Below, in pieces: positions 1-64,000 of a DNA stretch of 64,000 nucleotides. Origin of the DNA: Taxawa tesnikishii (nom. ined.) (Eukaryota > Ascomycota > Dothideomycetes > Dothideales); NCBI GenBank assembly GCA_030247885.1, contig JAPDRO010000014.1:1-64000 (forward strand), in the 5' to 3' direction. The notes under the pieces were generated by a model, which had not been told where the DNA came from, made no database searches, and was given only the letters and a program-made list of their open reading frames with translations. Position 1 is the stretch's first letter. Every line of letters starts with the position of its first letter. The translations under genes were made by a program, and so were the position numbers.

Positions 1-84
1 CTAACCTAACCTAACCTAACCTAACCCTAACCCTAACCTAACCTAACCCTAACCCTAACCCTAACCTAACCCTAACCCTAACCC
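1..84. repeat. Telomere repeat array, C-rich strand, mixed CTAAC and CCTAAC units
   Basis: The window opens with about fifteen tandem units of CCTAAC and CTAAC, the C-rich strand of a TTAGGG telomere. The C-rich strand reads 5' to 3' inward, so this is a left chromosome end. About eight units are five bases long (one C short) and seven are six bases long. The mixture may be true variant repeats or a homopolymer undercall of CCC; other genes in the window show the same type of loss. Confidence 0.97.
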
Positions 85-124
85 ACTCACTCACTCACTC
101 ACTCACTCACTCACTCACTCACTC
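84..124. repeat. (ACTC)n microsatellite next to the telomere
   Basis: About ten perfect tandem ACTC units follow directly on the telomere array and then decay into TTACTC/ATTC variants. It marks the boundary between telomere and subtelomere. Confidence 0.95.
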
Positions 125-1295
125 TTATTCTTACTCATTCTTACTCTCACTCACTCACTCTCTTTTTCAATGTTTTTTCTCTTTCTACTTTATTTCTTTC
201 TTTCTATTTTATCTCTCTACTTCTTTTATTCTTCTTATATCTTATTACTCTACTACTTTATTACTTTACTACTCTATTACTCTACTATTCTATTACTCTA
301 CTATTTATTACTCTATTATTTTATTACTTTACTACTTTACTACTTTATTATTTTATTACTTTATTACTATATTTTTATTACTTTCTTATTCTTTTTAAAT
401 ATTACTTTAACTCTACTAATTTATTATTCCATTCTTATATTACTATATCTCTATTACTTTACTCCTTATCTTTTACTATAAATCTCTTATTTTAACTTTT
501 TTCTTTTATTTCTTTTCTTTCTTTTATTTTATCTCTTCTTATTTTCCTATTTTTTACTTTTATTCTATTTCTATATTATTATATCCCTATTACTTAAACT
601 TTCTTTCTTTATTCCTTCCTTATTATAACTCTTATTTTCTAACTTACTTATTTTATTCCTTCTCTTTTTATTACCTTTTCTTTTTATTATCTTCTCTTTT
701 CTTTTATATTATCCTCCCTTACTTTACTTTCCTTTTTACTTTTTTTCTCTTATTCTTAACTAATCTCCTTTTTCTTTTTATATTCCACTATTTTACTTTA
801 ATTTCTTTTACTTTACTATTAAATCTATTAGTTTTTCTTTTTCTTTCTTTTATCTTTTTTTATCTTAAGAGATATATCTTTTCTCTTTAAAATATTATAC
901 TTGTTATAGAGAGAAATATTACCTTTTTTTTTTGAAAATCCTATATAGAGAAATATTGTTCCTTTCTTTAAAACTTAGCTTTTCTATGATTATCGTCTTC
1001 TTCATTTATATACTTACTTTTTACCCTTATTTATCTAAACCCTAACTCTTAGTTCTATATTATCCTATATAATCCCTAAGGTTTAAGAAGAACTTTATTA
1101 TACTTTAGGATTCTTTCTTAACTTCTTTATAACTTAGCTTAAGTCTATTTAACTAAGTTACTTTCCTTATCTATTAGACTTCTTCTTAACTACTCTAACT
1201 AACTTATTATTAGGCGTTTACTTTTTGTTAGGACTCTTTCTTGCTTGTCGGAGCTAGTAAGGACCTAACGTATTTACCTCTTAAGCTATTATCTA
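125..1295. other. Pyrimidine-rich subtelomeric tract, no gene seen
   Basis: The plus strand is mostly T and C for about 900 bases (runs such as TTTCTTTCTTT and TTACTCTATTACTC), with few purines, then shades into more mixed AT-rich sequence. Open frames here encode only low-complexity Leu/Tyr/Phe strings and are not credible genes. The strong strand asymmetry differs from the RIP blocks further in, which have no such bias. Confidence 0.8.
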
Positions 1296-1400
1296 TTTTT
1301 TCCTTCGCTACTTCTTCTGTTTTTTCCTTCACTACTTCTTCTGTTTTTTCCTTCACTACTTCTTCTGTTTTTTCCTTCACTACTTCTTCTGTTTTTTCTT
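1296..1400. repeat. 24-bp minisatellite, about 4.4 copies
   Basis: Four full units of 24 bases start at 1296, 1320, 1344 and 1368, with a partial fifth unit. The first unit differs by one base (GCTACT for ACTACT) and the rest are identical. It lies 40 bases beyond the stop codon of the helicase gene. A small plus-strand frame through it encodes an eight-residue repeat, but nothing supports that frame as a gene. Confidence 0.9.
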
Positions 1401-1438
1401 ATAGGTCGTTGCTATTAGTTGTCTCTGACCTCGCTATC

Positions 1439-4400
1439 TTAGAACGACAATAAAGCCTTTGCCGCTACTCTGACTCCCTGTACCGCCATTCCGCCTCCAA
1501 ATCTTGTCTCCTCTCCCAACCAGTCAAAGAAATCCTCCACCCCGGCGAATCTGCGCCGGAAGTGGTCCTCTAGCCATCTGGCTCCTCCGGCGCTCACGAA
1601 TATCCCGTAACAGAGCGGCAGGACCACGTCTCCGTGCTCACACGCTTCTTCCTTACTGGTCTTGCTGAGCTCAGCCCTTTGGCAGATGGACTGAGGGTTT
1701 AGGCACCAGAAGCAGCTCGTGTACGGACGCAACCACTTTCGTCCGCGTGTCTCGTGCCGCTGCCGTACTCGACTGCGCTCGTGAAACACCTCATGCCGCC
1801 GGGCACACTTGGAGAACTCGTGCTTCCATTCCTCGTCCATCGCACGGCAGAGCAAGCATGTCCCGCGCACGCTGGCCAGGTCCAGACGGTAGTTGACAAG
1901 TTCGGAGTGAGCCTGCAGCCGCTCTTGCTGGATGAGATCGAGTCCGGTGTGGGCGGTCTGCCGTCTTGTCGCGTCCGAGGCTGCGATTGGATCCTCGTGA
2001 GCCGCTTTGCAGACGTCGCAAGCCACGTCTTCCGGCATGCACCACCTTCGGTGCTGAGCGAGATCGAGGTGTTCGCTCAGCGAAGTTCGGAAACATTGCT
2101 CGCCTCGTAAGTACTTGTGCACGGCCTGCTTGTCCCGTCGCTTGCGAAGTGACACGTCGTCCCTGCAGCTGCCCGTCTGCTCCGAACCGACGTCGACGTC
2201 GTCTTCGAGCTGTGCCTGCCACGTCGCCGGCAGGAGAACCATCGAGTACGCCTCCATCCCGTCGCGGCCGGCCCGACCCGACTCCTGCGCGAAGGTGACC
2301 AACGAGTCCGGCTCCCCTACGTTCATGACCAGACGTACATGAGCGTGGTCGAAGCCTTCGGCAAGAGCGGTCGTGGCAACGAGATACGGGCGGTCGGAGG
2401 TATGGATCCAGCGATCAACGATGAGCTTCTTCTGTTCCGGCGTTCCGCTCTTTGCGGTGTATGCAGCACAACCAAGCAGTTGGCACAGGCTGTCCGCGTC
2501 CTCACACGTTCGGACGTATAGGACGATCTTGTCACGGGAATGATCGAACAGGTCGGAGTCGCGCCACGCGTCTTGCGCTTCGACCGCACTCTGCTCCAGA
2601 AGGCTGCCTTTGCGAGGGTCTGCCCTGCGGACCATGTAGAATATGTTGGGTCGGTTGCTCGATGCTCTGATGGTTGTCGGACGGTAGAGGTAGTTGCGCT
2701 CCTCAAACTCCTCTTTCATGGACGGAGGCAGTGTGGCTGTCAGGTAGACAAACTGCGTCCTGAGATTGCGGACCGCAGTAAGGTCGACGATGCTCGATCG
2801 GTAGTCAACGGCAGTCACCGTCAGGTGGCATTCGTCGATCACGATTCGATCGAGTTTCTGCTGGACGATCAGGCTTCGTGCGTATTTCGTGAAGTGTGTT
2901 GTGGCCGCAGCCTCAACGCTGACGATTATCAGCGATGCTTCTCGACTTTCTCCCGGCAACCATTCGAGGTGAGCGATGTTCAGTTCCCGTATCCGCCGAA
3001 GCAGGTCTGCCCGAAGGGATACGAGCGGCACGATGAGGATGGTGATCCCGGCATCAGGCAGCGTACACGGCAACATGAAGGACAGGCTCTTTCCGGCTCC
3101 GGTTGGCAAGATGGCCACCACCTGCTCCGTCCACGACATGATCGTGGTGAGGGTCTGTTCCTGCTCCCTCGATTTCCACATCATTCTCTGGTTGCCGTAG
3201 AGCTTTCTGAGCCCTTCCAGCAGAGCCTCTGCCGACCACGGTTTGCGGGGCCGATAGACACCCTTGGCAAGTCGTTCCTTCAGTCGACACTCTTCTCCGT
3301 CCCTCTTTCGCTTCTTGCCTTTTAGCATCGTCTCCACTCCCCAGAAGTCCTGCCACAACGTTGACGCGCGAAGTCCCATTCGGATCAGCCCGTCCCACAC
3401 GTTGCCGAAGGTCGCTCCCGTCTGATTGGCATACGCCCTGTTGACCGTGCGTGTCTTGTGGTTGCGCTGTCTCGTCATCGCTCGGATATCCTCCTCCATC
3501 TCCTCGGCGTCCTCGTCGTCTTCGTTGACTTCGAAGCAGCCTATGTTGCTCGCAAACTTGGTCTTGACGATGGCCACGCTCATCTGGCGCCAGTTGGAAA
3601 CGTGAAGCCGGGGTGTGCACGCCCGAGCACTGGCTTCCTCCAGACAACGACTCAACCGTCCTTCGCCCCACACCTTTCCGTCTTTCTCCCACAAGAACGA
3701 GGAGAGCAGTGCCTTTGGTGATTGCTGCCGCAGAAAGACCTGTCGTAGCGGCACGACATAGACGAGGTAATCCAGCAACAGGTCGCCCACCGGATTGGCG
3801 AGAAACCGGATGTTTTCCTTGTACCTGCCCGTCTGCTGCTGACCTTTGTGGTATTTGACATGTATCATGACACGATCGTGGCGGAGTGTGATGGATCGTC
3901 GTCGTTGCGTGTTCCGCCAGGTCATGGAGAAGAACTCGCTTTCGCGGATGGGCTGACCGCCACTGATGTGAACGAGGACACACAAGCGTTTCAAGAACTC
4001 CTGCACAGTTGCCTCGTAGCCGGCTAGCGCACTGTCCCTCCAAACGAAGCCGCTCGCTGATCGACGGTCTTGCTGAAGGAAAAGGCGGCACAGTTGCTCG
4101 GAACGCTCAACGGCGGCCAACAGAGCTTTGTCCGTCCCCTCAGCAGGAGAGCGTTGTCACGATGCTGGATCAAGCTCCAGCCGACGGTATCGACGTTGCC
4201 GCTATCTCTAAGCGCCCAAGACTGCATGCGGCGTAGGTCCTTCTGACCCAGCAGCAAGTCGTCGTACAGTAGCCGTTCGCACTCACGGTATTCGGAGAGC
4301 AGTAGCGTGGGGATCTGGTCCATACGCAGCTCTGTATCTTCGTATGTCAGGACCTGTTCGCTTTCGTCCCAACAGGCCTCATGATCACCCACGCTGTCCT

Positions 4401-5872
4401 TCGAGATGCGAAACAGCAACAGGCGCCAGCGGAGTATCTCCCCATCGGCGTCTCGGCCGTCTGCTGCAGATAACTCTCACAGCATTCCTTGACGAGCGCG
4501 AGCGTTTCTCCCCACCCTGCCGCTCTTTGCGAGCACAGTCATAGAAGATCAGCAGCTGCGCGACCCATATCATCGCAGACAGACTGCTGTTGAAGTTGCC
4601 GGGTTCCATCCAGCCTTGCGTAGACGGCTTGATGCTTAGCATCGCGCAGAAGCTCACTATTGGCGAGCGGTACCGTCGGGCTCCGGTAGTGTGACGGATA
4701 ACGAGCATCCATAACTCAACCAGCCCATCTCTCAGTTGGCCCTTGATCCCTTCACCCGTGCCCGTCGCTCCCCGTTCTGCTAACCGACGGAGGTTATGCC
4801 ACACCACCCTTTGCTTGTCCGTCGGTTCGATCACGTCCTCTGGCCGGATCGTCTCCTCCGAGTCAGCACTGAAGTGGTACTCGTCACAGATCGCCACTCG
4901 CTCCAGGTACGACAGGAACTGTGACGCCAGCTTGAAGTAGACCTTGAGCGTGCCGGGCTCCTTGTAAGGATCGAACGGCCGAACCTTCCCAATCGACTCG
5001 ACCTGCGACGACTGGAACCGACTGAGAACGACGCGACATGGCCAAGTGAGCATACAGTCGGGTCCGTCGAAACACCAGCCGTGCGCCTCCCTGAGCACGT
5101 CCTCCATCGCATCGACGATCGTCCGCAGAGGACATCCTTCGTCTCGCGAGGGCACGGCGATCGCTGCTCGGATCTCGTCTTTCTTCAAGCCGCAGACATG
5201 GTCGACGATGCCGGTCTCTCTGAGCCATGGTACCACGGTAGAACGATGCTCGTCGAATCCGCGGACACGGTTGGCCGCAGATGCGGCGTCGCGCTCTGCC
5301 TGAAGGATGTCTTCTTCTTGCGTCCGGAAGAAGTCACGCTGGTGACCGGCTCGCCTCCGACCGCAAATCTCCAGGTCCGCTACTTGGACCTCGAAGTACC
5401 TCTGCCAGCTTCCGACCTTGAAGAAACGCTGACAGGCGCGGTCGCAAGACCACAGCTTGTTGTGGGTATGGACCTGCTTCAAACGAGCATCGCCGCCTCG
5501 CTTCTGTCCGTTGACCCAGCCGTGTTGCCGCTCACAATGATCTTGCATGCCACGCGGAGTGCGGCATATATAGGGACAAAGCCTGCCTTCGCCATCTTTC
5601 CCGCCACACTTCAAGCCGTCGAAGTACACCGGAAGTCCCGTTACGGGAGGCTCTGTTGCTGCTGGATAGATGACATCTGCCTCGACTTGCGCAAGTTCGG
5701 TAAAAGACCCGACTTTGGCAATAATGTCCCGCCGTTGTTGTAAGCTGAGACGCTTGTGATGCACACGAAGATGTTTGGCGAGCTGCGAAGGTACGACTGC
5801 ATACTGACAATGGATGCAAACAAGGATGCGGTGCTGGGCGACTACTTGGAAGAGACGATGAAAATCATCCAT
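1439..5872 (-). CDS. Telomere-linked RecQ-type DNA helicase with OrsD-like zinc-finger N-terminus, frame interrupted
   Basis: Subtelomeric RecQ-family helicase of the fungal TLH type, expected to unwind DNA in the nucleus. From the ATG at 5872 the N-terminus has C2H2-like cysteines (CIHCQYAVVPSQLAKHLRVHH region) typical of OrsD-domain proteins. The helicase core shows Walker A PTGAGKS near 3088-3110, the DEAH-type box IDECH near 2826-2840, TATLPP, and motif VI QESGRAGRDG near 2256-2290. Cysteine pairs near the C-terminus (CDVC, CLLC, CFWC) suggest a zinc module. The reading is split into three pieces at 4510-4513, 4440-4443 and 4136-4139. Each is a run of four C on the plus strand, and each is off by exactly one base. 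Apart from these the protein (about 1,478 residues) is clean, so the slips look like sequence undercalls or very recent loss. Position next to the telomere is the usual place for this family. Confidence 0.88.
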
Positions 5873-6330
5873 CTGAGTCTTGGCTTGCCTTCACGGCTGC
5901 CATACTTGCGAGGCCAGACATAGCTATATTACCTTTCTAAGGATTTAAAGGATCCATGTGATGCTCAGGATCAATTGTTTAGAGCGTACTGATCACGTCG
6001 CATAGACACAGGGCTGGTCTTTGTTTGGAGAGGCCGCCCTGCGAAAATGCGGGAGTGGCCTATGCACAAGGCGCCTCATCTTTTTCCTTTTAAGACCGCC
6101 GCCCTTGATGTTCCATGTATATGGCATATATATGAGTGGTGTTTGGCATGCAGAGAGAATAACCTTATGACAGTATAGTGTGTGGGTTTCGAGAAGGTTG
6201 GGGCTCGGGAAGGCAAACGAATCGTGGTCAACAGGTGCAAACGAATCGTGGTCGTTCCTCTAACCCTTAGGGTTATAGCCCACGCAAAAGCAAACGAATC
6301 GTGGCCATTCGTTTGACTTCTACGAGTAGG
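5873..6330. other. Intergenic region upstream of helicase with three copies of a 15-mer
   Basis: Ordinary base composition to about 6310. GCAAACGAATCGTGG occurs at 6213, 6237 and 6290, and a short inverted echo (ATTCGTTTG) follows at about 6306. The helicase promoter should lie here. No coding frame is credible. The triple repeat abuts the edge of a RIP-mutated transposon fragment and may belong to that element's neighbour or be a local binding-site cluster. Confidence 0.7.
6261..6275. repeat. Perfect 15-base palindrome of head-to-head telomere units
   Basis: TAACCCTTAGGGTTA reads as one C-strand telomere unit meeting one G-strand unit. It sits between the second and third copies of the 15-mer repeat. 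It is either an interstitial telomere relic or chance. Confidence 0.6.
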
Positions 6331-7025
6331 CGATTATAAAGGATAATATCTAAGTAAGCTTTAAAGGCGCTAGTTTAGTTCCCTATAACTTAGAGTAAGT
6401 ACTATCGAAGCTTAACGTAGTACTTCGTACGCTAATACTCGTACTATTAGAAGTTACCTTATAGGAGTTTAAAATACTAGCTAATCTAAAGGAGATAAAG
6501 GCGTAAATAACGCTAGTCTACGAGCGTATATAACTATATAGGAATTCGCTTATCTCGCCTCTTCTATAGGCTATAAATTCGCTTACTAAAGGTATAGTAA
6601 TTATAGGTTATAAATTAGAGTTATAAACAAGGGAAATTATAGGTCTTCGGAAGTCGATTAAGGCGTTAATAGAGTAGCGTAGTCGTAAAAGAAAGTATAT
6701 TCGAATAGAGGAGAGTCTTATAGTAAGTAACGTATAGGATTTAATAGCTAATAAGGACGATAGTAGTAACGAGGGTACTACCTAGCCTATAAAGAAGGTA
6801 CGTACGTAGAGGTACTATAAATATTGCGGTAAGACTAGCTATAATACGCGTACTTATACTATAGAAATAGTAGATCTAGATAATAGCGATACTTCTAAAT
6901 AGTACTATAGACTAGAGTATGTTTTTATATAGTATTATAGTACGGAGGTAATAGTTTATAATAGTCGCGATATTAGTAAGGGCAAACTACTTAGTAATAG
7001 TAGACCGCTCGGTAATAAAACACGT
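6331..7025 (+). mobile_element. 3' fragment of pogo-like element, family G, RIP-mutated
   Basis: This stretch matches the last 695 bases of element G (28633-29328), including the 3' terminal repeat, which here is less mutated (CCGCTCGGTAATAAAACACGT then TA). The 5' two thirds are absent, and the break abuts the triple 15-mer repeat. It carries only the tail of the transposase frame. Confidence 0.8.
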
Positions 7026-7071
7026 TAACGCTCGTAATATAATAGTAAATAAGTTACGAAAATATAAAATA

Positions 7072-8118
7072 AGTAACTATAGTAAATAAGTTATAAAAAT
7101 AGTTTATAAGTTTTATATTTACGTTTTATATAAGAGTCTATATATTTCCTTAACTTAATATAAGTACGCGACTCTTATATACGACGCGATTCCTTTAGTA
7201 TTAATATAGATTTATATTCTTTACGTAGTTAATTAATAATTAACGTTATTTACTTTACCTTTTATATTAACTTAATAGTCGCGCTATCGTATAGTTATAC
7301 GGTTACTTTATACGAATATTAAACCCTCTAAACTATAACTCTAACGTAACTCTAAGTACCCTTTAATATACGATTTTAACCTTAAGATTATAACTAGAGC
7401 TATAGCGTATATATACGATAAATATATCTAAATTTAAGACGGTTTTAAGGCGAGAATAAAACGCAAATATACGCCTTTTTATAACGAGTTTTACTCCCTA
7501 TAATATAAACTATTAAGGTAACCTTAACTTTAAGTATATCTTAGTATTAATAAATAATAAGTTCTTACTTACGTCCTCGTTAAGTATTTAGGATAGTAAC
7601 TATAGCGAATAAGTTATAAAAATAGTTTATAAGTTTTATGTTTATATTTTATAAAAGAGTCTATATATTTCCTTAACTTAATATAAGTATACGACTCTTA
7701 TATATAACGTAATTCCTTTAGCGTTAATATAGATTTGCATTCTTTATATAGTTAATTAATAATTAATGTTATTTACTTTACTTTCTATACTAGCTTAGTA
7801 GTCGCGCTATCGTATAGTCGTATAGTTACTTTATACGAATATTAAACCCTTTAAACTATAACCCTAACGTAACTCTAAGTACCCTTTAATATATAATTTT
7901 AACTTTAAAATTACGACTAAAGTTACGGCGTATATATACGATAAATATATTTAAATTTAGGACGGTTCTAAGGCGGGAATAAAACGCGAATATATGCCTT
8001 TTTATAACGAGTTTCTACCCCTTATAATATAAACTATTAAGGTAACCTTAACTCTAAGTATTTCTTAATACTAATAAATAATAAGTTCTTACTTACGTCT
8101 TTATTAAGTATTTAGAAT
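7072..8118. repeat. Direct tandem repeat, two units of about 523 bp, RIP-mutated
   Basis: The segment starting at 7072 recurs starting at about 7595, with a constant offset of 523-524 bases through to about 8118. The units differ mostly by C/T and G/A changes, as expected if RIP acted on both after duplication. No gene recognised. The second unit ends at the start of Fot1 copy A. Confidence 0.85.
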
Positions 8119-8119
8119 A

Positions 8120-9967
8120 AGTATTTAGAATAGGAAGTTAACTAAGTAAAGAAGCTAACTACTTAAATATAACCCTTTTATCTTTAAATATTCCTATTAT
8201 TAATTATAAGTACTTTTATACTTAGTAAGCTAGCTTATTTTAAAGCTAATATCTAAGATACTATTATTACTCTTAAAGAAAAGAAATATACTTCGATTTA
8301 ATAAGTAGCTAGCGTATTTAAAATCCCTTATAGTACTTTACGTAATCGAATAGTAGGATATAAATTACGCGCTATAGTATATAAAATAAAGTAAATTCTC
8401 TTAAACGCGAAAGAAAAGATATTAGTACGATAAATTATACGTTTTATACGTACTAAATTCTCCGCTTTACTTACGTTATTTATATAAATAGTCGAAGAAG
8501 TTTAATATAAATATATATAATTATCGAAGACTTTATAATTATCCTTTTAACTAATTAGTAAAAAGTAACTCGACTACTTTAAGACTTATTATCTTAAGAT
8601 CTTAAGTATTTAAACTTATTAAATTAAGAGCGTATGCTTTAATATAATAAGTTATAACGCTATAAAGAAGTAGTTTAACGTAGTAATAAAGCTTTTTATA
8701 GAATATAACTACTCTCTAAAGCGCGTCTATAATATAGACGAGTTTAACTTTACTATTAAAGTAAGTTAAATATTAAGAATATTAGTTAATATACGCGAGG
8801 TATTTAGCTAGAAGGTAATTATAAGCTATTAAGAGTAAATAATAATAATTAAGTATATAAGCGCTATTAGAGAAACTATATTACTCTTAATTATCTTTAA
8901 GGCTAAATATACTAATATAATATAAGTACTTATATATACGCCTTTAAACTAAAAGTTCTTAACTAGTAGTAATAGCTAAATATTTTATAGTTATAGTTTA
9001 TAGTAACTAACTATAGTTTTTAAGCTCTTAATATAGTTTAATAACCTTATAATATAAAGAATACTAATTATAGACGGCTATAATAACTATATAATAGCGA
9101 AAGTAATAGCCTTTTATATAGAGAATATAATCGACTTACTTATCCTATTACCTTACTATTTATATATACTTTAACTACTCGATATTAAGGTATTTATACT
9201 ATTAAAGTATACGCTAACTTTAGAGACTAATATTACTTTATAAGTCGATTTTAGCTATATATTACGCGTAAAGTAAATAGAAATATATATTTACGTAAGA
9301 ACTAGAGTTTTTACTACTTATAATATTATTAGTAAATAGCGTAAAAAGGCCTTATACTATTAAGCCTTATAATAGTACTTAATAAGCTACTTACAAAGCT
9401 AACTATAGTAGACTTATAACCTTATATACTTTTATAATAAGTTAATTTAAACCTTTTACTACTATATAGCTTTCCTTTAAATAATACTAAACTTTATAAA
9501 GTAAATATAATACTTAACTTAGTAATTTAAGTTATATAAGATCTTCCTTCTTTAATTAAGTACTATATAAAACGAATAACTTACGCTTTTAAAGTAATAT
9601 ATAGCGAGAATATAACTTTATAAAAGTAAGTTAAAGAGTAGTAAAAGCTTCTTAATTCTTAAAAGTCTAAAAAGAAGAGTAAGTAAGTCGTATTAAAAGG
9701 GAAGTTTATATTTAATATATAAGAAGTACTCGAAATAATAAGGAAAGTAAAAGTAAATATAGTAAAGAAAAAGTCGCGTAAGTAACTATATAAGCGTTTA
9801 ATTAAAGAAGTAGTTAAAGAAAAGTAAAATAAAATACTTAAAAATATATATAGTAACTCGGATTTAAACTATATCCTTATTATAATACGTAGATAGTAAT
9901 TAATATAAAAGAAGTAATAGTTTAATAGTTAGCTTTCTTACTTAGTTAACTTCTTTATAGTTTACGT
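8120..9967 (+). mobile_element. Fot1/pogo-like DNA transposon, copy A (subfamily 1), RIP-mutated
   Basis: A member of the five-copy family described at copy D. The 3' end is clear (ATAGTTTACGT then TA at 9968); the 5' terminal repeat is poorly preserved, so the start is approximate. Length is about 1,848 bp. The reading frame follows the other copies but is full of TAA and TAG where glutamine codons are expected. Internally it matches copy C more closely than B, D or E. Confidence 0.85.
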
Positions 9968-9969
9968 TA

Positions 9970-10820
9970 TTAAAGTTATAATAATTATACTTTCTTTAAT
10001 ATAATATACTCGAAGAAGAATTTAAAAATACGCTAATAAGGTTATATACGCGGTTACCGTTATTAAAATACGCGTATAAGTAAGATTTATCGACTTTTTA
10101 TAGTAAATATATAAATAAAAGAACTATAATATAATAGAGGTTTAAATAGTTCTAAAAACTAGCTTAGCTTACTTTCTAACGTTAACTACACTATCTATAT
10201 ACTGTTTCTAGAAGCTACACTACAGTTGTAAGGGTATATACCGTGAGATAATAGTAAGTTGGGACAGTTTGGGCAACTTTGGTGGGGCAAGCTAACAAAA
10301 TTCCCGGAATTCCCCACCGATTCTGAATACGAGAATAAACGCCAAGTCAGCGCCTCGCCGTGAACGCTTCGGATCATGAAGCTCCGCAAGCCTCAGTCAG
10401 CTCACTACTGATCCTCCTCGCAGTGCTCGGAGATAATCTTGGTCCGGCAGAGGGATTAATCAGCGGAAGAAAGCGAAGCCAGGTGAGATAGCTTGTAGAG
10501 CCGCCGAGCGTCGGAGTGTCGGCCCATCGGCCCTCCGAGATAGCATAAACGAGCCGATTTACCGGCTGTCCTAATCTGAGCGGGGACAGACACGCTTGAT
10601 GTGAATATGTCAGCGGTCGTTCATGCGAAGCCTACTTATATCCCCAGACCACCATACCCTGTCTACCCTGTTTCTACGGCAGAGAGGATCTCATAATGGT
10701 GTGAATCATTTCATTATAGGACTAGTTGCAAGAGTGCCGGCTTTCTTGCAAGCTAAGAAGGCCTACTCACCATAGCGAAGCATTCAAAGAACTGTCGTCG
10801 ATCTTTGACGGCCCACGGAA
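9970..10820. other. Edge of RIP block and upstream region of the carboxylesterase gene
   Basis: AT-rich mutated sequence stops abruptly near 10190. Beyond it base composition is normal and CpA/TpG reappear. The 5' region of the esterase gene lies in 10200-10820. A 64-residue minus-strand open frame here has no recognisable features and I do not call it. Confidence 0.7.
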
Positions 10821-12755
10821 ATGTCTCAAGAGGCCCCATACCAGGTCTACCATTTCGGACACCAGGCCTTTGGAGAAATCAAGGGCCGCCTAGTGCGCCC
10901 TCTTGACCTAGCAGAGGTTGTGCACTTTCGATCAATACCTTATGCGACGATTCCCGAAAGATTCAGACCCAGTGTCTTACTCGATGAGCTACCGGACAGG
11001 TTTGATGACAGATCGAAGGGTGACTTCACCGAGTATGGCAAAGCATGCCCACAGATTGACCAAGGGACGGATCCTTATGGTGGGCCACTGCCTGGGGAAG
11101 GACCAAGGAGTTACGATGAGTGGACATGCCTGAACCTCACCGTGTCGATACCGAAATTCGCGACGGAGAAAATGGAAAACGGAGAGCAACCCAAGCTGCC
11201 CGTCATGGTCTACATCCACGGCGGAGGATTCACTGAAGGCGCTGGCCATGTTTCACACCAACACGACACGACAAGAATGGCGGCGCTTAGCGTCAAGGAG
11301 GATATGCCTGTGGTTCTTGTGAGCATCGGGTATAGGCTGAATTACTTCGGATTCCTCAACTGTCAAGATCTTAGGGATGAGCACAAGGAAACCTCAAGCG
11401 AACCTTTTCCCTTCAATCTCGGATTATATGATCAACGTACTGCACTCCAATGGATCCAAAAGCACATTGCTGGCTTCGGAGGCGATCCCTTACAGGTGAC
11501 GGTGTTTGGAGAAAGCGCTGGAGCAAGCAGTATAGTATTCCATCTTGGTGGGGATGAGCCTCTGTTCAAACGAGCCATCGTCATGAGTGCAGCCTTCATG
11601 AAAGCGCCGACCTCGCATGAAGATGGTCAGGAAAAGTATGAAAGCCTTCTGGCATTCCTCGGTATTGCAGCCTCCTCGAAGGAAGAACGTCTGATAGCCT
11701 TACGAGCTGTGCCCCAGCAGCGTCTTATCGACGCAATCCGCGAACTCAGACATTCTGTCATTTGGCCCTATGCGGGCCCGGAGAATGTATGGTTTAGCAG
11801 GGGATTCCCTTCGTTCGGCACAGATAACGATCTACTCATAAATTGTCCATGGGCTGGAGACATCGTCCTTGGAGATACGCACCTGGAGGGATGGGCTTTC
11901 ATTGCCGACGGCTGCCCTGACCGGAACGCCGTGATCCAGGGCATGATAAAGGCTTTCGGCAGGGAGGATGCCGAAAGACTACTGAAGGAATATGGGATCG
12001 ACCCGAAGGAAGAAGACATACCTGAGTCAGTATTATGGGTGCAGACTGCTGAGTTGGCGGGGGATTTGTTCTTTTCCGAACCTACTAAGCGACTCTGCGA
12101 TGAGCTCTCTCAATCAGTTTGTTCAGAAAAGGGCGACACTTCCCTACATCAGCAAGGACGTCGCAAGGTGTATCGCTACAGACTTTGCGTAAGGAACCCT
12201 TTTCCCGGCTCAATATATTCGTATGTGGCAGGCCATCATTTCCTAGACCTGTACTTTGTTTTCATGACCATGAAAGAACGTTATCCTCGTCGCAGAAACG
12301 GTTTCATTGCGAGACAGTCAGAAGAGATGGCTAGGAAATGGCTGAGATTTGGCAATGGTCTCGAGCCGTGGGATGAGTACGTACCTTCGTCGAAGACGGT
12401 GAGCGGAAAGCCCGGAGACAGTAAGATTGCTATACTGGACGATACTTGCGGCTGGGAGGTTCGCACTCGAGCAGAAGATGAGACGAAGAGCGCACACGAC
12501 GCCTGGGGAGACAGGAGGTACAGGTAAGAACCTTCCGTTTCCACACATCTGACCACGTCCGTTAACAGTGATGGCAGAGGCTTAGACATGATCACAGATG
12601 CCTTCAAACGAATGGGCGAAGGCCGGACTACAGCAGAGAAGCGTGAGCGGCGTGACCAAGCGAGAGGCATCCTACCCGCGATTTTGGGGAACAAAGCAAA
12701 GATAGCGGCCCCCTTACAATTTACCGAATCACAATCACAACTGTTATCAACATAA
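10821..12755 (+). CDS. Type B carboxylesterase (COesterase family), one intron
   Basis: Serine esterase of the carboxylesterase/lipase alpha/beta-hydrolase family, predicted to hydrolyse ester bonds; substrate unknown. ATG at 10821. The oxyanion-hole motif HGGG is at residues 133-136 and the nucleophile elbow GESAG has Ser232. His472 or His473, in the segment GHHFLDLYF, is the likely catalytic histidine. There is no signal peptide, so an intracellular enzyme is likely. The first frame ends at 12527, but a 45-bp intron at 12524-12568 (GTAAGA..CAG with CTGAC inside) joins 61 more codons and a stop at 12753-12755, giving about 629 residues. The stop overlaps the TA and first base of a small TIR-like remnant, so the 3' end lies directly against transposon sequence. 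No disruption is visible, although RIP blocks lie on both sides. Confidence 0.88.
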
Positions 12756-12835
12756 CGTAGTTGGCGGTGTAGCGAACTGGGCGGGGTAGCGAAATACTAA
12801 AATACGAGCTCATGGATTTTAACTACTGTTTACGT
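12755..12835. mobile_element. Small TIR-bounded remnant, about 81 bp
   Basis: Begins ACGTAG after a TA and ends GTTTACGT, matching the outer bases of the neighbouring Fot1-like termini. It contains two GTAGCGAA motifs inside. It could be a MITE or an internally deleted relative of the family. It sits between the esterase stop codon and Fot1 copy B. Confidence 0.45.
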
Positions 12836-12844
12836 ATTATAGTA

Positions 12845-14691
12845 ACGTAAACCGCGGGGAAGCCGGCCAGGTGGGGTAGCCGGCCACCTAAACGCGACCT
12901 TCTCATCTTTATGTATTGCTACCGTCAACTATGAGTACTCCTATGCCTAGCAAGCCGGCTTATACTAAATCTAATATCTAGAGTATACTCTCTACCTTAC
13001 GAAAAAGGACTACGCCTCGATTTAATAAGCTACTTATATATATAGTATACCTTATTAAACTCTACGTAATTATATAGCTAGATATAATTCGCGCGTAAGA
13101 ATATATAAAATAAAGTAGATTTTCTCGAATACTAAAGAAAATATATTAGTATAATAGATTACGCGTCTTATACGTACTAGTTTCCTTACCTTACTTATAT
13201 TAGTAATATAAATAATTAAAGAAATTTAACGTAGTTACGTTTAGTTATTAAAGACTTTATAATTATTACCTTAACTAATTAGTAAGAAGTAGCCTAACTA
13301 CTTTAAGACTTACTATCTTAATATTATAAGTATCTAGACTTATTAAATTAAGAGCGTATACTTTAATATAATAAGTTATAATACTATAAAGAAGTAGTTT
13401 AATATAGTAATAAAGTTATTTTTATAGTATTAGTATCCTCTAAAGTATATTTATAATATAAATAAGTCTAGCTTTATAGTTAAAGTAAGTTAGTTATTAA
13501 GAACTTTAGTTAATATATATAAGGTATTTAACTAAAAGTAAATCGAAAGCTAATAAGAGTAAATAATTATAGTTAAGTATATAAGTACTATTAAGGAAGT
13601 TATATTACCCTTAATTATCTTTAAGGCTAAATATACTAATATAGCGTAAATACTTACTAATATATTACGAGACTAAAGGTTCTTAACTAGTAGTAATAAC
13701 TAAACGTTTAATAGTTATAACTATAAGTAATTAACTATCGTTTTCGAGTTATTAACGTAGCCTAATAACCTTATAACGTAGTAACTACTAATTATAGACG
13801 ACTATAGTAGTTATATTACTATAAAGGTAATTGCCTTCTATATAGAAAATACGATTAATTTACTTATCTTATTACCTTATTACTTATATATACTCTAACT
13901 ATTTAATATTAGCATCTTTACTTCGCTAAAGTACGCGCTAACTTTAGAGACTAATATTACTTTACGACTCGACTTAGACTATATATTATATATAAAATAA
14001 ATAGAGATATATATTTAAGTAAGAAATAAGGTACTTACTATATATAATATTCTTAGTAAATAAAGAGGTATTAGCCTTAAGTCTTTAAGCCTTATAATAG
14101 TACTTAATAAGCTACTTATAAAGCTAACTATTATAAATATATAACCTTATATACTTCTATAATAACTCGATTTAAATCTCTTACTATTAGATAGCTTTCT
14201 CTTAGATAATATTAAACTATATAAAGTAAACGTAGCGCTTAATTTAACTATTAAAGCTACGTAGGACTTACCTTTTTAGTAAAGTATTATATAAAGTAAA
14301 TAAGTCGCTTTATTAAAATAATATATAGTAAGAACGTTATATTATAAAAGTAACTAAAAGAGTAGTAAAAACTTCTTAATATACGAAAGGTTTAAAAGAA
14401 AGAAAAGCGAGTTATATTAAAGGGAAAGTTTATATTTAATATTTATAAAGTACTTAAAATAATAAAGGTAGCTAAAGCGAATTTAGCTACTAAAAAGCTA
14501 CGTAGACGACTATATAAGTATATAATTAAGGAAGTACTTAAGGATAAGGAAGATAAAGTACTTAAAAGCGTATATAATAACTTAGATTCTAACTATATTA
14601 TTATTATAGTACGTAGATAGTAATTAAAGTTAGAGAGTTCGTATTTTAATAGCTAAATATTTTACTTAGTTAACTTCCCTATAGTTTACGT
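12845..14691 (+). mobile_element. Fot1/pogo-like DNA transposon, copy B (subfamily 2), RIP-mutated
   Basis: 1,847 bp between TA target duplications (12843-12844 and 14692-14693). The 5' TIR ACGTAAACCGCGGGGAAG is nearly unmutated while the interior is heavily converted. The transposase frame starts at the ATG of a MSTPMPSKPAY-like N-terminus. Closest to copies D and E. Confidence 0.9.
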
Positions 14692-16558
14692 TAATAATAT
14701 AATTAGAATTTAAGTCGCTATATATATTTTCGGGTACTTCTTCTTCCTTGTCTCTAAGTACTTCTTTAATTAGGTACTTACGTACTAACTCTAACTCTAA
14801 GATATAACCGATTTTAAATAGTCCTTAATAGGATTATAAGATACCTTTATTAACCTTAATCGCACGTAGCGATACTTCCTATTATAAGCGTCTAAAACGT
14901 TCTTCTTATTATATCTTTATCTTTCGCGTTAATTACGTAATTAGAAGCCTTTATTACTTACTTAGCGTATTTCTTTAACTTTTTAACGAGTAATTTTATA
15001 ACGCGTAACTTAAGACTTATATTATAAAAGTAAATATAAACGTAAATTAGTATAGCTATAGCGTACGTTATATTTATAGTAGTATAAGAGTTCCTAACTA
15101 CGTTAATATAGTATTTATAAGATATTATTAGATAATATATAGTATACTTTTAAAGGATATTTCTTTACTATTATAAGCGACGCTAAACGTATTTACTACT
15201 TTTATAACTACTAGGCGCTAAAATTAAAAGAAAAGCTTCGATATATTATCTTATAAAACTAGTTTAAATAGTACTAAAAGTCTAAGTTTATTACTTAGTT
15301 AACTTCTAGTACTACTATTAGCTTATAAAACTAGCCTTTATATCTTCGAGCTAAATAACTTATTTCGTAGTTTCCCTCGTATTTAAACTATTTACTCTAG
15401 GTAGTTTAAATAGATCCTAGCTACTTCGACTAATTTATATAATACTTTATAACTTATTAAGCTTACTACTACGCTTACTATAAAGTTTATAAAACGAGTT
15501 AAGGAACTACTAAGGTGTTAGTTAAGTAGCTAAATATCTTCGTTTTAATAATAAATAGCGTCTAAAGAATTTCCCTTTTAGAGAGTAAAGTCTACGTTTA
15601 TAAACGACTATAAGAATATAATATAAAAGAACGCTTAATTATATAAAGTATACTTAAACTATATTCTTCTATTTTAGCTATTAAAGCGTTCGAAGAAATC
15701 TTTACTAATACTAGAATTAATTAGATAGTAAACGGCCATTTATAATAATCTCGTATATAAATATTAGTCCCTAGTACTATACTAGCCCTACTTATATTAC
15801 TATATAAAAAGCTATACTTTAGATATAAATAAGAGGGAAAGTATATTAAATAAGTTAAAGACTTTACTATTAATAAGTTCTTTTACTATAAGTAACTTTT
15901 CCGTTAACGTTAATATAACTTTATAGTTATATTTTAGTTATAGTAGCGTTCGAGTAGGCTTTAACTTATAAATACTAAGCTAAAAACGTTAGACTCGGCT
16001 CCTCTTTATACGTTACGTACTTTATATACCTTATCTCGACTATAGCTTATATTAGTCTAATTTAGGATTAACTCGAAATCTTTATTTCCTATAGTAATCT
16101 TATATAAACTACGTATAAATTATCGTTCGTACTATATTATCTAGTCCTATAAATCTAGTAACGTTAAGAAATTAAAACTCTTATTAACTAAGTATAATTA
16201 TCTTAGTATAGTATCTTAGATCTAAAATAATATCTAATGTTATAGTACTAATAGTTCTTTTAGTTAATTAGATTTTATTATTTAGATATACTAGTATTCT
16301 TTACTCTTACTCTTAAATTTGCGAACTTATAACCTTAAATTCCGCTAGATAATAGTCTCCTAATTAACTACTAACTCTTAAGCGTATCGCTATTATATTA
16401 TAACTCTCTATTAAATAAAGGACTTCTATTTACTAAGAAACTTTATTACTATAATAGGAAGATTATATACTACTTATATTAGAGTTATAGGAGTAGTAAA
16501 AGAACGCTACCTCGATATAATAATTCTTATTAGCGCGTTACTAACTAATAGAAATTTA
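14692..16558. other. RIP-mutated repeat block, identity not recognised
   Basis: About 1.87 kb of AT-rich sequence almost lacking CpA and TpG, so it is presumably old repeat DNA. I could not find a transposase, reverse transcriptase or integrase motif or terminal repeats. Confidence 0.6.
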
Positions 16559-16632
16559 ATAACGTAAACTATAAGAAAGTTAACTAGGTAGGAAAGTTAA
16601 CTACTAAACTACTACTTCTTTCGCTTTTAGTA
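16559..16632 (-). mobile_element. Reverse-oriented 3'-end fragment of Fot1-like subfamily 1
   Basis: About 74 bases read as the reverse complement of the 3' ends of copies A and C, starting with ACGTAAACTATAAGAAAG after a TA. The rest of the element is missing. Confidence 0.65.
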
Positions 16633-16787
16633 ATATAGTAGAAATTTAAGTTATTATATATTATTAAGCATTTTTTCTTTCTCTTTATTAACTATTACTT
16701 TAATTAAATACTTATATAAATACTTACTATATAGTTTATATAAGTATTAATAAGTATATAAGGCTTAAAGAGTTTACTTAAGAACTA

Positions 16788-18636
16788 ACGTATTTTATAA
16801 GTAAGTTAGTTACTTAAGTAAGTTAGTTACCTTATAAAACTAAAATACTTATATAGTAATACTACGTAATATCTTAATAATATAACGTATAATATACTTA
16901 TATTAAAGGAGATATATACTTTACTATTTCTAATATTATATCTAAGTAAATTTAAAGTAAAAGACGTATTATAGTAGTATATATTATACTCTAATTAACG
17001 TTATAAGACTAACGCGCTATATAGCGCTCTTAATGTAACTATAAGCCGAAATTAAAGTACCTTATAAAACTAGAAGAAAAGGTAATAATATAGTATATAT
17101 TAGATAAGAGTTTCTATAGTATATTACTCTTAAAGAGAAACGTACGAAATATAGTAAATAAACTACTAAGAGAATATAATAAGAAGCTTATTAGTAAGAA
17201 CTAAGTTAATAACTTTATTAAGTATATACTTAAGTTACGAACGTAATAAAGCTATTTATATAATCGCTAGCGAGCTACTTACGAGGATCTAGTAGTTATT
17301 TAACTTTAGTTTACGCTTATTTAGTTAATAAAGGTAAAGTATAATATCTTAAATAAGGATACTTATAACTTTAATAAATCTAGCTTTTTAATAAGTAAAA
17401 TATCGTCTTAGCTAGTTATTATAAGCTTAGAGAAATCTAGTAAATAAAAGAAACTATAACTTAGTAATTACGAGTAAGTTACCTTAGTATAAGGTATTAA
17501 GATTATAAGGCGCGTTATTTTACTCTTTATTATCTTTGTAAGTAAGGTCCTTATCTTAACTTAGTTTAATAATTTACTTTATAACTAGATTATTAAAGTC
17601 TCTTTTATTAGTTAAACTAATAATAAGCTCGCGCTTACGTAGCTTAAGTACTTTAATACGTATACGAAGGCTTATATTATTAAAGTATATAAGCTACTTA
17701 TTATTAACGACTATAAGAGTTACTACTTAGTCGAATTTTAAGATTACTATAAGGAAAATAATATTATAACTCTCTATATACTTTTATATTCTTTATACTT
17801 ATTATAGTTACTTAATATTATTTACTACTTACTATTAAAGTACTTATATAGTAATAAGATCTTAATCTTAATATATAGTCGCGTTTACTATATTATAAAA
17901 GAAACCTTCCTAATTACCTTTAAAGTAACTTTTAAGAAAGCGTTTATATAGGAAAATATCTACGTAAAGTTTTAAAGTACTAGGCTAGTCTTATATAACT
18001 TAGAAGCTATATTATCGAAGCTAAATATAAGGCTACGTACGCTAACGTTACTTATACTAAGTATAGTTAAATAAGAGGCGAAAATACTATATAATACTAG
18101 CAAAATAAAGGCGTAGTTAATGCTAATTTAAAATCGTATATAAAAATATTAAGAGTCTTTAATAAGCTCTTTAAATAAGTAAGTTAAATAGCTAACTAAG
18201 GGTACTTAGTAGATAGTATATAAGATAGTATTAATACGCAAAGAAATAGCGCATTTACGAGATATAATTAAAGTAACTATAAAGCGTAAGAATTATAAAA
18301 GGTAATACGTATAAATAAAGGAGACTTTAATAGTAAGTAAGGTAGCTAATTTAGTTACTACTAAGGAGAGTAGTAGTAGTAATAATAGCGAGAAGGTTAT
18401 AAAGAAAGTACGCGTAAAGTAGCGTTATAATTATTATAGTAAAACTAAGTATAACTCCTATACTTATAAAGTAAAAATAAAAGATATAAAAGATAGTAAC
18501 GTTTCTAAATAATTATATACTATTTTATAGACTACTATAAAGTATTATAGTATTATGTAATGTTACTATATAGGCGTTTTAGTTTCGTAAGGTAGCCGAC
18601 TTACTTAAGTAGTTAACTTACTTATAAAATACATTA
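16788..18636 (+). mobile_element. Pogo-like DNA transposon F with about 60-bp inverted ends, RIP-mutated
   Basis: A third pogo-type family. The 5' end (ACGTATTTTATAAGTAAG...) and the reverse complement of the 3' end share about 60 bases, including a TAAGTAAGT..GTTA..CTTA pattern. Length is about 1.85 kb. Near 17695-17860 the frame matches the pogo DDE core: an IDGHGSH-like segment read as INDYKSY, a KENNII segment, then a degraded PPHSSHLLQPLDV-like stretch before LLKYL. Stops are TAA/TAG at expected glutamine codons. Confidence 0.8.
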
Positions 18637-19432
18637 TAAATACTTTAGTTAATATTAAGAGTTTACCTCTTAATTTTAAGGTTAATATATATACTCTATT
18701 TAATATATAAGGAGTTAAATAATCGTAATAATATAATAGATACTAAGTACTATAAGGGTATTACTAAAACTAAGCTTATATTAAATATAGTATAAATAAA
18801 GTTAACTATTATATTAGTTATTTTAACTTATTTATATTATAGTTAGAAATATACTTTATTAAAGATTAAAAATTAGCTTTAAGTTCTTTAACTTCTTAAA
18901 TGTATTTATAAGAGACTATTATAACTACTAGAGTTCTTAATATAGATTAATACTAAGTAATTTCTAATAGAGCGCTATTAAACTTATAATATATACTTTC
19001 TATCTTATTATAGAGGTATTTATAATATAGTAGTTAGTATAAATAAGGTTAAAGACGTAAATTCTAGTACTTATATTACGGAATGTAAGATATTGTTAAA
19101 AAGACATAGTAGGAGATTTGTTCGTAGTATATTCAATGGGAGACGGGTAGTTGACGCGATGTACATACGCGTAGGTCTTTGCGTGCTAGAATAACGTCGT
19201 GCTATTGAGCGAGAGGCTACTACTTGATAGTAGAACAATACAAAGCGCTAACCTGTCTTAGGTATGGAGAGCGAGTCAGGGTATAGCGTTACGCTGAGCC
19301 GAAAAGAGGAAATATGATATTTCCACTAAGAATGAGGGGTAAATCATGTATCAGGAGCTAAGCTACTATAAACTTCGCTATAAATCCGTAGAGCGTCACA
19401 CCAGCGCAGGTGCACGAGTGACAGCCTCTGAA
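18637..19432. other. End of RIP block and intergenic region
   Basis: RIP-type sequence to about 19080, then normal composition. No gene seen. The stretch after 19080 lies 3' of the hydrolase gene that ends at 19433. Confidence 0.65.
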
Positions 19433-20706
19433 TCAGCTATGCCCCACGCCTGACTTAGCGACTTTCTCGAACGCGTTCCGGAGCGCGCCTTTCTTGTAAT
19501 CGATGATCACGGAGTCGTGGTTTGCTTCGGGATATGTCCTTGTCGTGAACTCTACGCTTTCTCTAAATTCGTCTTGCTGCCAGCACTGCTCGAAGTACTC
19601 CTGCCCACGCTTTCCGGACATTATGTCCGAGCCGCTGAAGAAAGCCTCGACTTTCAGCTTTGCTCTGCCGGGATGCTGTTGCTGGAAAGTGCGTTCGTTC
19701 TGGATGATCGACCTTATGCAAGCCGCGTAGTCCTGCGCCCTTCCCCAATCAGCATCCTGGCATTTTCGGAGGCAAAGCTTTGCTTCATCATTGACGCCGC
19801 TTGTGTCTTCGGCGAACTTGTACTTCATAGATAACTTGTCGATTGCTTTGGCCGTTTCTTCATCGACGCCATAGCGCTCTGCTGGAGTCGTGGAATTTGA
19901 GACTTCAGTGCCTGGAACGTCTGTGCTTGCGGATGAAGAGAAGAATGATGCTGCGGATGAGACTAGACCACCAGACCAGGATGCGCTGGGCATTATCTTG
20001 TCATTGACGAAAATGTTCAGATCAGCCCATGAGTCCAACATGCCGATAGGGAGTTTAGAGAGGAGGGTTGTCAGGGTTGCGCCAGAGGCCGTCGTCGGGA
20101 CATAGGGAGCTAATGCGATGGTCAGCTTTCGCGGGATGAATGAATTTCTGGGGCTGCTGGGGACAAACCTAGGAACACTACAATAGGTGCCCTTGGGTCA
20201 AGAAAAATCCGGTGGTGGAACATGGTGTTGAGCGTGTATATGGCACCGGCACTATGTGTCACCAGGCTGACGTGCTTGATGTCGAGCTTCTGTAGCAGTG
20301 CTGGGACTGTCTCGAGCCAGACATCCATGCGGACGTTGATGGGCACAGCCATGGAGCCGCCCATCGCTGGTCTAGTGTCTCCAGTCAACTATGACCGTGA
20401 TGAGCATCGCCGGAAGCACACTTACCTATCGGTGCATATGAGTCGCACGCCACAGTCTCTCGCCAGCTTGTCAAAATCCAGAGCATTCCATCGAGAGCCA
20501 AACATTGGTCCGATGAAGAGGATGACCGGTAAGGATGCATCATCAAAGTTAGTTGTCGTAGAGTATGTCACTCGAAGCTTTGGGTGGTCTGCTGTTTCGG
20601 AAAGCCATAGAGTCCGGTGGAAGTACTTAGAGCAGATCGTACGGATAGCCTGGTCTCTGGGCGAGGAAAGCGCATCGGAGATTGTGCATGTTGTAGAAGC
20701 GGACAT
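19433..20706 (-). CDS. Alpha/beta-hydrolase fold protein, three exons
   Basis: Predicted alpha/beta-hydrolase, 386 residues, substrate unknown. Exons are 20706-20426, 20371-20169 and 20109-19433. The introns (20372-20425, 54 bp; 20110-20168, 59 bp) have GT..AG ends; the second has GCTGAC before the acceptor. Splicing joins CTDR to PAMGG and FL to APYVP without a stop. The nucleophile elbow is THSAG (Ser134). A downstream GSD segment and the histidine of EANHDS are candidates for the acid and base. There is no signal peptide or membrane segment. The gene looks intact. It is divergent from the pseudokinase gene, whose first visible exon starts about 235 bp away. Confidence 0.8.
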
Positions 20707-20940
20707 ACTTGAGAGTTGCGAGATAGATCTACTGAAAGAGCACGAACAGAGCTACTTACGTGATGCAAAGATAGGGCCTCGGAACAATCGTGCTAAGAAC
20801 AAGGCCAGGTGTTGGCTCGGAATTAGCCGTCTGACTCAGCGGCCTCGGAACCAGCTTCTTCCTCCTATCTTATATTAGTAACTAGCTACATACTACACTA
20901 CCAATCAATTACTCTATAACTGAGCATTGTTCTTCCAAGG

Positions 20941-22401
20941 TCTGCCCCCCATCACCGGGGAGAGACTGGAAACCACTGGCCGCATTACCTGCAAAATCTA
21001 CAACGTCTTGGCTACGATGTTTACGCCGGCCAGATAGAACTCCAGCTTGAAGCGGCTTCCGTCCTGGTCTCCCAGGACGATGACGCAAAACACCGCGAAT
21101 TAGTCAACAGCTACATCGAAAAGCTGTCTGGAGTCTTGCGCGATGCATCCCAAGAACTCATCAAATGCTTCGACGACAAGGACAACGTGCGCCAACTCTA
21201 TCTTACGCTTGTTGGAGAACGGCATTTGAAGAAGACCTCGGAGGATCTCCCGAAAACCCCCATCGGATTTCAAGCTTTCCTTTCTACTGCTGAGATACTC
21301 CGTCAGCCCCTCAAAGCGCCGGCGCAGACGCACTTGAGTGGTGATCGTTTCTGCTTATACAGCGGTGGAGAAGAGTCCCGTCTGGGCAGAAAGAGATTGG
21401 CTCGTCTTGCACATGGCGGATACAAAACACTCTCTTCGCCTGAGTGCGAACCAGAAGAAGTTACTGTATTGATCGAAAGACAAGATGTACACAACAGGGA
21501 GGCTGATGAAGTTGAGAAGACAACCATCGAGCTTGCCCAAATGTTGGACGTCTCTGTACGCCAAGACTATATCCCATCGCCGGCAGGTGGAATCATGCTC
21601 TGCCTCGGGTACAGAACCCGACCGAATTTGGAATTGATCTCCCGTGTCCCTTCTGAACTTGCAGAATCAGCCGTAACCACATTGCAGGATCTTCTTGCAG
21701 ATCACCAGCTCAAATCCACAATTCCCGCGGTGGAGCGATTTCAAGTGGCCTACGATATCGCCGCTGCTGTTGCAGTAGTTCATGCCGCTCGACTTGTGCA
21801 TAAAAGCATACGTCTAGATACGGTTAACATCTTCCAGACCACGACGGATGAACAGACGCCGCAGCTACGATCGTTCTTGTCAGAATGGAGGTTGCTGCGG
21901 TCAGGATCAGGTGTGACCTCGCAAACTGGTAGTGACGCTTGGACAGAGGATATATATCGGAACCCACGTCGTCAAGGCCTTCTCCCGCAGAGACGATATC
22001 ACATGCGCCATGACGTTTACAGCCTTGGTGTAACGCTACTCGAGTTTGGGTTGTGGGAGCCCCTGATCACATGGACAGATGGTCAACCAGCCCTAGCTCC
22101 TATCTACTGCACAGCCGCTGAAAGACTCGGTTGTGTCATGGTGGATCAAGACCCGGCATCAAGGATGAAGGGTCTTTTGAAACCCTTGGACGTGCAACGA
22201 ACCATTGTGGAAATTTCCAAAACAGTTCTTCCCGAGCGGGTAGACCAACGCCATGTGGAAATCGTCCAGGTCTGTTTACAATGTGTTGAGCAGGGCATTG
22301 GTGGAAAGCCTCTCACTGGGGATGCGATGGAAGTGGGAGATCGGTTCTGGAGGGAGATCGTTGGGCCGTTGCTCGATCTAGCTAATGCAGAAAGTGAATG
22401 A
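20941..22401 (+). CDS. Protein kinase-like (pseudokinase) protein, 5' end not found
   Basis: The frame is open from just after a possible acceptor at about 20939 to the stop at 22401, about 486 residues, but has no in-frame ATG before 21541. A first exon is therefore missing or unrecognised. The C-terminal half has a kinase-like fold: a helical segment ending in VHAARLVHKSIRLDTVNIF sits where HRDxKxxN is expected, but the catalytic Asp is absent, and HDVYSLGVTLLEFG matches the DxxSLG segment after the activation loop. It resembles kinase-like parts of fungal HeLo/HET-s-associated proteins used in incompatibility and self-recognition; that assignment is inference. No DFG motif is visible, so it is probably catalytically dead. 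No internal frame break. Confidence 0.6.
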   Translation, partial: SAPHHRGETGNHWPHYLQNLQRLGYDVYAGQIELQLEAASVLVSQDDDAKHRELVNSYIEKLSGVLRDASQELIKCFDDKDNVRQLYLTLVGERHLKKTSEDLPKTPIGFQAFLSTAEILRQPLKAPAQTHLSGDRFCLYSGGEESRLGRKRLARLAHGGYKTLSSPECEPEEVTVLIERQDVHNREADEVEKTTIELAQMLDVSVRQDYIPSPAGGIMLCLGYRTRPNLELISRVPSELAESAVTTLQDLLADHQLKSTIPAVERFQVAYDIAAAVAVVHAARLVHKSIRLDTVNIFQTTTDEQTPQLRSFLSEWRLLRSGSGVTSQTGSDAWTEDIYRNPRRQGLLPQRRYHMRHDVYSLGVTLLEFGLWEPLITWTDGQPALAPIYCTAAERLGCVMVDQDPASRMKGLLKPLDVQRTIVEISKTVLPERVDQRHVEIVQVCLQCVEQGIGGKPLTGDAMEVGDRFWREIVGPLLDLANAESE

Positions 22402-22425
22402 GCTGCGAAACCCATTGCCCCTCTG

Positions 22426-23117
22426 CTACCCCTCATCTTCAGCCGTAAGGCTGTCCTGCCTTTCCAAGTCATCGTTAGGCCATAGAGGTATTGGAGGCGA
22501 CATCTCACGCTCCTGCACGTCAACGGAATCGATAAATGCGAGAAATGCGACGCCGAGCAACCCATCCAGTACCATGTTCACTAGCGTGGCCACAGTACCA
22601 ACAAAGTCCGCTTCCACACCCATCTTTCTCAAGCAGAAGGCGATCCACGGGCGCGACACGTTTTGGAGCCAGATCAATAGTGAGCATAAAGTGGCGTTGC
22701 GAACGCTGGCCATTACCTAGAGTGGTCATTTGAGAGAGCACCCTTCTGGGCATTCTATGGTTAACCTTTCTCGCTACACCCAACTGGTCTGACTTTCTCG
22801 TCATGCACGCGGTGGAACCAAGCAACTCGCAAAGTAAGATTGTGTGGGCAGCCAAGCAGAGGCAATTGAGAAGAATCCAAGCGTCAGAGTATACTAGAGT
22901 ACCCGCTGTGTACCATCTATGTACAAACAATACTTCCAGGAAGATCAGTGTGTCTAGGGCCGTTGAAGCGGAGTATTGGGAGATCCGTAGCCATTTCTCC
23001 CATCTATCACGATCGGTCGCATAATGCTTCACACTGCGCAAAATTTGGCCTTTGAGATAACAGAAACCTCCGAGTTGGAGCAAACAACGGGGAAGACCTG
23101 GAAAAACTACCTCTATG
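22426..23117 (-). pseudogene. Membrane-protein gene truncated at its 5' side by Fot1 copy C
   Basis: Two exons remain: 23117-22778 and 22716-22426, joined across a 61-bp intron (GTAGCG..CTCTAG). Hydrophobic stretches (ASTALDTLIFLEVLF, DAWILLNCLCLAAHTILL, VGTVATLVNMVLDGLLGVAF) indicate a multi-pass membrane protein of unknown function. The open frame continues upstream without any ATG right up to the TA at 23118-23119, where the transposon starts. The rest of the N-terminus is not found on the far side of the transposon, so the gene is cut and probably dead. Confidence 0.6.
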
Positions 23118-23119
23118 TA

Positions 23120-24968
23120 ACGTAAACCGCGGGGAAGCCGACTAGGTAGGGAAGCCGACTACCTAAACGCGACCCTTTCATCTTCAAATGTTCCTATTAT
23201 CAACTATAAGCGCTTCTATACCTAGTAAGCCGGCTTGTTCTAAAGCTAATGTCTAGGACGCTATCGCTACTCTTAAAGAAAAGAAATACACCTCGATTTA
23301 ATAGGTAGTTAGCGTATCTAAGATCCCTTATAATACTCTATATAATTGAATAGTAAGATATAGATTACGCGTTATAGCATATAAAATAGAGTAAATCCTC
23401 TTAAACGTAGAAGAGAAGATATTAGTACAATAGATAATATATCTTATATATATTAGATTCTTTACTTTACTTACGTTAGTTATATAAATAATTAAAGAAG
23501 TTTAACATAAACGCGTATAATTATTAAAGACTTTACGATTATTTCCTTAACTAATTAGTAAGTATTAGTTCGACTACTTTAAGACTTATTATTCTAAGAT
23601 CTTAAGTATTTAGACTTATTAAATTAAGAGTACGCGCTTTAATATAATAAGCTATAATACTATAAAGAGGTAATTTAATATAATAACAAAGCTTTTTATA
23701 AAATATAATTACTCTTTAAAGCGTATTTATAATATAGACGAGTTTAACTTTATTATTAAAGTAAGCTAAATATTAAGAATATTAATTAATATACGTAAAG
23801 TATTTAGCTAAAAGGTAATTATAAGCTATTAAGAGTAAATAATAGTAATTAAGTATATAAGTACTACTAGAGAAGTTATATTACCCTTAATTATCTTTAA
23901 GGCTAAATATACTAATATAATATAAGTACTTATATATACGCCTTTAAACTAAAGGTTTTTAACTAGTAGTAGTAGCTAGACATTTAATAGTTATAGTTTA
24001 TAGTAACTAACTATAGTTTTTAAGCCCTTAACGTAATCTAATAACTTTATAATATAAAGAATACTAATTATAAACGGCTATAGTAGTTATATAATAGCAA
24101 AAGTAATAGCCTTTTATATAAAGAATATAATTAACTTACTTATCCTATTACCTTACTATTTATATATATTTTAGCTACTTAATATTAAGGTATTTATACT
24201 ACTAAAGCGCGTGCTAGCTTTAGAAACTAATACTACTTTACGAGTCGATTTTAGCCGTATATTATATATAAAGTAGACGGAGATATATATTTATATAAGA
24301 GCTAAAGTTCTTACTACTTATAATATTATTAATAGATAATATAATATAAGCCTTATATTACTAAGCTTTATAATAGTACTTAATAAACTACTTATAAAGC
24401 TAACTATAGTAGACTTATAACCTTATATACCTTTATAATAAGCTAATCTAAACCTTTTATTAATATATAGTTTTCCTTTAGATAGTACTAAACTTTATAA
24501 AGTAAATATAGTACTTAACTTAGTAATTTAAGTTATATAAGATCTTCCTTTTCTAGTTAAGTATTATATAAAATAAATAACTCGCGCTTTTAAAGTAACG
24601 TATAGCGAAAATATAACTTTATAAAAGTAAGTTAAAGAGTAGTAAAAACTTCTTAATTCCTAAAAGTCTAAGAAGAAAAGTAAGTAAGTTATATTAAAAG
24701 GGAAGTTTATATTTAGTACGTAAGAAGTACTCGAAATAATAAGGAAAGTAAAAGCGAATATAGTAAAGAAAAAGTCGTATAAGTAGCTATGTAAGTATCT
24801 AACTAAAGAAGTAGTTAAGAAGGAGTAAAATAAAATACTTAAAAATATATATAGTAACTCGAATTCGAACTATATCCTTATTATAATATGTAAATAATAA
24901 TTAACGTAAAAGAAGTAGTAGTTTAGTAGTTAGCTTCCTTACTTAGTTAACTTTCTTATAGTTTATAT
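23120..24968 (+). mobile_element. Fot1/pogo-like DNA transposon, copy C (subfamily 1), RIP-mutated
   Basis: 1,849 bp, flanked by TA at 23118-23119 and 24969-24970. The 5' end ACGTAAACCGCGGGGAAG and the first 170 bases are little mutated and the interior is strongly mutated. It groups with copy A by shared differences after the start codon region. Its insertion truncates the membrane-protein gene on its left. Confidence 0.9.
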
Positions 24969-25633
24969 TACTATTATTTTTTAAGACTACTTTAACTATA
25001 AAGAATATTAAATAACTACTTAAAATATTAGCCTTATAATACTCTTTTATAAATCGTATAGAGCTAAAGAGTATTATTATATAGCGTATATAAGCCGGCT
25101 AGATTACTTACTATAACTATATAGCTAAGAGAATAAAGAATTAGTATTTAAACTAGAATTTACTCGAGTCTTTTACTATTATAATTATTAAAGTAATAAA
25201 TAATATATTTACTATAAATATAAGGAGAAACATAGAAATAACATAGGATTTATATATAATTATTATAACTAAAGAGATAAATATAATATAAATAAATAAG
25301 AGTTAACCTTTTAAATTTAGTAACTTAGTATAAATACGTCGATAAATAGTTCTTAAAATATAAAGGTTTTACTTATAGTATTATATAAGCTAGTAGTAGA
25401 TTTACTAGAGTATTAATCTCTTATATCTTATTTTAGGTTTTAAACTAGTATTATCTTAATATAACTAATACGTAAATCTACTTAATATATAGTAGATATT
25501 AAGTACTTTAAACTTTAATACTATATTAACTTCGCTAATATAAGCTTAATTAAGAATATACTTATAGAAATAAAATCGCTAAAGCCTAGAGAATTTCCTA
25601 ACTATACTAAAATAATTAATAAGTATAGTATTA
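24969..25633. other. RIP-mutated sequence between transposons C and G
   Basis: AT-rich, CpA/TpG-poor. It probably belongs to the older element into which G inserted, but I recognise no motif here. Confidence 0.55.
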
Positions 25634-28600
25634 ACGTGTTTTATTACTAAGCGGTCTACTATTACTAAGTAGTTTACCCTTACTAACATCGTAACTATTA
25701 TAGACTATTATAATAATATCTTTATAATATAATACGTAATTAACTTATAACGAAGGTATATTATACCTTACTATTAAGGCTACTTAAATAACTTTTCTTA
25801 ATAGTTAAAGATATATATTTAAGGTATTTAACGTCCCTTAAATAACTCTAAAATAACGACGTAATAGAAAACTTATATAACGCGACTATAAGCCTAACTT
25901 AAAGAAGTTATAAAAGATAAAGGAAAAGGTAATAGTAGTATATATACTCGAGCTAGACTTACGAGAAATAAGCGCTATAAGGACTATAGTAAAAGAAATA
26001 GCTAATAATTTACTAGTTACATATAGTAAAGGGCCTATTAGTAAGTACTAAGTAAATAGATTTAAGACGCGTACTAAGGAAGTTAAGCTTTAACGTAGTT
26101 ATTTATACGATTATTAGTAAGCCTTAAACGAAAACGTACGCGTTATAATACTCTAGTTTAAGCTAGTTAAAAGATAAAGAAAAAGTATAATATCTTAAAC
26201 GAAGATATATATAACTTTAATAAGATAGGCTTTATAATAAGTATAATTAATACTTAAATAGTCTTTATAAGTTCTAAGAAACGAAGTAATTTTAAAAAGG
26301 TATAACTAAGTAACTAGAAGTAAGTTATAATTATCTAAGGTATTTATACTACTAAGTAAGCTATCTTACCCTTTATTATCTTTAGTAGTAAGGTCCTTAT
26401 ATTAAGCTAGTACGTAGACTTACCTCGTAACTAAGTAATTAAGACTAGCGCTAATAGTTAGATAATAAATAAGCTTACTTTAAAGTAATTAAAGTACTTT
26501 AACGCGTAATGTATTTTATTACTAAGTAGTTACCCTTTACTAAGCGGCTATCTCTTACTAATATTGTAACTATTATAGACTATTACCTTCGTACTATAAT
26601 ACTATATAAAGATATACTCTAGCCTATAATACTATTTAGAAGCGTTACTATCGTTTATATTTACTATTTCTATAGTATAAGTACGCGTATTATAGCTAGT
26701 CTTACTATAACGTTTATAATACCTTTATATACGTACCTTCTTTATAAGCTATTTAGTACCCTCCTTACTACTACTATTCTTTTTAGTTATTAAATCCTAT
26801 ATATTACTTACTATTAAGCTTTCTTTTATTCGAATATACTTTCTTTTATAACTATATTACTTTATTAACGCCTTAATTAACTTTTAAAGACTTACGATTT
26901 CCCTTATTTATAACTCTAATTTATAACTTATAATAGCTATACCTTTAGTAAGTAAATCTATAACTTATAAGAAAAGCGAAATAGGCGATTCTTTATACTA
27001 TTATATTCGCTTATAAACTAGTATTATCTACGCTTTTATTTCCTTTAAGTTAACTAGTATTTTAAATTTCTACGAAGTAACTTTTAATAGTACGAGTATT
27101 AGTATATAAAGTACTATATCGAGCTTTAATAATACTCGCTCTAAGTCGTAAGGAACTAAACTAGCGCCTTTAAAGCTTACTAGGATATTTTCCTTTATAA
27201 TCGCCTTATCGAAAGTAATATAAAAGGCTAGTAAGAAGGCTTCTTTCTTAACTTATATAGTAAAGTATTATAACTAGCTATTAATCTTCGCGTTATATAC
27301 TTACTTTAAGGAGGTAAAATAGCTTACGTTAAGTAACTATAATAAGTACGACGAGTATAAGAATATATAAAGAATAATAATCTTTTATTTTTTATAGTAG
27401 TTATAGAAATTATAACTACTATAACTCTTATAACTATCTATAATTAGTAGGTAGTATATACTTACTTAACGCGCCTTTATATACGCGTTAAAGTACTTTA
27501 ACTACTTTAAAGTAAGCTTATTTATCGTCTAGCTATTAGCGCTAGTCTTAATTACTTAATTACGAAGTAAGCCGACGTACTAACTTAATATAAGGACCTT
27601 ACTATTAAAGATAATAAAGAGTAAGATAACTTACTTAATAACGTAAATACCTTAGATAATTATAACTTACTCCTAGTTACTTAGTTATACCTTTTAAGAT
27701 TACTTTATTTCTTAGAGCTTATAAAGACTATTTAAGCGTTAATTATACTTATTATAAACCTAGACTTATTAAAGTTATATATATCTTCGTTTAAGATATT
27801 ATACTTTTCCTTTATCTTTTAACTAGCTTAAACTAGGGCGTTATAATATATACGTCTTTATTTAAGGCTTATTAATAATCGTATAAACGACTATATTAAA
27901 GCTTAACTTCCTTAGTACGCGTCTTAAACCTATTTACTTAGTACTTACTAATAAGTCCTTTACTATATATAGTAAGTAAATTATTAGTTATTTTTTTACT
28001 ATAGTTCTTATAGCGCTTATTTCTCGCGAGTCTAACTCGAGTATACGTACTACTATTACTTCTTCTTTTATTTTCTTTAGCTTCTTTAAGTTAGGCTTAT
28101 AGTTATATTATACGAGCTTTTTATTACGTTATTATCTTAGCGTCGTTTAGAGGACGTTATATACCTTAAACGCGTATTTTATACTATTAGGAAGAGTTAC
28201 TTAAGTAGCTTTAATAGTAAGGTATAGTATACCTTTATTATAAGTAAATTACGCGTTATATTATAGTAGTATTATTATAATAGTCTATAATAGTTATAAT
28301 GTTAGTAAGGAGTAGCTACTTAGTAAAAAGTAGCTACTTAGTAATAAAATACGTTATATAAAGGCGCGTTAAGTAAGTATATACTACCTACTAATTATAA
28401 ATAACTATAAGAGTTATAATAGTTACGACTTTTATAACTACTATAAAGAATAGAAAATTATTATTCTTTATATATTCTTATATTTATTATACTTATTATA
28501 GCTACTTAACGTAAGTTATTTTATTCCCTTAAAGTAAGTATATAACGCGGAGATTAATAGTTAGTTATAGTACTTTACTACGTAAGTTAAGAAAGAGGCC

Positions 28601-29328
28601 TTCCTACTAGCCTTTTATATTACTTTTAATAAGGTAATTATAAAGGATAATATCTAAGTAAGCTTTAAAGGTACTAAATTAATTCCTTATAACTTAGAGT
28701 AAATACTATTAAAGTTTAACGTAGTACTTTAACGCTAATACTTATACTATTAAAAGTTACCTTATAAGAGTCTAAAATACTAGTTAATTTAAAGGAAATA
28801 AAGGCGTAAATAACGCTAGTTTACGAGCGTATATAACTATATAAAGATTTACTTATCTTACTTCTTTTATAAGTTATAAATTCGCTTACTAAAGGTATAG
28901 CTATTATAAGTTATAAATTAGAGTTATAAATAAGGGAAATTATAAGTCTCTAAAAGTTAATTAAAGCGTTAATAAAGTAACGTAGTTATAAAAGAAAGTA
29001 TATTTAAATAAAAGAAAGTCTTATAGTAAGTAACGTATAGAATTTAATAGCTAATAAGAACGATAGTAATAACGAGGGTATTAAATAGCTTATAAAGAGA
29101 ATATATACGTAAAGGTACTATAAATATTATAGTAAGACTAACTATAATACGCGTACTTATACTATAGAAATAGTAGATTTAAATAATAGTAATACTTCTA
29201 AATAGTATTATAAACTAGAATATATTTTTATATAGTATTATAATATAAAAGTAATAGTTTATAATAGTCGCGATATTAGTAAGGGTAAACTACTTAGTAA
29301 TAGTAAACTACTTAGTAATAAAATACGT
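25634..29328 (+). mobile_element. Pogo-like DNA transposon G, split by element H
   Basis: The left half 25634-26508 and right half about 28355-29328 together make about 1,847 bp, with termini ACGTGTTTTATTAC and its reverse complement, TA on both outer sides (25632-25633, 29329-29330). The right half carries the degraded DDE region (near 28390). Element H, 1,846 bp and reversed, lies in the middle at a TA. Both elements are RIP-mutated, so H arrived before RIP stopped acting here. Confidence 0.85.
26509..28354 (-). mobile_element. Pogo-like DNA transposon H, nested in G in reverse orientation
   Basis: 1,846 bp between TA dinucleotides at 26507-26508 and 28355-28356. The ends are ATGTATTTTATTAC and GTAATAAAATACGT, the same family as G. 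On the minus strand near 27400-27450 the frame shows an LLIIDxxxSH-like DDE segment of pogo transposases. It interrupts G close to the site AACGCG/TAAAGG. Confidence 0.87.
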
Positions 29329-29330
29329 TA

Positions 29331-32130
29331 GTTATCTTTCTTCCCTATTTAATATATATATTATAACTACTTAATATAGTAATATTTAAGCTTCTCTTAT
29401 AAGTTTACTTAAACGAACTATTAGCTTTTCTTAAGAGAAACTAAGAATTATTACTAATTAAAAAGGAAGACTTCTTCCTTTTATTTTAGAAAGTATAAAT
29501 AAATTCCTTTAAGGAAATAATAGTACTTAACTCCTTTAAAGTATCTAGTATATTACTACTTAATATAGACGTTATACTTAAATAATTTACTAATATTACT
29601 TCGAATAAGTAAGAGTTATAAAAAAGCTTTACGTTAATACTTAGTACCTTTAACTAAAAGAAGATAAAGCGAATTATTAAGGTAATAGTAAAGGATAATA
29701 CTACTACTAAAGCGTAGAAACTTAGTTACTTATTTTACTTTATTTTAATTTAAAATTAGTTACTTTAATATAAAAATAAGAGCCTTAAAAAGACTCTAAG
29801 TAATAAGAAAAAGTATTAAAAGTATAGTAAGTTTCTTAATCTTTAATAATATAAGAAGTATTATAATAGCGCTATTTTCTAATTACTAAGAAAAGTTAAA
29901 AAGGTATATACTTATTAAATAGCAAAGGAGCGTAAAGAAAAGAAGTAGTAACTCTAAAGAATTAAGTTAGTTAAACTTAAGAAGGCTACTTAACTATAAC
30001 GTAAACTATAAGGAAGCTAACTAGGTAAGGTAACTAGCTACTTAAACGCGACCTTCTTATCTTTATATATTACTACTATTAACTATAAGTACTCCTATAC
30101 CTAGTAAGTCGGCTTATATTAAATCTAATATCTAGAGTATACTCTCTACCTTACGAAAAAGAACTACGCCTCGATTCGATAAGTTACTCGTATATATAGT
30201 ATACCTTATTAAACTCTACGTAATTATATAGTCGAATATAATTCGCGCGCGAGAGTATATAAAATAGAGTAGATTCTCTCGAACATTAAAGAAAGTATAT
30301 TAATATAATAAATTACGCGTCTTATATATACTAGTTTCCCTACTTTACTTACGTTAGTAATATAAATAATTAAGGAAATTCGACGTAGTTATATTTAGTT
30401 ATTAAAGACTTTACGATTATTACTTCGACTAATTAGTAAGAAGTAGCTTAACTACTTTAAGACTTACTATCCTAATATTATAAGTATTTAGACTTATTAA
30501 ATCGAGAGCGCGCGCTTTAATATAATAAGTTATAATATTATAAAGAAGTAATTTAACATAGTAATAAAGCTATTTCTATAGTACTAGTATCCTCTAGAGC
30601 GCGTCTATAATATAGACGAGTTTAGCTTTATAGTTAGAGCGAGTTAGTTATTAAGAGCTTTAGTTAATATTTACAAAGTATTTAGCTAAAAGTAAATTAA
30701 AAACTAGTAAGAGTAAATAACTATAGTTAAGTATATAAGTACTACTAGGGAAGCTATATTACCCTTAATTATCTTTAAAGCTAAATATACTAATATAGCG
30801 TAGATACTTACTAGTATACTATAAGACTAAAGGTTCTTAACTAGTAGTAATAGCTAGACGTTTAATAGCTATAGTTATAAGTAATTAACTATTATTTTCG
30901 AGCTATTAATGTAACTTAATAACCTTACGACGTAGCGACTACTAATTATAGACGACTATAGTAGTTATATTACTATAAAGGTAATCGCCTTCTATATAGA
31001 GAATATAATCGACTTACTTATCTTACTACCTTATTACTTATACGTACTTTAATTACTTAATATTAGCGTCTTTACTTTACTAAAGTACGTACTAGCTTCG
31101 GAGACTAATACTACTTTATAACTCGACTTAAGCTATATATTACGTATAAAATAAACGGAAATATATATTCGAGTAAGAAATAAGGCGCTTACTATATATA
31201 ATATTCTTAATAAATAAAGAGGCGCTAGCCTTAAGCTTCTAAGCCTTATAATAGTACTTAATAAGCTACTTATAAAGCTAACTATTACGAATATATAACC
31301 TTATATACTTCTATAATAACCCGATCTAAATCTCTTACTACTAGATAACTTTCCTTTAAATAGTACTAAATTATATAAAGTAAACGTAGCGCTTAACTCG
31401 ACTATTAAAGCTACGTAGGACTTACCTTCTCTAGTAAAGTAGTATATAGTAAATAAGTTACTTTACTAAAATAACGTATAGTAAGAACGTTATATTACGA
31501 AAGTAACTAAAAGAGTAATAGGAGCTTCTTAATATATAAAAGGCTTAAAAGAAGGGAAAGTAAGTCGTATTAAAGGAAAGGTTTATATTTAGTACTTACG
31601 AAGTACTTAAAATAGCGAAGGTAATAAAAGCGAATTTAGCTATTAAAAAGCTACGTAGACGACTATATAAGCGTATAATTAAGGAAGTACTTAAAGATAA
31701 GGAAGATAAAGTACCTAAAAGTATATATAGTAACTTAGATTTTAACTATATCGTTATTATAGTACGTAGATAGTAATTAAAGCTAGAGAGTTCGTATTTT
31801 AATAGCTAAATACTTTACCTAGCTAGCTTCCTCGCGGTTTACGTTATAAGCTTAAAATAGCTAAGGAAAAGTATATAATAAGAAAGGTAACTAAAGTAAT
31901 TAAAGAAAAGAAAAAGACTAAGAAGGCTAAATAAGTAGCTAAATACGCTTACTAGTAAGAAGCTTAAAACGCTATAAAAGCTCTCTAATTATCCCGAAAG
32001 AGTAAGAGAAAAGCCTTAAGCTTACTTAAGTAAAATATTAAGCGTAGGAAGTAAGTAGTTAATACTATAAGTAATAGGAAGGCTTTAAGTATTATATTAC
32101 TACCTTTACTTATTACTACGCGCCGCGGCT
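29331..32130 (+). mobile_element. Pogo-like transposase tail, interrupted by Fot1 copy D
   Basis: Outside copy D, the sequence just before 29998 and just after 31846 reads, with glutamine in place of TAA/TAG, as a Lys/Ala/Glu-rich coil ending in an AIKALQLSRKSKRKA-like stretch. That matches the charged C-terminal tail common to pogo-type transposases. The body of this element would lie upstream, beyond G. Terminal repeats were not found. Confidence 0.45.
29999..31844 (+). mobile_element. Fot1/pogo-like DNA transposon, copy D (subfamily 2), RIP-mutated; family reference
   Basis: 1,846 bp, TA at 29997-29998 and 31845-31846; the 3' end CTCGCGGTTTACGT is well kept. One transposase frame spans most of the element. 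Its DDE core near 30944-31090 reads IIDDYSSYITIKVIAFYIEN, then LPYYLYVL, then an LLNISVF and LLKYV segment, which line up with the IxDGHGSH, LPPHxxHxLQPLDV and LK positions of Fot1/pogo transposases (Tc1/mariner superfamily, TA target). Most internal stops are TAA or TAG where CAA, CAG or TGG is expected, the RIP pattern. Confidence 0.92.
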
Positions 32131-32640
32131 ATAACGTTATACTTTTAAGTAAATATAAGTAATATAAGTTATTTATATAAGTCTATTTACTACTCTACTA
32201 TAAAACCTTATAATAATAACTATTATAAGTAGCCTTATAGCTTTATCTTTAGTCGTAGTAATATAGTATTTAGCGCGTATTAAGTAAATTCGCGTATTAG
32301 TTATACTAAGACGATACTTATCTTAAATAGCTTTAAAAATATAGGTAATTATATTAGTCTTACTTATACTCTTATTTTTATAGTTTACGCGCCCTTAAGT
32401 ATAAGTTTACTTTTCTTAATTAATACCTCGCTATCGACTTAATCTTTTATTTCTTAAATCTTAGTAGTTTCTTATTTATAATATAGCTAATAGGATCGAA
32501 AGAGTAGTTTCTTTTCTATTTAGTATTTAGCTTTTAACTTACGCTTAGTCTATTAGCTCCTTAGACGTACTTGCTACCGCTATTATAGTACTACTAAATG
32601 CCTCGGTAGTAGTAGGGTATATTGCCCTTAGCGTAATTAT
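32131..32640. other. RIP-mutated boundary sequence, no gene recognised
   Basis: AT-rich sequence that grades into normal composition between about 32580 and 32700. RIP-type changes continue into the start of the transporter fragment. Confidence 0.55.
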
Positions 32641-33051
32641 AGATCGGTTCTAATTACTACGGTAATATAGATCTCTACTATTAGTGCGTTTACTTTAGTC
32701 TTTATCTTCCGGGGTCTTATATCCTCGACTACGTTGCTCCTTATATTTGCGATTACGTACGGTTTCTTTGCCGGCAGTTTTAGCACTACCTGGAGCGGCA
32801 TTATCAAGGATACTATGGCCATATAGCCGGAGACGCATCCAAGTCTTGCATTTAGTTTCCTCGCCATGGGCCGAGGCATCGGCAGCGTCTACTTAGGCCT
32901 TATTAGTAAGGCACTCGTAAGCGCGAGGGCATCTTATGCCGGATCTAAGGCGGGATACACGTCTGAATATAGTGAGTTGATTGTCATAACTGGCGTGACA
33001 GCCGGAGTAGGGGGTCTGAGCTGGGGTGCGCGAAGATTTGGCTGGATATGA
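32641..33051 (+). pseudogene. MFS (monocarboxylate-type) transporter, C-terminal fragment
   Basis: One frame ends at the TGA at 33049-33051 and reads through the last helices of a major-facilitator transporter of the fungal MCT-like group: an ITYGFFAGSFSTTWSGI helix, a PSLAFSFLAMGRGIGSV helix with the GRGxG motif, then a helix ending SWGARR. At least two in-frame TAG codons interrupt it (within VIxIS and after DTMAI), both explained by C-to-T or G-to-A change. The N-terminal half is absent. The break-up grows towards the neighbouring RIP block. Confidence 0.7.
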
Positions 33052-33264
33052 TGTTACTTATATGGTCGCGTTGGGCTCTTGTCATAGGGCATGGCGGCTA
33101 AGCGTATGATACAGACAACCTCCTTCTCGACCTCAACCTCTCCACTAGCTGAGCAGCTGCTCTTCGTCGTACAGAAACGCCGTTTTTCGTATAGGAAGGG
33201 TAGTCAGTGTTAGCGGCAGTTGTTTTCCTTTGTCTAGTTGTACAAATTTGCTCGAAAGTGAGAG

Positions 33265-34570
33265 GTATATGCCATCGACGCTTTCGACAAGATCAACAAC
33301 GATTTACGTCCCTTCTAGGCCACCGAGCCTAGTAAGCTGCGAAGTCTGCTGCTCATGCATCTGATGAGTTTGGCCACGCTCTATTCACCATAAGGGTTCG
33401 AGGAGGGCAGATTTTCAAGTATGCTTGGGGCTCTTGGCGTACTGAAAACTTCATCTCCACGATAGCGGGCTTTGCAGAGAAGTTGCCGGAAATTGATATT
33501 TTTGTTATTCGCTTGGATCAGCCTAGAGTGCTCATACTGTGGGACGATTTACAAAGTTGGCCAAGGAGGGTTGAGACACGTTCACGGCGCCCGGACGCCG
33601 AGGATGCCTTCACCTCCGGAATGGATAGGTTCTTTGTTCGAAAACCGAAAGCAATAGAGGCAGCTTGGTGGAATCGTTGGATGCCGGACTGAATAATGGG
33701 CACCACTCTAGTATTGGAACACGGGCCGCCGAAGGATTGGGGTTGGTTTGCTGCGCAGGACCAGCAATCCATGAAGTTTGTGGCAAAGTCCTGCCCGCCA
33801 TGTTCTCATGCGGCAGACGCAAACATCTTCGAGTCAGAATCGCAGAGGCACCGGAAACACCCCTTGGGCGATTCCGTGACTAATTTCAATAGGTTATCAG
33901 ACCTATGTACTATAGGTCCTGAGATACAGGATATGCATGGCATGCTCCAAGCAAGCACAAGCATGCTCATCACTGAGCGTGTGAGGCCTGTCTTCGGAGA
34001 GTGCAAAATCAATCTTAACAATGACATCCTTTTTCCTGCGGATATGTATGAATCGAATGGAGCACAAAAGACACAAGTACAACGAGGGAACGGTGCTAGT
34101 TGGGACGACAAAGATGACAGCATTGTCTGGCTACCCTATGCAGATGGCGCGCCTTCTTGCTCGACAGAAGCTTCGGCATCGAAACCACAGTGTCTCGGTA
34201 GTGGCACGACAATCGCCTCTTCGCCTGGCGTCACTTCGTCCCAATGGACAGCAGGTACAACGACCTGCACAGCCTGCTGACCTACTCCATCGGCGTCAAC
34301 ACGAACTCAGACACACAAAGTGAGGACTTGAGACAAGAGAGTAGGGGAACTAGAGTCCAGCGACATGCTCTCGAGGCCACGAAGCTTGCGAAACAGGAAT
34401 AGAATGTGTGCACGAGGACTTCCGGAGAGGGAAGATATCGAGACTCATCTCTATAGGTTACTGCTCGAGTACGGACGCGTTGTTGATGTTAACAGCGGAC
34501 AGATCGGCCCGGTTGGGGATGGCGATAAAGAAATGGAGGGATTTGACAGACTTCACCCTGCCGTATAAAA
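33265..34570 (+). pseudogene. GT90 (CAP10-like) glycosyltransferase pseudogene
   Basis: Pieces of a fungal GT90/CAP10-type protein, a family that transfers sugars in the secretory pathway. In order: an INNDLRPF segment, GGQIFKYAWGSWRTENF, LPEIDIFVxRLDQPRVL, HGPPKDWGWFAAQDQQSMKF, INLNNDILFPADMY with DKDDSIVW, then in other frames FAWRHFVPMDSRYNDLHSLL and LYRLLLEYGRVV. Stops at about 33316 and 33330 (TAG) and 33690 (TGA for CGA) are RIP-type. After DDSIVW the frame changes, and a block expected between the acceptor site and the HFVPMD segment is short, so there is also an internal deletion. The start codon was not found. Confidence 0.72.
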
Positions 34571-34785
34571 AGACACGCTTTGCTGCTATAATTCTGCAAG
34601 AGCAAAGGTGTCTGCAACTCGACTTGGCTAAGAGAGCCGAGTATTGCTATGTCTAAAGTGGCCTTTCATCGTGATAAGTGTCGGCACGTTTTGGTATGCG
34701 GACGAGCTCAACTTCACTATAGTAACAAAGTGCGACTAGACCATAATTTGCTAATGATCGGTTGAATCTCAAGAAATCCTCATTA
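34571..34785. other. Intergenic sequence, nothing recognised
   Basis: Normal composition up to the TA at 34784-34785, where Fot1 copy E begins. Confidence 0.6.
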
Positions 34786-36632
34786 ACGTAAACCGCGGGG
34801 AAGCCGGCCAGGTGGGGTAGCCGGCTACCTAAACGCGACCTTCTCATCTTTATATATTACTACCGTCAACCATGAGTACTCCTATGCCTAGCAAGCCGGC
34901 TTATACTAAATCTAATATCTAGAGTGCACTCTCTACCTTACGAAAAAGGACTACGCCTCGATTCGATAAGTTACTCGTATATATAGTATACCTTACTAAA
35001 CTCTATATAATTATATAGCTAGATATAATTCGCGCGTAAGAGCGTATAAAATAGAGTAGATTCTCTTAAACGCCGAAAAAAGTATATTAGTACGATAGAT
35101 TACGTATCTTATATATACTAGTTTCCTTACTTTACTTACGTTAATAGTATAAATAACTAAGGAGATTTAACGTAGTTACGTTTAACTATTAAAGACTTTA
35201 CGATTATTACTTCGACTAATTAGTAAGAAGTAACTTAACTACTTTAAGACTTACTATCTTAATATTATAAGTATTTAGACTCGTTAAATTAAGAGTATAT
35301 ACTTTAACGTAATAAGTTATAACGTTATAAAGAAGTAATTTAACGTAGTAATAAAGCTATTTCTATAGTACTAATATCTTCTAAAGCGCGTCTATAATAT
35401 AGACGAGTTTAACTTTATAGTTAAAGTAAGTTAGTTATTAAGAGCTTTAGTTAATATTTACGAGGTATTTAACTAAAAGTAAATTAAAGACTAGTAAGAG
35501 TAAATAACTATAATTAAGTATATAAGCGCTACTAGAGAAGTTATACTATCCTTAATTATCTTTAAGGCTAAATATACTAATATAATATAAATACTTACTA
35601 ATATACTATAAGACTAAAAGTTCTTAACTAGTAATAGTAGCTAGACGTTTAATAGCTATAGCTATAAGTAGCTAACTACTATTTTCGAGTTATTAATATA
35701 ACTTAATAACCTTATAATATAGTAACTACTAATTATAGACGGCTATAATAGTTATATTACTATAAAGGTAATCGCCTTCTATATAGGGAATACGATTAAT
35801 TTACTTATCTTACTACCTTATTACTTATATATACTCTAACTACTTAATATTAGTATCTTTACTTTACTAAAGTACGCGCTAACTTTAGAAACTAATACTA
35901 CTTTACGACTCGATATAGGCTATATATTACGTATAAAATAAACGGAGATATATATTCGAGTAAGAAATAAGGCGCTTACTATATATAATATCCTTAGTAA
36001 ATAGAAAGGTACTAGCCTTAAGCTTTTAAGCCTTATAATAATACTTAATAAGTTACTTATAAAGTTAACTATTATAAATATATAACCTTATATACCTCTA
36101 TAATAACCCGATTTAAATCTCTTACTACTAGATAGCTTTCCTTTAAATAGTACTAAATTATATAAAGTAAACGTAGCGCTTAACTCGGCTATTAAAGTTA
36201 CGTAAGACTTACCTTTTTAATAAAGTAATATACGAAGTAAATAAGTCGCTTTACTAAAATAATATATAGTAAGAACGTTATATTACGAAAATAACTAAAA
36301 GAGTAGTAAGAGTTTCTTAATATATAAAAGGCTTAAAAGAAAGGAAAGTAAGTTATATTAAAGGAAAGGTTCGTATTTAGTACTTATAAAGTACTTAAGA
36401 TAGTAAAGGTAGTAAAAGCGAATTTAACTACTAAAAAGCTACGTAAATAACTACGTAAGTATATAATTAAGGAAGTACTTAAAGATAAAGAAGATAAAGT
36501 ACTTAAAAGTATATATAGTAACTTAGATTTTAACTATATTATTATTATAGTACGTAGATAGTAATTAAAGTTAAAGAGTTTATATTCTAATAACTAGATA
36601 CTTTACCTAGTTAACTTCCTCGTAGTTTACGT
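34786..36632 (+). mobile_element. Fot1/pogo-like DNA transposon, copy E (subfamily 2), RIP-mutated
   Basis: 1,847 bp, TA at 34784-34785 and 36633-36634. The first 200 bases are nearly unmutated: TIR ACGTAAACCGCGGGGAAG, then an ATG opening MSTPMPSKPAYTKSNI. The interior is heavily mutated. Closest to B and D. Confidence 0.92.
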
Positions 36633-38189
36633 TATATAATTATATAAAATATTATAAGGAATATTATATATATACTAATAGCCTTATAAATAGAAGGGTA
36701 TTACTTTTCTTTTAAGGTATAAAGTATATTCTAAATATTAGCTTTAGTATAAACTAGTTTACTAGTTATAAAAGTATTTATAATAAGTAGTAATAAAGTT
36801 AAAAGATCGAAGGGTTATATTTTAGTAGTTTATATTATAAAATCCCGGATTATAGTATTAGTAGTAATACTACTAATACTACTCGTACTAATAATACTAC
36901 TTATACTAGACGTTATAGTACTTACTACGTATACTAGTATATATAGTAATTACTATATATACCGATAATTCTAGTATATACTAGTATATTTAACTTATCT
37001 TACTAGGCGAATTATTAGGTAAATTATACTTTAACTTAGTACTACGTATATTTCCGTAAGTTCTAAGTAATAACTTTATTTAGAGCGATTTAATAATACG
37101 TACTAACTCGTCTATATAAACTAATTCGTCTATTTATATTAAGTCGGTTATATATATCGACTCGTCGATATTCGTTAAGTTAGTAATATACTATTATTAA
37201 GTTACTTAAATTAACTAAGTTATACGTTCTAACTTACTAGTATATATTAGCTTATTAGCTTACTTTAACTCGCTAATATATATTAGCCTTCCCTAACGTA
37301 GAATATATAGTATATATAGATTCTAGTAATATATAACGTTAGTATAAGAGCGTAGCCTAGTATATTTATTTTATAATATCTACTTATTTATTAACTCTAT
37401 CCTTACCTTTACTTTAGTCCTTTTCTTCTTAAACTAGGAATCTAGTAACTACTTTCAAATCGCTTTAAAACTATTCTTATTAAACGGGCGATTATCTTTA
37501 CCTTATAGTATAAGTATAAGTCTATTAGCCTTAGCGTAAATACTATATAACTATAAGTACTAGCCTCGTAGTAGTTTTAGTATATTTAACGTCCTTTTTT
37601 AACTCTTACTTATAAAGTACCTTTATAAGTAAAGGTTACTACTTTTAGTATATACTCTAACTACCCTCTAGTTTACTATTGTCCTTAAGTATCTATAGAT
37701 AGTTACGTAATAAATAATAGTAAAAAGATAGCGAACTACTTAATAATTACCGTACTATACTTCCTACTATATTAAACTATTATTTAAGGGAATACTTTAC
37801 TTTAAGTAAGCTCTAAAACTCTTACTTTTATAGTAGCTTTAACTACGTTATTATATCCTAACTCGTTAAGTTATCGTTCGACTCTATATTATTTAACTTA
37901 CGAGGTATAGCGTAGTTTATAGTAGCTTTATAACTAGATTTTAATAGAGAAGACGACTATTTCTTATAAAGACTAACTTTATTTAAATCTTTACTACTAT
38001 TAATTTCCTTACTATTTAAGCTTTCCTTAAAAGTTAGTTTAGTAAGTATATTTACCTATTTTTATATATTCGTTACGTTAACGAATTTATCTATATATAG
38101 GTCCTTCTTAAGGGTCGCTAGTACGGCTTTAGTAAGGTAACTTTAAATTAGTTCTTAACGTTTTAAATATTAAGTTAACTAGGTCCTTT

Positions 38190-41100
38190 ACTTTTCCTCG
38201 AATAGTTTTATTACTTCGTTTAAGTTAAAGTCTAAATATATTAGCTTACTAGTCTTATTAAATTTATACGTTCTAGTAGCTTAGCTATTAAAGAATAACT
38301 ATAAAGTAGTATAGACTAATACTATAAGGAAGGGTAATAGTAGTCGAAATAACTTAACTATTAATAAATAGATACTAGCTTAACTTACTTTAAAGTATAT
38401 AAACTAGATACTCTCTATTATTAAATAACTAGTATACCTCTTAGCTTACGTTCGAATTAGCTTTTAGTATCTAGCGAAGAATAACGTTAGTATACTTTTC
38501 TTATCCTTATACTTAAATAAGGCGTTCGGTATATACTTATAAGCTTATTTCTTCTTAAATATAACGCTATAATACTACGAGTAAACTAGCCTTTTAAGTA
38601 TAGCCTTAATTAAAGTAGTAGTAGTACTCTTACTCTTACGAATAACTTCGCGAAGCTAGTATATACTTAGTATTATACCTATTCCGTCGGTCTTTTAATA
38701 TCTTACCTTAAATCTTATACCTTTATATATAGTTACTAAAATACTCTATAGAGAGTTAGTCTTTAACTTTTTATCTTAGACTCTTACTTACTTACCCTTA
38801 ACTATCTCGAGAAGTATAACTTTTACTTATAAAGTAAGAAATATTAACTATTCGTAGTATTTATTATATATATAAGTAATAAGTTATATACGTACTTTAA
38901 GTATATCTTACGCTAGTCTAGTAGTATTACTTATCCTTTCTTTATATTTACGCTATAGTATTCTAGTTAGTCTAGTATATTACTATCTTACGAGCTACTC
39001 GCTTAACTACTAAATTATAAAGAACTAATATCGATTATATTAACGCTAGCGCTTATTATACTTACGTCTTATTTTCTTTTTTAACTAAAAGGTATTTCCT
39101 TAGAGAATGTAAGTAATAGCGCTACTACTAATAGTATACTTACTTACTTCCTCTTATACTACCTTGGAAAGACTAAAAATATATAACTAGCCTTCGCTTT
39201 TATTAGTACTATTAGGCGTAATATTAGCGTACGTTTATTAAATACGTAGTTACTTATTATATATCTTAAACTCTCTTAGTATTATACTACTAAGATATTA
39301 TACTTATATACTAGTAAGATAGTAGTATATAGACGTAAAGTATTACTTACTTTCTTAGTATTAGTTTAAAGTAATAATAATAAATATAGTATAAGCTTTT
39401 ATTAAACTAGGCGCGTATAGATTTAAGTTAAGTTTAATAGTTTTAGCGTACTAATCGACGTAAGGGAACGTTATCTTTTATAAGGAATTATTAGCTAACG
39501 CGATATTATATAAAGTCTAATTCGCGAAATATAGTTAAGCTAACTAGCGTTTATTTAAAGTAAGCCTAGTAGTTAACTTACTATACTATTATTCGATATA
39601 CGAAGTAGTTCTTTCTACTAGTAGGAAGCTAAGTATAAATATTAGGGCCTAAGTCTTTAGTAATATCTAATAATCTTAACTCTCTAAATACTAGGGTATT
39701 TAATACTACTAATTATATTAACGTTAATATAAGCCGAGCTTTAAGATACTATATAGCGAGTAGTATTACTTAACAAAAGAGACCTAATAGACTTATATTT
39801 AATTAGTTAACTATCTACTTAGTCGACTCGGAAATTAGTAGAGACTTCGCCCTTATTCGACTTAAAATATAAATTATAGAAATTATTAACTTAAGATATA
39901 AGTTACTTATATCGTCGAATTGCTACGAACGATTTAGTAATTTCTTATAAGTTTACGTATTTATAGTAGGTAGTAACGTATTAAAGGACTTAAGTTTCTT
40001 ACCTTTAATTTCTTACTTATATACTTTACTATATCTTTTAAGCCTTAATAGCGCTCCTAGTTAAAATAGTATACTTTTATATAAACTATTTATATAGATA
40101 CTTTCTTCTTTATATAATACTTCCTCGTTTATATACTTTACTTAATTACTTGACGCGACTTAGTAAGGACGAGTAGTAGTTTAATAATATATTTACGTAG
40201 TAGCCTTATATAGTTATAAATCTTATTGTTATTTAATCTATTAGGATTAATCTTCTTATTAGTTCTAGTATTTAGTTTATTTAGATAGTCTTATACGCGT
40301 CTCTTAAATTATACTTTTTATAGTCTAGTAAACTTCTTCGTATAAGCTTTTCTAATACTATTTCTATTAATAATTTATAGCTTCTTTACGACTATCTCTA
40401 GTTAAAATACGTAATAGCTTACTTAGTATTACTACTTAAAAATAAGCGAAAGGAAAGCGTTAATAAGCTAATAACTTTTATAAACTAGCTAGATATATAG
40501 GCCGTTTATAACTCTAAATATTTTAACGTAGTTAGTACTAGTAGTATAATAAAGAAAGTTAAAAGTTACTTCGAGAGCGTCTTATATACTAAGACTACCT
40601 TCTATTACTACTTATTATCTATTAAAGAGTAATCTCTAATCTAGTTATTATCTTATTTAAGGAAATTAGCCTCGCGTTAAAAACTATAGTTAGATTCTAG
40701 TATTAATATAAATATATCCTAGTCTAAATCTTTTATTATAATTACGCTTAAAGAAGTACTATATAGCTAACTACGCGCTAGTTTATAAGGTTAATAAAGC
40801 GCTTTAAAAGTACCGTCCCTTTATATAACTAATATTATTTCTTATTACGTCTTATATTTTATAGTTACTATAAAAGTTTAGGGAGTACTAGTAGATAAAT
40901 AAGTATCGTCTAGTAAGTAGTATTTTAGTTATATATCTTTCTCTTCGTTTACGTACTTTATATCCTTACTCTTAGGAAGTCCTTTACGCCGTCGTTAGAA
41001 GTTTATACTTATATAATATACTAGGTCTCGAAAGAGTACTTAACTCTTCTCCGTCCGTATAATCTTAACTATATTTAGGAAGCAACTTTAAGTCTACTTA

Positions 41101-44100
41101 GACGTAAAGATATACGTAAATATCTCCTTATATATAGCGTTCTTTTTAGAAATCGAGTAGAATATTTACTTAAGTAAGCCTCTTTATATAATCTCGTATT
41201 TTACGCGTATATAAAATTCTTTATAACTATTATTATCTAGACTAAGACCCTCTTAAAGACTACTATATCTAAGTTAACTATCTAGCAACTAAGTAAATAT
41301 AAGTTTAGTAATTTATATTATTATTATTATTCGAGTTATCTTACTTAGAGTAACTAGTTTATTCGAGTTAGTACTATATTAACTAACGGTAAAAGATCGT
41401 AGTTATATCTTATTAAAAAACGAAGTAAATATTAATATAATATAGTTAAATTTATTAATCGTATAGCCTCGTTATGCCGATATATTATATAAGGTATAGT
41501 AGCTTAATATAAAGGGTTACTATTATATATACTACTATATTTAGCCTAGATCTTAATATTCTAAGTTATTATTATATATATATATCCTTATACTTATTAC
41601 CTCGAGTTAATAGAACTACGCTTACGTTATATATAAGTTAACTAAGGTTACTTATATATATACCCTTAGAAAAGCGACGTTAACTTATCGCGCTTCTCTT
41701 TATTATTAAAAAGAATACTTTATAAATATAATAACCTCGTTTAATATTAGCTTCGATAATAGTAATATTTAAGCGTATAGTTCGTATAATTACTTTCCTC
41801 TACTTATATATAATATCTCTATTACTAAATACGCTAAACTATAGTAAATCCGAACGGCTAGTTATTTATATTAACTATAACTTATATACTTACTTTCGTT
41901 ATTATCGTATACGAGCTTATAATACTAATAATTCTCGCTAGGTTAGACTTACCTTTAGGATCGATAGCTAAAGTATAAGGACTTCTTATTAGCCGGGGAC
42001 GTTCTCTTTATTAAGGCGACTATAATAGCGCGTTAATAGTCTAGTTTAAACGGCTATATAGTAAGATATTATCTTTAGTTTAAGGAAATATTTCTATATA
42101 AGTATATATACCTAATATACTAATTAAAACGTTTATTATTATTTCCCTATTTCTTTATTATAAAGCCTATATATTAGCTAATAGCGTAATTATAGTAGTA
42201 TATTATCTATATTAGTCTCTTTATACTTACTATATTATATATTAAGTTATATAGTTTAGCGCGTTTTTAGTATAGTAGATAATATATATTTAGTAAATTA
42301 AGTCGATAAGTTAATACTACTACGTATAAATTGCCTTTCGAATCGCCTTTATCCCTTATATTTATATACTACTATATATAGACTCGCCTTATATAATACG
42401 AGTATATAAAGTAAATAGGAAAGTAATTTATAAGTAACGAGTTAAATAGCGATTTATTTCTACTATTAGCCTTTTAACTTACTAGTAAACCGAGTTTACT
42501 TTATATTTATATATAGGTACCTTATTAGTCTAATTATACTTATCGTTTATCTTATTTATAAATATATATATATATATATTAATAATCTTTCTTACGTTTA
42601 CTACTTCTTTTATTTATTACTATATAAAGCTTTCCTTTTTACTACGTTCTTTTCTTAATTATAAATTACTACGTCTAGTTATATTAGTTACGTATAATAC
42701 TAGTAATATAGTAACTCGTTACTCTACGTATTAACTATACGTTTCTCGGCGATTTACTAACTATCTCGCCTTATATTTTATTTAAACTTCCTTCGACTAT
42801 TACTTACGCGTTACCTTACGCGCTATAAGGCTTCTATTAAAACTCTTTATTTACGCTACTATTAGGAAATACTACTATTTTAAGATCCTTTACTTAGTTA
42901 GTTTAGCTATATACTTAGTACTCGCGTACGTTATTCGCTCTTTAAGCTATTAATCTAGGACTAATAATTAATATCTCTAGATTACTTACTTTACTAACTC
43001 TCTTATTTATTAGCCCTACTACTTCGATTATTTCTTCCTTTATTTTATATTCTAGTTATTATAGTAGTCTATTTTAGAGTATTTAATATATCCGATAATA
43101 TAACTTAAATAAAAGATAGTATTATAATATAGTTACGTACTAAAATAAGTAAGAAGTCTAACTTATTCTTTAAGACGTTCTTTAACTAAAACGTAAATAA
43201 CTTCTACGCTATAGTAACTACTATTATAGATAAATATAAGAGTACTAGTATAAATATAAAAGCCCTTTACCTTAATAATAAGAAACTCTAAATCGAGTAA
43301 CGCTTTAAAGTTAAGAGCTTAATAATAAATAACTTCGCTAATATATTTAAATATTATAGTAAAATGTAACTATAATAGTTTACTAAAAAAGTACTTTATA
43401 GTTTAAATTATACTATAAAAGTTCTAATAGACGTAAAAGGGAGCGTACTTTAAGCGTAAATTATAAAGGTATAGGGAGCCTAAAAGAAAGGAAATAAAGG
43501 TTTAATACTTACTTACTTTACGTTATAGTCTTAGACTTAGTCGAGGAGCCCTATAGTAATATTATCGTTTAACTATTATAACTATAGTCCTCTTAAGTTA
43601 CGTTTATTAAGTTTAAGCCTTAGAGTCGATAACTTTATAAACCTTAACTTTAGTTTATTACGCCCTAGTAATAAAGACGCGATAAATATTAATAACTTAC
43701 TATTTATAGTATATATACTATATAAAATATTTCTTATTATTATAGTTATTAAGTAAACTAGGCTATATCTTTATATTAACTAGAATACCTATTATAGTTA
43801 GACTAGTACGTTCCTTATATTAGATAGAGTTACTTAGTAAGATACGTTTACTAAGTTTCTAAGTATATCGAACTATAAGAATTAGCTAGTATTTTAGTTT
43901 AATCTATAGGCTAGATATATATACTCTCGAGTCGATAATAAGTTTAAGCTTAGTATTATAGTAATATAACTCTAGAAATTCTAGCGTAAAAGGAGTAGTA
44001 TTATCTAGCTCTTTCTTACTCTTAATAAGGATACTATTTAACTTATATTCTACGAAGAAAAAGGTAAAGTTATTACGCTATTCTAAGTAGTATATTACTA

Positions 44101-46960
44101 ATATATTAATAGTTAAGACGCGCTTAGTTAATAACATTTATAATATAGTTATTTAGACTCTAAAAGAGTAACTTATAGAGGATAATTTAGTCTAATAGTA
44201 ACTAGCGAATAAGAATACTTAGTAACTCGTAAATAAGGAAGCTTAGTAACTTATAAATAAGGAAGCCTAGTAACTTACAAATAAGAAAGCTTAGTAACTT
44301 ATAGATAAGGAAGCTTAGTAACTCACAAATAAGGAAGCTTAGTAACTTACGAATAAGGAAACTTAACGTAGTAATAAAGAACGTAATATTAAAGAGACTA
44401 GATAGTCGTAAATAATTCCTACTATATTAAATAATAATATTAAGGTTACCGAAAGCCCTATTATACTCTCTATTAATCTTAGTAAATATAACTACTCGAA
44501 AAATAAGGTACTATCGTCCGCGAAGCTACGCTCTAAGATATAAGAAAGTTTAACTAAAGAAGCCTTAGCGAAGGTAATAAATCTAAAATAAATCGACGTC
44601 GATACTTAGAACGCTATATATAAGTTTTTCGGCTATAACTCTACTAATATATATTTAAGATCTAGCGTATTCTTCCCGGGATAAAAGCGTAGTACTAAGC
44701 TTCTATTATACTAATTCTATATAGTTAAATAGTTTCTAAAGAAGCTACTATAAGGATCTAAATACGTCTTTATTAAATACTTTATAAGTATAAGTAAAAT
44801 AACTATTATCCTTATACTCTTAAAGCTTCTAGTAAAGGTAACTAAAGATAAAGTAATAAGTATCGCGTATCTATTAAATTCTAGCTTCTATTTAAATCCT
44901 AACGCGCTTACTTAAGTTGATAGACTATTACGATATACTTAATTAGGACTTATATTAGTAATTACTCCTACTTACTTATTATCTAACTAGGTTAATAAAT
45001 AGCGTAAGTTTTTTATAGTTATCTTAGAAAAATCTACTAGAGTTAAGATAATTCTAATATTACTAGTTAGCCTATTAATTAATAAGGCTATAAAATCCGA
45101 ATTTAAGGATTATTATAGGCTTAACGATATAGTTAGGCTTAAAGATTTACCGCCTCGAGAGTAGCTAGTAACTACTTATAAATTAGAGGAAGATATACTT
45201 ATAATAATTATAGCTAAAATTCTACTAGAATCTAATACGTTATATAAACCTAAGTTATAATAATCGGAATAGTATATACTTACTACTTAAGTAATTATAA
45301 TATTAAAACTTGTAGTTAAAGTACTAGGAAACTTAAACGTTTATAAAGAAATTTACGCTCGTTAAAGTATCGTCGCATTCGACGAGTACTATATAAATTA
45401 TAACTCTAATTCGTCTATTTAGTTTAAGTTAACGTACCTTCCTAGTAATTTAAATTTTATTTTTATAAGCGAAACTCTATTTCTACTAACGCTTACTTTA
45501 GTTCCTCTTCTTCTTATTACTTACGCTTACTACTATAAACTAAAGTCCGAAATAAAGTTTATAACTATTATAGTAAGTAAATAGACTCTAAGTAACGTAT
45601 ATACTACGAATCTACTATTTCGACTAAACCTTACTTAAGTAAAGTAACGCGCTTTATTTCGAATTAGCTTTATATTAATTACTTAAAGTATAGCGATTAT
45701 CGATAAGGCTTAAAATAAGAAGAATAAACTCTCTAATATAATCGCTAAATTAGTATAAGATAAAGAGGATAAAGAAGATAAAGAAGGACGTAATAGTAAT
45801 AATAAGTAAGATACCCTCCTAGATAGTATTTACGTCGAGTTAATACTAGAGTTATAACGTATAATATAAGTCGTAGTAAAGGGCGCTAAAAAGTATATAA
45901 TTTACTTCCTTATAAAGCTTTAATAGTAAGTCGATTTAAATTCCGAGGGCTAACTAGTATTAGACTTCCTACTATATACTATATAGGATTAATATTTTAA
46001 TATTAATAAGAAGTTTCGTCGTAATAGCCTAGGGGATAAATAGTTGTAATTAGTAAAGAAAGTCTAAACGAAGACTAATAAATACTTTAAAGCTTAAATA
46101 AAGTAGCTATTCTTTTAAATTATTCGTAAATTTTATATTTAGATAATATTCCCTTATTTATATACTCTAATAGAAAACGATAATAAGATAAAGGCCGAGC
46201 TAAATAAAATAGACTATAACGACGTAGTAAGGATTTTAAAGGGCGTATAAAATTCTATATTATAAAGCTATATATACGAGATCGATTAACTCCCTTTAAT
46301 AATAATATTAAAGGATATAATCGCGTAAATACGTAGTTAACTTAACTTCTTTAAGAGACTATAAAAGATTATTATTATAGCTTTTATACTATTTAACGTT
46401 ATAGTAGTTTATATAGTAAGTAGTTACTACTTATATATACTAATAAACTACTAATACTATTATAGTACTTACTTTAGCTAGTAGGGTAGCTAAACTATAT
46501 AGTAATTAATAATAAGAAGGACATCGTACTTGTCGCTTTATAGAATAGTTAAACCGAGTGTAATAAGTAAATTACTAACTTTAAAACTATAACCCCTAGC
46601 TATAAAGAATAGCCTAGTATTATAGTTACCTTAGCGATATAAATTATAGTAAGCTTATCCCTCGACTTAGTAGACGTAGTAATTATCGTCGATCCCGAGT
46701 TTAATATAGTAAAGGTTAAGTAAGTTATAGCTAGAGTAAGACGTATAAGGCTTACGTAAAAGGCTCCTTATACTAAAGGGTTTCGTTTAATATATAGTAC
46801 TTTATAATATAACCTTTAGGATTAGATATATAAGCGCTAAAATTTAGCTACTTATATTCGCGATTAAGTATATTATATAGTTAGATAGACTAGCTATAGT
46901 AGTAATTAAATAAGTACCTAGAGCGTAAATAGTACTTAAAAGAAGATATTATAAAATAGT
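38190..46960 (+). pseudogene. Very long RIP-mutated ORF in the 14-kb element with helicase-like C-terminus
   Basis: Reading TAA/TAG as lost glutamine codons, one frame stays open from about 38.2 kb to about 46.5 kb, implying an ancestral protein near 2,800 residues. Most of it I cannot assign. An FDEY at 45378-45389 could be a helicase DEAH-like box. After a frame change near 46.5 kb, a segment reads SLSLDLVDVVIIVDPEFN (46652-46705) and ARVRRIR (46729-46749), matching the last motifs of SF2/SNF2-type helicases (Gl.l..advvi.dp.wn and the arginine-finger motif). The stop density in this frame (about 10%) is clearly lower than in the other frame I tested (about 20%). Confidence 0.5.
44207..44357 (+). 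repeat. 24-bp tandem repeat inside the long ORF, about six units
   Basis: Units resembling AAATAAGGAAGCCTAGTAAC plus four bases repeat about six times in frame, encoding an eight-residue repeat K(Q)GSLVTY. Units differ mostly by RIP-type transitions. In-frame length supports the frame being the real ancestral one. Confidence 0.8.
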
Positions 46961-48599
46961 ATAAAGGATCCCTTATATTTAGCGATATAATTCGCTAGGT
47001 CTTATACTTAGTTTTACTTCTTTCTTTACGATTATAAAGGTAAATAAATATAATGTTATTAGCTTTCTTATACCCTTTACTTTATTCGTAATATATTATA
47101 GTTCTTACTACGAACTATAAGTTATTTATAATTCGAGAGTTATTAAATAAGTCGCAAGGCGACTTATATACTTATAGTAATTCTTTAGGGGTATAGAGAT
47201 AGGACGTAAGAAGAAATAATCTAGAGTAGATTTAGACGCGCTAAATTATAATACGAATTATAATACGAATTAGTAAAAGACGAATTAGTAAAAGGCGAAT
47301 CGAAAGATTTAATTTAATTTAATTAAGCGCCTAGGCGTTTAGAGTTAACTCTCTTTAGCTTATATATATACGACTTTAATATAATAGTAAATATATACTA
47401 CTACTATAGTTCGACTATATACTTATAGTATATATAGACGCGTATATAAACAATTATACGGCCTACGGATATATATTACTACGTATAGAGTACGCTATTT
47501 ATATAACCCTTAATATATAACTATTAGTATAAAAGATACTACTCGTTTACTAATAACTAATATATTAACTAACATTATAAATAGAGAAATAGTTATACTA
47601 TAAATTAAAGATATACTATAGTTATAGTTTAATTATATTAACGAAGACTATAATATATAAAACGTAACTAGCGTAACTATAAATAATAGTAAGTTTAAAG
47701 AACTACTAAACGTTTTTTAAGACGTTACTTATAACTTACTAACTATAAAAGAAGAAAATAACTTATATAGAAATATACTATAGAGTTTTATATTAAAGGA
47801 CAAACGAGATAGTATTAGAACTAGTAGCTTTATAGCTTATAATAGTAAGAGTAAATTGTCGTCGTTTACCTTATATATAGAAAGTAAAACGAGGACGTTT
47901 AAAGAAGTTATAAGGAAAGTAGTAAGTAGAGAAGTAAATAAGTAAGTAGTATTATATATCGATATTATTTCTCTAGGTTTTAATATAAATATATATATAC
48001 GCCTCTCGTATTTACGAACTTAAAATAACTTACTAGCTTTACTAGTAATATAGATATTATATTCGCGAACTAGCTATACTAGGAAAATATATTTAAAAAC
48101 GTAATTACTCGCTTAATACGTAAACTAAGGCTATATGCGATTACGTAACATTTTAGCTAGCGTTTAGTAGCTAAACTCGAAGAGAAGATAGTTATAATAG
48201 GAAAAAGAAGAAACGTTATATAATAAAATATCTAGCCTTTTACGCTACCTTCGACGAATATATTATAAGGGACTAAAAGATACTACTTTCGATATAAACG
48301 AGTCGAAGACGTAATTCGGTTCTTCTTAAGGTATCTTAGTTTTAGTAATAACTTTTAATTTTCTCCTTACTAGATATAAATAAGTAATAGAAACGCGCGT
48401 AAAGTATATAATAAGATAGCTTCGACTAATTAGTAATAAGATACTTAAGAGTAGCTTAACTATAATAATACTATAATTATACTATTAATTATATCTACTA
48501 ATAAGATATAAGTAACGAACTATTAGGGAAATTAATTAGCTTATTTAATATACCTTATTATAAGTAACCTTATAGTAGATATATAGAACTTTAACTAAA

Positions 48600-49720
48600 G
48601 GCCTAGATTTATACTTTTTACTTTAATCTTAATAGTAAAAGAAAAGGATATTATTACTCGAGTTCGTATATTTTATAATTATCTTAAAGTCCTATTCGAC
48701 TTTATTAAGGAAATCCTATATAATAGTAATAGAGAGTTACTATATAGTAACGGATAGACGCGTTAGTACTTCCCTATTCTCGCTATAATAACTCTAGACT
48801 ATAAAGAGTAAGCCTAAGTAATAGAGGTTAAGAGTAGTTAATAATATACTATATATAGTATACGTCTAAGTAATCGAGAGAACCTCGAAGTATAGGCTCC
48901 CTAGAGGATATATAAGGAGACTTAATAGTAAATTAGTTACTAATAAATAAACCCTACTAACTATAACTAAGAGGACTAAGTATATAATATCGACTCGTTT
49001 ACTTTTAACTATTTATAAGTAAATATATACGTAATAATAATAGTTAATATCTTATACTAGCTACTTAAGGGCGTACTTAATTACGTATAGTAATAGTTAA
49101 TTACTTTACTAGAGGACTTACTTTTTAAAAGGTATAGCAAAATATATAAGGTAGTAATTAAAGAAGCTAAATAGCGTAAAATACGATTTTAAGGTAAAAT
49201 ATTACTAAAGGACTTCGTCGTAAATCTTATTAATAAGCGTTTTATAATAGTCTTACTATACTATAGCTTACATATATTCGAGTAGTTATTAAGTAAAAGA
49301 TAAATAATAAGGAAAGAGCTTAAGAGTATCTTACGATAGTTACTACTAGTATTTACTTTATTCTTAAAGGAAGCTAGAGCTATAGAGATAATTCTATTTA
49401 TACGTATAGTCGTCGACTTTATCTTACTTTCGCTCTATTATAGTTATAATAATAATACCCTCCGCTATATAACGTTAGCGCTATTTCGTATAAACTAATA
49501 TAAGGAAATATTCCGAAGGTATTAGTCTAATATAATAAAAGACATAAAAGGCTATTTTAACTTCTTTAAATAGTATATAATAATATATTATACGGATATA
49601 ATTAAACGACTCGAATTAGCGCTAGGACTTAATATAGGCTATAATAAGTATAACTATATAACGTTTATTAAGTAAAAGTATAAGCGTACTAATAGGAAGG
49701 AAGGCTAAGAAAATTAACTT
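48600..49720 (+). pseudogene. Plavaka-type transposase, core region, RIP-mutated
   Basis: With TAA/TAG read as Q or W, the frame gives SNGWTRQYFPILA..LDYKEQ (48750-48810), VNIYVIIIVNILYQLLKG and RFQGK, then VVDFILLSLYYSYNNNTLRY, ALFRINQYKEIFR, KGYFNFFKQY..YTDIIKR and KRTNRKE up to about 49710. These match in order the conserved blocks of fungal Plavaka transposases (PDG..R..PILA..DYPEQ, DI.HQL.KGV, F..WTG, DF...Y..H...TL..L..AL..FH..K.IF, G.FN.PK.H...HY, NK+.). Plavaka belongs to the CACTA/KDZ-like DNA transposons. The zone 46960-48600 upstream should hold its N-terminus, which I could not align. Confidence 0.72.
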
Positions 49721-51163
49721 ACTATATAGAACGATTATAATCTAAGTATAACTATCGAATTTAATATTAAACTATACTTACGTAACCTTACTATAGTAGA
49801 GAAGATAAAAGAAGTAAATAAACTAGTAAGGCTAACTAAGGTAGTTAATATAAAGCGTTATTTTAAGTAGCTACTAATAGCGTAACTAAAACTATATATA
49901 GCGCGAGAGAAATAGTAATAAGTTAACGAAATATAAATACTCCTTAAGCTTATAGTTAGTATTATCTTTTAATAAGCGTTAACTATATTTATACGCGAAT
50001 TAAGATTACTAGAAGCTAGTACTACTTAAGCTAGTATATACGATTTTAATTAGTTAGAAGAAGACGACTTATAAATATTACTATATTAAGTATAGTTTTA
50101 CCCCTTATTATAGTATAAAAAAGCTACTAGTAAAGATCCTAATAATCCCGATAGTACTAAATATAATATAGTTAGATACGCGCTAAACTAGCAAAATATT
50201 AATAGTAACGTAAGATATAATTAAATATAAGTATAAGAGTACGTAATAGTTACTTTCGAGTCGTATAACGATTTAGTAAATACTATATCCTAAGTAGCGT
50301 TTAATAGACGTTTACTAGCGTACTTATAACTTATCGTTACTATAAAAGATAAGTAACGTAACAAAAATAGTAATATAACTACGTAGAGATATATAGGTAC
50401 GTTAGTTAATTTATATATATTTAAGAACTTATATAGCTACGTAGATACTATATATAAGATAACTATTATTAAGTTAATACTACTATTACCTTAGAGAGAC
50501 TTATAACGCTTAAGTAAACGAAGAATATATCCCTTAACTAGTATTTACTATAGTATCTACGTAGTATCTACGTTAGTACTATAAAATAATAAGAGTAGTA
50601 AAATATATATTAATAATACTACTAATTAAGAGACGTATAATTTCCTATAAAACGTAAACTAAGAAGAAAAAGTAACTCGAATAACTATTAACTCGAGGAA
50701 CGCTTATATAAGAATAGTAAAGGTTATAATATACTAAAGAGCTAAATACTACTTATAAGTAAGATAACCTTAGTATTTATTAAATTATTAACTTACTTAC
50801 TAAACGAATTATAAGGGTAGCGACTTACGTAGTCTTATATATAGCTCGTATATTAAACGACTTATATATAGTAAGGAGATAGTAGGCTATAGTTAAGTTA
50901 GTAGCCAATTTAGTTAACAATTTAGTTAATAATTTATAGACTAGGCGATAAATAAGTCTATAGGAAGAGAGTTATTAATTTACTTTATATAAAGTTATTA
51001 TAATAATATTTCTTATAATATAGTATAGTCTCGCATAACGTAGTATATATTTATATAACGTAGTAAGCGTAGTAAGCGTAGTATACCTAGTATATACGGT
51101 ACGATTATTTGTACTATACTTACTACTAATACTACGATCCGAGATTTCGTAACGTATTACTTT

Positions 51164-51437
51164 ACTTAATTTACTACCTTATAGTTTACGTTATAGTAAT
51201 TTAAATAATTTTCCGTATTATAGGAGATACGCGTAGTAATATAAGAATAGGACGTATAGGTTCGATAAGTATAAAACGCGAAGCGCGTTATTGACGCGGC
51301 TTTATAGTTGCCCAATCCTAGTCTCCAATCCTAGTACAAAATTTCCTAATTCGCTTAGCATCAACCCCGTGCTTTACCGAATTCGGCTCAATCTGGCTCC
51401 GATTCCAGGCGATCGGAGGTGTCCTATCAGTTAGGGT
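51164..51437. other. Boundary between 14-kb element and gene island
   Basis: Contains a Fot1-like 3' terminal fragment at about 51172-51193. RIP signature fades between 51200 and 51300, then normal composition begins. Confidence 0.6.
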
Positions 51438-53608
51438 CTAGCATACATTGTTAGCGACATCCAGACACGTTAGCAGCGCGATGACTATCGCGACTCTGCC
51501 ATCACCGATCCCTGGAACCCCAAACACTCTCAGACAAGCTCTGCATACCAATGCACAGCTGCCAAAAGGATACCATGCTCTTCCATGGCGGGAGTCAAAA
51601 GGCTTGAAGTGTTGCTGTCCCCAACGCTTACACCACGCACTCCGTCCCAGGCATGCGAAGAATGCGAGAGATATGCAGACAGTCTCTATGTTCTTAACGA
51701 AGGAGGGCTTGCCGGGTTCACGACCGTTGAGGAGAGGCGTAGGCGTGTCTTGGATGTGTCCGTATCTTGTTCGGAAACGTTGCAAAGCGTACATGGCGCG
51801 AAGAAGATGAGTAGTGCGTGTAATTCCTCCGACAATGTTAAAGTTGATACCGCGCAATGTCAACCATGTGGAAGTGTTGGCGCGAGGAAAGCCATCGATG
51901 GCGAAGAAAGTTCTTGCTTCAAGTCTCGGGCTCGTGCTGCATGTCGTCTCCAGCTCGAGCCAGAGCTGATGCAGCACCGTATCGTTCGTTCGTACTCCAT
52001 CGTAATCTGGGAAGCCGCGGTACGATGTAGAGAGAAAACAGCCCGTCGATGGGTTGTAGATCTGCATGCCCTCTTCGCCCGAAGTTTGGTCGTAGTGTAT
52101 GATCCATACGGTCGAATTGCTTTGACTTGAGCTCATACTAGTGGCCACACCAGTCAGCTGTGCCCGGTCATCATTGACGTGTTCTTACAGTACTGACCTG
52201 ACAAGATACCTGGTGAATCCGTCTTCTACAAAGTCCGCTCCATGTTCCCTGTCCATAATGCTCTGCTCTCTCTTGACATCTAGGTAGCCGCCACTAATCG
52301 GGCTCCTTATCCTGACTGGTTCAGTATCGTGGATTGGGAAATTTTGAGAGGTGGCGACGGTGTAGCCCGCCTCTTCAATAAGGACGCGCTCAAACATCCA
52401 TGGCGCTTTGTTGCTCTCATCAGACTTTACTTCTCTCGAACTCTAGACATGAACGTTCTTACCGACTCTATTGATCTTGTCCTGGAGGATGACGCGGTGA
52501 CCCGGAAAGACAAAGTCTTCGACAGTCTGGGTTTTTCGCTTCTCCTGTCGTCGTCTTTCCCATCTACTGCGTGCTGCCTCTTCAGTGTCAAAAGCTCTGA
52601 CATCGCTATCCCAGATAAGCTCATCGGTCCAGAGAAAGCCAGCCTGAGGCATATACAAGCTGAAGGGCTTTCCAGGAAAAGCTGCGTGGCTGGTTGCGAG
52701 AGAGTCATTCGGAGATGTTTTCCATAGATTGAACGATTGTGGTTGTGCTGGTCGGAGCGAACGACGCATAGAAGGTTTCAAGAAATGGAGATTATAATTT
52801 CCTCCGGTCTGGACCTCTGATGTGGGAAAGATTTGGACAAAAACCAAGACGGTCAAGGCGGCCCCCAATAATATTGGGCGCAAGAAGCGGAGTGTTAGAG
52901 AGGAAAGAACAGAGCCCTGTCAGGTCAGCCAACGTTGCAATCGCTTTCTTGTGTGACTTACAATGGAGCATTGTGTATCTGCCAGACGATCGCAATCCTG
53001 AACTATTTTCTGAGTCTGGACAATGAGCAGCACTGCAATGCCAGACGCCCAGTCATCCCCCACCAAAGCGGCAACAAGGTATAAAAGCTCGGCACAAAGC
53101 AAGGCCAGTTCTCTTCGCAAACGGCCAAGGTATTGGGCCCAGAAAGTGAGGCACACGGATGTGACAAGCTGAAGACTTGATACATCTCTAGAGATCTCGA
53201 GACCTTCGTCAGGGTAGTTGCGTGCTTGGAAGGAAGTCATGGCCCAAGCGCATGCGACGGCAACCACCGATTGCGTCATCCTCCTATCAGGGCAAGCCGC
53301 AAGCCTCGAAGACCATGCACACGAAAAGCATTGGACAAAGGCGAAGCCGGCCGCAAAAGGCAACCTGAGCGGACCGTTCGAGCTTGTATATCAGGAAATG
53401 ACTGGGTGAAAAGATAGGAAAGTGGCGGGAAAGTTTCAATAGCGAGCTGTCCACGGCGCAACAAAGTGGAAATTGTGGAATGGACGTGGATAGCTTCTCG
53501 GTCCAGTGGAAAGGAAAGCGCTGAAAGCACAGCAGCCGTAAGGCTGATGGATGAGGCAAAGAGTAAGCTGGCGAACATGGTAGCTAACCGAAGCAAGACT
53601 GTAACCAT
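51438..53608 (-). pseudogene. Multi-pass membrane protein gene, interrupted by one in-frame stop; function unknown
   Basis: From the ATG at 53608 the N-terminal part is a string of hydrophobic helices (LATMFASLLFASSISLTAAVL, then LQLVTSVCLTFWAQYLG, LALLCAELLYLVAALVG, ILLGAALTVLVFVQIF). A 45-bp intron at 52917-52961 (GTAAGT..GCTGACC..ACAG) joins TQCSI to GSVLSS. Another of 60 bp at 52138-52197 joins TRYLV to SMSSSQ in the soluble C-terminal part. In the exon between them one TAG (52440-52442) interrupts an otherwise open frame (NVHV/SSREV); CAG to TAG is a RIP-type change. How the first exon joins the second near 53280-53390 is unresolved. I do not recognise the family. Confidence 0.5.
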
Positions 53609-54320
53609 CGATCATGGAGGAATGGACGAAGATGTACAGTCCTGCTGGGTTGGGAGGTGAGCTGCGAGCGATAACCCAACATCTCGCATATTGCTGCAAG
53701 TCAATTGGTGTCGGGCAACTATTGTCGTGTAGAACCTAGGTGCGGCTTTCCGGAACAATCGAGGCCAGGATGATCTGTCGGCAAGGCGCGGGGACCGCCC
53801 TAAGCCAACACCATACGCCACAAGCTAAAATTTGTTGTTCCTGGCTAACAGGAGCCACCATTCAACGTCCCGTGTCGCTTGGTTTGTCGCACCATACTCG
53901 AGTAGCGTTCAGAAGGATGCGTTCCACTACGTCACGCAACTGCACCTACTCCGTTTCATAGCTAATCTATGACTTCCTGGAGTGCACTGATCTCTATAGC
54001 ACACGGGATCCTTGTGAGCCTGTGGGCTATTGAGTTTTAGTTGGTGGAATAGCTACAATTGTATATTTAGTGTGACGTCGTTGTTTTGGACAGTCCGGTG
54101 GATCATCGAGATAGGCAGCAGAGTCAGGGGTTACTCATCGACGTAGTGGGCCGCGCATTTTAACTAGATGGTAGTCGATTGACCACGCCAAGCACCGAGT
54201 TCGAGTTTGCCATGTTCTCCGCCAACACCCACTAACATATACGTATGAACGATTCAGTTCGCCCTGCTGCCAGCAGAGCATCTGCCAACTGTTTGCTTCC
54301 AACACTGCAGCGCTGCCACC
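53609..54320. other. Intergenic region with divergent promoters
   Basis: Lies between the minus-strand membrane-protein gene and the plus-strand gene at 54321; it must hold both promoters. No other gene seen. Confidence 0.6.
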
Positions 54321-55218
54321 ATGGACCCAACGATTTCTCCGCCTACAGATGAGTTGCGCCAGCGCATATCCTCAGCTCTAGAATCCTACCGCTCCAAACT
54401 CTACAAGATCAATTACGAAAAACTGCGCTCCGCTGTCCACGACACTAACGTACGCTTCGACGCATACCTGTCCGCACCATCAGAAGAAGAGCAAGCAGAC
54501 TCGATTGAAGAGCGTATCGCGAGTTTTGAGGACCAATATCTCGTCGGCGAATACGGTGGCGACCCTCCCGAACTCGAAGATCTGGTTACCAACATCGACG
54601 ACTTGCTCGACCCAGATACGGCCCGTCGCATCCTTCCAAACGTCATCAACCCACCCGTAACGCCGGAAGTGTGCGAGCAGAGAATGCGCGAGATTGAAAG
54701 CGAAGTGCAGGCGCAGGCGGCTGCGGCATCCTACGATAGGGACGGTGGCAGTGACAGCAACGTTGCTTTGCCAAATGAGTACCGCGTGCTCATGTCCCTC
54801 TGCGACGGAATTCTCCCCTCGGGCCTACACTCAGAAGTCGATTCTAGGAGCGTGGTGGCCATTCGCGGTCTCGCTGCCACACAAGTCCCCCTCTCGACGA
54901 ACTGAAACAGCGTCTCCGTCTCGAGCAAGTCGGTTACATCGTGCACGCGGGTTTCATCACCGAGCCTTATAGCGATGGCGAGCGCGCGTGCGCCGGCTGG
55001 GCTTTGTGCGAACGCGCTGCTACGGAGGACGCGAGGGAGAGGAGGAAGGCGTGGAGGATCGTGTTTGCGTTACAGGGGATGATTGCCCGTTCACGTATGA
55101 TAGCGTAGAGGAATTTCTGAGGTGGTATGCTGGGTATGATGTCAGGAGGTACGGCAGCTGGGACTACGAAAACGGGGTTTATCTCGATGGAGATGGCAAT
55201 CCTGTTGATGACCAATGA
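54321..55218 (+). CDS. Possible SUKH/Knr4(SMI1)-like protein, frame interrupted at two homopolymers
   Basis: The start GCCACCATGG is a near-ideal eukaryotic context. The first frame runs to 54905, the middle segment (DELKQRLRLEQVGYIVHAGF) is in a second frame and the last (EEFLRWYAGYDVRRYGSW..DDQ, stop 55216-55218) in a third. The changes fall at C5 (54887-54891) and G4 (55075-55078), each off by one base in the same direction; otherwise the protein, about 299 residues, reads smoothly. The acidic N-terminal part, LPNEYRVLMSLCDGI, and a C-terminal EEFLRWYAGY helix resemble SUKH/Knr4 proteins, regulators of cell-wall signalling in yeast. That family call is tentative. No signal peptide. Confidence 0.5.
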
Positions 55219-55638
55219 GTGCGCGCTTCTGTGATCGAGGGCAAGTTGAGTAGGGAGCTAGTAGAATGGAAGGAACTGCTTTTCAAATGAATAGAGTACC
55301 CTCTGCTCGTGCAGCGTCGAATGCAAGGTTACAGGTATCGCGAGCTTTTTGTCGTTCGCTTAATCCTACAGCCCAGTATCGGCTGTACGGACCGAGAAAT
55401 AAGTAGCATAGCGTTTGCATCGATTACAATCTTAAATGTTTATATAAATGGGAAGCATCTTCCCACATGCTGCAATTGAAGATGCAACAAGGACCCTGTA
55501 CGAGGTAAGATTACAACGAATAAGATACATAGGAATGGATAGTCTATAATGAAAGCAGAGTCCCCCTACATCACTCTACGAAGCTTCAATCGAAGACCTC
55601 GTCGCAGTACTGCCGGATATCAAGATCGACGAAAGTGA
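55219..55638. other. Intergenic region between convergent genes
   Basis: Both flanking genes end here, so it holds 3' UTRs. Nothing else recognised. Confidence 0.6.
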
Positions 55639-58600
55639 TTATGCCGAGACTGTCGAAGATGGCGTGCTCATCGACGGGGTAATTGAGATCGTGGTAGTAA
55701 AAGTTGTCATGCCGGTCGTATTTCTGGTGATCCACACCGCCGAAGTAAAGGTTGTATCCGTCTTAGTCAACGTCCAGGTTAGCACGACGGTGTTGTTCGC
55801 GTCCCAGCTCATGGGAGTGTAAGACGGCATCGACGAAATCGTTGACAGGTATGAGTAAGTCGGCGTGGCTGTAATCGTCGGCGCTTGCGGCCCCTCGGTA
55901 GTGATGGCTCTCTTCACCATGTCCGCTGCAAGTGCTTTCTTTCCAAGCGCGTCCTCCTCTCGCGCCTTCTTTTCTCTTCGCATATCCTCTTCCATCCACT
56001 CATCTTCCTGCGCCGCATCATGCTGTTGTCGTTTGCTAATGCCTGCTATGCCGTCATATGTGCATGAGAGTTGGGGCCCGCCTGCCGACACAATAGCCCG
56101 CTCAACGCACCCTGCTGTCAGGATTATTGGCAGGTTGAAGTACACTTTTGCAAACGAGGTGCTGGTAGCGTCCGTCCAATTCCAGCCTGTGAGCGCACCG
56201 CACCCATCTTCCTGCGCGTGCAGCTCATCGCCGCCGTCCATAGCCCAGTTCTCGATATTGTATACCTCAAAGGTGTAGAAAAAGGATTCATCCCTGTTTT
56301 GCAGAGGTATAGTTAGCTCGTAATATTCTGATATCGAAGATGGAAGAAACTGACCAATAATCGCAATTGGCAGATACCGTTGGGGCCACGATCGCTGTTG
56401 TGGTCGAAGTCGTGACGGTCGGCGTGATTACTGATGTGCTTGTGATAGTAGATTGAACCGTCGCTGGCAAGACTGTCGATGTGATTACGATAGTGGACTG
56501 AACTAGCGTTGGCGTTGATGTAATGATTACAGTCGACGTAGCTGGTGCGGCGGTTACAGTCACCACTGGAACACTGTCATCGTCGGACAAGTCAGGAGTA
56601 TCTTCCCCGCAGTCCTCACTCCAGGCGCAGGGGTCGAAATCAATGTTATCGCATCCGCTGAGCGCATACACACGCGCGTCCAGGAAACTGCCAGCGGCCG
56701 CCCGTGCAACGAGTTTTTGGTCGAACGATTCAAGAGGCCCGGAACCAAATTCAGCAAAGGCTCTATTGGCTCTCGTTGTTTGATTCTCAGCCTCTTGAAC
56801 CAACTCCTCGAGTTCTGGAGCAGCGGTGGCGTTTCGTCCACGGATCCCGATATCGCGTTTCTGTGGGCCAGTGGTACCGAACGGGCCACTGTACACGACG
56901 GGTTCATCGCAGCGAAGGTATCGATTGCCTGGTTTCTTGGACGCAGAAGTTCCAAAGGTGTGTCCACCGATAACGGTGTTCCAGATGTTAGCAGCTGAAT
57001 CCCATGACTTCATACCAGGTGCGGGACTGGCGCAGTATTGAGATGGAATGTTTGCATATTGCGTAACTCCAGCCGCGTTGACTGAGGTAGCATGATTGCT
57101 GAGGTGGTTGTTCCACCAAGGATCCCAATTTGGAACATTGGGATCAGTGTCAGCCGCTGCTGCCAGGTTCATGCGATTGGCCAACAGAAAGCCGGGTCCG
57201 TAGGCTGTTGAAAGGTTAGGAACTCAGCTTGTCGATTTCAAAGCACCAATGCGGACTGACCTTGGCCGCAAACATTCTTGCTCTGATCGGCACCAAGAAG
57301 ATAGTCATCCTCAGTTCTGCCAGTAGTCATGCTCGAGCCACCAAACTCAATACCTGCTGACAGTTAAACTCAAAATCGTCATTGCAACGCGGATACACCG
57401 TTGCTTACAAACTGTGAGCCCATGAATATTGTAGTTCTTCCCCTCACCTGTCGGATCTTGTGATTTGAGAAAATCGTTCCAGTCATTGCCTTGGAGACCG
57501 TTCTCTTTCCTTGGAATCAAGCGATTGACGGCATGCTCTGTGAGTAGAGTCGGACTGGGATTACGATCCGGGTTCCCAGAGCCCCTGCAACACACACCAT
57601 GTCAGCCCATGGAAACGTGCTACGATTCGTACTCAGGCGGCACAACTGGCTGTGCGAGTCGCAGGACCATTCTCTCGACCTAAGGTTGCCCCTCGGAAAC
57701 GTGCAATGATGGGAACACGTACCATGGATACTCTTCAACCTCACATCCAACTAGACCCCAGCCAGGGCGCGGATCCTTACCGTTCTCCCGAATAGCGTTT
57801 GCGACATCTTCACTTCTACCATTGACAAATTTGCCGCGTGTCCACGTAATTGTATCGTGGTAATCCGAATCTAGGTATTGCGCGTCAGTGCTTGAGCTGT
57901 CCTTCGAGAAGAAAGTCCCGATCTGAGTGGGCAACTGCTTGCTATGCAGCTGAACGGCACGTACCCTGGTAATTATATGTGAGTACACTGGTCTTGCCGC
58001 GCTCTAGGATGGCACTTCGAGCATTCGCGCAGACGTTCGGGAAGTCGTCAAAGTTGCAAGTGTACGTTGCAACGCATGCGCCCACCGCCTCAACGGCAGG
58101 AAATGTAGTGCTTGCACATCTCCTGTCTGCACGAGGCTTGAAGAGGTTCTCATGCTCCAACACTCTGCGATATTCTCGCCATGCAGTTTGGTTGATGTGA
58201 CCGTCTTCTGTGTATTTGATCTCGTAAGCAAGCGGTACGACCGATCGCTTGGTAGCTGCAGAGCCTCCACAATCGCAGTTCTTCGCGTTGTCGACGGCAT
58301 CCTGCACCGAGGAGGGATCGTTGAGGGCCTCTTTCTGGCAAGACCCCATCATATCCAACGCATCCTCAGAATTGTAATCGCAATTGATCAATGCAGTCTC
58401 CGGATCGTAGAGTGGGAAGTTTCCATTAGAGCAGAGACCTGTGTCAACACTAAGGTCCGCTTCACATGAATCCCCTTCGTCTGGGTCGTCTGGATCATCT
58501 GGGCCATCTGGGTCGTCATTGTTGTTTTGCCCAGGAGGAGCTTCCGGGTCGTTGGAGTCCCACCAGTTGAGACTCGGTGGTCCCGGACAAGATATCCAGC

Positions 58601-61600
58601 ACGGTGAGCAGATACCGGCGCAGTGACTGCCGCATCCTGTAAGACTTGTACAGACAGGGCCCGGTGAGCCGGAAGTGTGGGTGATAGGAGGGAAATGGGA
58701 GTCATGGGAAGTATCCGACGGCAGAATTGATGAGGTTGGAGGTGCTGTTGTTCCTGGCCAAGGAGGAGGATAGAATGTGCGGGTGTTGGAAGGATGTGTT
58801 GTGCCACTGATGGTATTCTGGTCTGTGATATTGAAAGGCGAAGGTACCACACTCGGCGTCAGGAAGAAAACCGTCTCGGTGTCTGTGACGGTCACGTCGA
58901 AGACGGATATGACAGATGTTGTAACTGCAGGGATAGTGATGACTGTGGTCTCTACCACACTGGTATAGCTCGTCGAGCCTCCTGAAGACGTCAACCAGCC
59001 AACTTCCACCGTGGTCGTTAGCGGGGAAAGCTGAATGTGGTCTGGCTTGAGATTGTCAAGGGCGGCATGACATATGTGCATGGCGGACTGCATTGCACAG
59101 TCACGGACGCGGGATTTCCGCCGTAGATGGTCGGATCGATGGTGACATAGCCGGATCCATCCTCTTCGGCAGTTGTTGTGGTGCCGCCGCTACTCCCTGT
59201 TGTTGCGGTGCCGCCGTTACCACCAATCGATCCGGAGCCAATGACTGGAACTGGTGGAGCACCTGATGGAAGGTTTGGAGTAATCGGTCCTACACCACCA
59301 CCGGGACAGACGTTAAACCAAGTCCAGGCTTTGTTCGTGGCGGGCTCAACAACGATGTAGTCTGCTCTTCCAACGCCGTAGAGCTCCCCGAACTCAACGC
59401 ATGCGCCTCGGCTAGAGCCACCCGAGGAAACGTTGCCTTGCCAGTTCCACTCATAGGCGCTGCCAGAACTCTCTTTCGCGCCACCATTGTACCAAGCTGT
59501 AACGGCCCCATCGAGCATGTCGACATAAAGATAGTCGTCTTTTCCGTCACCGTTGATGTCCGCGAATCTCAAGTTGACACGCTCTTTGCCCTCGGATTTT
59601 TTGATTTGTCCTAGATCGACCATGTTGCCAACTCCTTTGTTCAGATAGCCATGGACAGTTCCGTCACTTGACATACAAAGGAAGTCAGCTCTACCATCTC
59701 CGTCGATATCATTCCAACGGACTCCCTTGTCATGCTTGTCCTTGCCATAGCCTTCGGTGCATGTTGCACTTCCAGTCACGACACCGAGGTTCGAGAAGGC
59801 GAATGTTCCAGAGTATTGGTTCTGGATGACCGTCGTCGCGCCAGAAGCTTTGTCAACAAGCAGAATGTCGCATTTCCCATCGCCGTCAAAGTCGGCTAGA
59901 TGGATCTCTTCACGAGCTCGATTGGCATAATAGATGTGGCCCCATGGAATCCAGTATCCCCAATTGTGACCGTTCTCGAAGAGGGTGATTGCTCCTGTCG
60001 AATTGATGAAGACATAGTCGTCTGATCCGGAGCCTGTCATGTCGCAGTAAAACGTTCCGTCTCCTCTGACCATTGTCCCACCATGGTCGTGATTTTCCCA
60101 ACGTTGAATGTACACATTGCCCTTTTGATCGAAACCAAGGCATAATCAGCACGCCCGGAACCCATAAAGGCACCGAAAGTGACGTTGACCGGGCTCGATG
60201 AGCCCTGGTGGGTAACTCCGTGAGAAACCCATGCAGGCTCAAGACCAATCTTAAAACCTCGACGATTGATCCAGGTAGTCACTTGGCCGTTCGCATTGAC
60301 CCAGATCAGGTCATCCTTCTTGTCTCCATTTAGGTCAACAAATCTAAATCCATCAAGCGGAAGGCCATCTGGCAAGTTAGTGAAGACTCCATCCATTGGA
60401 TACCAGTACATGGGTGCAACATTCGATGTTGCACCGTTTCGCCATCCATAGATTTCTGTGGCAAATGCGTCAAAAGCGACATAGTCTGCTCTTCCGTCAC
60501 CGTCTATGTCAGCTAGACGGACCTGAGCCTGAGGATAGCCCTCGCTCGCTTTGACGGTGCCCATAGAAACCCATGTCGGGCTTCGCGAATCCGATCCTGG
60601 GGTGTTTTGCCAGCAGTCCACGCCTCCGTCTGGACCAATGCAGCAGAAGTCATCTCTTCCGTCACCCGTCATGTCTGCGAATTGGACGCCGGGTCGATTG
60701 CAAGAGTTCGGGAACGTGAAATAGAGATAAGGTCCCATATTACCAGCGCCAAGACTCAACGCGACACCCAGACCGTAGTCCGAGTTGGATCCAACGTAGA
60801 CGTAGTCGTCAATCCCATCACCATCAATATCAGCCCAGAAAACTCCCTCAGGATGGGAGTTGTTGAAGTTCACGGTCGAAGGGTTGTTGAATCCTGCAAA
60901 ACTGGATACCTGTGTACCGACGTGTACATACGCTCCGTCGTCGCTGCCAGATCCATTCTGTGTCTGGGTCGGGCCAATCGCGTTTCCAGGGACCTTGTCA
61001 CATGTATTACCAGCTCCAGTCGTGACAGTATCGTCTACACCGGACACGGCTGCCGGAGGCGACAACCATCCTTGGCTATCGACAGCTTGAATGCCCTGAT
61101 ACCACACCTCCGCCATCTTCAGATATCCAGCTTCGGTAGGGTGTGTTCCATCAGAACCTATATCAGAGAGGCTGAAGTATGAGGATGAGAAGTCGACATA
61201 AGCGATCTTTTTCCAGCGGCTTGACGGGCTTGGACGACGCCAGGGATCTGACTGTTATATATCACGGCGTTTGCCTGGGTATTGGCATTCCCGTTTGGCA
61301 GAAGGGTAGAAGCGATGATAGTAACGCCTGGAATCGCATCAAACAGACGATCGATCAAGGTTGCTAGGCGTGTTCCCGCGTTCTCAATGTCGATACTTTG
61401 AACGCAATCATTGGTACCAACGTGCAATAGGACAAGATTAGGTTGAGAGGGAATAGAGAGCTCAGCTTTCTCAGCAACCTAGCAAAGTTAGTTCAAGCAG
61501 GCGCAGATAGCTCGAACGTAGCAACAACCTGGGTGATAACGTAGCCAGGCCACCCCTCGCAGTCACCGTCCGCCATTGTGCCAGTATGAACACTACCGAT

Positions 61601-61889
61601 CATGTTGACAGGATTGGCATTGTTATAGACGAGCTGATTTCTGAGGCCGTAGCGCCAACCATTGCCATCGGGCGATGTCAATCCGTAGACGATAGAAGCG
61701 CCGAGAGGTAGTATCCTCAGTTGAACACCATTGTCGAAGCGCCTGCTTGGATCTGTGGAATCGGTGGCTGGTCGTGGCAACGCAGCAACTGATGCAAGTC
61801 AGCATACGTATCATAAGGGCAAGTACATACGTGAGCTTACCACCCGCGGTCCAGAGCCATACAATGGTACAGACGCCAAGGATGGACAT
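55639..61889 (-). CDS. Large secreted protein: SGNH (CE3-like) esterase, FG-GAP repeats, NucA/NucB-like nuclease domain
   Basis: Starts at ATG 61889 with a signal peptide (MSILGVCTIVWLWTAGVAA). Introns: 61789-61840, 61479-61528, 57680-57722, 57585-57623, 57354-57408, 57205-57260 and 56294-56354, giving about 1,960 residues. The SGNH hydrolase part has LPLGASIVYG (nucleophile block), HVGTNDC and DGTHPTEAGY (catalytic Asp/His), as in carbohydrate esterase family 3. FG-GAP/VCBS repeats follow, with calcium-loop motifs ADIDGDG, ADMTGDG, VDLNGDK, ADFDGDG and ADINGDG. Then come Thr/Ser/Pro linkers, a Cys-rich and Asp/Pro-rich stretch, and a NucA/NucB-like nuclease segment (CEVEEYPW; RLIPRKENGLQGNDWNDFL). 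The C-terminus has Thr/Val-rich repeats. The frame slips by one base at several short homopolymers (for example 61208-61212, 60132-60134, 59023-59026). Likely an extracellular or wall-associated enzyme; substrates unknown. Confidence 0.75.
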
Positions 61890-62971
61890 CACGAACGATC
61901 ACAGCTCAGTCTTGTCGTGGACGAATGTTAACCCAGAGCAGGCTGATATAAAAATGCATCATTGACTAGAGGTGAATGTGTCGTCTTAAGACCGTCCCTC
62001 CACCAGCTTTGCTACTCGTGCACAGCTTGTGCCGGCAGGCAAATAAAATGAATCGCGTACGCCCCCATGTGGGCCACAATCAACTCAAGCTTGGATGTGG
62101 AGTCACCAGTGACCTCACCTCTCCTATCCTGCGCATTCACTCGCTCTTCTAGTCATACTTGAAGCCCTGCTATATTCGTTGGAGGCATCTTAGTGGTTGG
62201 ACATCACTCCGCGTGTATCCAAAGGGGAAGACACATATACTATCCCAACATGACCTTCAAATCTTAGTGCATTTTTAAGGTTGAACCTTGAGTTGTAGAA
62301 GCACCACAAACGGGATGGTCGATATGCCCCCAGTAGTGCAATGATGGCTTTTCTAAAAGGAAATATAGGGATAGATTGCAGGACTCAATGGCGCGACTTG
62401 TTGAGTTGTCTGGAAACGAGATGTCAGGATGTTGGTATCGCGAACTGCTATGCGACCCCACATTTATTTACGTTGAGGTCCGAAAGCGCCACTTTTTGTT
62501 CATCTAATATCGGCGAGGCACACCAACATATAGTAGTCTGAAGAAGGTAGGGTTCCAAGCGCCTTGGCAATCTAGATCCCTAGGGTGTATCCATGTGACT
62601 GAAGCTACTAGGTTCACTAGTATCTCTAGCTAGTCGTCTACCTTACATAGCTAAGGTAGCGTCTTCCTTCCGAAGGGTCTAAACCTAGATACTTGCCGTG
62701 CGCGTAAGGGCGAGACACTTAGGACTTTCTAGAGTCGGGAGTAATCTAAATGCCTTTAACTCGTATCCTATGAGGTCTGAGATCTAAGGGACTAAGGACG
62801 TCACTTTAGATCTTTCGGTGCCGTCTTTACTTCTCCCTTTTATTCTTTTTATAGTACGGATCTAATATAACTATTTATAGTTATTACTACGGCAAAAGAT
62901 ATTATCCTAGCGACTCTACTTCTATATTTTTATATACTTTCTTAGTTATATACTTATATAACTAAAGTATC
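61890..62971. other. Intergenic region, no gene recognised
   Basis: Holds the promoter of the large secreted-protein gene. Composition is normal to about 62830, then AT-rich. I see no tRNA or convincing reading frame. Confidence 0.6.
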
Positions 62972-63138
62972 TGTTACAAGATGACAGCCGCCTAGTCCGG
63001 ATAGACAGTCATGTGACCTGTCAAGCCAAGCGGGGAATCTCTTTGTCTCCTAGCTGCCGTTATAGATAGCTCAATCAATTAACAAGTCACGGTTAGTTCT
63101 ACCACATGTTTAGTCATAGTTGAGCACTCAGTTTAACT
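62972..63138. mobile_element. Solo-LTR-like element, copy 1 (167 bp), hardly RIP-mutated
   Basis: Starts TGTTACAAGATGACAGCC and ends AGTTTAACT, with a perfect 5-bp target duplication GTATC (62967-62971 and 63139-63143). Size and a 5-bp duplication suit a solo LTR or a TRIM-like unit. There is no internal region, so the superfamily is open. It looks whole and is little mutated compared with copy 2, so it is young or escaped RIP. Confidence 0.65.
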
Positions 63139-63158
63139 GTATCTTATAAAACTAAATA

Positions 63159-64000
63159 ATATATTTTATTACTAAGTAGCTACTATTACTAAATAGCTAC
63201 TTCTTACTAATATTATAACTATTATAAACTATTACCTTTATACTATAATACTATATAAAAATATACTCTAGTTTATAGTATTATTTAAAAGTATTACTAT
63301 TATTTATATTTACTATTTCTATAATATAAGTATATATATTATAAATAGTCTTACTATAATATTTATAGTACTTTTATATATACTTTCTTTATAAGTTATT
63401 TAGTAGTTTTCTTATTATTACTATTCTTTTTAATTATTAAATCTATTATAAGATAATAGTCGCCTAGTTCGAATAGATAGTTATATAACTTATTAAGTTA
63501 AGTAGGGAATTTCTTTGTCTCTTAGCTACCGTTATAAATAGCTTAATTAATTAATAAGTTATAGTTAGTCTTATTATATATTTAATTATAGTTAAGTACT
63601 TAGTTTAACTAAATCTTATATATTACTTACTATTAGACTCTTATCTATTTAAATATACTTTCTTTTATAGTTATATTACTTTATTAATACTTTAATTAAC
63701 TTTTAAAGACTTATAATTTCCCTTATTTATAACTTTAATTTATAACTTATAATAACTATACCTTTAGTAAGTAAATTATAACTTATAAAAGAAGTAAAAT
63801 AAGTAAATTCTTATATAATTATATACGCTTATAAACTAGTACTATTTACGTCTTTATTTCCTTTAAATTAACTAGTATTTTAGACTCTTATAAGGCAACT
63901 TTTAATAGTATAAGTATTAGTATATAAAGTATTAAATTAAGCTTTAATAGTACTTACTTTAAGTTATAAGAAACTAATTTAATACCTTTAAAGCTTACTA
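63159..64000 (-). mobile_element. Pogo-like DNA transposon J, family G/H, runs past the window end
   Basis: Begins ATATATTTTATTAC after a TA and follows the reverse-oriented sequence of element H (26509 onward), so the transposase is on the minus strand and the 3' end comes first. Interrupted at 63439-63615 by solo-LTR-like copy 2. RIP-mutated throughout; the other end lies beyond 64000. Confidence 0.8.
63444..63610. mobile_element. Solo-LTR-like element, copy 2 (167 bp), inserted in element J
   Basis: Same length and order as copy 1 (62972-63138) with RIP-type differences throughout, flanked by a perfect 5-bp duplication AAATC (63439-63443 and 63611-63615). Removing it leaves J collinear with H. 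It is an older insertion than copy 1, made before RIP acted on this block. Confidence 0.7.

Follow-up and report, generated by a model that had tools for sequence, protein, structure and literature searches.

The 64,000-nucleotide stretch of Taxawa tesnikishii DNA analysed here (the window) contains a 14.3-kb transposon bounded by terminal inverted repeats (TIRs) at positions 36833–51154, which probably represents an autonomous Plavaka element (CACTA/EnSpm-like, DDE) of four genes, here inactivated by RIP, with an SNF2 remodeller and regulatory proteins encoded alongside its transposase. Comparison at the sequence level establishes the ends of the element, its 2-bp target duplication (TSD), its many copies, its four genes and its conservation in a second family.

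The TIRs are 35 bp long and are located at 36833–36867 (forward strand) and 51120–51154 (reverse strand); in un-RIPed copies they start with CGTCACGAAATCCCGG..., so that the termini read CGTCACG..CGTGACG. The window copy has a TA duplication on both sides (36831–36832 and 51155–51156), identified from the flanks of the two-ended copies. The initial annotation had described inverted ends 14.3 kb apart at 36836–51163; the ends are real, and the true left limit lies 3 bp further out and the true right limit 9 bp further in. It had also proposed to look for target duplications and for the ends elsewhere, and had allowed that the ends might be absent from other copies. They are common to at least 11 two-ended copies with ends in register in the 29.4-Mb genome, 7 of which are 14.3–14.4 kb long, and the 2-bp flanks are identical in 10 of these 11 copies, the target being mostly TA. 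Counting the window itself in both cases, 15 places matched a 365-bp left-end query over 336 or more of its bases, and 12 places matched a 464-bp right-end query over 435 or more; all match counts obtained in this genome are minimum values. Empty sites were searched in part of the genome's DNA, with junction-spanning matches judged by a single cut-off. The matches were gap-free at the junction for 6 copies (C12, C24a, C1c, C11i, C11o, and C9), gapped for C24b and C30, and of 70–82% identity for C6; C2 and C1b had none past this cut-off. In C30, the right junction carries three additional bases.

The window copy is destroyed by RIP. The un-RIPed copy C2 (contig C2) served as the reference for reading the genes, and the window coordinates were mapped from it. 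Between C2 and the window copy, C>T and G>A changes account for 3725 of 3728 substitutions, leaving 3 non-RIP substitutions in ~14.3 kb, and RIP has hit 99% of the CA sites. Each of the six frames of the window copy contains 482–587 stops, and the stop-masked Pfam search suggested in the initial annotation, run on two of these frames with stops read as residues, gave no match. Only 3 of the 11 two-ended copies (C2, C30, and C11i) show little or no RIP, and most copies lie in AT-rich DNA. Transversions by codon position among seven copies of this family (family 1) are far too few to measure selection. Because intact and RIP-destroyed copies were near-identical before RIP, the escape from, or the encounter with, silencing is directly testable in this genome.

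The transposase gene (47528–50737, forward strand; exons 47528–47941 and 48046–50737) is RIP-broken in the window. In C2, its product matches the Plavaka profile PF18759 with E-values of 1.4e-72 and 3.1e-73 in two scans (247 bits against a curated cut-off of 26.3) over profile positions 1–325 of 325, in agreement with the Plavaka-type transposase reported initially; the domain corresponds to about 48158–49099 (forward strand). By-eye reading of the C2 transposase identified the D, D, and E residues, the E being in GHGEHNH, together with the motifs CTIC and HVMTH, which lie between the second D and the last E and fit the C(2)C and H(3-4)H pattern of the Plavaka/CMCT clade. The TSD of 2 bp, seen in 10 of 11 copies, also falls within the range of this clade (2–5 bp; 2–3 bp in Plavaka). 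A candidate zinc-finger exon of the transposase (47374–47507, forward strand), whose splicing is predicted, has a weak match to PF23320 (19.3 bits against a cut-off of 28).

The predicted SNF2 ATPase gene (43061–46984, forward strand), also RIP-broken here and mapped from the un-RIPed copy, comprises ~1225 codons in six exons (43061–43247, 43311–44063, 44113–45795, 45850–46415, 46466–46742, and 46798–46984). The splice models are predictions, in which we kept the exons backed by open frames, splice sites, Pfam matches or cross-family matches; these exons replaced a ~3,600-aa model that the gene finder, with loose introns, had joined along the forward strand of C2. The C2 protein matches PF00176 (E=2.5e-10, 40.4 bits against a cut-off of 24.9), and the Helicase_C profile PF00271 scores 24.5 against 23.5 in the unspliced frame and 22.3, slightly below the cut-off, in the spliced protein. 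The motifs GMGKT, DEYH, SGTP, and QVMARVR can be read in it, Walker A, Walker B and motif VI included. The best PDB match has an E-value of 0.0036; judged from these sequence matches, the protein is a distant member of the SNF2 family. The gene also contains a 24-bp tandem repeat (44172–44387, forward strand) encoding an 8-aa, ADEEAQRL-like unit, the length of which varies among element copies by multiples of 24 bp. An SF2/SNF2 helicase-like frame had been noted initially, and the two profiles bear this out, but the single frame near 2,800 codons into which it was placed consists of the 1225-codon SNF2 gene and a stretch holding two genes on the opposite strand. These two genes, DUF6532 and B, occupy the 6 kb to the left of the SNF2 gene and had been overlooked.

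That the helicase frame is a second element inserted in a Plavaka element, a possibility raised in the initial annotation, is extremely improbable. Nested insertions do occur in this genome, copy C11i lying within another copy and copy C12 within the SNF2-gene sequence of another copy, but SNF2 matches are present within all 11 two-ended copies, and end-to-end alignments of seven copies show no gap reaching 15 bp other than the one caused by the varying length of the tandem repeat. These alignments refute a composite.

The DUF6532 (PF20149) gene (37756–39095, reverse strand) would encode 413 aa in three exons (37756–38445, 38494–38655, and 38707–39095; the limits of exon 2 and the start codon were placed by the same offset). 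It was mapped from the un-RIPed copy and is RIP-broken here. In C2, PF20149 matches with E=1.5e-9 (38.4 bits against a cut-off of 24), and the DUF6532 matches in the window lie between 38026 and 39092. Gene B (40506–41432, reverse strand; RIP-broken here) is predicted to encode a single-exon protein of 308 aa with no family assigned. All 11 two-ended copies contain matches to DUF6532 and to B, the B query of the Pfam, copy and PDB searches including stretches that are not B's (its first 11 residues and residues 257–342); the PDB search gave no convincing match for DUF6532 or for this B-containing query. A gene model that fused B with a 116-aa open frame and a false first exon was discarded, as these proved separate. 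The 116-aa frame (40141–40488, reverse strand), read in the un-RIPed copy, shares 48% identity across 79 aa with an intact host frame at C1:799837 and is possibly a captured gene fragment; no counterpart was found in families 2 and 3 among the matches listed.

The pairing of the SNF2 gene with the transposase gene is conserved beyond this family. Of the 17 listed Plavaka matches, 15 (14 of 16 places) have a co-oriented SNF2 homologue no more than 6 kb upstream, and the linkage and co-orientation hold in three families. Family 2 (27–34% protein identity) retains all four genes, with their order and strands, in three copies, two of which share flanks and are thus probably one insertion; its termini could be traced as alignment limits with no clear TIR. 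Relatives of B are 32–33% identical in family 2 and are represented in family 3 by a 92-aa match at 27%. DUF6532 was absent from family 3 among the matches listed, and the complete four-gene set is therefore known for two families only.

The position of the SNF2 gene is shared by diverged Plavaka families, so the gene is not recent cargo. A helicase captured once from a host as a passenger would accord with the one possible host-gene fragment in the element (40141–40488) and with the large Plavaka-flanked gene clusters described for Amoebidium in part of PMC11244446. We nevertheless consider this origin unlikely, as families whose SNF2 proteins are only 27–29% identical still have the gene upstream of, and co-oriented with, the transposase. 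In addition, the 26 other SNF2 places of the genome all score at least 63 bits to PF00176 (best exon), compared with 41 for the element's gene, and all of them are more than 100 kb away from any listed Plavaka match; because these places score higher and lie far off, there is no sign of recent host capture. The initial description as a large composite or cargo-bearing DNA transposon therefore holds as regards one large DNA transposon, but the element is not composite and its SNF2 gene is not recent cargo.

The noncoding parts of the element are rich in the palindrome CGANTCG. The C2 element contains 60 sites against 6.0 expected, a tenfold excess that ranks top of 256 palindromic patterns, and the window copy contains 9. 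The excess is seen in family 1 only (family 2, 5 sites against 2.1 expected; family 3, 4 against 3.3, both families being RIPed). In C2, the sites are concentrated near the two termini and in the intergenic parts: 19 of the 60 fall in the outermost 500 bp on either side (p ~1e-8) and 36 lie outside the gene models (p ~7e-6), the motif having been chosen after viewing the ends. The left subterminal region (36833–37280) combines, in C2, an array of these palindromes with TACCAC/GTGGTA repeats.

We propose that the DDE transposase, perhaps guided by its zinc finger, would cut the CGTCACG...CGTGACG ends, and that insertion would duplicate 2 bp of the target, mostly TA. The element's SNF2 ATPase may remodel or clear nucleosomes for element expression and end cutting, or for target access, a role that we infer from family membership alone; it would act inside the AT-rich, presumably silenced chromatin that houses most copies. 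DUF6532, protein B or the transposase could bind the CGANTCG arrays at the ends and between genes as regulator and recruiter, and the host would afterwards destroy most copies through RIP. More specifically, DUF6532 and/or B might bind CGANTCG in noncoding DNA, recruit the element's own SNF2 protein and open its own silenced chromatin, a suggestion that we advance with considerable doubt.

Two other functions of the additional genes were considered. The SNF2 ATPase may be a direct part of the transposition machinery, acting in target choice or in disassembly of the strand-transfer complex in the manner of the ATPases that regulate bacterial transposons, irrespective of silencing. SNF2 family proteins are mostly chromatin and DNA–protein remodellers, which counts against this function, but the gene's linkage to the transposase gene and their shared orientation, seen in three families, count for it, as do other DNA transposons that encode helicases, namely Helitron and, in part of PMC10799480, AcademH and KolobokH; we regard it as possible, though not likely. 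Alternatively, SNF2, DUF6532, and B may together form an anti-silencing module against host methylation, RIP or heterochromatin, in line with the motif arrays in the noncoding parts and with the parallels of TET/JBP in fungal Plavaka and KDZ elements and of VANC in plant VANDAL elements (PMC10398659, in part). Also in its favour, the TET/JBP profile PF12851 gave no match genome-wide at E≤0.1, a search that a RIPed gene could escape, so that a different anti-silencing route would be needed. However, just C2, C30, and C11i among the 11 two-ended copies are little or not RIPed; such a module seems rather unlikely to us. The reading that we favour remains a RIP-inactivated autonomous Plavaka transposon with its own SNF2 remodeller.

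Cut-and-paste transposons are usually deemed to require not much more than a transposase and to rely on the host for chromatin access. The conserved transposase–SNF2 pairing means that at least one lineage brings its own chromatin or DNA motor, and it suggests that some transposons carry their own chromatin machinery when moving. A functional context is thereby offered for DUF6532, which Pfam lists as a domain of unknown function.

With respect to known systems, the captain of Starship elements is a DUF3435 tyrosine recombinase, and no DUF3435 match at E≤1 was found in the C2 Pfam scans (right-half reverse strand excepted), so that a Starship assignment was dropped. In the same scans, with the same exception, Plavaka was the only transposase profile to match, which set aside AcademH. 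AcademH and KolobokH are DNA transposons that likewise carry a helicase gene, but their transposase superfamilies differ (PMC10799480, in part). The Plavaka "giant repeats" of Amoebidium, tandem gene clusters of up to 50 kb with many tyrosine recombinases, are also very large Plavaka units, but do not form a fixed set of four genes that includes SNF2 (PMC11244446, in part). Plavaka elements as characterized in part of PMC12730594 share with the present element the transposase domain, the D-D-E residues with C(2)C and H(3)H, short TIRs and a 2-bp TSD, and some of their families have an extra gene, TET/JBP; the present element instead adds SNF2, DUF6532, and protein B. The TET+ transposon of that work (Kojima 2025) was rejected as an assignment, since TET/JBP was found neither in the genome nor in the C2 Pfam scans. 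The termini of PlavakaA (TGT..ACA) and PlavakaB (CATCA..TGATG) differ from CGTCACG..CGTGACG, and the term "SNF2" does not occur in the main text of Kojima 2025 (PMC12730594). A literature search that covered part of the Plavaka papers found no combination of Plavaka, SNF2, DUF6532, and B, in keeping with the initial impression that a Plavaka–helicase pairing was unfamiliar. Plant CACTA/En-Spm elements, which have CACTA termini, possess subterminal motif arrays bound by a second element protein, TNPA, and to our knowledge have no SNF2 gene. Their transposases belong to a related clade (PMC12730594, in part). If self-targeted remodelling proves true, the element would be a fungal counterpart of VANC or TET/JBP, assembled from different parts.

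The inverted ends that the initial annotation had placed 14.3 kb apart, at 36836–51163, are real, and matches to the left and right ends are common to other copies in the genome (29.4 Mb in 34 contigs, with the window as the first 64 kb of contig C6). A genome search matched the left end (365 bp) at 15 places over at least 336 bases and the right end (464 bp) at 12 places over at least 435 bases, the window being included in both counts. Pairing of left-end and right-end matches gave 11 two-ended copies of this family (family 1), namely, the window copy (C6; exact limits 36833–51154), C12, C30, C2, C9, C24a (from 19.5 kb), C24b (144–161 kb, minus strand), C1b (127–147 kb, minus strand), C1c (1.69 Mb), and C11o, which contains the second copy C11i. 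Seven copies (C6, C12, C24a, C1c, C30, C2, and C11i) are 14.3–14.4 kb long, and the remaining 4 are longer.

The un-RIPed element ends read CGTCACGAAATCCCGGATCG..., and those of the reference copy C2 match each other, with the first 20 bp identical and 31 of 35 bp matching overall. The left and right 2-bp flanks agree in 10 of the 11 copies (TA in 7, AA in 2, and CT in 1); the eleventh copy, C30, has 3 extra bases at the right junction, followed by an apparent repeat of AC. The flanks of each copy were joined by script and compared with the available part of the genomic DNA. Uninterrupted matches with a gap-free junction and a single dinucleotide were found for C12, C24a, C1c, C11i, C11o, and C9, weaker matches only (70–82%) for C6, and gapped matches for C24b and C30; C2 and C1b gave no uninterrupted match in the same partial-genome DNA. 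The shared 2-bp flanks and the single-dinucleotide empty sites together establish the 2-bp target duplication that the initial annotation had left to be sought; with its inverted ends, the element is thus a transposon of the TIR type. C11i and C12 are each inserted in another copy of the element, C12 in antisense orientation within SNF2-gene sequence.

Much of the window is AT-rich and, by a composition count, nearly devoid of CA and TG dinucleotides, as is characteristic of repeat-induced point mutation (RIP). Copies C2, C30, and C11i have little or no RIP, and the stretches that contain them have a GC content of 0.46–0.52 and plentiful CA/TG. Comparison of C2 with the window copy revealed 1891 C>T, 1834 G>A, and only 3 other substitutions, the cytosines having changed at 99% of CA, 54% of CG, 25% of CC, and 21% of CT sites. 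Because just 3 substitutions are of other kinds, the 2 copies must have been near-identical when RIP struck, and family 1 is, by this comparison, recent. A second RIPed repeat forms 2 direct copies 4.79 kb apart (30000–31750 and 34787–36535), and similar sequence resumes right of the element at 51158–51212; the element therefore seems to be inserted in a further copy of this repeat. At the start of contig C6 (1439–5872, minus strand), adjacent frames of 893 and 495 aa encode, respectively, a DEAD/Helicase_C protein and an OrsD-domain protein; together they resemble a subtelomeric RecQ-like helicase gene, and by this likeness the window start may adjoin a telomere. An FG-GAP repeat protein (PF13517) is encoded at 60037–61116 on the minus strand, in the un-RIPed right portion of the window; further profiles with FG-GAP-like repeats overlap this match more weakly.

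A Pfam scan of C2, covering the three plus frames over the whole copy and the three minus frames over the left half, matched a Plavaka transposase, an SNF2 ATPase, and DUF6532 (PF20149). In gene models based on predicted splicing, (i) the transposase covers positions 1–325 of the 325 of PF18759 at 247 bits; (ii) the SNF2 protein (approximately 1225 aa) matches PF00176 at 40.4 bits (cut-off 24.9), with GMGKT, DEYH, SGTP, and QVMARVR at the helicase-motif places; and (iii) the DUF6532 protein (413 aa) scores 38.4 bits (cut-off 24). Protein B is a single frame of 308 codons for which the Pfam scan gave no match. The gene order and strands are DUF6532(−), B(−), SNF2(+), and transposase(+). The transposase and the SNF2-type helicase of the initial annotation are therefore both present, and its helicase-like frame of approximately 2,800 codons resolves into the SNF2 gene and a stretch with 2 opposite-strand genes. 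The best PDB match of the SNF2 protein, the remodeller ALC1, is weak (E=0.0036, no individual stretch significant), which makes it a distant family member. A 24-bp (8-aa) repeat in the SNF2 frame (window 44172–44387) varies in length among copies by multiples of 24 bp; measured against C30, the gaps are 72, 96, and 120 bp. A 116-aa frame (window 40141–40488), matched in many family-1 copies by protein search, has 48% identity over 79 aa to an intact host frame of 468 codons (C1:799837–800073) and is possibly a captured host-gene fragment. The host frame presumably resembles a dynamin-type stalk; a Pfam scan of a 199-aa piece of it gave no match.

The Plavaka profile has 17 matches at 16 places in the whole genome (one is split), and 15 of the 17 matches, or 14 of the 16 places, have an SNF2 homologue no more than 6 kb upstream in the same orientation. 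One place counted with SNF2, C10:501343, is a tandem duplicate sharing its neighbour's SNF2 match. The exceptions are C29:739078, which lies near a family-1 right end and 62 kb from the nearest same-strand SNF2 match, and C11:680923, whose DNA alignment to its family spans the SNF2 region and for which the protein search gave no SNF2 match. The approximately 26 other SNF2 places all lie more than 100 kb from any Plavaka match listed.

DNA alignment sorts the Plavaka places into 3 families. Family 2 (C10, C18, and C22; approximately 14.8 kb) has matches to all four genes (DUF6532, B, SNF2, and Plavaka), arranged and oriented as in family 1, with 27–34% protein identity to it in the longest matches. 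In family 3, SNF2 and Plavaka are present, B is matched weakly (27%) at 2 places, and no DUF6532 protein match is among those listed. The DUF6532 profile gave 3 matches in the whole genome (2 over the cut-off), all in the family-1 element, and the protein search found relatives in family 2, where the profile gave none. All 4 of the RIPed relatives have GLSKT or GLGKT at the Walker A position, and at the DEYH position they have DEFY (2), NEFY (1), or DKFY (1); an H-to-Y change would be as expected from RIP. Taken over the 3 families, the SNF2–transposase pairing is old. The family-2 copies at C18:10580–29455 and C22:52209–71146 have approximately 18.9 kb in common; since this includes the flanks, they probably represent one insertion and a segmental duplication. 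The family-3 element at C10:490000–504650 carries a tandem duplicate of its 4.1-kb Plavaka-bearing part, C10:500507–504650 aligning to a stretch of other copies also matched by part of 491678–500507.

C2 contains 60 copies of the palindrome CGANTCG where a first-order model predicts 6.0 (30 simulations gave 12 at most), and this motif ranks first for enrichment among the 256 palindromic patterns tested. Its density is 4.2 per kb in the element versus 0 to 0.5 per kb in four host stretches of the window. The terminal 500 bp at the two ends together hold 19 of the 60 sites (p about 1e-8), and 36 of the 60 fall outside the modelled genes (p about 7e-6); both p-values are descriptive because the motif was chosen after inspection of the ends. 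The commonest spacings are 12, 24, and 18 bp, and the 24-bp tandem repeat in the SNF2 gene holds 6 of the sites. The RIPed window copy retains an excess (9 versus 1.2 expected), and RIPed families 2 and 3 have no clear excess (5 versus 2.1 and 4 versus 3.3 expected, respectively). CGANTCG looks like a candidate binding site for an element-encoded protein.

The Plavaka transposase would act at the element ends. Because the SNF2 gene has been kept beside it through deep divergence, the ATPase most likely serves transposition itself or helps the element to be expressed in closed chromatin; DUF6532 and/or B would be DNA-binding partners on the CGANTCG arrays. In the chief alternative, SNF2 acts directly on the transposition complex. 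An anti-silencing role is also possible, parallel to that of TET/JBP (Kojima 2025) or VANC (PMC10398659) in the available text of these sources; the TET/JBP profile had no match in the whole genome.

The available text of PMC12730594, PMC8955403, PMC8290104, and PMC11244446 describes no SNF2 gene in a Plavaka-type element; "SNF2" occurs 0 times in the main text of PMC12730594 (Kojima 2025), and "helicase" appears solely in a reference title in the available part of PMC8290104. The words Plavaka and helicase also both occur in PMC12633428, PMC6396904, and PMC7473861. The papers found on SNF2, CACTA, DUF6532, and PF18759 describe no Plavaka–SNF2 combination in their titles and abstract openings. 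In the available sources, helicase-carrying DNA transposons are already known (AcademH, KolobokH, and Helitron), and the accessible part of PMC8955403 includes both Plavaka and DUF6532 in the domains of two Ganoderma species, which is at most a hint. The element qualifies as Plavaka in profile, catalytic motif, and target duplication, but it has neither published terminus type, and its gene set is without description in the surveyed portions of the literature; it is therefore placed as a Plavaka element with new features.
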